Below are positions 1 through 64,000 of a stretch of 64,000 nucleotides of DNA, piece by piece (the first letter of the stretch is position 1; each line of letters opens with the position of its first letter). The notes beneath the pieces are model-generated. The model searched no databases. It was not told the DNA's origin and saw only the letters and a program-made list of their open reading frames with translations. The stretch is from Brevibacterium sp. ZH18 (GTDB lineage Bacteria; Actinomycetota; Actinomycetes; Actinomycetales; Brevibacteriaceae). Position numbers and translations under genes: made by a program. The stretch spans positions 1 to 64,000 of the forward strand of contig NZ_JALDSX010000008.1 of assembly GCF_022748595.1 (NCBI RefSeq), read 5' to 3'.

Positions 1-83
1 CCGGGCCACCGGTGCATTCACGCCCCCAACCGGGGATATCACCGACTGGGCCCCGAGTGGAGGTCGCCAGCCGGCCTGGGCGC

Positions 84-1166
84 TCACCCCAGTGCGATTC
101 CCGTCACGGGGCTGTCCAAAGTGACCACTGTGCGGGAGATGCCGCGGGCCAGATCGACCTCGCGGATCTCGCCGGAGAGGTCGGAGACATAGGCGAGACC
201 GCGATCCAAGTCGAGCGCGAGTCCGATCGCCTCATGGAAATCGGTCTCCAGCACGCTGGGCGCCACAATGGCTTTGCCCGGCGCGGGGACCCGTGCCCGG
301 TTGAGTGAGTTGCCCATCGGACCGTCTCCGCGATCTGTCCAGTAGAGCACTCCGGATTCGTGGTCGAGCTCGAGGTCGATGACCTCCGGCAGCCCGGAGG
401 CGATGACGTCGCAGTCGACCCGGTCAGCAGCCGTCGACCCTTCGGGGATCTCGAGACCGGCGCGCAGAATACGACCCTTGCCGCCGTCGGCCGGTCCTTT
501 CAGCGTCCAGTAGAGGACTCCCGCCTCACCGTCGACGGCGACTCCGACGCATTCTTCCTCGACGCTGTTTGCTCCGCGGTCGCGCGTCAGCACCAGCGGG
601 GTCACCTGGCTGCCGTCGGACTCGCAGCGGTAGATTCCGCGACCTTCCCGGTCAGCCCAGTAGATGCGGCCGTCTTTGGGGTTGCGCGTGATCTGCTTAC
701 CTGTGGTGAACGCGCCACGTTCGACCACCTCGGCGAGGGTGCCCGTCTCAAGATCGATGGCGACGATGGAGCCGTTGCGGGTGGTGAAGGGCGGCTCGGC
801 CATCGGCTCGTCGGTAGGGTCCGGTTCGCCCATCTGGGTGACCAGTGCCCGGCCGTTCTCCTTGTCGATGACGATCCCGTCGGGGGCTTCCTTGAGCTCC
901 GTGCTCAGGATCGTGGTCTCTCCTGTGCTCGGGTCGATCTGAACCAGATTGCCCTTCATGACTTCGAGGGCGTAGAGGGTCGACGATTCGCCGCGGGCCA
1001 CAGGAGGCACGTAGCCGTCCCATTCCATCGTGTCCGCTCCGGAGGTGCCATAGCCGACGGCATCGATCGCGCTGGTATCAGCTCCCGAGCTGTCGATGCC
1101 GACGATATCGATGGCATTCGTGTCGGTTCCCGAGCTATCGGTTCCGTACATTGGCTGGGTGGACAT
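84..1166 (-). CDS. YWTD-type (LDL-receptor-like) beta-propeller protein
   Basis: A 360-residue protein whose body resembles low-density-lipoprotein-receptor YWTD or SMP-30/NHL propellers. YWTD-like strands are visible near residues 169 (IYWAD), 215 (LYWT) and 275 (LYWTD), each followed by the usual turn that leads into the next blade. The first 47 residues are a low-complexity stretch with about three imperfect copies of a unit like GTDSSGTDTNAID, not seen in ordinary propellers. There is no signal peptide or membrane segment, so it is probably cytoplasmic. The start is supported by GAAGAAGGA just upstream of the ATG. The role is unknown: propellers of this kind bind sugars or lactones, or act as scaffolds, and nothing nearby identifies a substrate. 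Confidence 0.75.
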   Translation of the reverse strand: MSTQPMYGTDSSGTDTNAIDIVGIDSSGADTSAIDAVGYGTSGADTMEWDGYVPPVARGESSTLYALEVMKGNLVQIDPSTGETTILSTELKEAPDGIVIDKENGRALVTQMGEPDPTDEPMAEPPFTTRNGSIVAIDLETGTLAEVVERGAFTTGKQITRNPKDGRIYWADREGRGIYRCESDGSQVTPLVLTRDRGANSVEEECVGVAVDGEAGVLYWTLKGPADGGKGRILRAGLEIPEGSTAADRVDCDVIASGLPEVIDLELDHESGVLYWTDRGDGPMGNSLNRARVPAPGKAIVAPSVLETDFHEAIGLALDLDRGLAYVSDLSGEIREVDLARGISRTVVTLDSPVTGIALG

Positions 1167-1315
1167 GGAGTCCTTCTTCCTGTGGACGTCGAAGGCGTGC
1201 GGCCGGAAAGGTTCGTTGGCTGAAGTATCTCAGAGGATGAGGCGGTTCGACAGTTGAGGTGCCCTCAGAATGCGAACCCTCTTCATCGCGCCAGCCTCAT
1301 GCCATCGGCCTTATC

Positions 1316-2869
1316 TCACGCAGCGTGCTCAACAGCACGGGGCTGCGCAGCCGTAGCCGGCAGGAACCGACCCGCGCCCTTGAGACCGAAGGAGGTGAGG
1401 ACCGCAGCGATGAGGACGAGGACGACCGCCGCACCTGCCGCCCACTGGACGCCGAGGTCGAAGGACGCCACAGCTGCCTCGGCGAGTTGGTCACCGAGGT
1501 TCCCGCTCTGGGCGCTCGCATGCTCGAGTGACGAGCCGAGGGTCTCGAACTCGGGTCCGGCTGCCGTGGTGCCCAGGGTGGATCGCAGGTGGGAGCCGAA
1601 GATCATCGTCGAGAGTCCGCCGAGGACGGCGGTTCCCATGACCGACCCGAATTCGTAGGCCGTCTCGGAGATCGCCGAGGCGGCACCCGCCTTGTGCGCG
1701 GGCACAGCGGCCAGGATGAGGTCGTTCGTGATGACCTCGGCCGTGCCGATGCCGACGCCCAGGACGAGGAACGAGATGAGCATGCCCGCGACCGAGTGCT
1801 CGGGTGTGAAGGCGACGATTCCGAGGCCGACAGCATTGAGCACGAGGGCACAGGGAACGACGACGCGCGGCTGCACTCGCGCCATGATCGGCACCGCCGC
1901 GTAACCGGCGACGATCGAAGTGATGAGGCCCGGGACGAGGACGAGCGCCGCCTCGACCGGGGACAGCCCGAGAACCAACTGGAGCAGCTGGGTGCCGAAG
2001 TAGAGGAACCCGGCCAGGCCCATGACGCTGAGCAGATTGGACGCCACCGCTGAGGTGAAGACCTGATTGGCGAAGAGCCGGACGTCGAGCAGCGGACGTG
2101 AGGAGTAGAGCTGGCGGAGGACGAAACCGGTTCCCGCAAGTGCGGTCACCGTGAGGCTGGCCCAGAAGAGCAGGTCCACACCGTCGGCCATGACGTGCTT
2201 GATGGCGAAGACGAGTGGGGTGAGCGTGAGCATGGACAGCACGATCGACAGCGGATCGATCCGGCCCGGGTTCGGGTCACGTGATTCCGGCAGCAGCACG
2301 ATGGCCGCTGGGATGAAGATCGCGATGAGCGGCAAGTTGATGAAGAAGATCGCACTCCAATGAAAATGCTCGAGCAGAATTCCGCCGACGATGGGACCGA
2401 GTGCGGCGCCGCCTGAGAACATGGCGGACCAGGTGGCGATGGCGACTCGGCGGTCCTTGGCATCGAGGAAGATGTTGCGGATGAGCGAGAGCGTCGAAGG
2501 CATGAGGGTGGCGCCGAAGATGCCCAGCAGCGCACGAGAGGCGATGAGCATCTCCGCCGAGGTGGAGAATGCCGCCAGCAGCGAGGCCAGCCCGAAGCCG
2601 AAGGCGCCGATGACGAGCAGTTTGCGCCGGCCGACTCGGTCGCCGATGCTGCCCATGGCCACGAGGAGTCCCGCGAGCATGAGCGCATAGATGTCGACGA
2701 TCCAGAGGAGTTGGGTACCGGTTGGATGGAGGCCGGTGCTGATGGCCGGTATCGCGAATCCCAAGACGGTGTTGTCGATCGAGATGAGCAGAACAGGGAT
2801 CATCAGCACAGCCAGGCCAGCCCATTCGCGCCGGCCGGCGCGCAGTTGTGGTGTCTGTGTGGTGAACAT
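1316..2869 (-). CDS. MFS drug exporter, DHA2 (14-TM, EmrB/QacA) family
   Basis: A 517-residue integral membrane protein with about 14 hydrophobic segments. Motif A (GSIGDRVGRRKLL) lies between TM2 and TM3, and motif C-like GGAALGPIVGG lies in TM5; both are typical of DHA2 proton-coupled drug antiporters. Length matches the family. It should pump cationic or hydrophobic toxic compounds outward at the cytoplasmic membrane. There is no Shine-Dalgarno sequence. Instead the start codon lies four bases after a perfect 30-bp palindrome, so translation may be leaderless and transcription is probably controlled by a TetR-like repressor bound at the start. No such regulator is adjacent. The carboxylase upstream is separated by this promoter region, so the exporter is its own unit. 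Confidence 0.88.
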   Translation of the reverse strand: MFTTQTPQLRAGRREWAGLAVLMIPVLLISIDNTVLGFAIPAISTGLHPTGTQLLWIVDIYALMLAGLLVAMGSIGDRVGRRKLLVIGAFGFGLASLLAAFSTSAEMLIASRALLGIFGATLMPSTLSLIRNIFLDAKDRRVAIATWSAMFSGGAALGPIVGGILLEHFHWSAIFFINLPLIAIFIPAAIVLLPESRDPNPGRIDPLSIVLSMLTLTPLVFAIKHVMADGVDLLFWASLTVTALAGTGFVLRQLYSSRPLLDVRLFANQVFTSAVASNLLSVMGLAGFLYFGTQLLQLVLGLSPVEAALVLVPGLITSIVAGYAAVPIMARVQPRVVVPCALVLNAVGLGIVAFTPEHSVAGMLISFLVLGVGIGTAEVITNDLILAAVPAHKAGAASAISETAYEFGSVMGTAVLGGLSTMIFGSHLRSTLGTTAAGPEFETLGSSLEHASAQSGNLGDQLAEAAVASFDLGVQWAAGAAVVLVLIAAVLTSFGLKGAGRFLPATAAQPRAVEHAA

Positions 2870-2873
2870 GAAA

Positions 2874-2903
2874 TCTACTGTACCGTCTAGACGGTACAGT
2901 AGA
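2874..2903. promoter_or_regulatory. Perfect 30-bp palindromic operator at the exporter start
   Basis: The half-site is TCTACTGTACCGTCT and the second half is its exact reverse complement, with no spacer. It ends four bases before the exporter ATG at 2869. Size, symmetry and position match operators of TetR-family repressors of efflux pumps (family knowledge). Binding here would cover the transcription start, especially if the mRNA is leaderless. The cognate repressor is not identified in the window. Confidence 0.75.
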
Positions 2904-2952
2904 CAAGGCTGCGGCCGGACATTTCTGCCCGGTCGACGATCCGCCTGCGCGC

Positions 2953-5900
2953 CTACCTATCTCGGACCAAAGTCAGCACCCAGTCACGCGTTCGAGCAGG
3001 ATCGATGACGTCGTCGATGTCGAAGATCATGGCCGCACTCATGGCCTTCCCCTGTTCATATTCTGCCGCGATGAGGTCCTCTTCATGACGCTTCCGCTCA
3101 CCATCGTCCTCGATCGCGGCCAACTCCTTCGCGTACCCGAGTCGCACAGCTCCTTCGAGGCCCATCGGCCCGATCTCACCACTGGGCCAGGCGATGGTGA
3201 AGGCGCTCGCGTCGAATCCTCCGGTGGCCATGGCCATCGCCCCGAGGCCGTACCCTTTGCGGATGATGACAGCACCGACGGGCACAGTCAGCGCGGCACC
3301 GGCAACGAAGAGGTCCCCGAACGCGCGAACTCCCGGCTCGTTCTCCGCCTCGGGCCCGACCATGAAGCCCGGGGTGTCGATGAGAGAGAGGACCGGAACC
3401 CCATGGTCCTGAGCCAACCGCAGATGCTGAGTGAAAGAGCGCGCAGCGTCGACGTCGATCGCCCCGCCGAGGTGGTGATTGTCATTGGCGATGAGCGCCA
3501 GGGGGTACCCATCGACTCGCATGAACCCGGTGACCGCTCCCGGCGCATAGCTGCGCCTCACTTCGATGAAGGTGCCGTCGTCCGCGATGGTGTCGATGAC
3601 GTCGCGAATAGCGAAACTGCGCAGCCTGTCAGCCGGCACGATCGTTCGCGCTCGCTCCGCCTTCTCATCACCGAGGCGGCCCTCGGGTGATTCGTCGAAC
3701 GAGTCTTTGCGCTCTTCACTTCGGCTTCCAGCCAGAATCCCGAGGGCCTCCCGAGCGATCGCCACCGCGGCAGACTCATCGTCGGTGAGGACGTCGATGA
3801 CTCCGTTGGCGGTGTGGATGTTGACCGGCCCGATGTCCTCCGGTCTGTATCGACCGAGTCCCCCGCCTTCGATCATTGCGGGTCCGCCCATTCCGATGTT
3901 CGCGTCCGGTGTCGCGATGATGAGGTCGCAGACGCCGGCGAGCGCTGCGTTTCCGGCGAATGTTCGACCCGAGACGATGGCGATCAGCGGTACGGTGCCG
4001 CGCAGTCTGGCCAGGGACGCAAATGTAGGAACCTGCAGGCCGGAGGTCGGCCCTCTGTCGGTATCTCCGGGTCGGCCTCCTCCACCTTCGGCGAAGAGGA
4101 CGATCGGGACCCGTTTCGTCTCAGCGAGCTGAATCAGCCGGTCGGTCTTCGCATGGTTGCGGGTTCCCTGTGTGCCAGCCAGAACTGAATAGTCGTAGCT
4201 GATGACGACCACTTCACGCCCGTCGACGGTCGCAGGCCCCCCGATGAGGCCGTCGCCCGAAGTCTTGGCGATGAGGTCGTCGATGCCGCGCCTGCGGGTC
4301 TGCGCCGCGATGACGAGTGGGCCGTATTCGACGAAGCTGCCGGCATCGACGAGATCGTCGATATTCTCCCGTGCTGTGCGACGACCCCGGCTGCGGATCT
4401 TGGCTAGCTGGTCTTCGCGTGCCACATCTCGGATAGCTGCATGCCTGTCCTGAACCTCGGCGACCCCGGGGTGTGGCTTGGAAGCAACGACGTCGTCAGC
4501 CTCACCGAATTCGGCACCGGAGAGGACGGCAAGCGGCTGTCCCGCCACAACCTGTTCGCCGACTGCGACGAGATGGCGGACGTTTGCAGACTTCGAACCG
4601 CTGACGGGATGGTGCATCTTCATCGCTTCGATGAGGACATACTCACTGTGGTCATCGCTGAGGGCGACAACCGCACCGCTCACGGTCGCGCGCAGCAGCG
4701 ACTCCCCTGCACTCAGCACAGGTTCACAGCGATTCACGGAGGCTGCATCGCGCAGGTGCGACGATGCCTCGGCTGGGCTCGCAGCTTGCGACTCTCTTGC
4801 TCGAGCCTCGATCTCCTCGGCATGTTCGTCGTACGCCGATGTTGTCGAGTTCCCAAGTTCCAGGATTTCGGTGATGGCACGCAGCACCCCGGCGTTCGCC
4901 TCGATCCCAGTGGTGTGGAATTCGTCGAGAGCGCGCCTGGCGGCATCGATGGCCGCAGCGAAGGTGGGGCCGTGGATGGTGATCTTTCCGAGCAGAGGGT
5001 CGAATCCTCCGGTCACGCGGGTTCCCGCGGTTGCCCAGGTGTCGATGCGCACCCCGGGGCCCGTCGGCCACGTCAGCGACTCGATTCGGCCCGTGCTCGG
5101 TGCAGGCTCTCCCGAGTCGAGCAGAGTCTCTGCGGAGATGCGCAGTTCGATGGCGTTTCCCCGTGACTCCACATTGTCCAAGCCCGCGGGTGCTCGCCCC
5201 GCGGCGACGTCGAGCTGCGCTGCGACGAGGTCGAGTCCGGATACCGCCTCGGTGACGGTGTGCTCGACCTGGATACGCGGGTTGACCTCGAGAAGCCAGT
5301 ACTCATTTCCGGCGACGAGGAACTCGACAGTCGCCAGTGAACGGTAATCAGCTGAGGAGACGAGTCGTACTGCGTCAGCATGGAGAGTGCGCCGCAGGTT
5401 CTCGCTGATCCCCTGTGCCGGGGCGATCTCGATGAGCTTCTGCCGGCGCCGCTGAATCGAGCAGTCACGGTCGCCGAGGACCACAGTCCCGTCAGGGGTG
5501 CCGATGACCTGCACTTCGATGTGGCGGGCACCGATGACCAACGCCTCCGCGAAGATACGGGCATCGCCGAATCCGGTTGCAGCCTCAGACGCGCATGCCC
5601 GCAGAGCACCGGCGAGGTCAGCAGATTCGGTGACGATGCGGATTCCGCGGCCTCCGCCACCGGCCAGGGCCTTGATGGCGATTCCTGCCGGGTGTGCGGC
5701 CAGGAGCGCTCGGGCAGCCCGAAGCGCCTCGCCTGCATCGGAGCCAACTCCAGAGCCGTTGTCATCAAGTGTCAGAAGACTGGTGGCCGGTGTGGTCGGG
5801 ATTCCGATCTCTTCTGCACGAGAACGCGTGGCCTGTTTGTCTCCGAACAGCTCCAAAACATCGGCATCGGGACCGACCCAAGTCAGACCCGCCTCGGCGC

Positions 5901-6216
5901 AGGCACGAGCGAGCCGCGGAGATTCGGAGAGGAAGCCGTACCCGGGGTGAACCAGTTCACAGCCTGCCGACGTTGCCGCTGCGACGATGGCGTCGGGGTC
6001 GAGGTACGCGGATGCACCGACACCAGGAAGGGTGACGACCTCGTCGGCGAGCGTGACGTGCAGTCCGGCCGCAGAGCCCAGAGTTTCCTCATTCGCTGAC
6101 TGCACGACCACCGCACGGTAGCCGAGGGCCCGGGCCGAGCGGATGATCCGGCAGGCGATCTCACCGCGGTTGGCGACCAGAAGGCCAACAGCCTCGGTGG
6201 AATTTGCAGCGATCAA
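2953..6216 (-). CDS. Single-chain acyl-CoA carboxylase (biotin carboxylase-BCCP-carboxyltransferase fusion)
   Basis: A 1087-residue biotin enzyme that should carboxylate an acyl-CoA at the alpha carbon using ATP and bicarbonate. Domains in order: biotin carboxylase, residues 10-455, with the ATP-grasp glycine loop GGGGRG near 186-191 and the NPRIQVEHTVTE signature near 312-323; a biotinyl domain near 500-575 with EAMKM, biotinyl lysine at K533; and both carboxyltransferase halves, residues 580-1087. This layout matches the homohexameric long-chain acyl-CoA carboxylase (LCC) type rather than the separate AccA/AccB subunits usual in actinobacteria. It starts inside the stop region of the upstream acyl-CoA ligase (4-base overlap), so the ligase probably supplies its CoA ester. 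The exact acyl substrate cannot be read from sequence. Confidence 0.88.
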   Translation of the reverse strand: MIAANSTEAVGLLVANRGEIACRIIRSARALGYRAVVVQSANEETLGSAAGLHVTLADEVVTLPGVGASAYLDPDAIVAAATSAGCELVHPGYGFLSESPRLARACAEAGLTWVGPDADVLELFGDKQATRSRAEEIGIPTTPATSLLTLDDNGSGVGSDAGEALRAARALLAAHPAGIAIKALAGGGGRGIRIVTESADLAGALRACASEAATGFGDARIFAEALVIGARHIEVQVIGTPDGTVVLGDRDCSIQRRRQKLIEIAPAQGISENLRRTLHADAVRLVSSADYRSLATVEFLVAGNEYWLLEVNPRIQVEHTVTEAVSGLDLVAAQLDVAAGRAPAGLDNVESRGNAIELRISAETLLDSGEPAPSTGRIESLTWPTGPGVRIDTWATAGTRVTGGFDPLLGKITIHGPTFAAAIDAARRALDEFHTTGIEANAGVLRAITEILELGNSTTSAYDEHAEEIEARARESQAASPAEASSHLRDAASVNRCEPVLSAGESLLRATVSGAVVALSDDHSEYVLIEAMKMHHPVSGSKSANVRHLVAVGEQVVAGQPLAVLSGAEFGEADDVVASKPHPGVAEVQDRHAAIRDVAREDQLAKIRSRGRRTARENIDDLVDAGSFVEYGPLVIAAQTRRRGIDDLIAKTSGDGLIGGPATVDGREVVVISYDYSVLAGTQGTRNHAKTDRLIQLAETKRVPIVLFAEGGGGRPGDTDRGPTSGLQVPTFASLARLRGTVPLIAIVSGRTFAGNAALAGVCDLIIATPDANIGMGGPAMIEGGGLGRYRPEDIGPVNIHTANGVIDVLTDDESAAVAIAREALGILAGSRSEERKDSFDESPEGRLGDEKAERARTIVPADRLRSFAIRDVIDTIADDGTFIEVRRSYAPGAVTGFMRVDGYPLALIANDNHHLGGAIDVDAARSFTQHLRLAQDHGVPVLSLIDTPGFMVGPEAENEPGVRAFGDLFVAGAALTVPVGAVIIRKGYGLGAMAMATGGFDASAFTIAWPSGEIGPMGLEGAVRLGYAKELAAIEDDGERKRHEEDLIAAEYEQGKAMSAAMIFDIDDVIDPARTRDWVLTLVRDR

Positions 6217-7955
6217 CGGTTTCCCTCCAGCAGTTCGTCGATGAGCACCGTCTTGCGGATCTTGCCCGTCGCGGTCATGGGCATGCCGCCGACGAAGACG
6301 AACTCGGGCACTTTGTACACGGCCATGTTCTCTTTCGCCCAGGTGGTCAGCGATTCACGGTCGGCAGCGGCGCCGTCGGCCAGGACGATGAAGGCAACAG
6401 GCAGCTGGCCGTGGTCGGCATCGTCGCGTGGGGCGACAGCCACCGTCTCGATGTCGGGATGGGCGCGAAGAAGGCCTTCAACCTCGGCAGGGAAGACGCT
6501 CATTCCGTTGACCTTGATCATCTCCTTGGTGCGCGCGAGGTAGGTCAGGGCGCCCTGGTCATCGAATCGTCCGGTGTCGCCGGTGCGCAACCAGCCGTCG
6601 ATGAGCGAGTCCTCGGTCGCCCGCGGATTCTTCCAGTAGCCGGTCGTCACCGAGGGCGAGCGGACGAGGATTTCGCCGGTTTCGCCTACGGGCACCGGGT
6701 TGAGGTCGAGATCGACGACGACGATGTCGGTGCCGGGAACCGGGAATCCGCAGTACACGGGTTCGGCGCGCAGATCTCGATCGTCGTCCTGCAGTCCGAG
6801 GGTGAAGGTGTCCGAGGTGTGCGTCTCGGTCATGCCGTAGGACGCTTCGCGCAGAACGAGGCCTGTTCGCGATTTCCATCCTTCGCGCAGTTCGACGTCG
6901 AGTTTGCGAACGAAGGACACCGCTTGGCAAGTCTCCAACGAGGACAGGTCTGTGTCGGCGAACTCTGCGGTGTCGAGGAGGTCCATGAGTTCGACGTAGC
7001 CGTCAGCGGGTGAGACGACGCGGGTGACCCCTCGCTCGGCGATGCTGCGCATGGCCGCCTGCGGGTGCCAACGGGACATGATGACGACTTCGCCGCCGCC
7101 GTATATGGGCAGGAGCAGGCCGAAGTTCTCACCGGCGACCCAGAACATCGGCAGGAATCCGAGCGATACGACCCGTCCTTCGCCTGGGGACGTCGCCATT
7201 CCAGCCATTGCCGAAATCGCTGTGTACGAGAGGTGCCCGAGGGAGTGTTCGCACCCCTTGGGCAGCCCGGTCGTCCCGCCTGTGTAGTTGAGCGAAGCGA
7301 GCCGGTCGGGGTCTGCTGGCACATGGACGACAGGCTCCGAGGCGAGGACTCGGTCCCAATCGCCTGCGTCCTCGGGTGCCGGGACAGTATGAGGACAGTC
7401 GGCGCTGGGCTCTGGTGCCGACGAGACGGTGAAAAGTGCAGCGGGATCGGTCCACGTAATGTCGATGGGCTCAGGAAGTTGCGAGACCGCGGCTTCGACG
7501 AGGCTGCGCGAATGCGGGTGAGCGATGAGGTGAGTTGTGCCGGAGTCTGCCAATTGATGCCTGAGTTCTTCGGTCCGGTACATCGGGTTGACCGGAACGT
7601 AGACAGCGCCGAGCCAGGCGATCGCGATGAAGGAATGGACGAACTGCGGGCAGTTGCCCATGTACACGCCCACTCGAGTTCCCTCGGCGACACCGTGTTC
7701 GGACAGCCAGCCGGCCGTCGCCGCGACATCGTCTTTGAGCTGGCTCCACGTCGACGTCCAACCGTAGAAGCTCATTGCCGCTGAATCGGGGCGCTCGTTG
7801 GCCCAGTGGATCACCGTCTCGGCCAACCCAGGTCCGGCTGCGGCCTCAGGGACCGTGTGCGGGACCACTTCGGGCCACAGCGCTCGCAGAGAAGCGAGTT
7901 CAGCTGCCGATTTCTCCCACCAGGAAGTTCGAGTGTCACCATTGCTGCCGTTCAT
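6213..7955 (-). CDS. AMP-forming acyl-CoA synthetase
   Basis: A 580-residue member of the ANL superfamily that activates a carboxylic acid to acyl-CoA through an acyl-AMP. Visible motifs are the P-loop-like YTGGTTGLPKG, the YGMTET motif, GWLRTGDTGRFD, and the C-terminal lysine loop MPMTATGKIRK. GAAGGAG lies just upstream of the ATG. It is the first gene of a two-gene operon and overlaps the acyl-CoA carboxylase by four bases, suggesting activation followed by carboxylation of the same acid. A 20-bp inverted repeat 31 bp upstream and a TetR gene immediately beyond suggest repression relieved by an acyl-CoA-type ligand. Chain-length preference is unknown. Confidence 0.88.
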   Translation of the reverse strand: MNGSNGDTRTSWWEKSAAELASLRALWPEVVPHTVPEAAAGPGLAETVIHWANERPDSAAMSFYGWTSTWSQLKDDVAATAGWLSEHGVAEGTRVGVYMGNCPQFVHSFIAIAWLGAVYVPVNPMYRTEELRHQLADSGTTHLIAHPHSRSLVEAAVSQLPEPIDITWTDPAALFTVSSAPEPSADCPHTVPAPEDAGDWDRVLASEPVVHVPADPDRLASLNYTGGTTGLPKGCEHSLGHLSYTAISAMAGMATSPGEGRVVSLGFLPMFWVAGENFGLLLPIYGGGEVVIMSRWHPQAAMRSIAERGVTRVVSPADGYVELMDLLDTAEFADTDLSSLETCQAVSFVRKLDVELREGWKSRTGLVLREASYGMTETHTSDTFTLGLQDDDRDLRAEPVYCGFPVPGTDIVVVDLDLNPVPVGETGEILVRSPSVTTGYWKNPRATEDSLIDGWLRTGDTGRFDDQGALTYLARTKEMIKVNGMSVFPAEVEGLLRAHPDIETVAVAPRDDADHGQLPVAFIVLADGAAADRESLTTWAKENMAVYKVPEFVFVGGMPMTATGKIRKTVLIDELLEGNR

Positions 7956-7986
7956 GGAAACTCCTTCTCACCGATCACCGCTGACC

Positions 7987-8006
7987 GATTGACGACTCTG
8001 TCAATC
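7987..8006. promoter_or_regulatory. Inverted repeat operator upstream of the ligase-carboxylase operon
   Basis: Arms GATTGAC and GTCAATC are perfectly complementary around a six-base centre. The site lies 31 bp before the ligase start codon, inside the expected promoter. The TetR gene ending at 8156 is the natural candidate to bind it. The site is seen in the sequence; the binding protein is inferred. Confidence 0.5.
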
Positions 8007-8155
8007 ACAGTTCTAATCGAAGGAGTCTCCGTGTGCAAGCGCTGGATCGGCTCGGACCACTTGGCGAGACAGCTGTTGCGTGGCAGGCCCTGACGAATCA
8101 GTCGCTGCCGGATCGCGCGTTCGGGGGTCAGTCGTCGTGGGGGCGCGTTCAGGGA

Positions 8156-8809
8156 TCAGTCGTCGAGAGCGGTGAGATCTCCGGTGAAGCCGATGATCGC
8201 GAAGTAGACCCGGGTTGCCTGATCGATGTAGTAATCCAGGCGGCTCATGTCGTTTCTGATCGCCGAGGCGGCATCGACGATGACCGCGTCCATGAGGTGG
8301 GCCGCGTATTCCTCATCGACACGAGGAGTCGCGAGGCCGGAATCCCGAACGCTGGTGATCTGACGCAGGATACGGCGGAAGGGCTTGCCGACGATGACCG
8401 CGTTGATCTCAGCAACCTGCGGATCTGTCTGTGCCCGCTTCTCAATGACGTCGAGGAGCTCAAGATTGTCGACATAGATGGTGATAAAGGCTTCGATCGA
8501 AGCCCGCGCTACGAGCACTGGATCATCCGCCATCGGCTTTGGGTAGTGGTGCGCTTCGAGGATTTCGTCCCTCAGTGTTGCTGCGACGACGCGGAACACC
8601 TCTGCCTTGGTGGCGAAGTAGACGTAGAAGGAGGGCCGCGAGACATCAGCCACGGCAGTGATGTCGCCAATCGTCGCCGCGTCGAACCCTTGGGAGGAGA
8701 AGACCGTCCGAGCAGCGACAAGGAGTCTGTCCTTGGTCTCCGATGCGAGGTCCCGCCGGATGTCGCGTGCCTTCGTCCAACCCATGTCCCGAATCGGTCG
8801 CTGTTCCAT
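8156..8809 (-). CDS. TetR/AcrR family transcriptional regulator
   Basis: A 217-residue regulator. The N-terminal helix-turn-helix spans roughly residues 25-70, with the recognition-helix signature IGDITAVADVSRPSFYVYFATK. The C-terminal ligand domain is divergent. The frame stays open upstream to 9055, but ATG 8809 is chosen because GGGAGGT precedes it by five bases and because a longer protein would run across the divergent regulator. The gene lies between the ligase-carboxylase operon, which it probably controls, and a second, divergent TetR gene. No ligand can be named; an acyl-CoA or fatty acid is a context guess. Confidence 0.85.
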   Translation of the reverse strand: MEQRPIRDMGWTKARDIRRDLASETKDRLLVAARTVFSSQGFDAATIGDITAVADVSRPSFYVYFATKAEVFRVVAATLRDEILEAHHYPKPMADDPVLVARASIEAFITIYVDNLELLDVIEKRAQTDPQVAEINAVIVGKPFRRILRQITSVRDSGLATPRVDEEYAAHLMDAVIVDAASAIRNDMSRLDYYIDQATRVYFAIIGFTGDLTALDD

Positions 8810-8933
8810 CGACACCTCCCCCGTTAGCTCCACCCATGACCCTTCGCCTGGGTATGGCGACAATCCTATCGGCGCACATCGATGCTTTAGCTTCAGCGAC
8901 CGCGCATCTCCTCCATCGACTAGGCTCAGCGCT

Positions 8934-9455
8934 ATGGCACGAAACCCCTCCGACACCAAAGAGAGACTGCTCGACGCGTTCGATACCCTGCTCGACGAAC
9001 ACGGCATCTCCGGGGCGACCTTGGACGCAGTCGCAGCGAAGGCCGGCGTCTCCAAGGGCGGACTGCTCTACCACTACGGGTCGAAGGCCGAGCTGATCAA
9101 GGGCAGTCTTGAACGTCTCAGCAGTCTGGTAGACGAAGATGTCGAATCCATGAAGTCAGCCGGCGATCGACTCCATCTCTATTACCTCGAGACGTCAGCC
9201 GAGGTCGGAACGCCCCTCGATCGCAGCCTGATCGCCGCAAGTTGCCTGGCCCAGGAACACGAGGATGCGAAGACTGCACTCCGAAAGACCCGCGAAGCCT
9301 GGTTCAACGTGCTCAATGACCACCTCGGTGATGCCGATCTGGCCATGACGATCCAGCTCATCGGCGACGGAATGTACTTCAACCAGAACTTCGGCCTCTC
9401 ACAGGACGAAGCCTTGGCCCACGTCAAGAACGTCCTGGCACGGCTGGGGTTGTAG
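8934..9455 (+). CDS. TetR family transcriptional regulator (second, divergent)
   Basis: A 173-residue regulator with a clear N-terminal helix-turn-helix at about residues 8-55 (GATLDAVAAKAGVSKGGLLYHYGSKAEL) and a short effector domain. ATG 8934 is the start where homology to the TetR DNA-binding domain begins; the open frame upstream lies within the other regulator. The two genes are back to back over 124 bp, so their promoters probably overlap. The target is unknown. A strong hairpin follows the stop codon, so the gene is monocistronic. Confidence 0.85.
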   Translation: MARNPSDTKERLLDAFDTLLDEHGISGATLDAVAAKAGVSKGGLLYHYGSKAELIKGSLERLSSLVDEDVESMKSAGDRLHLYYLETSAEVGTPLDRSLIAASCLAQEHEDAKTALRKTREAWFNVLNDHLGDADLAMTIQLIGDGMYFNQNFGLSQDEALAHVKNVLARLGL

Positions 9456-9470
9456 CCGCTCGCAAACACG

Positions 9471-9524
9471 CAGTGCCTGCAATCCGGATCGGCGATGAAG
9501 CGACAAAGCGGGTTGCAGGCACTG
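9471..9524. terminator. Convergent terminator hairpin
   Basis: A 16-bp stem (9471-9486 with 9509-9524, one G-U pair) with a 22-base loop, core arms CAGTGCCTGCAA and TTGCAGGCACTG. It sits between the ends of the convergent TetR and acetamidase genes and can serve both strands. Confidence 0.75.
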
Positions 9525-9536
9525 TTCTATAGTTGC

Positions 9537-10544
9537 CTACAGTTTCTTCAACCTCTCGTGTGCACCGCCGTATGGATAGCATCCCTTCAGGAGCGTCTTG
9601 GGAACCTTGCAGATGACGGTGTAGACCGTGTCCACTACGTTGGCGACCGGTGTGAGTGCTGTCTGGGAGACGAATTGGTACGAGTCCATCTGTGACATGC
9701 CAGTAATCTCCGCAACCCACGCGACCATGTCCGAATGGGCAATTCGGAAGGCATCTTCGAGCGGTCGTGCAGACCCACTCGCCATGATGAACTCATCTGT
9801 TTCGATGCGTGGCCACGGCGTGTAGACACCGGAAACCACATCGAGTGCGACTGTCGAATTCATCGCAGCTTCGACGGCCGTGCCGCAAGTTTCACCTTCA
9901 CCCTGCCGGGCGTGCCCATCGCCGAAGCTGAACATGGCACCTTCCACATTCACCCCCAGATAACACGTTGCCCCTTTCCGCAATTCAGGAGTATCCATGT
10001 TCCCTCCCCACGAGCCGAGGGTCAGAGACGAATGGACTTCACCTTTCGGCGGAGCCACTCCAACCGTTCCGTGCATCGGGTCCAGCGGCAGGGCGTACAC
10101 GTGATCGGAGTCATTGGCCACAAAGCCGACAGTCCGACGATCCCGGTCGATCGAGTAGCGCCACACATTTTCCTGCAACGGGTCCTGCAGGGACGCGGTG
10201 AGCGGGGTTGATGTGAGTGACCCGAAGAACGGGATCAACGCGCTGATTCCGAAGTCGAACCGAGGTTCGATCGACGTGAAATGCACTGCCAGAGAATCCC
10301 CGGGATGAGCCTGCGGAATGAAGAAAGGGCCAGTCTGAGGATTCAGGTAGCCTTCCATTTCCGCGTTGCTGGGCAGAGTCCCAACTTCATTGAGCCGGCC
10401 TGCAAAAGCATCCAGAGTAGACGTCGACAGCCGGGCCGGAACACCAACCTCGGCCACCGCATCGGTACCACCGAAAGTGTAGGTCAGCGCCTTCGGATCT
10501 CCGTCGAAATCCACCGCGTAGGTGACTTCATTCGCGTTCTTCAA
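9537..10544 (-). CDS. Acetamidase/formamidase family amidohydrolase
   Basis: A 335-residue enzyme of the FmdA/AmdA family, which hydrolyses formamide, acetamide or other short amides to ammonia and the acid. Recognisable are the GDSLAVHF segment, LGVNVEGAMFSFGDGHARQGEGE near residues 195-217 with metal-binding Asp/His residues, and the aromatic-rich C-terminal region. Translation appears to begin at TTG 10544, with GAGG seven bases upstream. It is the last gene of an NCS1 permease-amidase-acetamidase operon and follows the amidase by 13 bp. This suggests uptake of an amide or cyclic amide and stepwise release of nitrogen. The local codon choice is more AT-rich than in flanking genes. Confidence 0.85.
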   Translation of the reverse strand: MKNANEVTYAVDFDGDPKALTYTFGGTDAVAEVGVPARLSTSTLDAFAGRLNEVGTLPSNAEMEGYLNPQTGPFFIPQAHPGDSLAVHFTSIEPRFDFGISALIPFFGSLTSTPLTASLQDPLQENVWRYSIDRDRRTVGFVANDSDHVYALPLDPMHGTVGVAPPKGEVHSSLTLGSWGGNMDTPELRKGATCYLGVNVEGAMFSFGDGHARQGEGETCGTAVEAAMNSTVALDVVSGVYTPWPRIETDEFIMASGSARPLEDAFRIAHSDMVAWVAEITGMSQMDSYQFVSQTALTPVANVVDTVYTVICKVPKTLLKGCYPYGGAHERLKKL

Positions 10545-10557
10545 CTCCCAACCTCTT

Positions 10558-11955
10558 TCAGAATTCCGGATGCTTCGTATGAAAATCGGTGACTCTCTGG
10601 AAGGCGTTGGCGACTCGTACCAGCTCCTTCTCTGTCAGTGCTCCTCCAACCAGCTGACCGGCGACCGGTAATGTCTCGGCAATTGTGAACCCGATCGGGA
10701 ACGTGATCGTCGGCATCTGGCTCATTGTGAATGGCACCGTGTAACGGTGCACTTCAGCCAGTTGCTCGGCTCCCATCGTCAACATGTCTACAGCGAGCGG
10801 CGCTTCGTAAGGCAACCCTGGGTTGAACATCATATCGACCGTCGACAGGACATTCTCGACCGCGCCCTTGAAGATTGATCGACGCTTGAGCACTTCCTGA
10901 TACTGCACCGCAGATGCTCGTTTGCCGATGTTGATGACCTCACGTAGCCCCTCACCATATGAGGTTTCGTTCTCATCGAACCAGGCACCGTGAGCAAGTG
11001 CAGTCTGCACCCCGCAGACCGTGAACCAATCGTCATTGATCTGCTCGGGGTCGGGAAAGTTCACCGGAACAATCTCCGCACCGAGGGCCTCGAAAGTGGC
11101 AAGGGCAGCGATCATGCTGCTCTTCACCGTTTCTGAAACATCAGTGAGCGCCCAAGCAATGTCAATGCCAATCCGGGTGCCGGATAGGCTTATATCAGTT
11201 CGGGCGCCGTAGTGATCGACAGCCGCGGACAATGAAGTCGGGTCCTTCGGATCGAAGCCGGCAATAGCTTCGAGGACGATTCCCGCGTCGCGTGCCGACC
11301 GTGCCATCGGCCCAACGTGGTCAAGACTTCCTGCCAGTTCGAAGACTCCATATCTGCTGCATCGACCCCAGGTCGGCTTCAGCCCGGTCACCCCGTTGGC
11401 AGACGATGGCATACGGATAGAACCGCCAGTGTCTGAACCCAAAGTCGCAAAGGCGAGACCGCCCGCAGTCGAGGATCCACTTCCACTGGAGGAGACTCCC
11501 ACCCAGCGGTCCAGACCCCACGGATTCTTCGGCGGCTTGAACGGCAGAGTGTGCTCTCCGTATATACCCTCCGTGGTGTGCACCCTCCCCAGGATGACCG
11601 CCCCAGCCTCTCGCAGACGCTGGACGACAGTGGCCGTAGTATCTGCCTTCATGCCTTTGCGGCTCGACATTCCAACTTCGAGAGGACGACCTTGGTCACC
11701 GTAGATGTCCTTGATCGCCATCGGCACTCCGTGCAGAGGACCCCGCCATTGCCCACGGCGATACTCCGCATCCAAAGCATCCGCAGCGTTGCGGGCAGAA
11801 TCCACATCGACATAGGTATACGCCTGTAGGACCGGATCGACATCGGCTACACGTTGAAGCATATGGTCGACCACTTCACGCGAGCTGACTTCCCGTCGCA
11901 TGATCTTGCCGGACACAGATTCCAGGGTCTCAAAGTGCAAACTTTCGTCACTCAT
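10558..11955 (-). CDS. Amidase signature family enzyme
   Basis: A 465-residue amidase of the Ser-cisSer-Lys class. The catalytic lysine is K82 in GVPMAIKDIYGDQG. The cis-serine lies near residue 155 in the SSSGSGSS stretch, and the nucleophile is S179 in GSDTGGSIRMP. The 24-residue spacing between the serines matches the family. AGAAGGAGAA precedes the ATG. It hydrolyses an amide or carbamoyl bond; the substrate is not evident. Position between an NCS1 permease gene and an acetamidase gene suggests that one imported compound is processed by both hydrolases. Biuret, allophanate and hydantoin-type compounds are possible but unproven. Confidence 0.88.
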   Translation of the reverse strand: MSDESLHFETLESVSGKIMRREVSSREVVDHMLQRVADVDPVLQAYTYVDVDSARNAADALDAEYRRGQWRGPLHGVPMAIKDIYGDQGRPLEVGMSSRKGMKADTTATVVQRLREAGAVILGRVHTTEGIYGEHTLPFKPPKNPWGLDRWVGVSSSGSGSSTAGGLAFATLGSDTGGSIRMPSSANGVTGLKPTWGRCSRYGVFELAGSLDHVGPMARSARDAGIVLEAIAGFDPKDPTSLSAAVDHYGARTDISLSGTRIGIDIAWALTDVSETVKSSMIAALATFEALGAEIVPVNFPDPEQINDDWFTVCGVQTALAHGAWFDENETSYGEGLREVINIGKRASAVQYQEVLKRRSIFKGAVENVLSTVDMMFNPGLPYEAPLAVDMLTMGAEQLAEVHRYTVPFTMSQMPTITFPIGFTIAETLPVAGQLVGGALTEKELVRVANAFQRVTDFHTKHPEF

Positions 11956-11969
11956 GTGTCTTTCTCCTT

Positions 11970-13402
11970 CTATGCCTGATGCTTGGCCGCGTTGTCAACA
12001 AGGGAGTAAAAGCGTCCCTTGGTGATCACCGTCAGAAGTACGTGCAGGATCGGACCGATGAACATCGCAATGAACGATGCGTAGTAGATCGGATACATAC
12101 CGGCAAGGCCTAGTCCCCCGATGATGACAGCGACTCCCATAGCGATCATTCCGCATGGATTCCAGTCTCTGATGACCTTCTCGTCATAATCGATCTTCTC
12201 CGTCGGAGCGTATTTGAACACTTTTCGGCACACGTAATAGTCCGCGAGGAGGATGAAGATCCACGTATTCGTCATGATTCCGGTGACTGCCAAGAAGGTG
12301 TCGGTGTACTGCAGAACGTTGACTGGATAGAGCGCAATACCCAAGATCAGGAGTCCGACCATCCACCAGTTGCGCCGGATCGGCCTCTTCGCGAATGCAT
12401 CCCAAGTGTTGGAGAATGCGAGAGACCCTGAATAGAGGTTCATGACATTGATTCGAATCTGGGTGATGATGGCGAACACAACGCCAAGGAAGCCCATGAC
12501 CATTGCGAAGACGAACCCGGGATCGGTCGAATAGAGGACTGGATCCCCCTGGGAGATACTCGGGTAGACCGTGAAAGCGAGGAGCGATCCCAGGATCAGG
12601 ACGACGGCGATCATAATCATCTCGCCGAACATGATTCCTGCGGTCCCCTTGTACCCGATCTGAGGGCGTGAGAAGCGACCATAGTCCGTGGCGAGCAGAG
12701 CCTGGAACACGATCTGCCCATTCACCAACGAGAACGCCTGCCACATCACCGTGGGATCATCTGGAGTAAGTGAAACCCATTGCCCGGGCCCCGCAATTGC
12801 GTGGCCCTGAGAGAGCATAAAAATTCCGAGGATGAAAAGCCCCAAGAAGATCGGCATGCCGAAACGTTGCAGAATATTCATCGAGTGCATTCCACGCCAA
12901 GCAAAATACAATGCCGCGGCACCGACAAGCGCAAAGATAACACTTGCGGTCACCGAGCTCTGACCTACCCCGAAATATTCACTCAACGCATGCGAAACAA
13001 TGCTTCCTTCAAAAATAAAGTAGAAATGTAGTTGATTCCATAAATGAAGGAAGCAACGGCTGACCCTTTTGCGCCAAACCCCAATCCACGGGTGAGGAGA
13101 ACAAGACTGAGTCCTTCCTTCGACGCAATCTTCATAATGAGCGAACCAAGCACCGTGGACACCACAACCAGATAGCCGATCGGAATCAACATCATTGGCC
13201 AACCGACGAGGAAGCCGATCTGGCCCCCAAGAGTGAACCAGAACATCGCGGTGACGTTGCCCGTCAGAATCAGGAGGATTGCAAATGCAGGCCATCGCTG
13301 AGACCGTGGAACTCGCTTCGTTGCGTAACTTTCCATTTGATCATCCAGCGACGTTGCTGGACTTTTGAAGGCATCCCTGAGCGCCAATGTGACCTCTTTC
13401 AT
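11970..13402 (-). pseudogene. NCS1-family permease, frameshifted
   Basis: The gene reads as a nucleobase:cation symporter-1 (cytosine/allantoin/hydantoin-type) carrier split over two frames. The first part, from ATG 13402, gives the N-terminus and TM1-3, ending FIYGINYI. The rest, from about 13027 to 11970, continues with FYFIFEGSIVSHALSEYFG and nine further membrane segments. Adding one T in the T-run at 13024-13026 restores a single frame of about 477 residues, the normal family length. Everything else is intact, so this is either a recent mutation or a base-calling error. It heads the amide operon: it would import the substrate of the two hydrolases downstream. Codon use is AT-richer than in neighbouring genes. 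Confidence 0.8.
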
Positions 13403-13677
13403 AGTCGAGACCTAGCAAGACTCACATGTCCAAGGCATTCTTGCAATGAAACTTATGGAAAATCCCAACTGTCAAGACTGCGATACTTCACAGTCATTGT
13501 GCAAAAACGCCTATTGCATTCCGGCGGCAGGTAAGGGATATGTTCGTGGTTGCCAAACTTAGTTGCCAATTCCGCTCAATTTACGTACTAAATCAGTGAT
13601 CATCAAAACGCAATAGCGCGCCTGATTGTTGCCAGACCCGCCGCCCAAAGGCTCTGGAGTTGTGCGCATATAGTAGT
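13403..13677. other. AT-richer upstream region of the amide operon
   Basis: No gene is visible in this 275-bp stretch. It holds three copies of GTTGCCA (13549, 13562 and about 13627); the first two, as GTTGCCAA, are 13 bp apart. ACTGT/ACAGT arms lie nearer the permease start. It probably carries the permease promoter and regulator sites; no regulator gene is adjacent. Confidence 0.4.
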
Positions 13678-13709
13678 GGAGGCTGCGCCGGTTCTCTGAC
13701 GCAGCCTCC
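13678..13709. terminator. Terminator hairpin after the flavin monooxygenase
   Basis: A perfect 10-bp stem, GGAGGCTGCG (13678-13687) with CGCAGCCTCC (13700-13709), with a 12-base loop. It lies 33 bp beyond the stop codon of the minus-strand monooxygenase. No clear T-tract follows on either strand. Confidence 0.65.
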
Positions 13710-13742
13710 TCCTCATCTAGAGGGGTCGAGACCACCAACGTC

Positions 13743-15563
13743 TCAGCTCAGGTGGTGAGATTCTTGCAGGCCGTACACCGGCGTATCGATTCCCTCATAG
13801 CGCGCTTTGAGCTGGAGCCCCAGGTATAGCGAGTAGTGCCGTGACTGGTGGAGGTTGCCTCCCATGAACCAGAGGTTCTCCTGCTGAGTGGGCTTCCACA
13901 TGTTCCGCTCTTCGCCCTCCCACGGGCCGGGGTCCTTGGTGGTATCGGAGCCGAGGCCCCAGCATTTACCCACCTTGTCCGCAGTCTCCTGATCGACGAG
14001 GTCAGCGACCCACCCGTTCATCGACCCGTATCCGGTTGCGTAGACGACAAGGTCAGCAGGCAGCTCGGTGCCATCGGCGAGTGCTACGGAGCCCTCGGTC
14101 AGATGGTCAACGTCGCCCTTGGCCAGTTTCACCTTGCCGTCGGCGACGAGTTCAGCGGAGCCGACGTCGATGTAGTAACCGGAGCCGCGGCGCAGGTACT
14201 TGAGGAAGAGCCCGGACTCGTCGTCACCGAAGTCGAGGTCGAACCCGGCTGCTTCCATCCGCTGGTAGAAGTCCTTGTCGCGCTCCTTCATCTGGTCGTA
14301 GAGCGGAATCTGGAATTCGTGCATGATCCGATACGGCAAAGAAGCAAAGATGAGATCGGCCTTCTCCGTGGTGACACCGTTGGCGAGCGCCTTCTCCGAA
14401 TAGAGATCGCCGAGTCCGATCTCCATGAGCGAGTCGCTCTTGACGATATGCGTGCTCGAGCGTTGGACCATCGTCACATCGGCGCCGTGTTCGTAGAGCG
14501 CCCCGCAGATGTCGAAGGCGGAGTTGTTGCTGCCGACGACGACGACCTTCTTGCCCGTATAGGCGTCGGGACCCCGGTGTTCCGAAGAGTGCTGTTGCTC
14601 GCCCTTGAAGATGTCGGCCCCGGGGAAGCTCGGAACATTCGGCTTGCCGGACATGCCCGTGGCCATGACGAGCTGGGTCGGGTGCAACGTCACCTTTTCG
14701 CCATTGCGCTCGACTTCGACTGTCCACTGCTGCGACTTCTCGTCGTATTTCGCCGAGTTGGCCGTCGTCGACGACCAATACGGAATCTCCATCACCTTGG
14801 TGTAGAACTCCAACCAATCTGCGATCTTGTCCTTCGGGGCGAACACCGGCCAGTTGTCGGGGAATTTGAGGTAGGGCAGGTGGTCGTACCAGACCGGGTC
14901 GTGCAGGCACAGTGACTTGTAGCGTGATCTCCACTGGTCACCTGGACGCTCCCAGCGATCGATGACGAGAGCAGGCACACCGAGCTGACGCAGGCGAGCG
15001 CCCAAAGCAATGCCGCCCTGTCCGCCACCGACGACGAGGATGTACGGGTCAGCGCTCTTGCCCCAGGCGGCGTCCTCCTCGGCGAGCTTCTCCGACCAGG
15101 ACTTCCGGTCGGGGTCGACTCCATGCTCGGCGCCCTTGACTCGGCGGTCTCCGCGGGGCTCTTCGTGGCCGACCAGTTCCTGCAGTGCGGTGAGCACGGT
15201 CCACGCTTTGGTCCCGTCCTCGTCGATGAGCCGGACGAGGCCCTTGCCACGTCCCACCGAGGTGGCGAAGGTGAACCAGGCTTCGGTCACTCCGTCAGCT
15301 GTCGCGGCGGGTTCGCTGAGTTCGAATTCCGTGGGCGAGACCCGATCCAAGTTGGCCGTCAGCAGATCGGTGACGCCTTCGGGGTTCTCCACCGTCTTGA
15401 GGTTCCAGGTGAAGGAGACCAGGTCCCTCCAATAGCTCGCCGTGGCGAACAGTCCCGCTGCGGCCTTGATATCCCGACTGCGCAGTGCGGATTCGAAGTC
15501 ACCCAACCATTGGGTTGCGATGTCGTCGGCGGTGAGCTGTGGGCGTTCAACTGTCGTTGTCAT
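13743..15563 (-). CDS. Flavin-containing monooxygenase with N-terminal NTF2-like domain
   Basis: A 606-residue group B flavoprotein monooxygenase. Residues 10-135 form a SnoaL/NTF2-like domain. The oxygenase follows, with an FAD-binding glycine loop at 179-184 (GGGQGG), the FMO fingerprint FxGxxxH at 319-325, an NADPH-binding GSNNSAFD near 344-351, and a late ATGY motif. It would insert oxygen into a ketone, amine or sulfide using NADPH and O2. ATG 15561-15563 is chosen because GAGGAG precedes it. It is divergent from a GAF-domain regulator across 113 bp, the arrangement expected for an inducible catabolic oxygenase. The substrate is not known; Baeyer-Villiger chemistry is possible. Confidence 0.85.
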   Translation of the reverse strand: MTTTVERPQLTADDIATQWLGDFESALRSRDIKAAAGLFATASYWRDLVSFTWNLKTVENPEGVTDLLTANLDRVSPTEFELSEPAATADGVTEAWFTFATSVGRGKGLVRLIDEDGTKAWTVLTALQELVGHEEPRGDRRVKGAEHGVDPDRKSWSEKLAEEDAAWGKSADPYILVVGGGQGGIALGARLRQLGVPALVIDRWERPGDQWRSRYKSLCLHDPVWYDHLPYLKFPDNWPVFAPKDKIADWLEFYTKVMEIPYWSSTTANSAKYDEKSQQWTVEVERNGEKVTLHPTQLVMATGMSGKPNVPSFPGADIFKGEQQHSSEHRGPDAYTGKKVVVVGSNNSAFDICGALYEHGADVTMVQRSSTHIVKSDSLMEIGLGDLYSEKALANGVTTEKADLIFASLPYRIMHEFQIPLYDQMKERDKDFYQRMEAAGFDLDFGDDESGLFLKYLRRGSGYYIDVGSAELVADGKVKLAKGDVDHLTEGSVALADGTELPADLVVYATGYGSMNGWVADLVDQETADKVGKCWGLGSDTTKDPGPWEGEERNMWKPTQQENLWFMGGNLHQSRHYSLYLGLQLKARYEGIDTPVYGLQESHHLS

Positions 15564-15625
15564 GTCACTCCTCTTCGTTGAGCTGTGTGATCCCAAACTA
15601 TGCCTAGGCGAACACCCGCGAAAGA

Positions 15626-15658
15626 GTTGCATGAAGTTGCATGGTCAGCGGTGCATGC
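15626..15658. promoter_or_regulatory. Repeated GTTGCATG elements in the divergent promoter
   Basis: GTTGCATG occurs at 15626 and 15636 (exactly ten bases apart, one helical turn) and a related GTGCATGC at 15651. The GCATG/CATGC cores also form an inverted pair. They lie between the monooxygenase and the GAF regulator and are plausible binding sites for that regulator; this is inference. Confidence 0.45.
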
Positions 15659-15676
15659 CACACCTATACTCGAGAC

Positions 15677-16846
15677 ATGCCTCAGCCGGATCTGGCGCAT
15701 CTCGCCAAAGATCTGTCACGCATTCACGATGCCGTGATCACCGGTGGATCACCGCCGGAGCAACCACGCGCGCTCGTCAAGCGCTCGTGGGATCGAATGC
15801 TGCGCTTGGGCCTCGACCCTGCCGGCGGCAATCACCGCATAGTGGCCGCCGAGGCGGACGTTCAGTCCCGCAGACACCGGTCGAAGCTGCGCCTGATCGT
15901 CGAAGAGATGAAATCAGTGCTTCTACAGGCCCCCGAGGCCGCAACGTTCATTCTCGTCGTCACCGATGCCGACGGTGTCATCCTCTGGCGCGATGGTGCC
16001 GCCGCCGCTCGCCGACAGGCCGATGGCCTGGGGTTCGTCGAAGGTGCCCATTGGTCCGAATCGATTGTCGGCACGAACGCCATCGGAACCGCCCTGGCCG
16101 AGGAAGCACCGGTACAGCTCTTCTCCGCTGAGCATTTCGAATCAGCCCAGCATCCTTGGTACTGCAGTGCCGTGCCCGTCCACGACCCCAATGATGGCCG
16201 GCTGCTCGGTGTGGTCGACATCAGCGGGCCTGCCCTCACTCTTCACCCCACTGTGCAGTCTCTGGTGACGACAGCCGTTCGCCTGGCTGAGGCGCGGCTG
16301 ATGATCCATCAACAGGAGCGATTGAGCAGTCTGCGTACGCGAATGTCCACTGTCCTCCGAGGCAGCCGGTCGCCCGCTCTCGTCGTCGACGATGACGGTT
16401 GGGTCGCCTACCAGCAGGGAGTGCAGGCCCGGGACCGGATAGAAGTCCCGGCCCCCGATCGCACGATCCTCATCCCCGGCGCCGGGCTGTGTCTGCCCGA
16501 ACGGATCGCAGGAGGATGGCTGCTCCAGCCCGCGAGCGGTGACGGCGGACGTCAGGTCGCCGTCGTGCTGCGACAGTCGGTGCAACCGGCGGTCGTCGAG
16601 ATCGATTCGAACGGTGAGCCTCTCACCGTTCCGCTCACGCCGCGGCGGGCCCAGATCCTGGCGGCGATCACCTCGGCGGGGCCCACGGGCGTCAGCGCCT
16701 CCGAACTCAGCCTCAAGCTGTACGGAGATGCCGACCATCTGGTCACCGTACGCGCCGAGGTGTCCCGGCTGCGCAGGTCGATCGGCGCACTCATCGCCAC
16801 CCAGCCCTACCGCTGGGCGGAAGGCGTGACCGCACGGCTCGAATGA
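15677..16846 (+). CDS. GAF-domain transcriptional regulator (AcoR/MimR-like sensor, no AAA domain)
   Basis: A 389-residue protein. Residues 60-215 form the GAF sensor module of AcoR-type activators, with the family signature WSESIVGTNAIGTAL and the following QHPWYCSAVPVHDP. The sigma-54-interacting AAA+ domain (GAFTGA) is absent. Instead the C-terminus (about 320-385) carries a winged-helix segment with LTPRRAQILAAI and a recognition-helix-like VTVRAEVSRLRRSIG. The start at 15677 is where the family similarity begins. It probably senses a small aromatic or ketone substrate and activates the divergent monooxygenase. The alternative is an unrelated target elsewhere. Confidence 0.8.
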   Translation: MPQPDLAHLAKDLSRIHDAVITGGSPPEQPRALVKRSWDRMLRLGLDPAGGNHRIVAAEADVQSRRHRSKLRLIVEEMKSVLLQAPEAATFILVVTDADGVILWRDGAAAARRQADGLGFVEGAHWSESIVGTNAIGTALAEEAPVQLFSAEHFESAQHPWYCSAVPVHDPNDGRLLGVVDISGPALTLHPTVQSLVTTAVRLAEARLMIHQQERLSSLRTRMSTVLRGSRSPALVVDDDGWVAYQQGVQARDRIEVPAPDRTILIPGAGLCLPERIAGGWLLQPASGDGGRQVAVVLRQSVQPAVVEIDSNGEPLTVPLTPRRAQILAAITSAGPTGVSASELSLKLYGDADHLVTVRAEVSRLRRSIGALIATQPYRWAEGVTARLE

Positions 16847-16873
16847 CATCGATTCCCGCCGAGGCGGTCCAAC

Positions 16874-17287
16874 CTAATGCGCGTCAGCACCCCGGTAGGT
16901 GCCGAAGTTCCACAGCACTCCCTCGGGGTCCTGGACGCTGAAGTCCTTGGATCCGTAGTCCTGTTCGGTCAGCCCCATGACCTCGGTGGCACCGGCCTCA
17001 ATCGCCCTGCGATAGAGATCCTCGACCTCATCAGTGGCGATGTAGACCGAGCCGGCCGCAACCCCGGTATTCGTCATGACTCCGCCGTCATCACGTACGG
17101 ACCCGAGCATCACTCCTCCACCACCCGGCCAGCGCAGTTCGGCATGGTCGACGTGCTGCGGGTCATCGGCGTTCGTGTATTCGGCTGCGACCTCGAAACC
17201 GAAGGCCTCCTGCAGGAAGGCGATCGCGGCTTTCGCGTCGCGGTAGCGAAACGTCGGCCAGACGTTGGCTCCGTTGCTGTTCGACAT
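16874..17287 (-). CDS. VOC-superfamily (glyoxalase/bleomycin-resistance-like) protein
   Basis: A 137-residue protein with the paired beta-alpha-beta-beta-beta modules of the VOC fold, close to PhnB-like members. The C-terminal FSVQDPEGVLWNFGTY contains the usual metal-site Glu/Asp region. It could be a metal-dependent isomerase or dioxygenase, or bind a toxin; function is unassigned. It follows a decayed AraC gene on the same strand. In related bacteria AraC regulators commonly sit beside VOC genes (general knowledge), so the VOC gene may have lost its local regulator. Confidence 0.8.
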   Translation of the reverse strand: MSNSNGANVWPTFRYRDAKAAIAFLQEAFGFEVAAEYTNADDPQHVDHAELRWPGGGGVMLGSVRDDGGVMTNTGVAAGSVYIATDEVEDLYRRAIEAGATEVMGLTEQDYGSKDFSVQDPEGVLWNFGTYRGADAH

Positions 17288-17365
17288 GATGTGTCCCTTT
17301 CCTCGTCGTTTCGGTACACACCATCATGGGTCGACCCACGGTGCGCAGTCTTGGACAAATGGGAA

Positions 17366-18045
17366 CTATCCCGAAAGTCGCACGATCGGATCGTCATCGA
17401 GCCAGCTCGTCGGATTCGTCCCGGTCAGCAGTTTGAAATCGCGATTGAGATGCGACTGATCGGTGTAGCCGCAGACTGCTGCAACCTCGGCCAGCGTTGC
17501 CCTGCTCGCCGTGATCATACGTCGGGCCCGGTCGAAGCGGATGACTCGCGCGGCCTCCTTCGGTCCGATTCCGAACTCGGCGCGAAACGCCCCATTGAGA
17601 TGTCGTCTGCTCCAGCCGACCTCGTCCGCCACGAGCGAGACCGGCAGACCGCCGTGACTGCGCGCGATCCGCCGCCACGATTCGACCACCTCGGCGCGGG
17701 GGCCACCACTGCCATGGACGGTGCGAAGAAGAACATCGTCGAAGGCGTCGAAGCGCTCAGGCCAAGACGTTGCGACGTTGACGCGCTCATGAAGTTCGAC
17801 GGCAACGGGCCGTGCAATGTCGTTGAGGTCAAGGGAATGGTGGGCGAACTCGACGGCGGGAACATCGAAGAAGACTGGTGCAGCGGTTCGCCGATGGCCA
17901 CGATGAACGTCATCGTCCCTGACGGCAGACCGAGGTGGGTTCCAGCCGGAGCATCCGAGATGTCGTAGCCGACGTAGTCCCCGACGAAGGGCCGCAGCCG
18001 CGCATGCGGGCTGCGGATCAGGTCACCGTTGGCCGCCGCGGACAT
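17366..18045 (-). pseudogene. AraC-family regulator with internal deletion and frameshift
   Basis: The N-terminus from ATG 18045 (RLRPFVGDYVGYDISDAPAG...) runs in frame to IGEPLH at about 17885. The reading then belongs to another frame, giving an AVEFAHHSLDLNDIARPV segment, the linker, and a complete AraC DNA-binding domain that ends at 17366 (LAEVAAVCGYTDQSHLNRDFK). Compared with usual AraC proteins of this type, about 45 residues between these parts are missing. The gap is not a multiple of three, so no full product can be made. A 107-residue C-terminal peptide with the DNA-binding helices could still be translated from ATG 17689. The VOC gene downstream is its likely former target. Confidence 0.7.
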
Positions 18046-18077
18046 GTTCGCAGTGTAGTCCGGGCACCCGTGCCGCC

Positions 18078-18126
18078 TCCAGCAATCAGCGTGAATATCG
18101 CCGCGTCCAGCAATCAGCGCGAATAT
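18078..18126. repeat. Two-copy direct repeat, 28-bp period
   Basis: The 21-base unit TCCAGCAATCAGCGYGAATAT occurs at 18078-18098 and 18106-18126 with one mismatch. It lies just upstream of the ArsR-SRPBCC promoter and downstream (in promoter sense) of the AraC start. It could be a regulator site or a small tandem duplication. Confidence 0.6.
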
Positions 18127-18139
18127 CTGCGCACACCTA

Positions 18140-18169
18140 TTGACTTATGCAGGTAAATGCCTGCATATT
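18140..18169 (+). promoter_or_regulatory. Promoter with ArsR-type operator between -35 and -10
   Basis: A -35 (TTGACT, 18140-18145) and a -10 (CATATT, 18164-18169) are 18 bp apart. An inverted repeat, ATGCAGG (18147-18153) and CCTGCAT (18160-18166), fills the spacer and touches the -10. The GTG start codon at 18176 lies where transcription should begin, so the mRNA is probably leaderless. A bound ArsR dimer would block RNA polymerase; autoregulation is the natural reading. Confidence 0.6.
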
Positions 18170-18175
18170 GTAAAG

Positions 18176-18958
18176 GTGAGCGATCACAGCAATCTCGACC
18201 AGGTGTTCAAAGCACTGGCTGATCCGACGCGAAGACTCCTTCTGGATTCTCTTCGCCGCGAAAACGGACAATCCCTCCGCGAACTCAGCGAAGAGGTCTC
18301 CATGGCCCGCCAGTCGTTGACGCAGCACCTTGACCTTCTGGTCGAGGCTGATCTCGTTGTCGTAATCCGCCGTGGGCGAGAACGACGCCACTATCTCAAT
18401 CCGCATCCTATTCACGAAATCGAGCGACGGTGGACACGCGATTTCGACCAACAGCACTTCAACGCCATCGACGCCGTGAAGAGCCGAGCTGAGGAGACAG
18501 CAATGAGCACCGATGAATTTCCCGACTATGTCTACGTCACCTATATCCGAGCCGCCCGCGAGGACGTCTGGGATGCTCTCACCAATGCCGACATCACACC
18601 GATCTACTGGAGTGGGATCGCGAATGTCTCGAACTGGCAGGTTGGCTCCGAATGGACCCATTGCAAAGACGGTGACCCCACCGGTGACTACGACATCTGG
18701 GGCCAGATCCTCGAGAGCAGTCCACCGGAGAGGCTGGTATTCACCTTCCAGCCCGCCGCACAGCCCCTCGAGACTCAGGGATCGATCGTCACCTATGACA
18801 TCGAGCAGGCCGGTGAGGTCGTCAAGCTCACCGTGACCCACACAAACCTGCCCGACAAAGGCATGCTCAACGGGATCTCCCAGGGCTGGCCGGCCATTCT
18901 CGCCAGCCTCAAGTCCTACCTGGAGAGCGGCGAGGCGCTCCACTACGAGTCGCGCTGA
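18176..18958 (+). CDS. ArsR-type HTH fused to an SRPBCC/AHSA1 domain
   Basis: A 260-residue two-domain protein. Residues 5-90 are an ArsR winged helix (FKALADPTRRLLLDSLRRENGQ; SMARQSLTQHLDLLVEADLV). Residues 115-255 form an AHSA1/SRPBCC lipid- or ligand-binding fold beginning YVYVTYIRAAREDVWDALT. The known ArsR metal cysteines are absent, so it is probably not a metal sensor; the SRPBCC half may bind the inducer. GTG 18176 is chosen because it sits at the predicted transcription start and begins the HTH domain. A second SRPBCC protein follows 37 bp downstream. An in-frame ATG at the domain junction (near 18504) could also yield the SRPBCC part alone. Confidence 0.85.
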   Translation: MSDHSNLDQVFKALADPTRRLLLDSLRRENGQSLRELSEEVSMARQSLTQHLDLLVEADLVVVIRRGRERRHYLNPHPIHEIERRWTRDFDQQHFNAIDAVKSRAEETAMSTDEFPDYVYVTYIRAAREDVWDALTNADITPIYWSGIANVSNWQVGSEWTHCKDGDPTGDYDIWGQILESSPPERLVFTFQPAAQPLETQGSIVTYDIEQAGEVVKLTVTHTNLPDKGMLNGISQGWPAILASLKSYLESGEALHYESR

Positions 18959-18995
18959 ACGCAACGCTGCAGCTCTCATCTGAAAGGCAATCGCA

Positions 18996-19487
18996 ATGGA
19001 CAACGACAATCACAATTTCACTCACACCTTCGAGGCACCGTGCTCACCGTCCGAAGCATTTGCGTGCGCAGCCCAGCCGGACCTCTGGTGGAACACGATG
19101 ATCTCAGGAACTGCTCGCCACGTGGGTGAATCCTTCATCTACCAGGTGCCGGAATTCCACTACTCGGTATTCCGTGTCATCGAGTCCCTCGAGGGGAAGA
19201 GGCTGTCCTGGCGGGTCGTCCCCTCTGGACATCCTCAGGAGCTCGAGGAGTGGGTGGGCACCGAGGTCGTCTTCGATTTCGTCGAACTTCCCACCGGCAC
19301 GCGGGTCGACTTCACCCACGTCGGCCTCCGGCCGCAGCTCGCCTGTCACACCGTGTGCACGACCGCATGGGGACACCACCTCACAGTCGGACTCCAGGCG
19401 CTGATGACCGGTGCCGACCCCCGCCCCGTTACCCCGGACTCAGGCGCCGAGGTGGCCGCTGAGGTCGGTGCCCAAAAGGCTGGGTGA
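18996..19487 (+). CDS. SRPBCC-fold protein
   Basis: A 163-residue protein with the START/AHSA1-like pattern: a leading FTHTFEAPCSPSEAFA strand-helix, a WWNTMISGTARHVGESF middle, and a long C-terminal helix (CTTAWGHHLTVGLQALM). AAAGG lies upstream of the ATG. It is co-oriented with, and probably co-transcribed with, the ArsR-SRPBCC gene. The fold binds hydrophobic ligands; no enzyme activity is evident. Confidence 0.75.
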   Translation: MDNDNHNFTHTFEAPCSPSEAFACAAQPDLWWNTMISGTARHVGESFIYQVPEFHYSVFRVIESLEGKRLSWRVVPSGHPQELEEWVGTEVVFDFVELPTGTRVDFTHVGLRPQLACHTVCTTAWGHHLTVGLQALMTGADPRPVTPDSGAEVAAEVGAQKAG

Positions 19488-19498
19488 TGCCTTGCCGG

Positions 19499-19524
19499 GG
19501 CCGGGCAACAGTCACACCCCGGCC
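19499..19524. terminator. Convergent terminator hairpin
   Basis: GGCCGGG (19499-19505) pairs with CCCGGCC (19518-19524) around a 12-base loop. It lies between the end of the SRPBCC gene and the end of the N-acetyltransferase gene. The stem is short but GC-only. Confidence 0.5.
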
Positions 19525-19610
19525 TGTGATCTCACGCCGTGCTGGCTGCGGATCAGGTCATCGATGGCCGCCGTGGACGTGTCCGCGCGGGTGGCCCCAC
19601 CTCCGGATCA

Positions 19611-20525
19611 TCAGTCATCCGGCATCGACTTCCAGATGATTTCGGAGGACTCCCTGTCCATTCCAAGTCCGAATCCGGCGGTGAGAACCTCGGCGAAGTC
19701 TGCGGCGTCGGTGACAGTGCGCTCGCAGCGATCGCCGTCGGGACTGTAGGACACTCGTCGCAAGCGGTGCCCGTCCAGGGTCAGCTTGAAGCCGTCGGGC
19801 AGTGACCTTACGAGGACCGGAGGCCCGGTGAATGGAGTTCCAGGCTTCGTTGATGTGAACCAGTTCGCCAGATCAAGATCGGCCTGGGGCCGAGGCACAT
19901 CTGCGAATGCATAGACGGTGCGGAACTCCTGGTCGTCGCTCGTCCGAGACTGCAGAGCCCACTTCGCCTCTGCACGTATGTCCGGTTCCAATACCGCTTC
20001 GGCTGGGACGAGGCGGTGTTCACCGCGCGGCGTCCTCCGCGCTCGGCTGGAGGTCGACAGTTCGAGCGCGACTTCCGGCGTTCCGCCGCCGAACCCAGGA
20101 TCCACGAGGAAGTTGCGGCCATCGACTCGAACGATCGTCGCCTGGTGCGTCAGCCCACCTGGTGCGACCCGACCTTCACCGAGGTGGACCCGAGCCAGGA
20201 TCGGGTGTGCCGACAGTCCCAGGTCAGTCAGAACTGCACGGATGAGGATGGCGTGTTCGTGACAGTATCCACCGCGCCGAGAATCGAGCAGCTTGTCAGC
20301 CACCGACTCGAGATCGAGCGAAACCGCCCTCAGTTCACCGCGGGCAAGGTTCGCAACGACTTCGAGGTTCTCGAAGCAGATCGCCTGCGTGTGCGCCTGC
20401 AGAAGCTCATCGAGAAGGTCGATCAGCTGCGCAGGTGTCCCCTCTGTTCGGCGGTGCAGTTGTGCAGCAGAATCGCGAAGACCGAGCCGTTCTGCGTACC
20501 GATTGAGAAGTGAGAGCTGTGCCAT
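19611..20525 (-). CDS. nat: Arylamine N-acetyltransferase
   Basis: A 304-residue NAT enzyme that transfers an acetyl group from acetyl-CoA to arylamines or hydrazines. The Cys-His-Asp triad is visible in RRGGYCHEH, GGLTHQATIV and FLVDPGFGG. ATG 20525 is chosen because AGGAGG lies eight bases upstream; the open frame before it has no ribosome site. Downstream of a divergent ArsR/MFS pair, on the same strand as the ArsR gene and 56 bp after it. It could share the ArsR transcript and act with the exporter in handling a toxic amine; that link is inference. Confidence 0.9.
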   Translation of the reverse strand: MAQLSLLNRYAERLGLRDSAAQLHRRTEGTPAQLIDLLDELLQAHTQAICFENLEVVANLARGELRAVSLDLESVADKLLDSRRGGYCHEHAILIRAVLTDLGLSAHPILARVHLGEGRVAPGGLTHQATIVRVDGRNFLVDPGFGGGTPEVALELSTSSRARRTPRGEHRLVPAEAVLEPDIRAEAKWALQSRTSDDQEFRTVYAFADVPRPQADLDLANWFTSTKPGTPFTGPPVLVRSLPDGFKLTLDGHRLRRVSYSPDGDRCERTVTDAADFAEVLTAGFGLGMDRESSEIIWKSMPDD

Positions 20526-20581
20526 GGGACGGCCTCCTGGGATGCAATGTCGAGGTGAGCACGGTATCGAGGTGGTTGCTG

Positions 20582-20893
20582 TCACCCCCGCAGCACGGAC
20601 TCCAGCAGTCCAGGGAAACGGGAGTCAATGTCCTCCCGACGCAGTGTCAGGCGACGGTTCCGGCCGTGCAGTTCGCTGACGATAACACCGGCTTCGCGCA
20701 GGACTTTGACTTGATGCGAGCGCGTCGACTTCGGTGCGTTCGGATCCAGCGCCGAGCAGTTCGCCATGTCCATCGGACCCTCCTTGAGCTGCTGAACCAG
20801 AGCCAGTCTGGCTTCGTCGCTCAGTGCGAAGAGCACTGAGGTCAGCTCGATGTCCTCGCGATCGGGATGCGGCAGTTTCTCATTGGCAACCAT
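20582..20893 (-). CDS. ArsR-family helix-turn-helix regulator
   Basis: A 103-residue winged-helix protein with VLFALSDEARLALVQQLKEG and the recognition region KSTRSHQVKVLREAGVIV. Two-residue and metal-site cysteine patterns of metal sensors are absent (one Cys only), so it probably responds to another ligand or redox signal. The ATG lies six bases after a TATTAT -10, so translation is probably leaderless. It is divergent from an MFS transporter gene with a 48-bp shared promoter and is likely its repressor. Confidence 0.85.
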   Translation of the reverse strand: MVANEKLPHPDREDIELTSVLFALSDEARLALVQQLKEGPMDMANCSALDPNAPKSTRSHQVKVLREAGVIVSELHGRNRRLTLRREDIDSRFPGLLESVLRG

Positions 20894-20941
20894 AGTTCGA
20901 TAATAGTTGAACTGTTTGAGAATGTCGTATAACCTCCAAGA
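20894..20941. promoter_or_regulatory. Overlapping divergent leaderless promoters with inverted repeat
   Basis: Plus strand: -35 TTGAAC (20907-20912) and -10 TATAAC (20928-20933), with the MFS ATG at 20942. Minus strand: -10 TATTAT (20905-20900), with the ArsR ATG at 20893. AGTTC (20894-20898) and GAACT (20909-20913) form an inverted repeat covering both. Neither gene has a Shine-Dalgarno sequence. One repressor dimer could close both promoters. Confidence 0.55.
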
Positions 20942-22222
20942 ATGGTTCCAAAAGTTTCGAACACTATGGAGGAGGCTTCTGTCTCCGCAGTTCAGCCGGC
21001 TCCCACCTTTGCTTGGTGGTCGCGCGAGCGCTGGCGTCTGCGCCTAGTCCTGATCGCAACCTCGGCGATGATGGCCGGAGCCAGCGCTCCGTCGCCGTTC
21101 TATCCCGTCATCCAGGCCGATTTCGGCTTTGCTCCGGTGATGATCACGGTGGTATTCGCCGCCTACGCCGTGGCATTGCTGGCGGCACTGCTCACTGCAG
21201 GCGCACTCTCCGATCACATCGGGCGCCGCCCCGTCATCTGTGCGGCACTCGTCGTGCTCGCCATCAGCATGTTTCTGTTCTGGCATGCCGACAGCGCTGC
21301 GGCACTGATCCTCTCTCGAGTCGTCCAAGGAATTGCCAGTGGAATTCTGCTGTCGACTCTCTCGGCGACGGTCGTCGACCTGGAACTGCCGCACAAGCCA
21401 GGCTCGGCCTCCTCGTGGAACGCAATTTCGGCTATGGCGGGCCTGGCCATCGGCGGACTGTTCGCCGGAGCAACTCTCGCCGTACTCGTCGAGGGCAGCG
21501 GCGCCTCGGTGGTCTTCGGAACCCTCGTGTGCACATATCTGCTGCTGGCCGGCATCGTCTGGGTCCTGCCGGAGACCTCGGCGCGACGCCGAGGAGCCTG
21601 GGCATCTTTGCTGCCGCGCGCGGCTCTGCCCCGGGAAGTCCGCAAAGCGTTCCTATTCGCGGTGCCGGCCTTCGTCGCCGGCTGGGCTACGGGAGGCTTG
21701 TACCTCTCCCTCGGCTCAAACATCATCACCACCGAGTTCCATACGAGTTCCCACCTCGTCAGCGGACTCGTCGTCACGATGCTCGCCGGCTCCGGAGGAC
21801 TGGCCGGATTCTTCATGCGCAACCGATCCGCGCGCACCGTCACTCTCTACGGCACGATCTCACTCGCCGTCGGCAGCACTCTCACCCTGGTGGCGCTGAC
21901 CCTCACCTCGCCCGAACTGTACTGCCTCGCCGTCATCATCACCGGAACCGGCTTCGGCACGGCCTTCCCGGGTGCGCTGAAGACCATCCAGGCAGTCGTG
22001 AAGCCTGAGGCCAACGCCGAGGTGATGGCCGCAGTCTTCGTCGTCTGCTACCTGGCATTCGGCCTTCCGGTCGTCATCGCCGGGATCCTCGTCCCCGCCA
22101 TCGGGCTCTTCGCAACCGCATGCTGGTACGGCGGCTTCGTGGCATTCCTCGCCCTCTGCGCGGCGCTTCTCCGCTGGTTCAGCGGCGGACGCCTGCACTC
22201 GGCCGGCGCCCAGAGCGCTTAA
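20942..22222 (+). CDS. MFS transporter, 12-TM exporter type
   Basis: A 426-residue major facilitator protein with 12 predicted membrane segments and motif A (GALSDHIGRRPVI) after TM2. The N-terminal pattern MMAGASAPSPFYPVIQADFGF is typical of small-molecule exporters of the DHA1 type. ATG 20942 is chosen because it sits eight bases after the -10; ATG 20966 is a second option. It is controlled, in all likelihood, by the divergent ArsR gene. It converges on the DUF1989 gene with a two-base gap. Confidence 0.85.
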   Translation: MVPKVSNTMEEASVSAVQPAPTFAWWSRERWRLRLVLIATSAMMAGASAPSPFYPVIQADFGFAPVMITVVFAAYAVALLAALLTAGALSDHIGRRPVICAALVVLAISMFLFWHADSAAALILSRVVQGIASGILLSTLSATVVDLELPHKPGSASSWNAISAMAGLAIGGLFAGATLAVLVEGSGASVVFGTLVCTYLLLAGIVWVLPETSARRRGAWASLLPRAALPREVRKAFLFAVPAFVAGWATGGLYLSLGSNIITTEFHTSSHLVSGLVVTMLAGSGGLAGFFMRNRSARTVTLYGTISLAVGSTLTLVALTLTSPELYCLAVIITGTGFGTAFPGALKTIQAVVKPEANAEVMAAVFVVCYLAFGLPVVIAGILVPAIGLFATACWYGGFVAFLALCAALLRWFSGGRLHSAGAQSA

Positions 22223-22224
22223 GC

Positions 22225-23067
22225 TCATCCCCAGGGCTGGGGCTTCAGCCCATGCCCGCCCCGATAGTTCGGTGAGCTCGGTTCCCTCCAGTCACCGAGG
22301 AGCTCCTCCGGCAACGCATAGACGGTGACTTTGAGAGGGTGACAGTTCTCGACAGGGTCCTCGGTGTCCTCGCCGAACATCGGCGTGGACAGGTCTCCCC
22401 CGGGACAGGCCGAGAGTGCTGCCAACAGATCCTGCTCCGCGAAGAACTCAAAATGGTCACCCGGTTGGGCAGGACAGGTCTTCATGAAGTATTGGTCGTT
22501 GCCATTCAGGCCCGTGCATTGGAAGACGTTGAGGACATCGTGGACGTCGAACTCCGTCAGCCCGTACGGGAGGATCGCGCGCACCAGGTTCGAGTGGCAG
22601 TGATAGTCGAAGTCGACGCCGTTGAGCATCTGTGAGACATAGGGGTCGCAACGAGTCCCGAGGGTGTCGTGGAGACGACCGCCGTCTGGATCTGTGCCGT
22701 AGTCGGCCAAGGTGTCGCCGACGATCGTGGCCATGGGGCGCAGGAACGGCAGCGTCGACCACAGCCGGTCGAACGTCGAGACGTGCGCGGCCTGCAGCTG
22801 ACGGGTCCGCGAGGCCCAGAATCTCTCCCGGGGATCGTGGCGGTTCCACAGGTTGAGGTCCCCGACCTGCGGCCCCTCAACAGTGGAGATCCGACAGACA
22901 TGGCCGGCTGGTACTTCCCAGGCCTGCCCTGAACGGATCGGGATGGTGAACTCCTCGACGATGCGACGGTCTTCGGTGCTCTCCTCGATCGCTGAGTAGA
23001 AGTCACGATCTGCCTCGAGGGCAGGATCCTGGTAAGCGGCCTCGGTCAATCGCGGGTTGTGCGACAT
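22225..23067 (-). CDS. DUF1989 (urea carboxylase-associated family) protein
   Basis: A 280-residue protein of the DUF1989 family. The core carries ISTVEGPQVGDLNLWN, the CDPYVSQML segment, and the Cys/His cluster DYHCHSNL plus NVFQCTGLNGNDQYF, conserved residues that may bind metal. Family members usually occur as pairs next to urea carboxylase or amidolyase genes; here it stands alone. Its function is not established in the family to my knowledge. Ends two bases from the convergent transporter gene. Confidence 0.8.
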   Translation of the reverse strand: MSHNPRLTEAAYQDPALEADRDFYSAIEESTEDRRIVEEFTIPIRSGQAWEVPAGHVCRISTVEGPQVGDLNLWNRHDPRERFWASRTRQLQAAHVSTFDRLWSTLPFLRPMATIVGDTLADYGTDPDGGRLHDTLGTRCDPYVSQMLNGVDFDYHCHSNLVRAILPYGLTEFDVHDVLNVFQCTGLNGNDQYFMKTCPAQPGDHFEFFAEQDLLAALSACPGGDLSTPMFGEDTEDPVENCHPLKVTVYALPEELLGDWREPSSPNYRGGHGLKPQPWG

Positions 23068-23244
23068 GAACGCTCCTCACATACTTTCGGATTCCTCATC
23101 TGCCGGCAACGATGCCAGCATGTCGACCAGTGTGCGAACGAGCCGCGATCCGACTGACCAGAGAGGTGACCGCGGGCGACCGGCAGGAACCTACCGGCTA
23201 AGGTTGGAGCGTTTCAGCGTCAGCGGCCCCGGGACCCACCCCGT

Positions 23245-23346
23245 CGTCGAAAGCAGACTGCACCCTCGCCACAATCGTCGAAAGCAGACCGCAAAGCCGA
23301 CGGGCGACTTCAGGGAGTCTGCCCTCGACGTTGCGGTCTGCTTTCG
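23245..23346. repeat. CGAAAGCAGAC repeat cluster with long hairpin
   Basis: The unit CGTCGAAAGCAGACYGCA occurs directly at 23245-23262 and 23276-23293, and inverted at 23331-23346. The second and third copies form a perfect 16-bp stem (23279-23294 with 23331-23346) enclosing a 36-base loop. That loop itself folds as GGGC-GACT/AGTC-T-GCCC. The block is downstream of purA and upstream of the DUF1989 start. No reading frame is evident. Confidence 0.8.
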
Positions 23347-23408
23347 GTGATGACGAGCTTCCTGCCGCGCACTGATTCCAGCTGCGGTCGGCGGTCCCCA
23401 GCACACCG

Positions 23409-23476
23409 ACCGCACACGTTAGCGTCGCTGTACCGCCGCACAAAATGCCACAGCGTCGCTAACGTGTGCGGTCGAC
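23409..23476. repeat. 24-bp inverted repeat 3' of purA
   Basis: Arms 23409-23432 and 23453-23476 (core ACCGCACACGTTAGCG) pair over 24 positions with a single mismatch; the loop is 20 bases. It starts 42 bp past the purA stop codon and could terminate or stabilise the purA transcript, although no T-tract follows. Its length exceeds an ordinary terminator. Confidence 0.75.
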
Positions 23477-23517
23477 GAGTGGAGTCGAATGAACACGACT
23501 CGAGGCCACTCTCACCC

Positions 23518-24804
23518 TCAGTCCAGCAGGTCGTGCCTGACGATCGACTGTTCACGATCGGGGCCGACGCCGATGACCGACATCCGGCAGCCCGAACGCT
23601 CTTCGAGTGCGAGTACGTACTTCTGTGCGTTCTCGGGCAGGTCCTCGAAGGTCCGAGCTCCGGTGATGTCCTCGGTCCAGCCGTCGAAGTATTCGAAGAT
23701 GGGCTTGGCGTGGTGGAACTCGGTCTGCGACATCGGCATCTCGTCCTGGCGGACTCCGTCGACCTCGTAGGCCACGCAGACAGGGATGCTCTCAATGCCG
23801 GTGAGCACGTCGAGCTTCGTCAGCACGTAGTCGGTGAACCCGTTGACGCGTGCGGCGTAGCGGGCGATGACGGCGTCGTACCAACCGCAGCGGCGCGGGC
23901 GTCCGGTGTTGACTCCGAACTCACCGCCGGCCTTCTGCAGGTACTCCCCCATGTCGTCGAAGAGCTCGGTGGGGAACGGTCCGGCACCCACACGCGTGGT
24001 GTAGGCCTTGACGATTCCGACGACTCGGTTGATGCGCGTGGGTCCGATGCCCGAGCCGACGCAGGATCCGCCAGCGGTCGGGTTCGACGACGTCACGAAC
24101 GGGTAGGTGCCGTGGTCGACGTCGAGCATCGTGGCCTGGCCGCCCTCCATGACAATGACCTCGCCACGATCAAGGGCGTCATTGAGCATGAGTTCGGTCT
24201 CGGCGACGTAGGGTCGCAGGCGTTCGATGAAGGGTTCGAAGTATTCGACGATCTCTTCGACGTCGACGGCACGACGGTTATAGACCTTGACGAGGAGTTC
24301 GTTCTTCTGGCGCAGCGATCCCTCGATCTTCTGACGCAGAATCGATTCGTCGAAGATGTCCTGGACGCGGATGCCCAGGCGCCCGATCTTGTCCATGTAG
24401 GCCGGCCCGATCCCGCGGCCGGTGGTGCCGATGGCCCGCTTGCCCAGGAACCGTTCGGTCACCTTGTCCAGAGTCTGGTGGTAGGGCGCGACGAGGTGGG
24501 CATTGGCCGAGATTCGCAGCTTAGACGTGTCCGCCCCACGCGACTCCAAGGCTTCGATCTCCTCGAAGAGGGCTTCGAGGTTGACGACGACGCCATTGCC
24601 GATGACCGGCGTGACGTTGGGAGAGAGGATGCCTGCCGGCAGAAGCTTGAGTTCGTACTTCTCACCGCCGACGACAACCGTGTGGCCTGCATTGTTCCCA
24701 CCATTGGGCTTGACCACGTAGTCGACGCTGGTGCCGAGGATATCGGTCGTTTTACCTTTACCTTCGTCGCCCCATTGAGCGCCGACGACAACGATTGCTG
24801 GCAT
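23518..24804 (-). CDS. purA: Adenylosuccinate synthetase
   Basis: A 428-residue enzyme of AMP biosynthesis that joins IMP and aspartate using GTP. The GTP-binding GDEGKGK is at residues 12-18, the catalytic His in GGNNAGHT near 41, and the family blocks [14 protein letters not shown] and VGVGPDREQ are present. Full family length. It acts in the cytoplasm on the final branch of purine synthesis. The gene is apparently monocistronic, followed by long inverted repeats. Minus-strand promoter elements are expected in the 24.81-24.9 kb region. Confidence 0.98.
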
Positions 24805-25119
24805 GAGAGTTCTTCACCTCAAAGTGAAAGCCGGGATGTCATTACCGCATTAGTCTACTGGGTCACTATGACACGACAGCGAGCAGGTCGCCTCCGCGCC
24901 GAGCATGTGGAGATAGACCCAGCGCACCAGCATAGGCTCCACCTTCGCCGAGGTGGTCCGCCGTTGATCAGCCGACCCACCGGCCCGGCCACGCCCCTTG
25001 CCCCGCCGAGCGTGTCGTACTTATGCTGAGTTCACCAGTAGTTCCGTCGTTCGGGCACAGTGCTTCTGAACATCGCCGGTGACGTCGACGTCAGGCCTGC
25101 AGCCCCGTTGGAGGTCGTC
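24805..25119. other. Intergenic region between purA and the aminotransferase
   Basis: This 315-bp stretch separates two divergent genes and should hold both promoters. A small hairpin, CCACCT-TCGCCG-AGGTGG, lies at about 24939-24956. A 54-codon plus-strand frame crosses part of it without a convincing ribosome site. I see no gene here. Confidence 0.4.
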
Positions 25120-26391
25120 ATGTCAATCGCGAGCCAGTCAGCTTCATCCTCGGCGCCATCGCGTCCGCCCCTTCCCTTCGCCAGCCGGGCCGACAGCCTC
25201 GTCGGCTCTGTCATCGATTCCTCCGTGGCGATGCTCGCCGCCTACGATCACGACATCGTCAAGTTCGGTATGGGCTCACCTGCCCCCGATATGCTGCCGG
25301 CCGCGGACTTCGCCCGGATCGCGAACAGCGTGTTCACGCCGGAGAGCTTCACCTACGGGGAGACTCAGGGCGAGCCGGTCCTCATCGACGCCTTGCTCAA
25401 CTACCTGCAGGAGACCGGGCAGATCCCGGCCGAGCACTTCGGCAACCGTGATCGCATCGTCATCACCACCGGCGGCATGCAGGGCATCGACCTCGGGTTC
25501 AAGCTCTTCGTCAGCCCCGGCGACCTCGTCCTCTGCGAGGCCCCCACGTACACGAACGGCTCGGCCACAGCGCTGAGCTATGAAGCGGAGATCGCCGAGG
25601 TGCCGGTCGACGAAGAGGGCATGCAGGTGGATGCACTCGACGAGATCGTGGCGCGGGCCGGCCGGGCACCCTCGGTGATCTACACAGTCCCGACGTTCCA
25701 GAACCCGGCCGGTGTGACGATGTCACTGGCCCGGCGCGAGAAGCTCCTCGACTTCGCCCACCGCCACAATTCGGTCATCCTCGAGGACAATCCGTACGGC
25801 ACTCTGCGCTTCTCCGGGGAGGACATCCCCTCGCTCAGCCAGCTCAGCCCCAACGATCCGCTGATCTTCGGCGTACGCACATTCTCCAAGTTCGTCGCCC
25901 CTGGCCTGCGCATCGGCTGGCTCGACACCGATCCCGAGCTGCGCGGCCTCATCATCAACGCCAAGCAGACCATGGATTCGTGCACAAGCCTGCCCACCCA
26001 GCACATGGTCGCGAAGTGGCTCAACGACGGCAATGCCGAAACCCACGTCGCCCATCTGCGCGGCTCCTATGGCGAGCGCAAGACGACCATGACGGCCGGG
26101 CTGGAGCGGCTCTTCGGCGAGGGGATTCGATCGACGGATCCCGACGGTGGCTTCTTCCTGTGGGTGACGTTCAACGACGAGACCATCAACACCGAGGACC
26201 TCCTGCCGGTGGCTCTGGAGGAAGGCGTGGCCTACATTCCCGGCACGGCGTTCTCCCAGACCGGTGACTTCACGAACGCGCTGCGCCTGTGCTTCGCCTC
26301 GGCAGCCCCGGAGCGCATCGAGGAAGGTCTGGCGCGTCTGCGCCGCGCCGTTGACAAGTACACGTCGACTCGTTCACACGCCCGCCACTGA
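25120..26391 (+). CDS. PLP-dependent aminotransferase, 2-aminoadipate/MocR-like class I
   Basis: A 423-residue fold-type I aminotransferase. The PLP lysine lies in RTFSKFVAPGLRIGW. The TFQNPAGVTMS segment, the EDNPYGTLRF aspartate that contacts the pyridine nitrogen, and the carboxylate-binding Arg near ALRLCFA are visible. No GntR DNA-binding domain is fused, unlike MocR regulators. ATG 25120 is chosen because GGAGG lies seven bases upstream. Members transfer amino groups from 2-aminoadipate, branched-chain or aromatic amino acids; the substrate here is unknown. It stands alone, divergent from purA. Confidence 0.88.
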   Translation: MSIASQSASSSAPSRPPLPFASRADSLVGSVIDSSVAMLAAYDHDIVKFGMGSPAPDMLPAADFARIANSVFTPESFTYGETQGEPVLIDALLNYLQETGQIPAEHFGNRDRIVITTGGMQGIDLGFKLFVSPGDLVLCEAPTYTNGSATALSYEAEIAEVPVDEEGMQVDALDEIVARAGRAPSVIYTVPTFQNPAGVTMSLARREKLLDFAHRHNSVILEDNPYGTLRFSGEDIPSLSQLSPNDPLIFGVRTFSKFVAPGLRIGWLDTDPELRGLIINAKQTMDSCTSLPTQHMVAKWLNDGNAETHVAHLRGSYGERKTTMTAGLERLFGEGIRSTDPDGGFFLWVTFNDETINTEDLLPVALEEGVAYIPGTAFSQTGDFTNALRLCFASAAPERIEEGLARLRRAVDKYTSTRSHARH

Positions 26392-26520
26392 TCCCGCACT
26401 GATCCTGCACTGATCCGTCGAGGACCGTCGGATACCCGTCATCCGGCGGCCTCGTGGTTCATACGCCTCGAACACCTCGAGTGCCCATGTGGCAGGATGA
26501 AGGTGATACATACCAGTGTC

Positions 26521-26607
26521 ACGGCGGTGGGGCTCGCCGTACCAAACCTCGGTTCTCCGACAACAGTCCCTACCTCAACCGGCGTCAGCATGCCCGAAAG
26601 GTAGGAG
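26521..26607 (+). promoter_or_regulatory. Fluoride riboswitch (crcB motif) with SD-sequestering helix
   Basis: The leader folds like the fluoride aptamer. P1 is CGGCG (26522-26526) with CGCCG (26535-26539). Its eight-base loop holds GGGGCT (26529-26534), which pairs with AGTCCC (26565-26570) as the pseudoknot. The helix TCGG/CCGA (26549-26552, 26557-26560) follows an AAAC junction, and CTACC closes the motif. CCTACCT (26569-26575) is also perfectly complementary to AGGTAGG (26599-26605), part of the Shine-Dalgarno region of the following GTG. Fluoride would hold the 3' strand in the pseudoknot and free the ribosome site. The genes downstream (usp, crcB, crcB) fit exactly. Some conserved bases differ from consensus. 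Confidence 0.7.
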
Positions 26608-26612
26608 ATCCC

Positions 26613-27188
26613 GTGAACAACGTCACCGGCACCGCGACCACCGAACCGCCACCGCCCCCGAGAGCACAGGCCCACATCATCGTCGGGGTCGCTCCCGGCG
26701 AGGTCGTCGCCACCGCTGCGACCTATGCGGATCGCTTCGACGCCGACCTCATCTGCGTCCACGTCGACGACTTCCGCTATACCGTTGAAATCCGTTCCGA
26801 TGGGTCCGTCGTGTCGATACCCATCGACCCGGACCTCGTCGCCGAGGCGGCCCCTGAATTCGATCCACTCCTGCACTCCGCGATCGCCGAAGTCCTCCGA
26901 GGATCGAGCGTGAACTGGACACTTAAGACTCTGGCAGGCAGTGCCTCTCAGGAGTTGGCTAGCTTGGCAGAGGAGGTCGATGCGCAGATGATCGTCGTCG
27001 GTGTCCGCAAGGCCGGCATCAAAGGCTCGTTTCACGAATTCTTCAACGGTTCGGTCGCCATTCAGTTGGCACAACATCAGCACAGGCCCCTTCTCGTCGT
27101 ACCCTTGGCGTCAGATCCTGCGGTGGGCCCGTCATATCCCGAGGTGGGGGCGTCGGGCCCCGAAATAGCTGGAGGGGGCGAACAGTGA
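26613..27188 (+). CDS. Universal stress protein family protein
   Basis: A 191-residue UspA-fold protein beginning with a Pro-rich linker (EPPPPPRAQ) followed by HIIVGVAPGEVVATAATYA and ending with the nucleotide-loop-like VGVRKAGIKGSFHEFFNGSVA. GTG 26613 is chosen because GGAG precedes it by five bases and the fold begins just after. It is the first gene after the fluoride riboswitch and overlaps the first crcB gene, so it is part of the fluoride response. UspA proteins are known companions of crcB genes under fluoride switches. Its biochemical job in fluoride stress is not known. Confidence 0.85.
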   Translation: MNNVTGTATTEPPPPPRAQAHIIVGVAPGEVVATAATYADRFDADLICVHVDDFRYTVEIRSDGSVVSIPIDPDLVAEAAPEFDPLLHSAIAEVLRGSSVNWTLKTLAGSASQELASLAEEVDAQMIVVGVRKAGIKGSFHEFFNGSVAIQLAQHQHRPLLVVPLASDPAVGPSYPEVGASGPEIAGGGEQ

Positions 27189-27712
27189 ACCGGCCGCTTC
27201 ACCTGCGGTTGCCCTATCTTGGCCTCGCCATCCTCGGCGGCACCATGGGTACGGCCGCGCGCGAGGCAGTGTCTCTGGCGTTTCCTCCGTTCGCTGGGAT
27301 CCCGCTCGCAATTTTCATGGTCAACATCCTCGGCGCGTTTCTGCTCGGTCTTCTTCTCGATACTCTGGCCCGCAGTGGCCCCGATGAGGCAGGTCGACGC
27401 ACGGTGCGCATCATGGTGGGCACCGGCTTCATGGGCGGCTTCACCACTTACAGTGCCTTGGCGACCGACGCGGCCCTACTCATCGGCAACGGCTCCGTCG
27501 GCACCGGCATCACCTACGGGTTGGCCACCCTGTTCATCGGCGGGATCGCCACCTGGGCGGGAATCGCGGTGGCCAGCGCAGCTCACAATCGCCGCGGTGC
27601 TCACTCGTTGCAGCAAGCAGGAGATATGCCGCCATCGCCAACGAACACCAGCACCAGCTCCGGCACCACTGCCGAGGCTGACGCCGACGTTCAGGGCGGA
27701 GGCGCGCAATGA
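27185..27712 (+). CDS. crcB: Fluoride channel subunit CrcB/FluC (first copy)
   Basis: A 175-residue four-TM protein of the Fluc family that exports fluoride across the membrane as a dual-topology or paired dimer. The signature GTGFMGGFTTYSAL and the NILGAFLLG asparagine segment are present. The Phe/Thr-rich pore residues are retained. It carries a hydrophilic C-terminal tail of about 40 residues, rich in Ser, Thr and Pro, beyond the usual length of about 125. GTG 27185 overlaps the usp stop codon. It overlaps the second crcB by four bases, so the two subunits probably form a heterodimer with opposite topologies. Confidence 0.93.
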   Translation: MNRPLHLRLPYLGLAILGGTMGTAAREAVSLAFPPFAGIPLAIFMVNILGAFLLGLLLDTLARSGPDEAGRRTVRIMVGTGFMGGFTTYSALATDAALLIGNGSVGTGITYGLATLFIGGIATWAGIAVASAAHNRRGAHSLQQAGDMPPSPTNTSTSSGTTAEADADVQGGGAQ

Positions 27713-28086
27713 CCCTCCTCGTCTTCATTGCTCTGGCAGTCACCGGCGGACTCGGAGCCTCGACGCGCATGTTCCTCGATGGGCTCATCAAATCGCGAGT
27801 GAGCGGACCGACCCCCTGGGGCACGATCATCATCAATGTCAGCGGATCATTGGCGCTTGGTCTCGCCACCGGACTGGCGACCGGTCAGATCCTGCCGGAA
27901 GCATGGCATCTGATTATCGGCACTGGCTTCCTCGGCGGCTACACCACTTTCTCCACTGCGAGCTTCGAGACCGTCCGCCTGATCCAAGAGCGCAAATGGG
28001 CCATCAGTCTCGTCAATTCCCTCGGCACTCTTCTGCTCGCAACCGCTGCCGCAGGTGTGGGGCTCTGGGCAGGCGGATTGGTCTAA
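27709..28086 (+). CDS. crcB: Fluoride channel subunit CrcB/FluC (second copy)
   Basis: A 125-residue four-TM Fluc protein with GTIIINVSGSLALG and the signature GTGFLGGYTTFSTASFET, the normal family length. Paired with the preceding crcB through an ATGA overlap. Paired crcB genes are common in Gram-positive bacteria and give heterodimeric channels. The 3' end overlaps the convergent otsA gene by four bases, so there is no room for a terminator between them. Confidence 0.93.
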   Translation: MTLLVFIALAVTGGLGASTRMFLDGLIKSRVSGPTPWGTIIINVSGSLALGLATGLATGQILPEAWHLIIGTGFLGGYTTFSTASFETVRLIQERKWAISLVNSLGTLLLATAAAGVGLWAGGLV

Positions 28087-29441
28087 GACTCAAGAGCGTC
28101 AAGGAAGTGACGAGCCCAGTCGTGGACGTCGTGGCCAGTGACCACGTCGGCCATGACATCGATACGACTGTTGGCTTCTTCGGCATCCATTTCCACCGCT
28201 TGCGTGATCGCGGATTTGAGTTTGTTGAGGTTATGGGGATTGATGAGCAAAGCCTCGGTGAGCTCATCAGCGGCACCGGCGAATTCGGACAGCACCAGGG
28301 CACCACCTCGTCCTCTCCGCGCGCAGACGTACTCCTTAGCGACGAGGTTCATACCGTCACGCAGAGCCGTGACGAGCAGGGCGTCGGCAGCCAGATAGAG
28401 GGCGATGGTGGATTCGAAGGTATAAGAGCGGTAGAGGTAGTGGACGACCGTACCGCTGAGGCCCGCAAACTTTCCGTTGATGCGCCCAACCAGCTGCTCG
28501 ACGTTCTCGCGCAGCTCTTGGTAGGCGGCCATCCCCTCGCGCGACGGCACGGCAACCTGGACGAGGCACGTGCGGCAGGGGTCGAGTGCTCCTTCGTCGA
28601 GGAGCTCTTCGTAGGCGAGCAGCCGCTCGATGATTCCCTTCGTGTGATCGAGACGGTCGACTCCGAGGAGGAGAGTCTCGGGCGAACCGAGGTCCGCGCG
28701 GACGGCCTCGGCCTCCCGGAGCACCGTCTCTGAATGCGCGGCATTTTCAACATCTTCGACGTCGATGGAGATGGGATAGCTGCCTAGTGCCAGCGTTAGG
28801 CGACGGGAGTCCTTGGGAGCGAGCTTGTCCAATGCTGTGGAGAAATTCGTGACGTCGGACTCCCGCTGGAAGCCGATGACATCGGCCCCGAGGAGGCCGC
28901 TCAGTATCTCGTCTCGCCACGGAAGCTGGGAGAAGAGTCCTGACGGTGGGAAAGGGATGTGACTGAAGTAGCCGATCGCCACGTCCGGGCGGCGTTGGCG
29001 GAGCAGGTTCGGTACCAGCTGCAGCTGGTAGTCGTGGATCCACACGGTGGCCCCAGGCGCAGCACACCGCGCAACAGCCGCGGCGAATCGCTCGTTGATG
29101 ACCTGATAGGCGTTCCACCAGGATCGGTGAAACTGCGGGGCGACCACCTGGTCATGATAGAGCGGCCAGATAGTGGCGTTAGAGAATCCTTCGTAGTATT
29201 CGCGAAGCTCCGCCGAGCTCAAAGCAACCGGTTCGAGCGAGATCCCATCGAATTCGAAAGGGTCGAAATGCTCATCACAGGCGCCGGTCCATCCGACCCA
29301 GATACCGCCGCGTTCACGCACGACCGGAGCCAGCGCAGAGACCAGTCCGCCCGGGGACGCAGACCAGTGATCTCCACATCGATCGACAGGCAACCGGTTG
29401 GCAACAACGATCAAGGACTTGCCTACAGAATCTTCCGACAT
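28083..29441 (-). CDS. otsA: Trehalose-6-phosphate synthase
   Basis: A 452-residue glycosyltransferase family 20 enzyme that makes trehalose-6-phosphate from UDP-glucose and glucose-6-phosphate. Landmarks are VVANRLPVD and ASPGGLVSAL at the N-terminus, VWIHDYQLQLVP, GFQRESDV, and the late GVDRLDHTKGI and LRDGMNLVAKEYV blocks. Full length for the family. It acts in the cytoplasm in osmotic and desiccation protection. No phosphatase (otsB) gene is adjacent in the window. Confidence 0.96.
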   Translation of the reverse strand: MSEDSVGKSLIVVANRLPVDRCGDHWSASPGGLVSALAPVVRERGGIWVGWTGACDEHFDPFEFDGISLEPVALSSAELREYYEGFSNATIWPLYHDQVVAPQFHRSWWNAYQVINERFAAAVARCAAPGATVWIHDYQLQLVPNLLRQRRPDVAIGYFSHIPFPPSGLFSQLPWRDEILSGLLGADVIGFQRESDVTNFSTALDKLAPKDSRRLTLALGSYPISIDVEDVENAAHSETVLREAEAVRADLGSPETLLLGVDRLDHTKGIIERLLAYEELLDEGALDPCRTCLVQVAVPSREGMAAYQELRENVEQLVGRINGKFAGLSGTVVHYLYRSYTFESTIALYLAADALLVTALRDGMNLVAKEYVCARRGRGGALVLSEFAGAADELTEALLINPHNLNKLKSAITQAVEMDAEEANSRIDVMADVVTGHDVHDWARHFLDALES

Positions 29442-29512
29442 CAGTGACCCTCCGCGGCAAGATCAGCTCGCACCCGTCAAGGTACGCGCTTCACGGTGCC
29501 TACATTATTATT

Positions 29513-29527
29513 GTTTACACGATAAAC
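29513..29527. promoter_or_regulatory. Palindromic site 1, GTTTA-N5-TAAAC
   Basis: GTTTACACGATAAAC, with five-base arms and a five-base centre. It lies in the AT-rich 260-bp region between otsA and the small membrane protein. A closely matching second copy lies 89 bp away. It probably binds a dimeric regulator; the TetR-type protein encoded at 30184 is one candidate. Confidence 0.5.
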
Positions 29528-29601
29528 TTTCAAAGATCGACAGTACACCAGAAGCATCGACCTACGGGCTCATTGCTGATTTTCAATATACCTGATATGT
29601 T

Positions 29602-29616
29602 GTTTACTTAATAAAC
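29602..29616. promoter_or_regulatory. Palindromic site 2, GTTTA-N5-TAAAC
   Basis: GTTTACTTAATAAAC, flanked by T and A so that the symmetry extends to 17 bp. It is 90 bp before the start of the small membrane protein gene and shares 12 of 15 positions with site 1. The sequence around it is unusually AT-rich for this window, as expected of a promoter. Confidence 0.5.
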
Positions 29617-29705
29617 ATTTATTGCATTATAGGCTTGCAGTAATGAGCATAGAGACCTGCGGACCAGCCGCAGGTGCATGCAGACAAAACGAAGGAACTC
29701 ACCAT

Positions 29706-29978
29706 ATGGGCTTTATCGCTTACCTCATCCTCGGCCTCATCGCCGGAGCCATCGCCAAGCTGATTCTGCCGGGGCGGCAGGGCGGCGGCTGGATCGCCAC
29801 ACTGATCCTCGGCGTCATCGGTGCTGCCCTGGGCGGTTGGCTCGGCAGTGCGATCTTCGGAGCGGGAGTCGATTCGTTCTTCGACCTCTCCACCTGGCTG
29901 TGTGCAATCGGCGGGTCGCTGATCGTACTCATCATCTGGGGACTTATCACCGGCCGGAAGCGTCCAGCCAAAGCATAA
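29706..29978 (+). CDS. GlsB/YeaQ/YmgE-family small membrane protein
   Basis: A 90-residue protein with three hydrophobic segments and the family's glycine-rich pattern GLIAGAIAKLILPGRQGGG and ATLILGVIGAALGGWLG. The family was named transglycosylase-associated, but its members are stress-induced small membrane proteins without known enzyme activity. GAAGGAA precedes the ATG; an in-frame upstream ATG at 29622 lacks a ribosome site. The AT-rich upstream region holds two palindromic sites, so expression is probably regulated. A strong hairpin follows. Confidence 0.85.
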   Translation: MGFIAYLILGLIAGAIAKLILPGRQGGGWIATLILGVIGAALGGWLGSAIFGAGVDSFFDLSTWLCAIGGSLIVLIIWGLITGRKRPAKA

Positions 29979-30026
29979 GGATCGGGCCCCTGGAACGAAT
30001 GTCCCGGACATCTCTGCACACGGGTC

Positions 30027-30064
30027 ACTGCGCTCCGGTCGCCTCCCGGCGGGCGGAGCGCAGT
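30027..30064 (+). terminator. Terminator hairpin after the small membrane protein
   Basis: ACTGCGCTCCG (30027-30037) pairs perfectly with CGGAGCGCAGT (30054-30064) over 11 bp, with a 16-base loop. It starts 48 bp after the stop codon. Confidence 0.7.
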
Positions 30065-30183
30065 TCGCGTGTCATAGACTTCCCAGTCGCAGGGATCGTC
30101 TAGTCAAGAGTAGGATCTGTACCATGGCTCAGAGGCCGCAACCCATGTGGGCTGCACGCCGACCGGCGATATAAGGAGATTTC

Positions 30184-30849
30184 GTGGTTCGCCAACGCTT
30201 GCACCGACGCGATGTCGTTCAGGCAGCGATCGCGTTCATTGACGAATACGGAGTGCAAGCACTCACCATGCGACGATTGGGCGCCTCGCTCGATGTGGAG
30301 GCGATGGCCTTATATCGACATGTTCCTGGTCGTGAAGAGCTCCTCTCTGCAGCCGTGAGCGAACTCATCGACAATCTGTTCGATGATGACCTGATGCAGG
30401 AAACCCCCTCGTCATGGGAGCGCTACCTCCAATGCGTGGCCCACGCAACTCGCAGAATGGCCTTGAAACATCCGAAGGTGTTCCCCTTGATGATCTCCCA
30501 GCCGCCGGAAGCACCGTGGCTGCGTCCTCCACTGAGGAGCATCCGCTGGGTCGAGCACTTTCTGTTCTCACTCAACCACTATGGCTTCTCCGACAATCAC
30601 GCCGTCGCCTCTTACAAGGCCTTCACCAGTTTCCTGCTCGGTGACCTTCTGCTCCAAGTCTCGGCTATGGATAGCGATGCCACCCCAATCCCTGCTGACA
30701 CACGCGAAGAGCAGGACGACGAGGATCTCGAGGATTTCCCCACAGTTCAGCGACTGCAGAGCAAACTCGCACAGAATCATTCTGACCGAGAGTTTTCCGA
30801 CGGTCTCGATGATCTCATCGAACGAATCCGCACGTCACTGGCAATCTGA
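30184..30849 (+). CDS. TetR-family regulator with TetR_C1-type effector domain
   Basis: A 221-residue regulator. The DNA-binding domain spans residues 5-50 (ALTMRRLGASLDVEAMALYRHVPGREEL), the variant seen in TetR(C1) proteins. The acidic EEQDDEDLEDF stretch near residues 178-188 is unusual. GTG start supported by AAGGAG. It is 92 bp upstream of the dehydrogenase/deacetylase/glycosyltransferase cassette on the same strand, and downstream of the small membrane protein gene. It may control either; the two GTTTA-N5-TAAAC sites are candidate targets. Confidence 0.85.
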   Translation: MVRQRLHRRDVVQAAIAFIDEYGVQALTMRRLGASLDVEAMALYRHVPGREELLSAAVSELIDNLFDDDLMQETPSSWERYLQCVAHATRRMALKHPKVFPLMISQPPEAPWLRPPLRSIRWVEHFLFSLNHYGFSDNHAVASYKAFTSFLLGDLLLQVSAMDSDATPIPADTREEQDDEDLEDFPTVQRLQSKLAQNHSDREFSDGLDDLIERIRTSLAI

Positions 30850-30941
30850 CTCTCAATGCCGTCCGTCGGCCACGGCGGACACGCACACCCGGTGACGAGC
30901 GGCACACGCACTCACCTCTCACCGAAGGACACGTCTTTACA

Positions 30942-31994
30942 ATGCGCACCGAAAACCACCTTGACCTCCAATCACAAATCCTCTCCGCTCCGCTGGCCCC
31001 CTGGTACGGCGATTCACTCGCTACGGACACCTTGACCAAGCTGGTCACCGGCAACGCAACTGCGGCACAGAAGATCACATCTCTGCAGAGCTGCCTCGGG
31101 CTCTCGGGCACGTCCTCACAGCTGCGCCAGTGGGAGTCTTTGGCCCGGATCGCGTCGATCGACATCGCTGTCGCTCGCATGCTCGAGCCGCATGTCGATG
31201 CCCTCGGGATCCTCGCCGAGGCTGGGCTCGAGGCTCCAGCCGCGCAGTCCACCTGGGGCGTGTATGCCGCGGAGGTCCCAGGCAAGGTCGTCACCCTCAC
31301 CGAGGCGGACGGCAGTGTGATCATCAACGGAGAGAAAGCCTGGTGCTCCTTGGCGTCAGAGCTCAGCCATGCCGTCGTCATCGCCCATCACGGCGAGCAC
31401 CGGCGCGCATGTGCTGTCGGGCTCGACCATCCCAAGGTCAAGGCCGATCCCAGCTCGTGGCCAAGCCTGGGACTCAAAGAGATTCCGAGTGGATCCGTCG
31501 CATTCGACCACGTTCCGGCCGAGTTTGTCGGACCCGATGGCTGGTACCTCGACCGCCCCGCATTCGCTTGGGGTGGGATCCGGGTGGCCGCCTGCTGGTT
31601 CGGCGGGGCATTGGGCTTGGCACGCAATGCAACTCGACGCCATCTCGCCCGACCCTCTCCTGCCCAGATAGGCGATATGGCAGTGGGGCAGATCGATGCC
31701 GAAATCTTCACGGCGCGCTCGGTCCTCGCCGAGGCGGCCGGGGCCGCCGACGGTGAGGAGCCGTACTCGCGAGCCCAGGCATGGACGCTGGCACTGCGGG
31801 TGCGCAATATCGTCTATCGAGCGTCTCAGCGCATTCAGCACTTGAGCAGAGAGCTCGCCGGGCCAGCCGCGCTCACAGGTGATGCCGCGTTCGCGAAGGC
31901 CGATGCCGACCTCACTGTCTACCTCAGTCAGCACCACGGTCCTAGGGACGAGGCGTCTCTGGGCGCCGAGCTCGGGAAGGCACTTCAGCAATGA
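30942..31994 (+). CDS. Acyl-CoA dehydrogenase-like flavoprotein
   Basis: A 350-residue protein with the acyl-CoA dehydrogenase layout: an N-terminal helical part, a middle beta domain with WGVYAAEVPG...INGEKAWCSLASE, and a C-terminal helical bundle. It is short, and the usual catalytic glutamate motif is not obvious, so it may act on a non-CoA substrate or bind flavin without beta-oxidation chemistry. It overlaps the next gene by four bases. Together with the PIG-L/methyltransferase and glycosyltransferase genes it forms a three-gene translationally coupled cassette. That context argues against fatty-acid degradation and for modification of a glycosylated product. Confidence 0.75.
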   Translation: MRTENHLDLQSQILSAPLAPWYGDSLATDTLTKLVTGNATAAQKITSLQSCLGLSGTSSQLRQWESLARIASIDIAVARMLEPHVDALGILAEAGLEAPAAQSTWGVYAAEVPGKVVTLTEADGSVIINGEKAWCSLASELSHAVVIAHHGEHRRACAVGLDHPKVKADPSSWPSLGLKEIPSGSVAFDHVPAEFVGPDGWYLDRPAFAWGGIRVAACWFGGALGLARNATRRHLARPSPAQIGDMAVGQIDAEIFTARSVLAEAAGAADGEEPYSRAQAWTLALRVRNIVYRASQRIQHLSRELAGPAALTGDAAFAKADADLTVYLSQHHGPRDEASLGAELGKALQQ

Positions 31995-33376
31995 CGACGT
32001 TCAGTCACCTCGATGAGAGCACACCGGAAAGCGCATGGATCCGTGCTGGGGTTCTGGATCTGCCGCTCCTTGCCACCGACACCTTCGCGGGCGGAGGCAC
32101 CATTGTGGTGCTGGCAGCTCACCCGGACGACGAAGCTCTCGGTGCAGTCGCACTCCTGTCTCGTGCTCGCGACTGGGACTGCGACGTGTCCGTGGTGCTG
32201 TTCACCGCGGGAGAGGGATCGCATCCGAACTCACCCACGCATACGCGTGCCCAGCTCAGGGACATTCGCCTCGACGAGTTCGACACCGCACTGAGCGCAC
32301 TCAACCCATCGGTGACCAGTAGAGTTCTCAATCTGCCTGACGGCGCCCTGCCAGAGTGCAGCGATCAGGTGTTCGACGAGATCATGAGAGAAATCGCCGA
32401 GGTGCGTGGCCCGGTGACGATCGTCAGTCCATACAGTGCCGACGGTCACGGCGACCATGAGGCTGTGGGAGCAGCGGCACTCGAGGCGGGACGTCTCAGC
32501 CGCGCCCTCGTCCTCGAATACCCCATCTGGTATTGGCATTGGGCTTCTCCCGAGGACAGTCGCTGGCGGACGTGGCGATTTCTCCCCGATCCCGGCGATC
32601 GTGCTCGTCACCAGGCGCTCGACTGCTATCGCTCACAGACTCTGCCTCTCTCGGAGCACGTCGGTGACGAAGCAATCCTCGGTGCCGCGCAGCTTGAGCA
32701 TCACGATCGCAGCGGAGACACCTTTGCGGTCACCGACTTCAGCAGCCGGAGCTCCGCGGTCAACGACGCGACCACAGCCTCGGCGGTCTTCGACAACGTG
32801 CATGCCGATCGTGTTGACCCCTGGTCCGTTCAGGACTCCGAGTATGAGATCGCCAAGCGAGACACTCTGCTTGCCCACCTCCCGCAACGGCCCTATTCGC
32901 ACATTGTCGAGATCGGCTGCTCGATCGGCGCCCTCAGCCGAGAGCTCGCCCTGCGCAGTCGCAGAGTCACTGCAATTGATGCCAGTCGGGAGGCGCTGAA
33001 GAGCGCAGAGTATTTCAACTCGACGAATACCGCGGCTGGTCTCAGCTTCATCCATGCCACGGTGCCCTTCGAATGGCCGGAAGGGCGCTTCGACGCCGTG
33101 GTGCTTTCGGAGACGGGTTTCTATCTCTCACGTGCTCAGCTGGAACGGACACTCGAACGCATTAATGCAACGACGACACGGAGCTTCGTGTTGGTGCTCT
33201 GTCATTGGAAAGGCGAGATCCGCGACTGGCCGCTGGATGCCGACGAAGTACATGAGGTCGCCCTGGGATTTTGGCCGCACCACAGCACCGTCGTCCACCT
33301 CGATGCCGAGTACCGGCTCGACATCGCCATAGTGACAAAAACCGGCCCTCCGGCTGAGACAGTGGCTGAACGGTGA
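31991..33376 (+). CDS. Bifunctional PIG-L deacetylase / SAM methyltransferase
   Basis: A 461-residue fusion. Residues 35-210 are a PIG-L (LmbE) zinc deacetylase, with the metal motif AAHPDDE near residue 37 and the second metal site DGHGDHEAVG near 150. Residues 275-455 are a class I methyltransferase of the NodS type, with HIVEIGCSIGALSRELA as the SAM-binding motif. PIG-L enzymes remove N-acetyl groups from sugars such as GlcNAc conjugates, and NodS methylates the freed amine, so sequential deacetylation and N-methylation of one amino sugar is plausible (inference). Overlaps both neighbours by four bases. Confidence 0.85.
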   Translation: MTTFSHLDESTPESAWIRAGVLDLPLLATDTFAGGGTIVVLAAHPDDEALGAVALLSRARDWDCDVSVVLFTAGEGSHPNSPTHTRAQLRDIRLDEFDTALSALNPSVTSRVLNLPDGALPECSDQVFDEIMREIAEVRGPVTIVSPYSADGHGDHEAVGAAALEAGRLSRALVLEYPIWYWHWASPEDSRWRTWRFLPDPGDRARHQALDCYRSQTLPLSEHVGDEAILGAAQLEHHDRSGDTFAVTDFSSRSSAVNDATTASAVFDNVHADRVDPWSVQDSEYEIAKRDTLLAHLPQRPYSHIVEIGCSIGALSRELALRSRRVTAIDASREALKSAEYFNSTNTAAGLSFIHATVPFEWPEGRFDAVVLSETGFYLSRAQLERTLERINATTTRSFVLVLCHWKGEIRDWPLDADEVHEVALGFWPHHSTVVHLDAEYRLDIAIVTKTGPPAETVAER

Positions 33377-34083
33377 TCGACCACCTCGCGGTCATCATTC
33401 CGGCACACAACGAAGAAGACGAGATCGTTGACTGTCTGACCTCAGTCGTGTGCTCGGCAGTGCTCGCGCAGCGCAAGGACCCGGAACTCCGTGTGCAAGT
33501 GATCGTCGTCGCCGACGCCTGCACCGACGGCACACACGATGTGGTCGCCGGATTCGCCCAGCAGAATCCACTGGTCGAGATACTCAGCACCTCATACAGC
33601 AATGTGGGTCGCGCGCGCGATGCCGCAGGAAGGTTGCTTCTTCGCTCTCTCCGTGACGCTCATCCGCAGGCTCTTGAGACTGCTTGGATGGCCTTCACCG
33701 ATGCAGACAGCCGTGTTCCCGAGCAGTGGGTCGCCACACATCTTCACGAAGCACTGCTCGGCGCGGACTGCCTGGTCGGCACGGTCGCGCCCCGGCCTGA
33801 GACAGGATCGGCAGACCTCATCGCCAGATGGCATGAAACGCATCACCTGGTCGAAGACCACCCTTATGTGTTCGGAGCGAACCTCGGGCTCCGCGCAGCC
33901 TATTTCGAGAGGATCGAGGGCATCCCTGCTTTGTCGTGCGGTGAGGATGCCGCAGTGGTGGCAGAGATTCTCAAAGCCGGCGGGAAGGTGCGCCGCACGG
34001 ACAGCTGCAGGGTGCTGACCTCGGCTCGGCTGGATGGCCGAGTACAAGGCGGATTCAGCACCTATCTGCAGAGCCTGATCTGA
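33373..34083 (+). CDS. Family 2 glycosyltransferase
   Basis: A 236-residue GT-A enzyme. It opens with VIIPAHNEEDEIVDCL, has the nucleotide-binding VVADACTDGTHD, and the metal-binding DADS near residue 114. No membrane segment is apparent, so it is cytosolic or peripheral. Last gene of the three-gene cassette. It should add the sugar that the fused deacetylase/methyltransferase then edits. The acceptor is unknown. The convergent DUF3151 gene begins 15 bp away. Confidence 0.85.
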   Translation: MIDHLAVIIPAHNEEDEIVDCLTSVVCSAVLAQRKDPELRVQVIVVADACTDGTHDVVAGFAQQNPLVEILSTSYSNVGRARDAAGRLLLRSLRDAHPQALETAWMAFTDADSRVPEQWVATHLHEALLGADCLVGTVAPRPETGSADLIARWHETHHLVEDHPYVFGANLGLRAAYFERIEGIPALSCGEDAAVVAEILKAGGKVRRTDSCRVLTSARLDGRVQGGFSTYLQSLI

Positions 34084-34098
34084 TACTGCTGCTGAGCT

Positions 34099-34560
34099 TT
34101 ACTCCCCCGCAGCGATCGCATCGATCGCAGCAGGATCGGACGAGCGCAGAAAGTCTTCGATCCGCGCGGCTTCCTCGCCCTCGCCGATCGCCCCGGCAGC
34201 GCGACCCAACGCATTGAGAGCACGCAGGAATCCACGGTTGATCTCGTGCTCCCACGGGATCGGACCCGCTCCCCGCCATCCGGCGGCGCGCAGGGCATCG
34301 AGACCGCGGTGGTAGCCCACACGAGCGTAAGCGTACGAATCGACGAGTCGGCCTTCGCCATAAGCTTCATCTGCGAGAATCGCCCACGCCAAGGACGAGG
34401 CCGGCAGCGCGGCGGCAACGTCGATCGGCTCGTCACCGGAATCGAGGCGCTTCTTCGCCTCGACGTCGACGTGATCGCCGGGCAGGTACGTCGGCTGTGG
34501 GCCGAGTTGCGAGGCATCGAGGTTTCCGATGTGCGATGGGTTGCCGATGGGCTGTGTCAT
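34099..34560 (-). CDS. DUF3151 family protein
   Basis: A 153-residue actinobacterial protein with the family pattern ALPASSLAWAILADEAYGEGRLVDSYAYARVGYHRGLDALRAAGWRGAGPIPWEH. The helical repeat-like core suggests a TPR-like fold. Function is not known. In many actinobacteria this gene is near purA or fructose-bisphosphate aldolase; here it is 10 kb from purA, between two glycosyltransferase clusters. Confidence 0.85.
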   Translation of the reverse strand: MTQPIGNPSHIGNLDASQLGPQPTYLPGDHVDVEAKKRLDSGDEPIDVAAALPASSLAWAILADEAYGEGRLVDSYAYARVGYHRGLDALRAAGWRGAGPIPWEHEINRGFLRALNALGRAAGAIGEGEEAARIEDFLRSSDPAAIDAIAAGE

Positions 34561-34664
34561 GTCATCTCCTGTTCGTTCGTATGGCGGTTCGTGCGCTCGT
34601 GCCGATGTTCATCTGACGAGGAGACTTTCGATATCCGAGGTGGCCCCCGGCGACCGTGTCATCG

Positions 34665-35573
34665 TCAGTCGGTCTTCACGTCCGAAGGCTGAATAGTGTA
34701 CGGGTTGGTGCTGAGAGCCCCGAAGAGGCCCTGCTTGGCGAGCTCGGTCAGCTGTTCCTTGTCTTTGACCCCGGTGGCCCAGACATCGAGCCCAGAGTCC
34801 AACCAGTTGTCGAGATTATCCGCAGAGACAGCAACCATGGTGAAGCCCTCGTTCTCGATCTCAGAGGCCTTGACCGTCGCCGGATCTCCGGAGAACATCA
34901 CGGCAATCTCGGCTTCGGACGCGACCTTGGCGACCTCGGGGTTCGAGGTTCGCACGATCACGGCTTCCTGGTCTCCGGCCTCGGCGACCTTGTCGAGAGC
35001 TGGACCTGCCACCGATGCGTCCTCGATCAGGGGCATGAGCACAGTGTTGCCGCCGGACAGGTCGACGAGCTGATCCCAGGTGATGGGCTCACCAGGTGCG
35101 GTGTCCTTCCGTGGCGGCTTGATGGTCTGGTCGAGAAATGTCTTGCGGTCGAGCTTAGCGAGACCACCCTTGATCCCCATGGCCTTCGGGGCATTCTCGG
35201 GGTCTGCCGCGACAATAGTGTCATCACCGAGTTTCGCCAGGGTGGGTGCCGGCAGGTAGCCGAACTTCGTGTTCTCGGTGAAGGCAAGCTTCGAATTCGC
35301 GGGATAGACCTCGGAGCCGCCGTCGAGGGCCGCGACCGCCGGTGTATTGAGCGAGTCGACAGTCAGATGGTCCTTGCTGCCGAAGATGTTGACCCCGATC
35401 ACGATGACGAGGCCGATGACGACGACCGCGCCTGCCCACAGGGGAGCGTTGAATCTTTTGCGCTCGGAGCTCTCGGGCATCGGAGTCCGCTCGTTGCTGT
35501 GCGGCTCTTCGTTCTCGATCGGCCTCCGGTGCTGCCCAGATCCGGGGTTCTTCCGGTTCTTCTTCGCGTTCAA
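34665..35573 (-). CDS. Membrane-anchored, degenerate GDPD-like protein
   Basis: A 302-residue protein. A positively charged cytoplasmic N-terminus (about 42 residues) is followed by one membrane helix (WAGAVVVIGLVIVIGVNIFG), leaving about 235 residues outside. The outer part loosely follows glycerophosphodiester phosphodiesterase barrels: an ENT motif near residue 98, ITWDQLVD in the middle, and a C-terminal GFTMVAVSADNLDNWLDSGLDVWAT strand-helix. The catalytic HRG and E-D metal residues of GDPD enzymes are not seen, so it is probably inactive and serves in binding. It is coupled to the glycosyltransferase upstream (four-base overlap). Assignment to GDPD is tentative. Confidence 0.6.
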   Translation of the reverse strand: MNAKKNRKNPGSGQHRRPIENEEPHSNERTPMPESSERKRFNAPLWAGAVVVIGLVIVIGVNIFGSKDHLTVDSLNTPAVAALDGGSEVYPANSKLAFTENTKFGYLPAPTLAKLGDDTIVAADPENAPKAMGIKGGLAKLDRKTFLDQTIKPPRKDTAPGEPITWDQLVDLSGGNTVLMPLIEDASVAGPALDKVAEAGDQEAVIVRTSNPEVAKVASEAEIAVMFSGDPATVKASEIENEGFTMVAVSADNLDNWLDSGLDVWATGVKDKEQLTELAKQGLFGALSTNPYTIQPSDVKTD

Positions 35574-36649
35574 CGGCTGCCGTCCTTCGTTGTTCCGGCA
35601 CCGGTGACGAGGCCTTTGAGGAAGCCGGCGCCCCAGCTCAGGTGCATGGTCGGCAAGACGATGCCGAACCAGAAACGTTCGCGTCGTCCGCAGTCCTTGG
35701 CTGCCGAGGCGGTCGCCAGGATCCCCGCCACGTACCCGAGGCTGGGGACGTGGACGAGGGAAGTGAACCGGCGCAGGAACTTCGGCCAGGTCTTCGTCGT
35801 TCCCGTCAGCTGCAGGAGCGTTTCGATAAGGCTGGCGGTCATGCCGAGGACCAGCAGCGGCGGCGCAAAATAGCGCAGGGAGTTCTTCGATCCGTAGCGT
35901 CGGATGAGTTCCGCGCGCCAGATGCCGGTGGCCCAGAACTGCTGGGAGATCTTCGGCCAGGATGCCCGCGGCCAGTAGGTGACCTCCATGTCCGGGTTGA
36001 ACCAGATGCGCCCGCCCGAGGTACGGATACGCAGATTTAGCTCCCAGTCCTGACCGCGTTTGATGCCTTCGTCGAACCCGCCGAGGTGGTCGAAGACCTC
36101 ACGTCGATAGACACCGAGGTAGGCGGATTCGGCCTCGCCGGCTTCGTCACCGGAATGGTAGGCGGGACCGCCGAGTCCGACGGGCGACATGTACGCCCGG
36201 GCGACGGCTTTCTGGAAGGAAGTCCGACCGCGGGCGAGCATCAGCCCGCCGCAGTTGGCGGCCTTGGTCTCGTGCAGGGTATCGATGGCCTGCTGGGTGT
36301 AGTCGGGACCCAGACCCGAGTGGGCGTCGACGCGGATGATCACCGGGTGGTGGGTGGCCGCGATGGCGAGGTTGAGGCCGATCGGCGTCGCAGCCTTCGG
36401 ATTGTCGACGGTCTGGATCCGATGATCCTCAGCCGCCATGTCGGCGATGATGCGGTTCGTGTCATCGGTGGAAGGACCCAGAGCGATGACGATCTCTTTG
36501 TCACCGGCGTAGTCCTGAGCCAGAATCGTGGTGATCGCCTGGCTGATGTGCTCGGCTTCGTTGAGCACCGGCATGATGAAGGAGACTCCGGGGCGCTCGG
36601 CCAGCGGCGGCAGGCCTTCCGGGGAGAGAATCTGAGAACGTTTCGACAC
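35570..36649 (-). CDS. Family 2 glycosyltransferase, membrane-associated
   Basis: A 359-residue enzyme with a GT-A domain (VSFIMPVLNEAEHISQAI; VIIRVDAHSGLGPDY with the DxH/DxD metal site; RGQDWELNLRI) followed by two to three hydrophobic segments in the last 100 residues. Related proteins transfer sugars to lipid carriers or glycopolymers at the inner membrane face. GTG 36649 is chosen because GGTGG precedes it and conservation begins near it; the open frame runs on to 36715. Coupled to the GDPD-like gene, whose extracellular domain may act on the same glycolipid. Confidence 0.8.
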   Translation of the reverse strand: MSKRSQILSPEGLPPLAERPGVSFIMPVLNEAEHISQAITTILAQDYAGDKEIVIALGPSTDDTNRIIADMAAEDHRIQTVDNPKAATPIGLNLAIAATHHPVIIRVDAHSGLGPDYTQQAIDTLHETKAANCGGLMLARGRTSFQKAVARAYMSPVGLGGPAYHSGDEAGEAESAYLGVYRREVFDHLGGFDEGIKRGQDWELNLRIRTSGGRIWFNPDMEVTYWPRASWPKISQQFWATGIWRAELIRRYGSKNSLRYFAPPLLVLGMTASLIETLLQLTGTTKTWPKFLRRFTSLVHVPSLGYVAGILATASAAKDCGRRERFWFGIVLPTMHLSWGAGFLKGLVTGAGTTKDGSR

Positions 36650-36747
36650 GCCACCAATCTTCCCACACCCGCGCGGGACCGGCCTTGAGGGGTTGCTCAG
36701 ACGCCGATGCGTCATCCTCGGCCGGGCCCGCTGTCGATCACCGAAGT

Positions 36748-37488
36748 TCAGCGCGGTGCCATGCGGATCGCTCCGTCGAGGCGGATGACCTCACCATTGA
36801 GCATGCGGTTGTCGACGATGTGGGTGACGAGGTTCGCGAACTCGCTGGGATCACCGAGGCGCGAGGGGAACGGAACCTGTTTGCCCAACGAGTCCCGGGC
36901 CTCCTCGGGCAGGCCCGCCATCATCGGAGTGAGGAACAGGCCGGGAGCGATCGTGACGACGCGGACGCCGATGCTCGCCAGATCACGGGCGATCGGCAGG
37001 GTCATGCCGACGATGCCGCCCTTGGATGCGGAATAGGCGGCCTGACCGATCTGACCGTCGAAGGCGGCGACCGAGGCGGTGTTGACAACGATTCCGCGTT
37101 CGCCGTCTTCACCCGGTTCATTCGTCGCCATCGCGGCGGCGGCCAGGCGGATGACGTTGAAGGTGCCGATGAGGTTGACCCCGATCACCTTGCCAAAGTC
37201 GCCGAGGTCGTGCGGACCCTTCTTGCTCAAGGTCTTCTGTGCCACGCCGATGCCTGCGCAGTTGACGACGCCGGAGAGCGCACCGTCCTTGTTTGCGAAC
37301 TCAACTGCGGCAGCGACGCTGTTTTCGTCGGTGACATCGGTCGCGACGAATTCGGCTCCGGCCGGTGCCTCACCCTTGACGTCGGCCACGACGACGCGGG
37401 CCCCGCGTTCAACGAGTGCCGAAGTGGTCGCTCCGCCGAGCCCGGAGGCTCCGCCGGTGACGATGAAGGTCCTGTCTTGGAACTGCAT
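36748..37488 (-). CDS. Short-chain dehydrogenase, 3-hydroxyacyl-CoA dehydrogenase type
   Basis: A 246-residue SDR with [12 protein letters not shown] as the NAD-binding loop, NCAGIG, and the catalytic S-Y-K set (NTASVAAF and YSASKGG). The overall sequence resembles HSD10-like 3-hydroxyacyl-CoA dehydrogenases, which oxidise the 3-hydroxy intermediate in beta-oxidation. ATG 37488 is chosen over 37503 on the basis of GGGAAG upstream. Last gene of the catabolic operon 41584-36748, 24 bp after the acyl-CoA dehydrogenase. Confidence 0.85.
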
Positions 37489-37512
37489 GTACTTCCCTTT
37501 CAAATGATGAAA

Positions 37513-38667
37513 TCAGAGCCCGCGAGAGATGAGTTCCTTCATGATCTCGTTCGTACCGCCGTAGATCTTCTGCACCCGAGCGTCGGCGTACATGCGAGCG
37601 ATCGGGTATTCGAGCATGTACCCGTAGCCGCCGAAGATCTGCAGGCAGCGGTCGATGACGTTGGTCTGCGCATCCGTTGCCCAATACTTGCCGGCCGAAG
37701 CCTGCTCGGTCGTCAGCTTCCCGTCGATGTGAAGCTGCGTGAGATGGTCGACGAATGCCCTGGTCGACAATGTCTCCGTGGCACATTCGGCGAGGACGAA
37801 CTTCGTGTTCTGGAATTTGATGATCGGCTGCCCGAACGCCTCACGTTCTTTCGCATACGCGACCGCTTCACGCACGGCAGCCTCGGCGGTCGTCGCACCG
37901 AGCACGGCCAAGGCCAGTCGCTCCTGAGGCAGCTGCTGCATGAGCTGGACGAACCCCCGCCCCTCGACACCACCGAGGATGTTCTCAACAGGCACCCGCA
38001 TGTCCTCGAAGAACAGCTCCCTGGTGTCCTGGCCTCGCTGTCCGATTTTATCGAGGACGCGCCCACGGGAGAACCCTGGAAGATCGGCCACCTCGGCAAC
38101 GATGAGTGAGACACCTTTGCCACCACCGTCTTCGCTCGTGCGAGCGACGATGACGACGATGTCACAGTGGGTGCCGTTGGAGATGAAGGTCTTTGACCCA
38201 TTGATGACGTACTCGTCGCCGTCACGAACGGCTTTCGTCTTCACGTTCTGCAGATCCGATCCGGTGCCGGGCTCGGTCATCGCAATTGCCGCGACCAGTT
38301 CGCCTGAGGCCATGCCCGGCAGCCACTTCTTCTTCTGCTCTTCGGTGCCGAACGCATAGATGTAGTGGGCGATGATCGTCGAATGAACACTGTTGGCCCA
38401 GGCCGAATCACCAGCGAAACCCTGTTCCTGCAAGATGACAGCCTCGTGGGCGAAGGTGCCGCCACCGCCACCGTATTCCTCAGGGATGGAGATGCAGAGC
38501 AGACCCGCATCGCCGGCCCGGTTCCACAGTTCGCGATCAACCTGGTGGTCTTCGACGAACTTGGCCTGATTGGGCACGATCTCTTTGTTCATAAAGCTGC
38601 GAACGAGTTCGCGCAGATCGTCTGTTTCCTGTGTTTCCCAGGAACCGCGGTATCCGTCAAGAATCAT
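37513..38667 (-). CDS. Acyl-CoA dehydrogenase
   Basis: A 384-residue flavoprotein that oxidises acyl-CoA to the 2-enoyl ester. Family blocks are present: AMTEPGTGSDLQNVKT, the FISNGTHCDIVVIVART flavin region, and the C-terminal QIFGGYGYMLEYPIARMYADARVQKIYGGTNEIMKE. It is similar to long- or branched-chain acyl-CoA dehydrogenases. ATG 38667 is chosen because AAGGAAG is six bases upstream; an in-frame ATG at 38673 overlaps that site. It functions with the thiolase, ligase and SDR of the same operon. Confidence 0.9.
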   Translation of the reverse strand: MILDGYRGSWETQETDDLRELVRSFMNKEIVPNQAKFVEDHQVDRELWNRAGDAGLLCISIPEEYGGGGGTFAHEAVILQEQGFAGDSAWANSVHSTIIAHYIYAFGTEEQKKKWLPGMASGELVAAIAMTEPGTGSDLQNVKTKAVRDGDEYVINGSKTFISNGTHCDIVVIVARTSEDGGGKGVSLIVAEVADLPGFSRGRVLDKIGQRGQDTRELFFEDMRVPVENILGGVEGRGFVQLMQQLPQERLALAVLGATTAEAAVREAVAYAKEREAFGQPIIKFQNTKFVLAECATETLSTRAFVDHLTQLHIDGKLTTEQASAGKYWATDAQTNVIDRCLQIFGGYGYMLEYPIARMYADARVQKIYGGTNEIMKELISRGL

Positions 38668-38765
38668 TGTCATCTTCCTTTGCAGTTGGTGTGGCGTCGT
38701 TCGGTGAAGGCAGGCACAGCTTCGTTGGCATCCTCGGTCCGCAGAAGCAGGAGGAGGATACAGCG

Positions 38766-38867
38766 TTAGAGGTCGAGGTCCTGACTGTAGGGCGCTTCGT
38801 CGGCGTGGCGGACGATGTCAGAGACGAGCCCTGCCGACTCGGCCATCCATGGTGTCGTGCCGGTCAT
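38766..38867 (-). CDS. Small ORF between thiolase and acyl-CoA dehydrogenase
   Basis: A 33-codon frame (MTGTTPWMAESAG...) that starts four bases after the thiolase stop codon, with AAAGGA eight bases upstream lying inside the thiolase 3' end. It is not obviously similar to any family. It could be a real small protein or the remnant of a larger gene in the operon. The 98 bp that follow to the dehydrogenase start hold nothing visible. Confidence 0.4.
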   Translation of the reverse strand: MTGTTPWMAESAGLVSDIVRHADEAPYSQDLDL

Positions 38868-38870
38868 CGT

Positions 38871-40061
38871 TCAGATCCTTTCGATGATGGTGGCGTTGGC
38901 CATACCGCCGCCTTCGCAGATGGTGAGCAGTCCGTAGCGGGCGTCGCGGCGTTCGAGTTCAGAGATGAGCCCAGTGAGCAGGCGTGCTCCCGTGGAGCCG
39001 ATTGGGTGACCGATCGCGATGGAGCCTCCGTTGACGTTGAGGATCTCATCATCGACGCCGAACTCCCGTTGGAACAGCAGAGGCACCGGTGCGAAGGCCT
39101 CGTTGACCTCGACGAGGTCGATGTCGCCGATCGACAGCCCTGCCTTCTTGAGCACCGCGTGGCTGGCGGGCAGGACCGCAGTGAACTGGAGGACGGGATC
39201 TGCGGCTGCGGCGACACTGGCGACGATCCGAGCGCGTGGTCGCAGACCGGCTGGCTCCGCGACACTGCGATCGGCAAGCAGCAGCGCCCCGGCTCCATCG
39301 GAGATCTGCGAGGAGTTGCCTGCTGTGATTGCACCGTCGACTGCGAATACTGTGGGCAGTGAGGCGACCTTGTCCGGATCCACGCTGGGACGGATGCCTT
39401 CATCCGAGGTCAGGGCCACCTCGGCGCCATCCGTGGTCAGCCCTGTGAGTGGAACAAGGTCACCAGTGAAACGGCCGGCGTCCGTCGCCGCGGCGGCGCG
39501 GTGGTGGCTGCGGACGGCGAAAGCATCGAACTCCTCACGGGCGAACCCCAACTCCCTGACGACGAGTTCGATGGATCTCCCCTGCGAGGGTAGGTCGCCG
39601 TCGAAGCGCGCCAGCGCCTTCTTCCCGTACCAGTCACCGCGGGAGCCGTGAGGGTCGAAGAGGGGGCCCATGTCGACTCGGCTCATCGATTCGACTCCCC
39701 CGGCGATGGCGAAGCGATAGTCACCCGCGCGGATGGCCTGGGCGGCGAACTGCACGGCCTGCTGGCCCGATCCACACTGCCGGTCGAGGGTCGTCCCTGG
39801 CACGGAGGTCGGCAGTCCCGCACCGAGGAGGGCGTTGCGAGCGACGTTTCCTGACTGTTCTCCGCACTGGCGGCCGACACCGACAATCACATCGTCGATG
39901 ACTTCTGGGTCGACCCCAGCCCGCTCGACGAGGTGGCTCATCGTGCTCGCCAGGAGATCGACGGGATGGCTCTCGCGCAGTGCTCCACGGAACTTGCCGA
40001 CGGGGGTACGGACCGCGTCGACGATGACCGCCTCGTGTGCTCGCGTGTATGCCTCTGCCAT
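38871..40061 (-). CDS. Acetyl-CoA acyltransferase (thiolase)
   Basis: A 396-residue thiolase. The nucleophile is C96 in LDRQCGSG, with H352 in IAIGHPIG and C382 in TICEGGGMANA. It cleaves 3-ketoacyl-CoA with CoA in degradation. ATG 40061 shares a base with the ligase stop codon (TGATG), so the two are translationally coupled; the frame upstream belongs to the ligase. The NEAF motif (VEVNEAFAP) of the family is present. Confidence 0.92.
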   Translation of the reverse strand: MAEAYTRAHEAVIVDAVRTPVGKFRGALRESHPVDLLASTMSHLVERAGVDPEVIDDVIVGVGRQCGEQSGNVARNALLGAGLPTSVPGTTLDRQCGSGQQAVQFAAQAIRAGDYRFAIAGGVESMSRVDMGPLFDPHGSRGDWYGKKALARFDGDLPSQGRSIELVVRELGFAREEFDAFAVRSHHRAAAATDAGRFTGDLVPLTGLTTDGAEVALTSDEGIRPSVDPDKVASLPTVFAVDGAITAGNSSQISDGAGALLLADRSVAEPAGLRPRARIVASVAAAADPVLQFTAVLPASHAVLKKAGLSIGDIDLVEVNEAFAPVPLLFQREFGVDDEILNVNGGSIAIGHPIGSTGARLLTGLISELERRDARYGLLTICEGGGMANATIIERI

Positions 40062-41584
40062 CACCGGAGACTCTCTCTGATCTTGTGCTTCTGGATTTTG
40101 CCCGAAGGATTTCGCGGGATCTCGGAGATGATGAGCTCGCGAGGGATCTTGTAGGACGAGAGCAACGGCTCCGCGAACTCCTTGAGACCTTCGAGGGTGG
40201 GCTGCCCGTTCTGGGCCGGAGTGACGACGGCGACGATCGTCTCGCCCCACTCTTCGTTCGACCGCGAGATGATCGCGATGTCGATGATCTCCGGGTAGGC
40301 GGCGAGCGCGTTCTCCACTTCAGCCGAGTACACGTTGTGGCCGCCGGTGATGATCATGTCCTTGAGCCGGTCGACGATGGTCATGAAGCCTTCATCGTCG
40401 ACCTGGACGAGGTCGCCGGTATGTACCCACCCGTCGACGATGGTCTGTGCGGTCGCGTCCGGTCGGCTCCAGTACCCCTTCATCATCGTCTCCCCGCGCA
40501 TGATCATCTCACCCACCTCGCCGGATTGGACGTCCTCTCCATCGGCGTCGACGATGCGGACTTCGGTGTTCGGGATGGGGAAGCGACCCGAGGCTGAGGG
40601 TCTCCGCTTGACGTCGTCATGGGCGAGGATGATGCCACCGGGTCCACCCTCGGTCTGTCCGCACGCCTGGATGATCTCCGTATGGGGGAAGGCTTCGAAG
40701 ATGCGTTTCGCGACGGTTGCCGGCATCGGTGCCGCACCGTAGATCGCGACGCGCAGGCCCGAAGTGTCACGACTCGAGAGACTGGGTGCGCGCAGCAGGA
40801 ATGCGTACATCGTCGGCACTCCGAAGAAGACGCTGATCCGGTGCTCCTCGAATGCGGCGAGGACCGCTTCGGGGTCGAAGGCCGAGTGGATGACCTGGTG
40901 GGCACCGGCCATCATTCCGGGGAAGAAGAGCAGGTTGAGCGCCGCCGAATGGTAGAGAGGGGCGACGTGGAGGATTCGATCATGCAGCCTCAGACCGAAG
41001 GCCACCGTGGCGTTGACCCCCACCCAGATGATGCGGTGATGATCGAACAGAGCACCCTTTGGCTTCCCCGTCGTGCCGGACGTGTAGATGATGACAGCAT
41101 CGGCGTCCTCGGCGATGTCCAAGTTGACTTCCTCGACGGGCCGGCAGTGCGCGGCAGCGAAGACATCCTCACCGAAGTCCGCCGGTCCCAACGACAGCGC
41201 GGAGACTACGGCGGCGGTCGTCGGATAGTCGCTGGCCCATGCGCTGACCGGTTCAGTGCAGTCCGGCCCGAAGAGGAGGACTGTCGCCCCGGTGTCGGTC
41301 ATGAAGTGTTCGATCTCGGCCGAGGCCGATTTCGGGTTGACCGGGGCGATGATCGCTCCCGCGCGCAGTCCCGCATAGGCACCGATGGCGAACGCATCGG
41401 TATTGGGCGAGACGATGACGATCCGGTCTCCCGGCCCAACTCCGCGGGCTAAGAGCTCAGCGGCAAGCTGGTCGACTCTGGCGTCGAATTCGCTGTACGT
41501 CGTCGTGGTCTTCTCGAATGTCAGTGCGGGACGGTCGGGATAGGCGCGAGCGGTGGTGCGAAGTATTCCTGGCAGTGTGGGCAT
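40061..41584 (-). CDS. AMP-forming acyl-CoA ligase (FadD-like)
   Basis: A 507-residue ANL-family ligase: IIYTSGTTGKPKGA as the phosphate loop, CGQTEGG as the adenine motif, GWVHTGDLVQVD, and the terminal NPSGKIQKHKIRE with the catalytic lysine. It activates the acid that enters the operon. First gene of the operon ligase-thiolase-small ORF-dehydrogenase-SDR. The acid is unknown; no hydratase gene is in the cluster, so an enoyl-CoA hydratase must come from elsewhere. Confidence 0.9.
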   Translation of the reverse strand: MPTLPGILRTTARAYPDRPALTFEKTTTTYSEFDARVDQLAAELLARGVGPGDRIVIVSPNTDAFAIGAYAGLRAGAIIAPVNPKSASAEIEHFMTDTGATVLLFGPDCTEPVSAWASDYPTTAAVVSALSLGPADFGEDVFAAAHCRPVEEVNLDIAEDADAVIIYTSGTTGKPKGALFDHHRIIWVGVNATVAFGLRLHDRILHVAPLYHSAALNLLFFPGMMAGAHQVIHSAFDPEAVLAAFEEHRISVFFGVPTMYAFLLRAPSLSSRDTSGLRVAIYGAAPMPATVAKRIFEAFPHTEIIQACGQTEGGPGGIILAHDDVKRRPSASGRFPIPNTEVRIVDADGEDVQSGEVGEMIMRGETMMKGYWSRPDATAQTIVDGWVHTGDLVQVDDEGFMTIVDRLKDMIITGGHNVYSAEVENALAAYPEIIDIAIISRSNEEWGETIVAVVTPAQNGQPTLEGLKEFAEPLLSSYKIPRELIISEIPRNPSGKIQKHKIRESLR

Positions 41585-41684
41585 GTCGACTCCTTCGTCG
41601 GCGGATGAGCAGATTCAATTCGCTCGCTCAGATAGTTTAAATTCTGCGTTTCAAGTCTGTCGTTCAGTGGGGAACTGCGGCTGT

Positions 41685-42524
41685 CTATGTGGCCATGGCG
41701 ACGGGTTCGAAGGGAAGATCGTGAGCCCGGGCGAGGTCCACCCATTCGCTCGTCGGCTTCGCGGCGAATGCACGCTCGAGCGTGTCGAAGTCGCTTCCGA
41801 CGTGCTCAGCCAGGGCTTGGGCGAAGGCTGGTTCGACACAACCGACTGCGATCGCTCCGTCAGCGGTGTCATAGGTCCGGTAGAACGGCGAACCCCCACC
41901 TAGCGGACCACCCGGCGAGGTGAGTCCATGCCGGGCCGGACCCGCGGCCCAGGCCGCGGCTTCATCGAGAACGACGCGCTTGACGATGCCGCTGATGCCA
42001 ATCTCGGTCTGCGATTCGCGCTGGCGCAATCCGCCCAGAGCGGCAATCGTTGCGGCCTCGCCTCCGACGATGTCAGCGACGGGAATGGTCGGCGTACTGC
42101 CTGGAATGAGCGTTCCGTGGGCCGCCTGATACGTGAGGTCGTGGCCGGGAATGTTCGCCCGATCTCCAGCGAACCCGACGATCTCAACGTGGACGAGTCC
42201 GTACCGCTCGACGATGCCGGGGATTCCGAGCCCCTCGGCAGCTCGCGGTCGCATAGCGGTGATGAGAATATCGGCTTCAGCGGCGAGCGAATTCAGCTGC
42301 GCGATCCCCGCCTCGTCCTTGAGATCGATCGTGACGACTTCGTGTCCTGCAGACAGTTCCCTGTAGTACTCGGGAGCAACATGAGCCACCGGATCACCTG
42401 CTGGCGGTTCGACCTTGATGACCCGCGCCCCGAGCGCCGAAAGGCGTGCCGCGGCGAGAGGTCCAGGCAGGTTGATCGCCAAGTTGATGACCGTGAGACC
42501 GGCCAAGGGTTCGTGTTCGTTCAT
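41685..42524 (-). CDS. Class III CoA-transferase (CaiB/BaiF, AMACR-like), short form
   Basis: A 279-residue protein whose N-terminal 260 residues follow CaiB/BaiF transferases and alpha-methylacyl-CoA racemases: VINLAINLPGPLAAARLSALGA, VEPPAGDP, and GHDLTYQAAHG with the catalytic Asp. It lacks about 80-120 C-terminal residues present in full-length members, although no frameshift is evident near its end. It could racemise or transfer CoA to 2-methyl acids. It precedes the catabolic operon and is divergent from a TetR gene. Confidence 0.75.
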   Translation of the reverse strand: MNEHEPLAGLTVINLAINLPGPLAAARLSALGARVIKVEPPAGDPVAHVAPEYYRELSAGHEVVTIDLKDEAGIAQLNSLAAEADILITAMRPRAAEGLGIPGIVERYGLVHVEIVGFAGDRANIPGHDLTYQAAHGTLIPGSTPTIPVADIVGGEAATIAALGGLRQRESQTEIGISGIVKRVVLDEAAAWAAGPARHGLTSPGGPLGGGSPFYRTYDTADGAIAVGCVEPAFAQALAEHVGSDFDTLERAFAAKPTSEWVDLARAHDLPFEPVAMAT

Positions 42525-42586
42525 TGAGTTTCCTCCCGTTGCACACAGTCGAATGATTCACCTCTATTGAATGACTGTATAAGCAG

Positions 42587-43282
42587 TTGAAAGATTGTTC
42601 AATGCATTGCATGCGAGAATTGTTGAGGAGGGACGAACAGAACTCAAGTGAGACAGAGACTGGTGAGATGACGGCGACCGACGACACAGGCTTCGACGAA
42701 GCCGCACATGACGACCTCACGAGTCGTGCCCGCATTCGCAATGCCGCCCTGCACCAATTCGCAGCCAAAGGGTTCGCTGGCACTCCATTGCGCGCCATCG
42801 CCTCCGAGGCGGGCGTCGCAGTGGGCTTGATCGGCCATTACTTCAGGTCCAAGGAGGGCGCACGCGAAGGGGTCGAACAGTGGATCGTCGGACTCTTCGC
42901 AGCGGCTCTCGAGCGCGCCGATAGCCAGTCGGACGGCAGGGTCGCAGATGTCGCGGCGCGAGATGCCAGCGTAGCGGCGATGCTCAATGACAATCCACTC
43001 GTCGTCGACTACCTGCGCCGCCAGGTCCTGGAGCTGCCCACCGATGGAAAGCTCATCTCGCGGCTGGCTTCCCTGTCTCTGGAGAGTGTCGAGGCCATGC
43101 GCAACGCAGGACATGCTTCGGCCAGCCGCCACCCGGTGGAACAGGTCGTGACCGCCATGGTGCGCCAGCTGGGCAGGCTCTTTCTGCAGCCTCTCGTTGA
43201 TCAGATCGTTGATGCGTTCCCCGAGGACGAACAGCCGACCAAGCATCCGGAGCTGAGGGTCGAGGTCAAGACTGCGCAATGA
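42587..43282 (+). CDS. TetR-family regulator
   Basis: A regulator of up to 231 residues. The DNA-binding domain begins about residue 46 (RARIRNAALHQFAAKGFAGTPLRAIASEAGVAVGLIGHYFRSKEG). The start is uncertain: ATG 42587, 42611 and 42668 are all in frame; the last lies just before the conserved domain, and none has an ideal ribosome site. Divergent from the CoA-transferase gene and 1 kb from the ligase operon, both of which it could repress. Spaced TTGAA/TTCAA arms lie between 42560 and 42602. Confidence 0.8.
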   Translation: MKDCSMHCMRELLRRDEQNSSETETGEMTATDDTGFDEAAHDDLTSRARIRNAALHQFAAKGFAGTPLRAIASEAGVAVGLIGHYFRSKEGAREGVEQWIVGLFAAALERADSQSDGRVADVAARDASVAAMLNDNPLVVDYLRRQVLELPTDGKLISRLASLSLESVEAMRNAGHASASRHPVEQVVTAMVRQLGRLFLQPLVDQIVDAFPEDEQPTKHPELRVEVKTAQ

Positions 43283-43389
43283 GCCGGTCAGCCCGAGCTT
43301 CACTCCCTCGCGCATCCGAATCAGCTCTCAGTATCGGCCCTGCCCTCACAGTCTGGGTCAGATGGCCACTAGAGTGGGTCAGCAACAGA

Positions 43390-43406
43390 TGTTGTCGAAA
43401 ACAACA
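43390..43406. promoter_or_regulatory. Inverted repeat upstream of the SPFH gene
   Basis: TGTTGT-CGAAA-ACAACA, six-base perfect arms, 25 bp before the ATG of the SPFH gene. It lies in the expected promoter or leader region. Whether it is a regulator site or an mRNA hairpin is not clear. Confidence 0.4.
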
Positions 43407-43430
43407 GACCCCACCTAGTTCGGAGTAAAC

Positions 43431-44528
43431 ATGGAAATCCTAGGCGGAAGCGTCATCGCCGTTGTGATCGTCGTCGTCATCCTCGCCATATTGCTGTTCG
43501 GCAAACTGCGAACCAGTATGTTCTTCACCGTCAAGACGCAGGAGAACGTCATCGTCGAACGCTTCGGGAAGTTCAAGAAGGTTGCGAAACCGGGCCTGAA
43601 CTTCAAGATGCCGCTCGTCGAGACCATCAGCAAGCCGATCTCGTTGCGCGTTCAGCAGCTCGAGGTCAATATCGAGTCGAAGACGAGTGACAACGTGTTC
43701 GTCACCGTGCCTGTGGCTGTTCAGTATGTCGTTGAAGAAGACAATGTCACCGACGCCTACTACAAGTTGGCGAATTCTGAGGAGCAGATTCGGTCGTATG
43801 TCTTCGACACCGTTCGCTCCGCACTCTCGGGCCTGACCTTGGACACGGCATTCGAGTCCAAGGACGACATCGCCGAAAACGTCGAGCGTCGACTCTCGGA
43901 GTCGATGCGCCGCTACGGGTTCAAGATCGTAAGCACCCTGGTCACCGACATCACCCCGGATTCCAAGGTGCGCGATTCCATGAACTCGATCAACGCCGCA
44001 CAGCGTGACCGAGTGGCAGCGCAGTCTCTGGCGGAGGCCGACAAGATCAAGCGAGTCACCCAGGCTCAGGCCGAGTCCGAGGCGATGCGCCTGCACGGTG
44101 AAGGCGTGGCCGCTCAGCGCAAGGCCATTGCCCAAGGCATCGCCGAACAGTATTCCAAGCTGCAGGAAGTGGGCATCGACAAGACCGCAGAGCAGCTGCT
44201 GATGATGACGCAGTACTTCGACACCATGCAGAACGTTGCCCAGGAGGGCCGCTCGAACGTCCTGTTCATGCCGTCGAACCCCGGCGGACTCGGCGACATT
44301 GGGGCCGAGATCAGGACCGCCCTGTTCGCAGCAAATGCGTCTGAGGATGCAGCGAACACCGAGGGACTGCACGGTGCAACCGGCCCACAGTCCTACGGAC
44401 AGTCTGTCTCGAAGAGCGCGAAGAGCGGTGCCAAGGCCGATGCCAAGGCACAGGCTCAAGCGGCGATGCGCCGAACCGAAGGTGCACTCAGGGCTGACGA
44501 GGACGAGTCGACCATCGACGAGTCCTGA
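43431..44528 (+). CDS. SPFH (stomatin/prohibitin/band 7) membrane protein
   Basis: A 365-residue protein with one N-terminal membrane helix (residues 8-24), a band 7 domain starting FFTVKTQENVIVERFGKFKKVAKPG, and a long coiled-coil region rich in Ala, Glu and Gln (residues 185-260). The tail is hydrophilic and Lys/Ala rich. Proteins of this type form oligomeric rings in membrane microdomains and assist proteases or lipid organisation. CGGAG precedes the ATG. No NfeD partner gene is adjacent. A strong terminator follows. Confidence 0.88.
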   Translation: MEILGGSVIAVVIVVVILAILLFGKLRTSMFFTVKTQENVIVERFGKFKKVAKPGLNFKMPLVETISKPISLRVQQLEVNIESKTSDNVFVTVPVAVQYVVEEDNVTDAYYKLANSEEQIRSYVFDTVRSALSGLTLDTAFESKDDIAENVERRLSESMRRYGFKIVSTLVTDITPDSKVRDSMNSINAAQRDRVAAQSLAEADKIKRVTQAQAESEAMRLHGEGVAAQRKAIAQGIAEQYSKLQEVGIDKTAEQLLMMTQYFDTMQNVAQEGRSNVLFMPSNPGGLGDIGAEIRTALFAANASEDAANTEGLHGATGPQSYGQSVSKSAKSGAKADAKAQAQAAMRRTEGALRADEDESTIDES

Positions 44529-44611
44529 GGCACTCAGCTGAGAGCATCCCTTCCCGCAGTTCCTCGAACACACGATAGATCAAGGACACGGGGGCAATAC
44601 CCGCACAGCAA

Positions 44612-44652
44612 GAGGGTCGGACCCAGCCTTTCATCGGCTGGTTCCGACCCTC
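44612..44652 (+). terminator. Terminator hairpin after the SPFH gene
   Basis: GAGGGTCGGA...CCAGCC (44612-44628) pairs with GGCTGG...TCCGACCCTC (44636-44652): 17 positions with one mismatch and a seven-base loop. It starts 84 bp past the stop codon. Confidence 0.8.
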
Positions 44653-44712
44653 AATCGGTGCTGATCCTATTCGAGGATCACTGCGACCGCACGACCCCTC
44701 CAATCAGGCCCC

Positions 44713-45312
44713 TCAGAGTCCGGCCTCTCCTCCCATTGGCTTTTCGCCAGGATGCTTCCGGTAGTAGTCATTCCGCGCTTTGTCCCTGGCACGCCGTTTC
44801 ACCTCGTCGACGTCGTCGGCGAAGGTCACCTTGGTCGTGTCCTTGAACTGCTCGTAGCGCTGATGGAACTCTTCACGCGACTCACCGGGCTGCCACGGCC
44901 TGCTGAGGACAACCTCGACAGTGGCGGGGACTGCGAGCGCGGCGAAAGTCGCCATCGCCGCAGCAGCCGAATTGCCGAGGACCAACCAGCCGACGAAGAT
45001 GCCGACCACCGGGGTCGTCCACCAACCGAGGAGTGCATAGTTCCACCCACCGGGGTTCGGCCTTCGTGCCTTGATGACGAAGGGCCTCTCCACCGCCACG
45101 GTGAGAATCTCACCGATGAGGTAGGCCACGATGATGGTCACGATCAGCGAACTCGCCTCAATCCGGCCCACCGCGGGCAACAGAGTCGCCAGCCACAGCA
45201 GCAGAAACGCCACAGGCGCTTTCAGCACAGCCATGAACAGGTGGCCGGAGAGAGCAGCAGAGAGTGGAACGGGTTCCGAATCGCGGCCTTGGCCTACGTA
45301 ATTGTCAGTCAT
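44713..45312 (-). CDS. Hypothetical four-TM membrane protein
   Basis: A 199-residue protein with four hydrophobic segments (about residues 30-55, 60-80, 95-120 and 122-140) and a charged cytoplasmic tail (RYEQFKDTTKVTFADDVDEVKRRARDKAR). I do not recognise a family. GGAGGTG precedes the ATG at 45312. It follows the secreted protein gene by 30 bp on the same strand, so the two are probably co-transcribed. If the secreted protein is antimicrobial, this could be its immunity or export factor; this is speculation from layout. Confidence 0.7.
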   Translation of the reverse strand: MTDNYVGQGRDSEPVPLSAALSGHLFMAVLKAPVAFLLLWLATLLPAVGRIEASSLIVTIIVAYLIGEILTVAVERPFVIKARRPNPGGWNYALLGWWTTPVVGIFVGWLVLGNSAAAAMATFAALAVPATVEVVLSRPWQPGESREEFHQRYEQFKDTTKVTFADDVDEVKRRARDKARNDYYRKHPGEKPMGGEAGL

Positions 45313-45342
45313 CGTTCGCACCTCCACTGCTGTCGTCGGATA

Positions 45343-45978
45343 TCAGCTGCAAGCGGTGATGACACCGTCGACGCCGAGGATACCGCCGAGAATCACAGCA
45401 GCGTCCTCACCGATCTCTGCCATTGCGGCTCCGCTGCGGATCGCATTGATCAGATTCCTGACACCGCCGAAGATCTTGTAGCCGTCTTTGAGCCATTTGA
45501 GCACCTTGGCCACTGGAACTCCGTATTCGGCGACAACGCCTGCCAGCGCAAGGCCGCAGTTCCACCAATTGACCTGGGGGCTCAGTTCTCCGCCCTTGAC
45601 GACGAGCGAGCGGTCCTTCTGCGCAACCTTCACTCCACCCAGCGCCTTGTTGAGTCGCTCTTCGTAGTTCTTCGTCGTATTGGGGTCGGCGTTCTTAAGA
45701 TCTTCCGGCAGTGACTCAAGGAGCGTAGTCAGCTGTCGCGCACCGGCCTCGGATGAGAGGTTGATGGTCTTGTTGGGGCCGAGCTCTTCGAGCACGGCCT
45801 GCGCGGATGCCTGTGGAACTTCCGCTGCCTGCGCCGAAGGAGGGGCGCTCAGAGATGCTGCGGCGAATGCGACGGCAACGGCGCCTGCCGTTATCGCGGT
45901 ACGCGTCCTGTACGTTCTGGCCGGGCTGGCCGTCTTTGTCGATGCGGAAGACTTCGTGGGCGTAAATGCAAGTGTCAT
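45343..45978 (-). CDS. Secreted protein with bacteriocin-like two-cysteine C-terminus
   Basis: A 211-residue protein with a long N-terminus and a Sec signal (AITAGAVAVAFAAASLSAPP, cleavage near AQA-AEV at about residue 52). A polar, helical middle of about 85 residues may be a propeptide. The last 72 residues, from NWWNCGLAL to ITACS, are hydrophobic and glycine-rich, with exactly two cysteines at their two ends and amphipathic stretches such as KVLKWLKDGYKIFGGVRNLI. This resembles class II bacteriocin layout. GAGGAT precedes the ATG. A four-TM protein gene follows. No family was recognised with certainty. Confidence 0.7.
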   Translation of the reverse strand: MTLAFTPTKSSASTKTASPARTYRTRTAITAGAVAVAFAAASLSAPPSAQAAEVPQASAQAVLEELGPNKTINLSSEAGARQLTTLLESLPEDLKNADPNTTKNYEERLNKALGGVKVAQKDRSLVVKGGELSPQVNWWNCGLALAGVVAEYGVPVAKVLKWLKDGYKIFGGVRNLINAIRSGAAMAEIGEDAAVILGGILGVDGVITACS

Positions 45979-46139
45979 TGCGTTCCAATCCTCGTCGATT
46001 CAGCTGACGGAACTAGGGTAAACACGTTTCAAAACGAGATTCAAGTCACATTGAAAGTACAACTATCCTTTTCGTAAAGAGTTCGTGAAGAGGATGGGCG
46101 CCAGCGAGTTTGCCCAGGCCAGCTCTGCGTCCACGAGCG

Positions 46140-46184
46140 CGGGGGCCGGGATGACGAGCTCACAGCTCACCATCCCGACCCCCG
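46140..46184 (-). terminator. Terminator hairpin after malic enzyme
   Basis: A 14-bp stem with one mismatch, 46140-46153 with 46171-46184 (core CGGGATG/CATCCCG and GGGGG/CCCCC), loop 17 bases. It lies 45 bp beyond the malic enzyme stop codon. Confidence 0.7.
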
Positions 46185-46231
46185 ATTTCCGCGAGGAACC
46201 TGGCCTTGATTTACGCGAGAAACTCGGCCTT
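46184..46231. repeat. Tandem 24-bp duplication at the malic enzyme 3' end
   Basis: Two adjacent 24-base units, GATTTCCGCGAGGAACCTGG... at 46184-46207 and GATTTACGCGAGAAACTCGG... at 46208-46231, differing at about four positions. The second unit just reaches the malic enzyme stop codon. Confidence 0.6.
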
Positions 46232-47435
46232 ACTGCGCCACCCCATCAGCGGCAGCGGCAGCCTGCACAGCATCGGCCACAGCAGGGCCGACGCGTGAGT
46301 CGAGCGCACCGGGGACGATGTAGTCCGCTGCGAGGTCGTCGCCGACGAGGTCAGCGATGGCACGCGCCGCCGCGAGCTTCATCGCGTCGGTGATGTCGGT
46401 GGCACCGGCGTCCAGGGCTCCGCGGAAGATTCCGGGGAACGCGAGGACGTTGTTGATCTGGTTCGGGAAATCGCTGCGGCCCGTGGCCACCACTGTCGCG
46501 TACTTCGTGGCGATGTCCGGCGTGATCTCCGGGTTCGGATTCGACAGGGCGAAGATGATCGCGTCGTCGGCCATGTTCGGCAGATGCTTCTCGTCGATGG
46601 TTCCACCGGAAACGCCGATGAACACGTCCGCGCCGTCGAGCGCGGCGTCGATCCCGCCGGTGACGCCCCGGGGATTCGTCTCTGCGGCGATAGCCTGCTT
46701 CGTGGCATGGAGGTCGGTCCGCGAGGACTCGATGATGCCCTTGGAGTCGAGGACGACGACGTCGGCGACACCGGCGTCGCGCAGGATCTTGGCCACGGCC
46801 ACACCGGCAGCACCTGCGCCGGAAAGGACGACCTTGACCGAGCCGAATGACTTGTCGACGACGCGCAGCGCGTTGGTCAGCGCGGCGAGCACGACGACGG
46901 CGGTGCCGTGCTGGTCATCGTGCATGACCGGGATGTCGAGGGCAGCCTTGACGCGGTCCTCGATTTCGAAGCAGCGAGGCGCGGAGATGTCCTCGAGGTT
47001 GATGGCGCCGAAGGTCGGGGCCATGCGCACGATGGTCTCGACAATCTCGTCGGCGTCATTGGTGTCGAGCACGATAGGGATCGCGTTGAGCCCGCTGAAG
47101 CTCTTGAACAGCGCGCACTTGCCCTCCATGACGGGAAGGGAGGCCTTGGCACCGATGTCGCCGAGGCCCAGCACAGCCGAGCCATCGGAGATGACGGCGA
47201 CCAGGCGGCCGGTCCACGTGTGGGTGCGAGCCATTTCCGGGTCGTCTTTGATCGCGGTGCACACCTTGGCCACGCCCGGGGTGTAGGCGATCGAGAGGTC
47301 GCGCTGGGTCTCGAGCGGACGAGTGAGTTCGGCGGAGAGCTTGCCGCCCTCGTGGGCGGTGAAGATCTCTTCGTCGGTGATCGCGGGAGCAGAGGTCTGG
47401 GCCGAAGCTGCGGCGTTGTCGGTCGTAGTCGTCAT
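46230..47435 (-). CDS. Malic enzyme, NAD(P)-dependent
   Basis: A 401-residue oxidative decarboxylase that converts malate to pyruvate and CO2. [46 protein letters not shown] and the nucleotide loop [11 protein letters not shown] are all present. It lacks the phosphotransacetylase-like C-terminus of MaeB, matching the short form common in Gram-positive bacteria. ATG 47435 is chosen because AAGGA lies six bases upstream; the frame is open to 47651 but has no ribosome site there. The long untranslated or intergenic stretch upstream is noted separately. Confidence 0.93.
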
Positions 47436-47976
47436 GATTGATCCTTGAGGTCGTGTGACGGCCGGCGGGAAACCAGTGCTGTCATCGAATGTCGTCATTG
47501 GAATGCGCCCGGATCTCAGAATTCGCGGGACAGCGTTCATGACGGAATAAAAGCCACGCGATGGTTGGCGCGGCGACGTCGGCGCAAGTAAACGATCGAG
47601 CTCCTTTGTGAAGGGGCGAACGTATACGCGCAGTGCAGGAGGGCGACGCATCTCAGCGGATCTCGACTTGGTCAGTCGCTCCTGGCAACTGGATCAGCAT
47701 AACGCACCGATTCGGTGGCGCCGATGAAAATCCTCCCCTTCGCCGAGGCGGCGCACCGGCACGTATCCCGCTCAGCAGCCCTATCCATGAGTTCGCCGGC
47801 CGAGCAGCCGGGACCCTGCACTCCCCCGGAATGACAGGGAACTCCGCGGTTCTCGCACCGTCTCTCCGACCGTGGAACACGGTGATTCAAGACGACGTTT
47901 CTGGCCGCGAAACAGCCATGAGAGGGTCTGCACGTCGACTGAAGGCATGAAGTTCACACCACCACACGAGCGCGGG
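47436..47976. other. Long intergenic region upstream of malic enzyme
   Basis: A 541-bp stretch with no convincing gene. Minus-strand features include a TATACG element near 47620-47630 followed by a CAAAGGAGCTCG site near 47600, and short hairpins such as CCGTG-TTC-CACGG near 47875. Several frames are open but lack starts with ribosome sites. It may carry the malic enzyme promoter, a leader RNA, or an uncharacterised small RNA. Confidence 0.35.
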
Positions 47977-48591
47977 CTACGTACCGCTGCCTGCCCCACG
48001 AAGCGAATAGGTCACCAGGCGATCGATATTGAGATCGGCGAGCGGCACCTTGAGGATGAGGAGGCGGTGATAGCAGGCTCCCCACAGCTGGTCGACCATG
48101 ATGTCGAGATCCGCCTCGGCGTCGAGTTCGCCGGTCAGCTGGGAGACCCGCAGCCGCTGTCGTGCCAGCTCTTGTCGCGGAAGGGCGTAGGTGCGGCTCC
48201 ATACATCGGCGGCATCGGGGTCGATCTGCACCGCGCCGATGAGCTCCGTGATCGACTTGCCCACTTTCTCATCTGTCAGGAACTTCACGAATGCGGTGAG
48301 CTGTGCGACCAGATCTGCATGCAGGTCGCCGGTGTCTGGGAATTCGAGCGTGGGTTCGCTGCTTGCGAAGTACGCCTCTGCGGCTATCGCACCGGGCGAG
48401 GGCCACCATTTGTACAAAGTGGTCTTGCTCGCACCGGACTCCTTCGCGATCCGCTCGAAGGTGACCGCCTGCATACCTTCTGCAAAGAGAAGTCGAGCCG
48501 TTGCGGTCAGTACCTCGGATCGAACCTGGGCGGCGGACCTGCGGCCACGCCCCCTCTTCTCCGCTGACGACTCCGTTGATGCCTTCACCAC
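47977..48591 (-). CDS. TetR-family regulator
   Basis: A 204-residue regulator with a basic N-terminal arm (EKRGRGRRSAAQVR) and the HTH AVTFERIAKESGASKTTLYKWW at about residues 43-64. The effector domain resembles the TetR_C_16/AefR-like type. It is divergent from an SDR gene, and a perfect palindrome lies between them at 48639-48655, 48 bp from its own start. Autoregulation and control of the SDR/oxidoreductase genes are likely. Confidence 0.88.
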   Translation of the reverse strand: MVKASTESSAEKRGRGRRSAAQVRSEVLTATARLLFAEGMQAVTFERIAKESGASKTTLYKWWPSPGAIAAEAYFASSEPTLEFPDTGDLHADLVAQLTAFVKFLTDEKVGKSITELIGAVQIDPDAADVWSRTYALPRQELARQRLRVSQLTGELDAEADLDIMVDQLWGACYHRLLILKVPLADLNIDRLVTYSLRGAGSGT

Positions 48592-48638
48592 TGCCCCTCA
48601 CTTAGGAACACGCCGTCCATTACCGTGCTAGTCTATTT

Positions 48639-48655
48639 ATGAACGAATCGTTCAT
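48639..48655. promoter_or_regulatory. Palindromic TetR operator
   Basis: ATGAACGAATCGTTCAT: eight-base perfect arms around one central base. It lies in the 85-bp gap between the divergent TetR and SDR genes. On the minus strand it overlaps the expected -35 position upstream of a TAGACT -10 (48634-48629). Family knowledge says TetR proteins bind sites of this size and symmetry. Confidence 0.7.
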
Positions 48656-48676
48656 ATCTTATCGCAGGGAGAGACC

Positions 48677-49414
48677 ATGGCCAACACACAGGATCGGGTC
48701 GCAATCGTCACCGGCGGCTCCGGAGGGATCGGACGCACCAGCGCCGAGCGCCTGGCCGCCGACGGCCTTGCCGTCGTCGTCCACTACGCCGGCAATAAGG
48801 ACCGCGCCGACGACACTGTCGCCGGCATCATCTCGAAGGGCGGCAACGCCGTCGCCGCGGGAGGCGACGTCGCCAACGAACACGCCATGGCCGCCTTGTT
48901 CGATGTCGCTCAGGAGGAGTTCGGTGGCGTGGACGTGCTTGTGCACTCGGCCGGCATCATGCCCCTGGCGCCGCTTGCGCAGCTGGATCTCAACGTATTC
49001 GACCAGGTGCAACGAACGAACGTGCGCGGCACGTTCGTCGTCGACCAGCTCGCGGCGCAGCGAATGCGCGACGGCGGGGCAATCATCAACTTCTCAACCT
49101 CTGTCACTCGCCTGCAGATCCCCGGCTACGGCGCGTACGCTGCGTCCAAAGGTGCGGTCGAAGCGATCTCCCTGATCCTGGCCCGGGAACTGCGCGAACG
49201 CGACATCACGGTCAACGCGGTCGCTCCCGGCCCGACCGGCACCCCGCTGTTCTTCGAGGGCAAGACCCAGGAACAGATCAACGGCATCGCGTCCGCAAAT
49301 CCCATGGGACGGCTGGGCACACCGGAGGACATCGCCGAGGTGGTGTCATTCCTTGCCGGGCCCGGCCGGTGGGTCAACGGCCAGACCTTGTACGCCAATG
49401 GTGGCGCCGCGTAA
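48677..49414 (+). CDS. SDR-family oxidoreductase (FabG-like)
   Basis: A 245-residue short-chain dehydrogenase with TGGSGGIGRTSAERLAADG, the HSAGI motif, NFSTSVTRLQIPGYGAYAASKGA (Ser-Tyr-Lys catalytic set) and a C-terminal WVNGQTLYANGG. Members of this branch reduce ketones or quinones with NADPH. AGGGAGA precedes the ATG. It is the target expected for the divergent TetR repressor; 39 bp downstream lies an NAD(P)H oxidoreductase gene. This repressor/SDR/flavoprotein layout suggests a response to an electrophile or quinone. Confidence 0.88.
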   Translation: MANTQDRVAIVTGGSGGIGRTSAERLAADGLAVVVHYAGNKDRADDTVAGIISKGGNAVAAGGDVANEHAMAALFDVAQEEFGGVDVLVHSAGIMPLAPLAQLDLNVFDQVQRTNVRGTFVVDQLAAQRMRDGGAIINFSTSVTRLQIPGYGAYAASKGAVEAISLILARELRERDITVNAVAPGPTGTPLFFEGKTQEQINGIASANPMGRLGTPEDIAEVVSFLAGPGRWVNGQTLYANGGAA

Positions 49415-49453
49415 GCGATCCCACCGACCGCCACCGACCGAAAGTTCAGGCCT

Positions 49454-50146
49454 ATGCACCTGCTGACTGTCTTCGCCCACCCGATCCGAACGAGCTATCC
49501 GGGTGCGGTGATGGATGCATTCCACGAACCGTTCGCGGCAGCAGGGCACTCGATCGACGTCCTCGACCTGCATGCTGAGGGCTTCGATCCTCGCTTCACC
49601 GCGGCTGACCATCAGCATTTCTGGGGTGGGCCCATACCGACAGGCATCGCCGACATGCATGAGCGCGTTGAGGTCGCGGACAGACTGGCCTTTGTCTTCC
49701 CCGTCTATTGGTGGTCGATGCCGGCGCTGATGAAGGGCTGGATCGAACGAGTCTTCACCGGCGACTGGGCCTACCAATACGGTTCGGGGGTCGCCGACAG
49801 AGGCAAGGAACCGCTGAACGGTCTCCTCCCCCGCGTGCCCACAACCCTCATCGGGGTCGGCGGCTCGAAGCAGCGCACGTATGACAAATACGGATACGGA
49901 GACGCCATGCATGCCCAGCTCGACATCGGCGTCTTCGCCTACTGCGGCATCACCGATGTCGAAAGCCATCTCATCTACGACGTCGAGGGCGAGCACAACG
50001 CAGGCAATCGGGTTGCTGGGCTCGACCAGGCCCGCGAGATCGCCACAGTATTCGTGTCCCCCAATCGCACGCCGGTCAATGCCAAAGATGAGTACCTGCG
50101 CAGGCGCCGAACAAGTGAGGTCGCAACCGCGGAATTCTCTCAATGA
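49454..50146 (+). CDS. NAD(P)H oxidoreductase, NQO1/MdaB flavodoxin-like family
   Basis: A 230-residue flavodoxin-fold protein starting LLTVFAHPIRTSYPGAVMDAF and carrying the substrate-loop motif FVFPVYWWSMPALMKGWIERVFTGDWAY, typical of NAD(P)H:quinone oxidoreductases. It should reduce quinones by two electrons with FMN or FAD. It follows the SDR by 39 bp and precedes the DUF4166 gene by 46 bp, so all may share a transcript controlled by the TetR palindrome. Confidence 0.88.
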   Translation: MHLLTVFAHPIRTSYPGAVMDAFHEPFAAAGHSIDVLDLHAEGFDPRFTAADHQHFWGGPIPTGIADMHERVEVADRLAFVFPVYWWSMPALMKGWIERVFTGDWAYQYGSGVADRGKEPLNGLLPRVPTTLIGVGGSKQRTYDKYGYGDAMHAQLDIGVFAYCGITDVESHLIYDVEGEHNAGNRVAGLDQAREIATVFVSPNRTPVNAKDEYLRRRRTSEVATAEFSQ

Positions 50147-50192
50147 AGTCCCCGGTGGGGAGGCCATCGCGCCTGACCCTATACTCGCAGGC

Positions 50193-50828
50193 ATGAGTCC
50201 CACGTCGAGATCACCGTACGAGCGGGCACTTGGTTCCCAGGTGGCGCAGCTGCACCCGGTCCTGCAGCGCTATTTCGCCGCAATTCCTGAAGGCTCCGTC
50301 GGTATCGGCGAAGGCATCTTCGACTGCTTCGGGACTGATCGCCGGTGGCTCCGGCCGGTCTTGGCGATCCTGGGCCGGTGCCACGTGATCATCCCCGGAA
50401 TGCACTCCCAGGTTCCGTTCCGGGTTGAGAACCGAACTGTCGATGGCGCCCAGACGGCAACCCGGACCCTGAACCTGAAGTCGGGCCCCTGGTCAATGGT
50501 CGACGCGGTGTCACTTTCGCGGTCGGGCCGAGTGGTCGATGTCCTGGGCCGCCCCGCCGTGGTGGACGCCGACTTCGACGTCGCAACGGTCGACGGCGGG
50601 TTGAGCTTGAGGAGTCGCTCCGTGGCCGTGCGCCTCGGAGTCACCGGGCGGCTCGGACGTATTCGCCTGCCGCTTCCCAGTTTCATTCGTCCCGTAATCG
50701 TCCTGAGTGAGCGCTTCGACGCCGAGGCCGCCCGCCAACGCGTCGATCTCACCGTTGATATGCCCGCCGTGGGCCGGATCTATCAGTACCGTGGGACATT
50801 CACGTACCGAATCGAGGAGGCGAAGTGA
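50193..50828 (+). CDS. DUF4166 domain protein
   Basis: A 211-residue protein of the DUF4166 family: LHPVLQRYFAAIPEGSVGIGEGIFD, the VPFRVENRTVDG segment and a C-terminal MPAVGRIYQYRGTFTYRIE. Function unknown. It overlaps the epimerase gene by four bases (GTGA). The same two domains commonly occur together in other bacteria, so the pair probably works together. Confidence 0.8.
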   Translation: MSPTSRSPYERALGSQVAQLHPVLQRYFAAIPEGSVGIGEGIFDCFGTDRRWLRPVLAILGRCHVIIPGMHSQVPFRVENRTVDGAQTATRTLNLKSGPWSMVDAVSLSRSGRVVDVLGRPAVVDADFDVATVDGGLSLRSRSVAVRLGVTGRLGRIRLPLPSFIRPVIVLSERFDAEAARQRVDLTVDMPAVGRIYQYRGTFTYRIEEAK

Positions 50829-51796
50829 CGGAGCCACAAGCAGGACGCGGTCGTGTCGTGATCGGCGGATCGAGCGGATTCATGGGGCGTCGCCTCGTTG
50901 CGAAGTACCGTGCGGCAGGACGGGAAGTCGTGACGATCTCCCGCACGAACGCAGATCTGACGTGGGACGACACCGCTGGTATTGCCCAAGCAGTCGACGG
51001 CGCGGCATTGGTGATCGGGCTGGCAGGCAAGAGCGTCAGCTGTCGCTACACACCGCGGAACCGTGAGGCGATCTTCTCCTCACGTCTGACCACGACTGCG
51101 GCACTTGCACAGGCCATCTATGAGGCGGAGAATCCGCCGGCATTGTGGGTCAACTCCTCGACGGCGACGATCTACCGTCATGCCGACGATCGCCCGATGA
51201 CCGAATCTGACGGGGAGCTTGGTTCAGGGTTCTCCGTCGACGTGGCCAAGGCCTGGGAGCGGCAGCTTTTCGCAGGGGATCTTCCGGCCACGCGTCGGGT
51301 GGCGCTGCGCACCGCGATCGTCCTCGGTGACGGCGGTGTGCTCGGGCCCCTGACCAAATTGGCTCGGGTTGGTCTCGGCGGTGCCCAGCACGACGGGTGG
51401 TGGCCGGTCTCGCGAGCGCGTCGCACGGCGGCAACGGCGCACTTTCCTGGGACAGCTGGTGCGCGGCAGCGCTTCAGTTGGATCCATCTCGACGATGTCG
51501 CTGGGATCATCGACTTCCTGGAACAGCATCCTGAACTCGACGGTCCAGTCAACGCTGTCTCACCTTGCCCTTCGGACAACCGGACGTTCATGGCCACCAT
51601 CCGTCGAGCCTGCCGGGTGCCGCTCGGATTGCCGATGCCACGATGGATGCTCGAGCTCGGGGCGATCATGATCAGAACTGAGACGGAGCTGATCCTCAAG
51701 AGCCGTTGGGTGCTGCCGGAACGACTCAGCGCGGCAGGCTACTCGTTCCTCTATCCCGAGCTGGAGCCTGCGGTCCGCGACGCCGTGCGAGGATGA
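50825..51796 (+). CDS. NAD-dependent epimerase-like protein (TIGR01777/YfcH type)
   Basis: A 323-residue extended SDR. VVIGGSSGFMGRRLVAKYRAAG is the nucleotide loop; NSSTATIYRH replaces the usual Tyr-Lys region, and WIHLDDVAGIIDFL and PVNAVSP follow as in YfcH. The C-terminal DUF1731 segment (LPERLSAAGYSFLYPELEPAVRDA) is complete. Starts at GTG 50825 inside the DUF4166 stop. Enzyme activity is unknown in this group. Its last 71 bp overlap the 3' end of the opposite-strand membrane protein gene. Confidence 0.85.
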   Translation: MTEPQAGRGRVVIGGSSGFMGRRLVAKYRAAGREVVTISRTNADLTWDDTAGIAQAVDGAALVIGLAGKSVSCRYTPRNREAIFSSRLTTTAALAQAIYEAENPPALWVNSSTATIYRHADDRPMTESDGELGSGFSVDVAKAWERQLFAGDLPATRRVALRTAIVLGDGGVLGPLTKLARVGLGGAQHDGWWPVSRARRTAATAHFPGTAGARQRFSWIHLDDVAGIIDFLEQHPELDGPVNAVSPCPSDNRTFMATIRRACRVPLGLPMPRWMLELGAIMIRTETELILKSRWVLPERLSAAGYSFLYPELEPAVRDAVRG

Positions 51797-52544
51797 GGAG
51801 TCCGATGGCCACTGCCAGAAGCACCGCACAGCCGAGGAACACGAAGAACGGCCACCCGTAGTACGTTGTCGTGAAGTCATGACCCGACACAGTGCTGCCG
51901 CGGCACGTGAGATGCGGTGGGACGTAAACGGGACTGACCGAATATCCCCTCATCTCTTCGCCTTGGAAGGTGTCCGGACAGACGGGTGAACCGTCGCCTG
52001 AGTTCGATGCCATGTACCACTGGCCGTGCTGAGCAAGAAACGTCCAGGGCGTGAGAATGCATGCGGTGATCATGAGGCCAACGCCCCAGGCAGCCAGCCG
52101 GCCCCCACGATTCCCAAGAAGCGCTCTGATCGCCCGTTTCGCCACTGCGGCCAGGAGTACTCCGAGGAGGCCGACGACGCTCACCGCAATGAGTGCGAGC
52201 GTCAGGGAGAACAGCGCCGAGGTGGCCCCCGGGTGATCCTGCACCGCGAATCCTCCGCCGGTAATGGTCTTCTCGCAGGCGTAGCCCCAGGGCGCGCGGC
52301 TGACGATCTCGAAGTCGTCACTGCCGATCTCTGGAAGCGCCGGTTCACAGACGTCGCCGGCTCCGCGCCGTTGGGCATCGAGCAGGATGACGCCCGAGTA
52401 GACCCATTGCGCTGTATGCAGAATGAGGGCAGTGATCATGCCGAGGACTGCCAGCAGGAGACCCCACTGCAGAAAGGACAGTCTGCGCAGCCTCGACAGG
52501 AGCCGTCGCTTCGCCAAAGTGTGGTTTCGCTGCCTGAGGGCCAT
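51726..52544 (-). CDS. Hypothetical four-TM membrane protein
   Basis: A 272-residue protein with hydrophobic segments near residues 27-48, 113-135, 150-172 and 236-256 and a large outside loop between the first two (about 60 residues) that contains two cysteines, as does the third loop (two more). These could form disulfides outside the cell. No family recognised. The last 23 codons overlap the epimerase gene on the other strand; codon use in the body still fits a real gene. No partner is evident. Confidence 0.6.
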   Translation of the reverse strand: MALRQRNHTLAKRRLLSRLRRLSFLQWGLLLAVLGMITALILHTAQWVYSGVILLDAQRRGAGDVCEPALPEIGSDDFEIVSRAPWGYACEKTITGGGFAVQDHPGATSALFSLTLALIAVSVVGLLGVLLAAVAKRAIRALLGNRGGRLAAWGVGLMITACILTPWTFLAQHGQWYMASNSGDGSPVCPDTFQGEEMRGYSVSPVYVPPHLTCRGSTVSGHDFTTTYYGWPFFVFLGCAVLLAVAIGLLILARRRGPQAPARDRGTSSLPR

Positions 52545-52621
52545 GCCACAGATGTTACCGCAAGAGTTCTTGCCGTTTTGCCTGTGCCGACGTGGCCGTC
52601 GCGGTCATGCAGCTGCCTAAG

Positions 52622-53544
52622 TCACTGCGACTTCGCTCGGCTGGCCGCGAGGCGTCCGAGCAGATGCACCTCGGTGCCGGCCAGACCGACTGAGCAGAAG
52701 ACCCGCGCCCAAGCATCGGCACTGACACGGCCCCGGCGACGACATCGGCGAGGTCTGTCATAGCGGAGGCGCTATCTGCGACCAATGTCGGCGGGTCATA
52801 CGATGCGAGCTGCGCCGGTGAGTCGGTCACGACGAAGTCAGCCTCGGTCACGAGGTCTGAGGGGAACTCGGCCCGGCCGACCTGTTTGGGTCCAAGAGTG
52901 GTCACGACGACGTCATCTCTCAGCCACTCTGTTTCGATCACGGGAACAGAACTGTTCGTCGCGAGGATGACAAGATCAGCATCGTCAACGGCAGTCCGCG
53001 CGTCAGCGACCGCCTCGGCGCTCAATCCGAGCGAATCCTTGATCCTGGCCGCGAATGCCTCTCGCGATTCAGGAGTCCGTGAGTACACGCGAACAGTCTC
53101 CGGAGTCGCGAATCCGCTCAACGCCCAAAGCTGAGTCCATGCCTGCTGGCCAGTGCCGATGATTCCGACGCTGCGGACAGCTCCGCCAGTGAGATGCTTG
53201 GCGGCCACTCCCCCGATGGCGCCGGTGCGCCTGGGCCCAAGTTCGTTGCCGACAGCAATGCCGATGACGTCTCCGCTGTGACGGTCATGGGCGACGACGA
53301 CTTGCTGTCCCGCCGTGGTGTCGACCGTGTCGTAGGCTCGGTAGCCGTACCAGTCGCTTCCGCTCGATCCGACGGTGAAGACCATCCGACCGTCGGGAAA
53401 TTCGGCGTTGAGGCGCGGGGGTGATTGGAGTTCTCGGTCGGCGCGACGCTGCAGGGCCTCTTCGATCCAGGCGAGTGCGTTCGTCGCAGTCAGACTGTCG
53501 CGGATCTGGTCATCAGAAAACAACAATGGGTTCACAGTGGCCAT
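52622..53544 (-). pseudogene. Ornithine cyclodeaminase/mu-crystallin homologue, frameshifted near its end
   Basis: The body (MATVNPLLFSDDQIRDSLTATNAL; VGIIGTGQQAWTQLWAL as the NAD loop; FVVTDSPAQLASYD) belongs to the ornithine cyclodeaminase/mu-crystallin/ketimine reductase family. After DLADVVAGAVS (about 52727) the frame departs: as written it runs to 52555 with an unrelated tail. The next frame reads ADAWARVFCSVGLAGTEVHLL and stops at 52622, the normal family end (about 307 residues). One base appears to be missing near 52718-52730. The enzyme would act on an amino acid; its role is not clear. Confidence 0.75.
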
Positions 53545-53637
53545 CCTACGTTCGTGTCAGCGTGCTCAACTTGAGGCAAGCAGATCAACGGAGCGGCCCG
53601 TCTTCACCCGTTGATCGCGAGTAGGCTCAGCCGTGGT

Positions 53638-55038
53638 TCAGGACCGGACGGGGGCTTCCACCCGAGTCTCGACCCGATCATCGACCGCATCCACCTCGGT
53701 GGTCAGGTCACGCCCTCGCGTCTCCGGCGCGAAGTAGGCACCCAGCAATCCGCAGCCGGCGAACAGGATGAGAACGATGGCGACGGGCCACCAGGAGTCC
53801 GTGATCACTGCGACGAGTCCCGCCGCGATCACTGGAGCCAGACCACCCGAGACCACCGAACCGATCTCCTTGATCGTCGTCATGAAGGTGTAGCGATGTT
53901 TGGAGCCGAAGAGCTCCACCAACCAGCTCGACTCGACGCCGTAGAGATTCGGCAGAGGACCGCCGACGAAGATGGCGAAGACGCAGGCGATGAGAATCGG
54001 ATTGCCGGTGTCGATGAGCAGCATGGCCGGCACAGCGAAGAGGATCTGGAATACGGTGAAGGCCAGGAATACCGGTCGACGGCCCACCTTGTCGCTGAGC
54101 TTGCCGAAGAAGGGGACGGTGGCGAATCCGATGACCGTTCCGATCATGATTCCCGTCGTCACGACGGAGGAGTCGGTGCCTGTCGTGGTCACGACCCAGC
54201 CCACCATGAAGCCCTTGACCAGATACACCGCAGAGTTCTCACCCATCCGAATACCGAGGGCGAGCAGGAACGACTTCGTCGAACGTCGAGCCTCGACGAG
54301 GATGCTCGGCTGCTCCTCCGCAGCCGCACTGAGGGCGGCACGCCGCTCCTTGGCCTCTTCGAACACGGGCGATTCCTTGACTTTCGTCCGGATGGCCAGT
54401 GCCACGAAGGTCGTGACGATGCTGAGCAGGAACGGCACTCGCCAACCCCAGCTGAGGAAGTCATCGTCGGGCAGCAATGTCAGCAGAGTCCACAGGACCG
54501 TGGCCAGGAAGATTCCGCTGTTGGTGCCCATCGCGACGATGGCCCCGAAGAGCCCACGCCGTCGCACTGGTGATGATTCGACCAGGAGGACGGAGGCGCC
54601 GGCCAGTTCGGCTCCCGCGCCGAATCCCTGCACGAGGCGCAGGACCACGAGGAAGACCGGAGCCCAGACCCCGATCTGAACGTAGGTGGGCAGGAGCCCG
54701 ATGCCCATAGTCGCCAGGCCCATCATGGACAAGGTAGTGATGAGGACGATCCGCCGTCCGTATTTGTCACCGACACGACCGAAGATGTAGCCGCCGATCG
54801 GTCGGACGACGAACCCGGAACCATAGACGCCGAGGCTGGAGATCAGTGCAACGGCGGGCGTTTCGTTGGGAAAGAAGAGAGGTCCGAAGACCAAGGCTGA
54901 CGCCAGGGTGTAGAGGGTGAAGTCCATGTACTCAAGCGAGCTGCCGAGCCATGACGACCAGGCTGCGCGCCGCAGTTCGGGCTTTGTCACGTTGGGATCT
55001 GGAGGGGGTGCGATAGAGCCGCTAGTCGTCATCGACAT
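53638..55038 (-). CDS. MFS transporter, metabolite:H+ symporter (MHS) type
   Basis: A 466-residue, 12-TM carrier. The pattern AAWSSWLGSSLEYMDFTLYTLAS at the N-terminus, GGYIFGRVGDKYGRR as motif A, and RLVQGFGAGAELAGASVLLVE are typical of the MHS family, which imports organic acids such as shikimate, proline betaine or aromatic acids. GAAGAAGG lies eight bases before the ATG. It is the last gene of a unit with two CoA-transferase subunits (46 bp gap), so it probably imports the acid to be activated. Confidence 0.9.
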   Translation of the reverse strand: MSMTTSGSIAPPPDPNVTKPELRRAAWSSWLGSSLEYMDFTLYTLASALVFGPLFFPNETPAVALISSLGVYGSGFVVRPIGGYIFGRVGDKYGRRIVLITTLSMMGLATMGIGLLPTYVQIGVWAPVFLVVLRLVQGFGAGAELAGASVLLVESSPVRRRGLFGAIVAMGTNSGIFLATVLWTLLTLLPDDDFLSWGWRVPFLLSIVTTFVALAIRTKVKESPVFEEAKERRAALSAAAEEQPSILVEARRSTKSFLLALGIRMGENSAVYLVKGFMVGWVVTTTGTDSSVVTTGIMIGTVIGFATVPFFGKLSDKVGRRPVFLAFTVFQILFAVPAMLLIDTGNPILIACVFAIFVGGPLPNLYGVESSWLVELFGSKHRYTFMTTIKEIGSVVSGGLAPVIAAGLVAVITDSWWPVAIVLILFAGCGLLGAYFAPETRGRDLTTEVDAVDDRVETRVEAPVRS

Positions 55039-55083
55039 AGGTTCTGCCTTCTTCGGTTGGAGAGTTGGGCTGTTCGGTTGGTT

Positions 55084-55863
55084 TCAGCGCAGATAGACGC
55101 GGCTGGGGTCGAGGGTCTCCCTCAGCAGCGACAGTTCTTCGGGCGTGGGCGGTCGGGTCGATTCCAGGTCGGCGGCGACCTTGAGGTCCCACCCTGTCTG
55201 ACGCACCACCTCGGCGGGATCGATTCCCGGGTGCACTGCCGTCAGCGTCAGCTCTTCGTCGCGCGCGGAACGGGTCATGATCCCCAGATCGGTGATCACG
55301 TGGGTGACTCCTGCCCCGGCCGGCATCGACCCGACCTCGGCCTGCGCCGCCTGTCTGGGACTCGGCGAGGTGACGAAGTCGAGGGTCTCCACGAAGGTGC
55401 GAGGGGTGTGCCGACGCATGACGAGGAAGACTTCGGCCGCTCCGGCCATGGCTTCGATGGCGCCGCCGGAGCCGGGGAGTCGACTCTCCGGATGTTCCCA
55501 ATCATCACCGATGAGGGTGGAGTTGAGACTGCCGTAGCGGTCGACCTGTGCTGCGCCGAGGAAGCCGACATCGACCCGCTGTCCCTGGAGGACGTAGTTG
55601 AACAGGTGGGTCATCGGCATCACCGAGGCGGCCCCTGGCACGAGGACCGAGTCGGATATGCTGCGGGGCAGATCCGGCGGTCGGGCGCCGGTGACTCCTG
55701 ATTCGTAGACGATTTCGATCTCGGGTGCCACTGTGTGCTGGGCCAGTGCGATGGCCAGTGTCGGCAGTCCGTGTCCGGCGAAGACGACTCTGCGACCGGC
55801 AAGCGCTCGAGCCGAGTGGATCGTGAGCAGCTCGCTGCTCGTGATATCGGTGCCAATGTTCAT
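55084..55863 (-). CDS. CoA-transferase subunit B (family I)
   Basis: A 259-residue protein with the subunit-B layout: RRVVFAGHGLPTLAIALAQ, ESGVTGARP, a middle VDVGFLGAAQVDRYGSLNST, and a late VITDLGIM. Resembles glutaconate and IpdB-type subunits used for aromatic or steroid ring breakdown acids. The nucleophilic glutamate of family I cannot be placed with confidence; ESGVTG is a candidate. Overlaps subunit A by four bases. Forms a heterodimer or heterotetramer with it in the cytoplasm. Confidence 0.85.
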   Translation of the reverse strand: MNIGTDITSSELLTIHSARALAGRRVVFAGHGLPTLAIALAQHTVAPEIEIVYESGVTGARPPDLPRSISDSVLVPGAASVMPMTHLFNYVLQGQRVDVGFLGAAQVDRYGSLNSTLIGDDWEHPESRLPGSGGAIEAMAGAAEVFLVMRRHTPRTFVETLDFVTSPSPRQAAQAEVGSMPAGAGVTHVITDLGIMTRSARDEELTLTAVHPGIDPAEVVRQTGWDLKVAADLESTRPPTPEELSLLRETLDPSRVYLR

Positions 55864-56774
55864 CCCCGACCTCCATAGTTGACGGGCGTCGAGAAGGCGT
55901 CTTTGATGCTCAATCGATCGAAGTGGTCGTCTCCCAGCAGTGCCAGGAACTCAGCGTGGTCCGCGGTGTCGTGGATGTTGGTCTGCAGCCAATCCCTGAC
56001 CGCCTCGGCGTCGCGAGCCAGAGTTGACCAGTCACGCGAGAACTCGTCATCGCGGTCGTAGTAGCCCTGCACAGAGTGCGGATGGGCACCGCGTGGAACG
56101 GCGACGACGGCGTCGACGATGTGAGCGGGAATGATGGTGCGGTTCGGATCGGACCGGATGATGCTCTCATCGACGATCTCTTCGACGGTGACGATGAGTC
56201 GACGGCCGGCGAATGCCGCCTCCGTCTGAATTCCGAGCATTCCCCAGGCCTGAACGTTGCCCTCCCTGTCGGCGCGTTGCGCGTGGACGATCGTGAGGTC
56301 GGGGTTAAGCGCAGGGACGACGTGGATCGGTGGGCCGCCGAAGGGATCGGTCACGGACTTGATCCGAGGGTTCTTGATCGCCAGATCACTGCCGCGGTAG
56401 GAGGCGATCGGCTGGAAGGGCAGCTTCGAGGCACCTGCCTGATAGCGGGCGACCATGCCGCCGTGGCTGTATTCGTCGAACCACAGCGGCTCCGGATCCG
56501 AATGCTCCACTCGCCGTCGCAGTTCGTAGAGTGAACCGGCTGAGCTGTTGGCCACGAATGAGGAGATCAGGCCCTGCAGGCAATCGGCGCCGAGCAGCTG
56601 GTCGACGATGACGTCGCAGGACATGCGGGCAAGGGTGAGGCCGGTGAATTTCTGGCGGATGATCTCATGCGCAGCGGCGACAGGGACGAGATGGCCGAAG
56701 CCCTCGAGTGCGACGGTGTCGCCATTGTGCAGGTGCGTGCCGATCGCTTGTGACAGGCTCGTCGTCTTGTCCAT
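55860..56774 (-). CDS. CoA-transferase subunit A (family I)
   Basis: A 304-residue protein with NGDTVALEGFGHLVPVAAAHEIIRQ at the start, SDLAIKNPRIKSVTDPFGG in the middle and HAQRADREGNVQAWGMLG, typical of subunit A of glutaconate/IpdA-type transferases. ATG 56774 is chosen because AAGGAGG precedes it; ATG 56792 lies further upstream within that ribosome site. First gene of the unit subunit A-subunit B-transporter, divergent from a LysR regulator that probably controls it. Confidence 0.85.
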   Translation of the reverse strand: MDKTTSLSQAIGTHLHNGDTVALEGFGHLVPVAAAHEIIRQKFTGLTLARMSCDVIVDQLLGADCLQGLISSFVANSSAGSLYELRRRVEHSDPEPLWFDEYSHGGMVARYQAGASKLPFQPIASYRGSDLAIKNPRIKSVTDPFGGPPIHVVPALNPDLTIVHAQRADREGNVQAWGMLGIQTEAAFAGRRLIVTVEEIVDESIIRSDPNRTIIPAHIVDAVVAVPRGAHPHSVQGYYDRDDEFSRDWSTLARDAEAVRDWLQTNIHDTADHAEFLALLGDDHFDRLSIKDAFSTPVNYGGRG

Positions 56775-56967
56775 CGCGTCCTCCTTGAGCATCGATTGAC
56801 TGTGACCTCGGTCATCCTGTCAAAATCATTTATGCTAGTCCAATGCAAAGAGTGCCGACGATTAATGCAGTATTGACATGATTCATCTGCGACAGTGATC
56901 TGCGCCCGCTGACTCTGCCGTCAGCCGGGCGATGAAGTTCACTGCACACGACAACGGAGACTCAGAC

Positions 56968-57873
56968 ATGGACGTCAAACACATCAGGGCATTTCTCGTC
57001 GTTGCCGAGGAACTCCATTTCGGTCGCGCTGCGGAGAGACTGCATATGACGCAGCCGCCCGTCAGTCGCCTCATCCGCAGCCTGGAGCGAGACATGTCAG
57101 CTCAGCTCTTCGAACGCAGCACCCGAACAGTGCGGCTGACGGCAGCCGGTCAGGCGCTCATCGAACCGGCGCGTGACATTCTCATGAGCTACCAGCTAGC
57201 CAGTGCGGCAGTCGATGCCGCAGGCAAGGGTGAAATCGGGCATCTGCGGCTCGGGTTCACCGGGATCGCCACGCACACGTTGGTGGGTCGGCTGTCGAAA
57301 CTGGTGCGCAACACCCATCCGGGGATCCACTTGAGCCTGCAGAGTTCCTCATTCGCACTCCCGGCCATGGACAGTGTCGCCGACGGCACCTTCGACCTGG
57401 CCTTCGGCCATTGGCCGTTCGTGCCACAGACGGTCTCGACGCGGACTATCGCCGAGGAGTCTCTGGTCGTCGCCGTCCACAACGACCACCCGCTGGCGGA
57501 TCGACCCTCGGTGTCCATTGCAGAGCTGGAGGCGGAGGACTTCATCACCTTGCCGCCCAACCCCGGCTCGACCACCATCGAACGTCTCTACACGTTGGCT
57601 CAGGCAGCCGGGTTCAGTCCCAATGTGGTTCAGGTGGCCCCGGACAGCTGGACCATCCTCTCGCTGGTCGGAGCCGAGTTCGGGTGCTCGGTCACGGTGT
57701 CGTCGGTGCCGCGAAACTTCACCTTCTCCAACGTCTCGTTCATTCCGTTGGATGATGACCAGGGGCCATTCCCTCTGCTCATGGCCTGGCGAAAATATGA
57801 CGACAATCCGGCGCTGCATGAGGTTCTGCGCCTGTCGGAGGAGCTGTTCCCCACTCCTGCCGAGCCAGCATGA
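56968..57873 (+). CDS. LysR-family regulator
   Basis: A 301-residue LysR protein. The winged helix covers residues 1-60 (HIRAFLVVAEELHFGRAAERLHMTQPPVSRLIRSLER), and the effector domain residues 90-295 resemble those of aromatic-acid regulators (CatM/BenM type). ATG 56968 begins the conserved domain. It is divergent from the CoA-transferase/transporter operon across 193 bp containing A/T-rich half-sites such as TTTATGCTAGTCCAATGCAAA. It probably activates that operon in the presence of the acid or its CoA ester. Confidence 0.88.
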   Translation: MDVKHIRAFLVVAEELHFGRAAERLHMTQPPVSRLIRSLERDMSAQLFERSTRTVRLTAAGQALIEPARDILMSYQLASAAVDAAGKGEIGHLRLGFTGIATHTLVGRLSKLVRNTHPGIHLSLQSSSFALPAMDSVADGTFDLAFGHWPFVPQTVSTRTIAEESLVVAVHNDHPLADRPSVSIAELEAEDFITLPPNPGSTTIERLYTLAQAAGFSPNVVQVAPDSWTILSLVGAEFGCSVTVSSVPRNFTFSNVSFIPLDDDQGPFPLLMAWRKYDDNPALHEVLRLSEELFPTPAEPA

Positions 57874-58005
57874 CGGGCTCCCCCGCGCCGCCTGCAAATA
57901 CTTCGACCGAACGATCGCTTAGTTCCTATCGGCACCGTAGACTCGAACTCGAGTGACATTTGCGCGCACCGATTCCATAGGCGGACGGTCGATATGAGGA
58001 GAAGC

Positions 58006-58659
58006 ATGAGTGTTCTGTATCTGGTCCGGCACGGGCAGGCATCCTTCGGTACCGACGATTACGACCGGCTGTCCTCGCTGGGGCACGAACAGGCCCGCAT
58101 CACCGGCGAGCACCTGGTGTCCCAGGACGTTGCGCCAAGACGAATCGTCCACGGTGAGATGCTGCGCCAGCGCCAGACTGCGGTTGGCGTCCTGACCGGC
58201 CTCAGCGCCGATCTCCAGGGCGAGATCGACCCCGGGTGGAATGAGTTCGATGCGGGTGAACTCGTCAATGCCCTCCCCGAGAGCGACCCTCGTGCCTCCA
58301 CCGATTCCACGGTCTTCCAAGGCGTCCTGGAACAGGCATGCACCAGGTGGGCCGCCGGCGAACACGACGCCGACTACACCGAAACGTTTTCGGCGTTCAC
58401 CAACCGTGTGGACCGAGCACTCGACGATGCGTGCGCGAGAATGCAGTCCGGCGAAAGCACGGTCATCGTCTCGAGTTCAGGCGCCATTGCCTGGACCGCG
58501 GCAAGGCTGCTGGGCGCAGGATTCGACCAGTGGCTCACGCTCAACCGAGTGACGATCAACTCCGGTGTCACAAAGATCATCACCGGCGACCGCGGGACCA
58601 GCCTGATCTCCTTCAACGATCACGGACACCTGTCACCGGCCCAGGTCACCTACCGCTGA
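58006..58659 (+). CDS. Histidine phosphatase family protein
   Basis: A 217-residue phosphoglycerate mutase-like protein. The catalytic RHGQ is at residues 8-11, and Glu and Arg residues of the fold follow (GEMLRQRQTA). The second active-site His, normally in a VSHGG-type motif, is replaced: the matching segment reads VIVSSSGAIAW. This occurs in a known subgroup and may change or weaken activity. ATG 58006 is chosen from AGGAG just upstream. Substrate unknown. It stands alone between a LysR gene and hemD. Confidence 0.85.
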   Translation: MSVLYLVRHGQASFGTDDYDRLSSLGHEQARITGEHLVSQDVAPRRIVHGEMLRQRQTAVGVLTGLSADLQGEIDPGWNEFDAGELVNALPESDPRASTDSTVFQGVLEQACTRWAAGEHDADYTETFSAFTNRVDRALDDACARMQSGESTVIVSSSGAIAWTAARLLGAGFDQWLTLNRVTINSGVTKIITGDRGTSLISFNDHGHLSPAQVTYR

Positions 58660-58686
58660 GCGACGAACCGCTCGATTCTGCGCCGC

Positions 58687-59553
58687 TCACCCGTCGCTGT
58701 CTGCCCTCGCATGCTTCCGCGCCGTGAGTTCGGTGACCAGGGTGCGCACGAGCGCGCCGAGGCGGAACCTCTCGGGAACCACCGGCTCGATTCCATGCTC
58801 CACCAGTGGTGCCGCCGTGACATTGCCGACCACTGCAGCCAGCACGCCGGACTGGTCCGTGAACGCGGCGAGGACCTCCGGCAGTAGGCCCTGGTCGCGG
58901 GCGGCATCCAAGAACGCGGTGACCCCGGGCGCCGAGGTGAAGGCCACGGCATCGCATTGGCGCCGTGCGACGAGACCGACGGCTGCCACCACGGCTTCCC
59001 GGTCGGGGGCGGGACCCCAGCGGTAGACCACCAGCGAGCTGACCTCGGCACCTGCTGCGGCGAAGGCCTCGTCCAGTCCATCGGCGCCGGCTCCATGGTG
59101 CTGCACCGCGATCCGGAGGCCGCGCACACCCTGACCGAGCAGCACCTGCTGGATCTCGGAGTTGGTCTCGGACTCGGCAACCCAATCCGGTGTCAGCCCT
59201 GCCGCTTGGATCGCACCACGCGCCTTGGGCCCGCGTGCGATGATCCGAGCACTCGCGAGCATTGCGTGCCACTGCTCGCTGAGGCCCTCGGACTCGGCTA
59301 CCTCGGCCCAGCCGTTGAAGCCGACGCCGGTGGTCACCACGACAACGTCGGGCTGCTTGTCGATGAGGGCGCGAGTGCGGGCAACGAGCTCGGGGTCGTC
59401 GATGTTCGGGATGACCGACAGCGTGGGGGCGTGCACGATGGTCGCGCCATGCCTCTCAAGGGCTGCAGCGAACTGCGGGGCCTTCCGCTGCGCGGTGAGA
59501 ACCACACGGCAGCCGGACAGTTGGCTGCTCAGGTCACTTCGAGACTCATCCAT
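58687..59553 (-). CDS. hemD: Uroporphyrinogen-III synthase-like protein
   Basis: A 288-residue protein of the HemD family, two similar alpha/beta domains with VVLTAQRKAPQFAAALERHGA, VVVTTGVGFNGWAEVAE and the conserved DAVAFTSAPGVTAFLDAA. It would cyclise hydroxymethylbilane to uroporphyrinogen III. It is unlinked to other haem genes here; stand-alone HemD-like proteins in actinobacteria are sometimes tied to nitrite reductase or regulators instead, so a second role is possible. ATG 59553 is used, with AGGATG upstream. Confidence 0.8.
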   Translation of the reverse strand: MDESRSDLSSQLSGCRVVLTAQRKAPQFAAALERHGATIVHAPTLSVIPNIDDPELVARTRALIDKQPDVVVVTTGVGFNGWAEVAESEGLSEQWHAMLASARIIARGPKARGAIQAAGLTPDWVAESETNSEIQQVLLGQGVRGLRIAVQHHGAGADGLDEAFAAAGAEVSSLVVYRWGPAPDREAVVAAVGLVARRQCDAVAFTSAPGVTAFLDAARDQGLLPEVLAAFTDQSGVLAAVVGNVTAAPLVEHGIEPVVPERFRLGALVRTLVTELTARKHARADSDG

Positions 59554-59628
59554 GCACACATCCTGGCCTGGGCAGCTCATCAGAGCAACTCACGGATCGA
59601 GTCGAGAACTACCCATCTCGGCTCCACT

Positions 59629-60081
59629 TCACCCGTGCATCCGCGCGCCCTTGACCACCCGGTCGACCGCGTTCTTTGGACCCCGCAGTGCGATTCCCAC
59701 CACGTTAAGGTCCTCCGCCGCCACGGCTGCGACGGCTTCACGGTTGGCCGCATCATGCCCCGTTGAGAACAGTTCCTCCGTGTACACTGCCAAGGCCATG
59801 CCTCGACTCAACGCCTTGGTCCGAGCCTTCGCGAGCACCTCGGCGTCGGCGGTCATCACGAGCACTGGCTGGCGCAGCATCGGGAGGTAGTCGTTGCCGT
59901 CGGCGTCTCGGTAGTTCTCGCCCACCAGGTTCGATTCGCTAGTGGCGATGCCGGACATGAGGAATGCGGTGACGTTGAGTTCCTGCCAGGGCAGCAGGTC
60001 CTCGCGGAGGACCACGGCGACCTTCGTGTCGAAGCGGATTTCGGACGTCGGCGCTGCCGTGGCTATGGTGTTTTCGTGCAT
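59629..60081 (-). CDS. DUF2000 family protein
   Basis: A 150-residue protein of the DUF2000 family, with a PTH2-like fold: FDTKVAVVLREDLLPWQELNVTAFL, the Gly/Ser segment GIATSESNLVGENY, and an MTADAEVLAKARTKAL helix. Function unknown. It is divergent from an AraC gene over 48 bp, and the two are often neighbours (general knowledge), so the AraC protein probably controls it. The ATG at 60081 is the first start outside the AraC coding region. Confidence 0.8.
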   Translation of the reverse strand: MHENTIATAAPTSEIRFDTKVAVVLREDLLPWQELNVTAFLMSGIATSESNLVGENYRDADGNDYLPMLRQPVLVMTADAEVLAKARTKALSRGMALAVYTEELFSTGHDAANREAVAAVAAEDLNVVGIALRGPKNAVDRVVKGARMHG

Positions 60082-60129
60082 GCCTTCACTTTGGTTCAAT
60101 TCCCCAGATGGGTCTTGTACGTTTGTGAC

Positions 60130-60906
60130 ATGGCAGATGTGATCCACGCGTGGCACCCGGATGTGGCCTTGGTGCAGGAAGTGCTCCACGCACGGTTCGA
60201 ACATCATGCCTACCCGTCCCACACTCATGATTCGTGGACGGTCCTGCTCGTCGATCAGGGAACAGTGACCTACGATCTGGATCGGCACGAGCACCAGACG
60301 TCGAACTCGGCGGTGACGCTGTTGCCGCCGCAGGTGCCCCATGATGGCCGCTCGGCGACTCCGGATGTCGCCTTCCGTAAACGTGTGCTCTACCTCGAGC
60401 CCGAATGGCTGCCTCTGGGCGCCGTCGATGCCGCCGCGGAGACTCCGACGCTCTTCGATCCGAATGTCATTTCGGCCGTCGACCAGATCCATGCGGCGCT
60501 GAATGACCCGGCCGATGCCCTCGCCGCCGAGTGCGGTGTCCTTGCCCTACGCGACCTCGTGCAACCGCATCTGAAGTCACCGGTCGATACTGCAACAGAT
60601 CAGCCCCTCGCCCGTCGACTCCGTCATCTGCTCGATGATCGACTGGAAGAGACGATCACCATCGCCGAGGCGGCCGCCGACTTAGGTGCCCACCGCAGTC
60701 ATCTGGTCCGGGTCTTCACCCAGACCTACGGGATCGCCCCGCATCAGTACGTCGTCGGCCGCCGCATCGACCGCGCCCGCAGGCTGCTCCTGGCCGGTCA
60801 CTCCCCCGCCGAGGCGGCCGCTCAGTCAGGCTTCCACGACCAGTCCCATCTCACCCGGCACTTCCGCCGGACTTTGGGGACGACTCCCGGAGTGTTCGCG
60901 GCCTGA
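60130..60906 (+). CDS. AraC-family regulator
   Basis: A 258-residue regulator. Residues 1-140 form a cupin sensor (YPSHTHDSWTVLLVDQGTVTYDL with metal-type histidines). The C-terminal DNA-binding domain spans residues 155-255 (TIAEAAADLGAHRSHLVRVFTQTYGIAPHQYV and SGFHDQSHLTRHFRRTLG). Starts at ATG 60130; the conserved cupin begins there. Its last 206 bp recur at 61708-61913, beyond a toxin-antitoxin module. Divergent from the DUF2000 gene, its probable target. Confidence 0.9.
   Translation: MADVIHAWHPDVALVQEVLHARFEHHAYPSHTHDSWTVLLVDQGTVTYDLDRHEHQTSNSAVTLLPPQVPHDGRSATPDVAFRKRVLYLEPEWLPLGAVDAAAETPTLFDPNVISAVDQIHAALNDPADALAAECGVLALRDLVQPHLKSPVDTATDQPLARRLRHLLDDRLEETITIAEAAADLGAHRSHLVRVFTQTYGIAPHQYVVGRRIDRARRLLLAGHSPAEAAAQSGFHDQSHLTRHFRRTLGTTPGVFAA
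60701..60906 (+). repeat. 206-bp direct repeat, copy 1 (AraC 3' end)
   Basis: This last part of the AraC gene, from ATCTGGTCCGGGTCTTCACC to the stop codon, is repeated at 61708-61913 with about 11 substitutions and no gaps. Copy 1 is in frame and part of the working gene. Confidence 0.9.
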
Positions 60907-60931
60907 GTCTGCCCACTGGCACACGCAGCCA

Positions 60932-61237
60932 TTAGGCGATCTGAACGTGCGCATCACCTGTCGAGTACTCAAGCGCGAGACTGCCGCCGACGGCCTCCAA
61001 GTAACCACGAATCGTTCCGACTTTGGAGTTTTCCAGATCACCGTGCTCAATTTTGGAGATCTGACGCTGTGAGACTCCGATACGATCTGCAAGCTGCTGC
61101 TGAGTCAGCCCGGCATTTTCACGTAGCTCCCGGAGTCGATAAGCGCGAACTTCGGCAAGCATCCGCTCCTTGTGCGCCTCGACGTTTTCCCGGTTCACCG
61201 GGTGTTTCGATAGGAAGTCATCAAGACTCATAGCCAT
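60932..61237 (-). CDS. XRE-type antitoxin (HigA-like)
   Basis: A 101-residue protein with a helix-turn-helix at about residues 43-72 (LRENAGLTQQQLADRIGVSQRQISKIEHGD). The N-terminal 35 residues (LDDFLSKHPVNRENVEAHKERML) precede it, as in antitoxins that follow HigB/RelE-like toxins. ATG 61237 has AAGGGAAA seven bases upstream; GTG 61246, overlapping the toxin stop, is an alternative. Toxin-first order is normal for HigBA modules. It should bind the toxin and repress the palindromic promoter. Confidence 0.85.
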   Translation of the reverse strand: MAMSLDDFLSKHPVNRENVEAHKERMLAEVRAYRLRELRENAGLTQQQLADRIGVSQRQISKIEHGDLENSKVGTIRGYLEAVGGSLALEYSTGDAHVQIA

Positions 61238-61242
61238 ATCGA

Positions 61243-61593
61243 TCACTTTCCCTTCAGCCTAAATAGATGGTCGTCAAACAAGTCGTCGGCAATCGGAATG
61301 TTCCGGTGATACCAGCGCTTCCAATTCCCGGCCTTGTCGCCCGCAATCAATAGGATTGCCCGCCGGGCGGGATCGAATGCGAACAGAATTCTCAGTTCAG
61401 AGTGCCCAGCGGAACCAGGTCGCAACTCTTTCATGTTCTTGTGTCGGGAGGCGATCACAGTGTCTACCAAAGGCCGCCCCAGCTGAGGACCGCTGTCTCT
61501 CAGCAACTCCAGTGCGGCAACAACCTGGTCTCGCGAGTCGCCATCCAGTGAGGCGAGCCATTCTGCAATGTGCTCAATGTCGACGCTCCACAT
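61243..61593 (-). CDS. RelE/HigB-like toxin (phage-derived Gp49-like)
   Basis: A 116-residue protein of the HigB/Gp49-like RelE superfamily: IEHIAEWLASLDGDSRDQVVAALELL, the central LGRPLVDTV, and MKELRPGSAGHSELRILFAFDPARRAILLIAGDKAGNWKRWY. Members cut mRNA at the ribosome and arrest growth. First gene of the toxin-antitoxin pair, with a perfect 18-bp palindrome 10 bp upstream. Active-site basic residues (R and K in the ELR and KRW segments) are kept, so it is probably functional. Confidence 0.88.
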   Translation of the reverse strand: MWSVDIEHIAEWLASLDGDSRDQVVAALELLRDSGPQLGRPLVDTVIASRHKNMKELRPGSAGHSELRILFAFDPARRAILLIAGDKAGNWKRWYHRNIPIADDLFDDHLFRLKGK

Positions 61594-61603
61594 GTCCTCA
61601 TCT

Positions 61604-61621
61604 TAGAACCTGCAGGTTCTA
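61604..61621. promoter_or_regulatory. 18-bp palindromic operator of the toxin-antitoxin pair
   Basis: TAGAACCTGCAGGTTCTA is perfectly self-complementary with no spacer. It lies 10 bp before the toxin start on the minus strand, overlapping the expected -10. Toxin-antitoxin operons of this type are autoregulated through such sites. Confidence 0.8.
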
Positions 61622-61707
61622 TTTACAATGGGCAGAGACAATTGACCCACCATCAATTCCACCGATAGTCACTCGTCGGCGGCTTATGCTTTCGTAGGCT
61701 CCCGGCG

Positions 61708-61913
61708 ATCTGGTCCGGGTCTTCACCCAGACCTACGGGATCGCCCCGCATCAGCACGTCGTCGGTCGCCGCATCGACCGTGCCCGCAGGCTACTCCTGG
61801 CCGGTCACTCCCCCGCCGAGGCGGCTGCTCAGTCAGGCTTCCACGACCAGTCCCATCTCACCCGGCACTTCCGAAAGACGCTGGGGGCGACTCCCGGAGT
61901 GTTCGCGGCCTGA
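61708..61913 (+). pseudogene. 206-bp direct repeat, copy 2: orphan AraC 3' fragment
   Basis: This segment repeats the final 206 bp of the AraC gene at 60701-60906 without gaps, with about 11 substitutions, several silent (for example CGC to CGT, CTG to CTA) and a few that change residues (Y to H, R to K, T to A). It keeps the same reading frame and stop codon but has no start. The toxin-antitoxin module lies between the two copies. Confidence 0.9.
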
Positions 61914-61930
61914 TATTCGACGCCGCCAGC

Positions 61931-62749
61931 TCAGTCCACGAATGTGCAGGTGACGACACCCAGGCCGTCAAACCTCGTAGTCAACGAATCGCCTGGTTCC
62001 ACCGGGATGGGTTCACTGCAGGTGCCGGTGGTGATGAAGTCGCCGGGGACAAGTCCGATGCCGATGGCTGAGAGCTCGTTGACCAACCACGTCAGTGCGG
62101 CAACAGGATCGCCGAGGACATTTCTTCCCACGCCCTCGCTGGTGCGATGGCCTGAGGGGCCGTCGACGTCGGCAGTCATCGACACCGCTGCCAGATCTGC
62201 TGGGGCCCAGGTGGTCCTCACCGCGGAGCCCAGCACGAATCGGTGGCCGCAGGCGTTGTCGGCGATCAGTTGCAGAGCGCCGGCGGCGGTGACGTCGGTG
62301 AAGCGGGTGCTGGGCAGTTCGATGCCGAAGTGCAGAGCAGTCACCGCTTCCATCACCTCATCCGGCGTGTAGGGGTTCGTGCGCGGGTCAAGGCCGGAAC
62401 CGAGTACGAACACGAACTCGGGCTCTGCCAGACACATGGTATTTCCGCTCAGGGACACTGCGTCCCCGTCGGCATGGACGCGATCAGAGAGCACACGTCC
62501 GCCCAGAGGGCCGTCGACGTTGATGTGTCGTTGCCCGGCCTCACTCGTCGCCGCGATCTTCCACCCGACAGTGGGTTGGCCTTCCAGCTCGGCATAGCGA
62601 GTCTGCACCGCATAGGCTTCTGCCCGAGTTGCAGGCACCGCTTCTGCGGGAAGCGCATCGATCACCGAATTCTGCAGAACCGTCTGGCGCAGCGTGGTGG
62701 CACAGCGCTCGATCTTCTCCGTCGAAGACATCGTGTTCACATCCGTCAT
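61931..62749 (-). CDS. 2-keto-4-pentenoate hydratase-like enzyme (MhpD/fumarylacetoacetase fold)
   Basis: A 272-residue protein of the hydratase branch: VGWKIAATSEAGQRHINVDGPLGGRVLSDRV, the metal-site EPEFVFVLG, and LHFGIELPSTRF. In meta-cleavage pathways this enzyme adds water to 2-hydroxypenta-2,4-dienoate before the aldolase step. It overlaps the oxidoreductase by four bases (ATGA), so ATG 62749 is used. Last gene of the operon hydrolase-oxidoreductase-hydratase. No aldolase or dehydrogenase of that pathway lies in the window. Confidence 0.85.
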   Translation of the reverse strand: MTDVNTMSSTEKIERCATTLRQTVLQNSVIDALPAEAVPATRAEAYAVQTRYAELEGQPTVGWKIAATSEAGQRHINVDGPLGGRVLSDRVHADGDAVSLSGNTMCLAEPEFVFVLGSGLDPRTNPYTPDEVMEAVTALHFGIELPSTRFTDVTAAGALQLIADNACGHRFVLGSAVRTTWAPADLAAVSMTADVDGPSGHRTSEGVGRNVLGDPVAALTWLVNELSAIGIGLVPGDFITTGTCSEPIPVEPGDSLTTRFDGLGVVTCTFVD

Positions 62750-63708
62750 GGGATTAGTGTCAGCACTGTTTTAGGCAGCCGGCCGTCGTCCATCTGCCGA
62801 TGGACCTCCACGACATCCTCGAGCGGTGCCGTTGCTGGAGCGGGCACATGAAACTCCCCATTCTCGATGAGCGTAGCCACGTAGTCGAGCGCGACATGAT
62901 CCGGTTCGACGATGACGTTCGTCCAGCGGACACCTGCCTGGGCAGCAGCAGCGTCGAGTCCCTGCTGCTGTCCCGAAGGCACTCCGACGACGATCCCATC
63001 CCACTTGGTCAAAGGAACTGCACGGAGGGCGAACTGCCCGCCGATGAGGTCGATGACGACGTCGACATCGCTGACCGGTCCACCGCCCAGGTTCGGGTCG
63101 TCGAATTCCTCGCTCGCATAGTCGATCACGCGGTCGATGCCGAGGACTTCCAGACGCTTGAGCTTCCCACCGGTCGCATGTCCGATGACGGTCGCTCCCA
63201 GCTTCTTCGCCATCTGCACGACGTAGGTGCCGACGGTGCCACCAGCGCCGAGGACGAGGACGGTCTGTCCGCTGCGCACATCCGCAGCCTCATGCACGAT
63301 CTGGTACGCCGTCGTGGCAGGCAGAGGGATCGATGCGGCAGTCGCGGAATCCAGAGAATCAGGAATGCGCACGAGGTGGCGAGACGGTGAGGTCACATAC
63401 TCTGCGTATCCCTTGGCCGGGTAGGGAAAACGAGGCATCCCAAAGACACGGTCACCGACTGCGAAGCGATTGACCCCAGCGCCCAGGGCCGAGACCTCAC
63501 CGGCGATGTCCCATCCCACAGTGATGGGGAATGGGCCCATGAGCTTTGCCACGGATGCTCCGCCGCGGGTCTTGCCGTCGACGGGGTTGACTCCCACATG
63601 GCTGACCCGCACCTGCACCTCGGTGGGGATGGGATCAGGTACTGGTGCGTCCTCAATCAGAGTGAGGACTTCCGGGCCACCGAATTCGTTCTGGACTACC
63701 GCGCGCAT
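62746..63708 (-). CDS. Zinc-independent quinone oxidoreductase-like MDR protein
   Basis: A 320-residue medium-chain reductase with the NADP-binding VLVLGAGGTVGTYVVQMAKKLGA, the GHVGVNPVDGKTRGG-type N-terminal block (VSHVGVNPVDGK) and GWDIAGEVSALGAGV. Zinc ligands are absent, as in NADPH:quinone and enone reductases. ATG 63708 is chosen because family similarity begins there; the frame is open further upstream, inside the hydrolase gene. Starts one base after the hydrolase stop and overlaps the hydratase by four bases, so it is co-expressed with both. Confidence 0.88.
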   Translation of the reverse strand: MRAVVQNEFGGPEVLTLIEDAPVPDPIPTEVQVRVSHVGVNPVDGKTRGGASVAKLMGPFPITVGWDIAGEVSALGAGVNRFAVGDRVFGMPRFPYPAKGYAEYVTSPSRHLVRIPDSLDSATAASIPLPATTAYQIVHEAADVRSGQTVLVLGAGGTVGTYVVQMAKKLGATVIGHATGGKLKRLEVLGIDRVIDYASEEFDDPNLGGGPVSDVDVVIDLIGGQFALRAVPLTKWDGIVVGVPSGQQQGLDAAAAQAGVRWTNVIVEPDHVALDYVATLIENGEFHVPAPATAPLEDVVEVHRQMDDGRLPKTVLTLIP

Positions 63709-63709
63709 C

Positions 63710-64000
63710 TCACTGCTCCCGCGCCAAAGCGATGGTCTCGCGTGCAATCTCGCCGGGATGCGATTCCGGGAGCCAGTGCGAGGCACCTTCGAGGGGGACG
63801 AAACGGTACGGGCCTTCGACATAGCCAGCAGTCAGCTCCGCAGTGGCCCGAGGGAAGGCAATATCGCGACTGCCCCACACAAAGGTCGTCGGCACGGTGA
63901 CCGGGGTGCTCGACAATCGGGCACGGCCATCCGCCGCCTGATAGTACTTGAGCACGGCGTCCATGGCACCGGTCTCGCTCAGTCGCGATACGTAGGAGGC
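63710..64000 (-). CDS. Alpha/beta hydrolase, 3' part (runs off the window)
   Basis: Only the C-terminal 96 codons are in the window; the 5' end lies beyond 64000. The part seen contains TTFVWGSRDIAF with the catalytic acid Asp and VPLEGASHWLPESHP with the catalytic His, as in epoxide hydrolases and meta-cleavage product hydrolases. An in-frame ATG at 63964 is internal, since the frame continues upstream with coding character. It heads the operon with the oxidoreductase and hydratase genes. Confidence 0.85.
   Translation of the reverse strand, partial: ASYVSRLSETGAMDAVLKYYQAADGRARLSSTPVTVPTTFVWGSRDIAFPRATAELTAGYVEGPYRFVPLEGASHWLPESHPGEIARETIALAREQ

Follow-up and report, generated by a model that had tools for sequence, protein, structure and literature searches.

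An apparently undescribed cassette of Brevibacterium coupling a flavoprotein, a deacetylase-methyltransferase fusion and a glycosyltransferase in a stress-gene neighbourhood

In Brevibacterium sp. ZH18, three overlapping genes encode a flavoprotein of the acyl-CoA dehydrogenase fold, a PIG-L deacetylase fused to a methyltransferase and a glycosyltransferase, which raises the question of whether these genes form a unit and, if so, of what such a combination could make. The locus was considered within a stretch of 64,000 nucleotides (contig NZ_JALDSX010000008.1, positions 1 to 64,000), referred to below as the window. As presented here, the cassette is a real, widely conserved and apparently undescribed biosynthetic unit, in which known enzyme families are brought together in a new combination.

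Gene organisation, co-conservation and distribution

The cassette and its immediate neighbours in the window are the following:

28083-29441, reverse strand: trehalose-6-phosphate synthase OtsA (Glyco_transf_20), neighbour of the cassette
29622-29978, forward strand, start uncertain: transglycosylase-associated small membrane protein (YeaQ/GlsB type), stress-type neighbour
30184-30849, forward strand: TetR-family regulator (TetR_N and TetR_C_1), its association with the cassette confined to Brevibacterium
30942-31994, forward strand, ORF of 350 aa: flavoprotein of the acyl-CoA dehydrogenase fold without the Glu base, predicted to act as a flavin oxidase/monooxygenase
31991-32755, forward strand, border approximate: de-N-acetylase part of the fusion, of the PIG-L (LmbE/CE14-type) family, with HPDDE and DxHxDH intact
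32756-33376, forward strand, domain border approximate: methyltransferase part of the fusion, class I, SAM-dependent and NodS-like
33373-34083, forward strand: GT2 glycosyltransferase, soluble, consisting of one GT-A domain with a TDADS metal site and an ED motif

The flavoprotein gene and the fusion (ORF 31991-33376, forward strand, 461 aa) share the junction ATGA (31991-31994), and the fusion and the glycosyltransferase gene (236 aa, start codon GTG) the junction GTGA (33373-33376), which confirms the overlaps of four bases described in the initial annotation. The fusion that it had proposed is equally real, with PF02585 and class I methyltransferase domains in one ORF. The TetR gene lies upstream and ends 92 bases before the start of the flavoprotein gene. 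Elsewhere in the window, two adjacent small membrane-protein genes (27185-28086) resemble by eye a CrcB/FluC fluoride exporter pair, the GC content is low from 12001 to 14000 (0.53 vs. about 0.63 around it), and a row of SDR, acyl-CoA dehydrogenase, thiolase and acyl-CoA ligase-like genes on the reverse strand (36748-41584) is apparently an ordinary degradation cluster, the acyl-CoA dehydrogenase of which served as a comparison sequence for the flavoprotein.

The flavoprotein is present in 31 of 57 Brevibacterium genomes and the fusion in exactly the same 31. Across a class-level sample of 247 genomes, the flavoprotein was found in 43, 41 of which also possess the PIG-L/methyltransferase protein, mostly adjacent, while 10 genomes of the sample have the latter without the flavoprotein. 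In a scan of named genomes seeded with the flavoprotein alone, the 80 best relatives out of at least 550 were retained, a selection thus biased to close ones; these 80 actinobacterial loci had a PIG-L protein nearby in 79 cases, a methyltransferase in 79 and a glycosyltransferase in 76, the first two being fused in 75 of the 80. Besides, the distance matrices of the three proteins correlate over 77 loci (Mantel r 0.79-0.88, with none of 500 permutations reaching the value), a correlation that shared vertical descent explains in part. Chance adjacency of the three genes is ruled out by these co-occurrence data. The initial annotation held that the genes belong together and named a genome survey of joint conservation as the ground on which this could fail; the survey gave the opposite of a refutation, the three genes being conserved together.

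A second complete cassette occurs in the same genome, about 57 kb away and on the opposite strand (contig C115 of genome G000, about 89.2-92.4 kb, reverse strand; locus L132:5231-8434), the fusion of which is 57% identical to the first. This copy has its own TetR homologue, with Dps and BrkB close by, and two copies are also found in at least six other Brevibacterium genomes. A third flavoprotein copy (G262:C1:437252-438148, Brevibacterium) is 59% identical over its first 301 residues, with no adjacent PIG-L/methyltransferase match reported.

Regarding distribution, the cassette functions are encoded together in four phyla, namely Actinomycetota, Pseudomonadota, Deinococcota and Cyanobacteriota. 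Plasmid-borne cassettes were found in Acinetobacter, Comamonas, Pandoraea, Cupriavidus, Komagataeibacter, Sulfitobacter, Roseomonas, Novosphingobium, Paracoccus, Bradyrhizobium, Legionella lytica, Kitasatospora and several Deinococcus, as well as on one Nostoc plasmid. Outside the actinobacterial group, the PIG-L protein and the methyltransferase are usually encoded by separate genes in the same order. The arrangement can be looser, since a helicase gene stands between these two in Deinococcus radiodurans, with no glycosyltransferase annotated beside them, the PIG-L gene is displaced from the rest of the cassette at one Cupriavidus locus, the flavoprotein, PIG-L protein and methyltransferase occur in Roseomonas without an adjacent annotated glycosyltransferase, and the flavoprotein is alone in Methylobacterium sp. 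FF17.

Neighbourhood of the cassette

The neighbours of the cassette point to stress survival, a context comprising OtsA, Dps, catalase and OtsB that was absent from the initial annotation. On plasmids of two Comamonas species, otsA, the flavoprotein, PIG-L, methyltransferase and glycosyltransferase genes and otsB follow one another in one row on one strand; otsA itself is present on just 349 of 72,556 plasmid records. The cassette of Acinetobacter ursingii lies between catalase and otsA/otsB, the Legionella locus includes otsB, and 6 of the 11 Brevibacterium copies examined, that of the window included, have otsA no more than 10 kb away. Paracoccus, Cupriavidus, Sulfitobacter and Novosphingobium likewise have catalase close to the cassette, and a Ku gene accompanies it in Novosphingobium and Bradyrhizobium. 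Directly upstream and on the same strand are dps at eight Arthrobacter/Pseudarthrobacter loci and catalase at two Nocardioides loci; ferritin-like proteins are found among the neighbours as well. At least one stress marker occurred in 10 of 20 cassette regions vs. 2 of 40 control regions of 20 kb drawn from these genomes (Fisher p=1e-4, an optimistic value as the markers were picked from related loci and the genomes are related, not independent), the other 10 cassette regions containing none of the markers tested.

As for regulation, control by the TetR gene, as envisaged in the initial annotation, is plausible for Brevibacterium, where such a gene lies upstream of 9 of the 11 close copies examined, but does not extend to the other genera examined, none of which has it there. 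A motif scan upstream of the cassettes revealed no enrichment of SigB, SigR or SigA-like promoter sites. Sites of the actinobacterial SigF/SigB-like form GTTT-N-GGGTA were seen at 2 of the 20 class-sample loci (L174 and L176), where they precede the flavoprotein match by 89-95 bp, too few to carry any argument.

In the literature, a study of EcfG in Sphingomonas lists stress-regulated glycosyltransferase genes, for which no link to the cassette was established (PMC6599016), and in the transcriptome of drying Curtobacterium an acyl-CoA dehydrogenase and glycosyltransferases are induced together with trehalose genes, the loci not being identifiable from the text (PMC12029717).

Proposed pathway and competing explanations

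The interpretation preferred here, to which an even chance is given, is that the cassette encodes a short pathway to a modified amino-sugar glycoside linked to stress, in which an N-acetylhexosamine glycoside would be made, N-deacetylated, N-methylated and oxidised. In the first step, the GT2 enzyme would transfer an N-acetylhexosamine, probably GlcNAc from UDP-GlcNAc, to a small soluble acceptor, a trehalose-related sugar being one candidate. The glycosyltransferase matches PF00535 at 51.7 bits vs. a gathering score of 23.3 (1.3e-13), and its structure model (pLDDT 96) consists of one GT-A domain without extra helices, which superposes on known GT2 enzymes with a VIA Z of 21.6 and an rmsd of 2.4-2.6 over 186-204 aligned residues. 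The structurally nearest solved proteins include GT2 enzymes such as heparosan synthase and WrtF, as well as TarP and TarS, but likeness of the modelled GT-A fold does not fix the donor.

Heparosan synthase, TarP and TarS being enzymes of polymers or wall glycans, the cassette could instead decorate a cell-surface glycan or glycolipid, i.e. an envelope polymer, an explanation that agrees with the additional glycosyltransferases and UDP-galactopyranose mutase seen at some loci (Deinococcus, Paracoccus, Novosphingobium) and with the BrkB-type membrane proteins near 13 cassette loci. It nevertheless appears rather unlikely considering that the glycosyltransferase is a single soluble domain, that most loci have neither flippase nor polymerase beside the cassette, and that the Comamonas cassette sits between otsA and otsB.

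For a soluble amino-sugar glycoside, the second step would be the removal of the acetyl group by the PIG-L domain. The fusion matches PF02585 at 77.7 bits vs. a gathering score of 28.2 (1.4e-21), and the HPDDE and DxHxDH motifs, metal-binding and catalytic in PIG-L proteins, are present in all 77 homologues. NCBIfam scores indicate a distant relationship of this half to BshB2, BshB1, Mca and MshB; identity with any of these was rejected, with 16-38 bits vs. equivalog cut-offs of 182-277. The distant kinship, together with the Dps, catalase and ferritin-like neighbours, would fit a redox-active cofactor or antioxidant of low molecular weight, akin to mycothiol or bacillithiol, in which N-methylation and flavin oxidation replace cysteine ligation; the cassette, however, comprises no ATP-grasp enzyme, cysteine ligase or thiol chemistry, and its glycosyltransferase is a GT2 and not a GT4 enzyme as MshA and BshA are, so that such a product is judged improbable.

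The amine freed on the glycoside would then be methylated by the NodS-like domain. This second half of the fusion matches class I methyltransferases, including PF05401 NodS (4.4e-9), whose Pfam model it clears with 36.9 vs. 24 bits, and the SAM motif is present in 75 of 77 homologues. Identity with the nodulation methyltransferase NodS itself was rejected, the domain reaching 37.8 bits vs. the cut-off of 300 for the NCBIfam equivalog NF041650.

In the last step, the flavoprotein would oxidise the amino sugar, by N-oxygenation or amine oxidation, and not a fatty acyl chain. Its model (pLDDT 92.5) exhibits the complete helix-barrel-helix fold of acyl-CoA dehydrogenases and superposes on isovaleryl-CoA dehydrogenase with a VIA-align Z of 32.3 and an rmsd of 2.6 over 326 aligned residues, and the sequence matches PF02770, the middle domain of these enzymes, at 33.1 bits, slightly below the Pfam cut-off of 33.3. 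The fold is thus that of an acyl-CoA dehydrogenase, but the catalytic residue of the enzyme is missing, the Glu being absent from both the MCAD-type and the IVD-type positions in all flavoprotein sequences aligned with two ordinary acyl-CoA dehydrogenases, one of them from the window. Where dehydrogenases have the YEGT loop, the flavoprotein has a conserved YLRQ-type stretch, and none of 77 homologues has YEGT, which bears out the earlier remark that a clear catalytic base is lacking. The top Foldseek rows for the model are monooxygenases (the flavin monooxygenase 5gj7, KijD3, DnmZ and TdsC), among which KijD3 and DnmZ are aminosugar nitrososynthases, and profile comparison gives matches to KijD3 (9.7e-5) and DszC (8e-8). 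This structural ranking is only a hint, since VIA-align places true acyl-CoA dehydrogenases (Z 30-32) and monooxygenases (Z 30.3-30.7) level with each other and its list for the model displays no preference for one enzyme type. In addition, four Deinococcus flavoproteins (L035:7749-9998, L129:6552-8900, L219:5584-7947 and L040:4190-6529) are extended at the N-terminus by a GH1-like domain of about 370 aa, in which VNE and ETG motifs are conserved; in Deinococcus sp. AJ005, this domain matches a genuine GH1 protein of the same locus (1e-17). As a domain of sugar type is fused to the flavoprotein there, a sugar substrate is favoured.

Action of the flavoprotein as a genuine acyl dehydrogenase on the acyl chain of a lipid-linked sugar, as the overall fold and the PF02770 match would allow, is accordingly very unlikely in view of the loss of both known base positions in every sequence aligned, of a cassette without acyl carrier, acyltransferase or ligase, and of the GH1-like fusion in Deinococcus. 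Least probable of all is a small secondary-metabolite cluster for an antibiotic-type amino sugar, which the fold likeness to the antibiotic nitrososynthases KijD3 and DnmZ, the patchy distribution in Brevibacterium and the plasmid carriage could evoke, but which the spread over four phyla, the conserved order, the stress-gene neighbours and the want of a consistently linked efflux or resistance gene speak against.

Provided that the pathway to an oxidised amino-sugar glycoside is read correctly, the flavoprotein is a candidate for an activity new to a fold that is mostly associated with the oxidation of fatty acids. On the same condition, a large number of stress-tolerant bacteria, among them the model Deinococcus radiodurans and many soil actinobacteria, would make a sugar-derived compound that is yet to be named, and a short, cleanly defined pathway would make it directly approachable to ask which small molecules other than trehalose protect drying cells. 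A bolder and doubtful extension is that four enzymes of actinobacteria, proteobacteria, Deinococcus and cyanobacteria would produce an undescribed, horizontally mobile stress metabolite, i.e. an amino-sugar glycoside, perhaps with trehalose as its base, that is both N-methylated and N-oxygenated and would aid tolerance to drying or oxidation.

Relation to known systems

Full-text searches of one open-access collection of papers found no published description of the cassette, in agreement with the initial annotation, which knew of no described pathway with the same gene set; papers elsewhere may exist. The resemblance to Nod-factor synthesis by NodC, NodB and NodS, also raised there, stands as a functional analogy only. 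The proposed chemistry is alike, namely transfer of an amino sugar, N-deacetylation and N-methylation, but the methyltransferase half is only a distant relative of NodS, the deacetylase is of the PIG-L/LmbE type whereas NodB is a CE4 polysaccharide deacetylase, and the glycosyltransferase is short and soluble whereas NodC is membrane-bound and processive. Besides, the cassette adds a flavoprotein, is without the acyltransferase NodA and is found in a context of stress instead of symbiosis. Nod-factor biosynthesis proper was therefore rejected, the three genes holding a PIG-L protein and a short GT2 enzyme in place of a CE4 deacetylase and a processive synthase.

The mycothiol (MshA/MshB) and bacillithiol (BshA/BshB) pathways share with the cassette a glycosyltransferase followed by a PIG-L deacetylase, as well as an actinobacterial presence; they differ in that MshA and BshA are GT4 enzymes and the cassette has a GT2, with a methyltransferase and a flavoprotein in place of the cysteine ligase, and in that its PIG-L half scores far below the cut-offs of their deacetylase families. 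Because of these scores, the other class of deacetylase and type of glycosyltransferase, and the lack of a cysteine ligase, the cassette is placed outside the Nod, mycothiol and bacillithiol systems. The nitrososynthases KijD3, DnmZ and ORF36 and the monooxygenases DszC and TdsC have the acyl-CoA dehydrogenase fold in common with the flavoprotein and are among its best Foldseek matches, but their identity to it is 17-22% and VIA-align does not part them from true dehydrogenases. Lastly, trehalose synthesis by OtsA and OtsB is linked by position, in an apparent operon with the cassette on the two Comamonas plasmids and nearby in Acinetobacter and several Brevibacterium; these are, however, separate enzymes, and as the cassette also occurs without otsA and otsB, it does not itself belong to the trehalose pathway.
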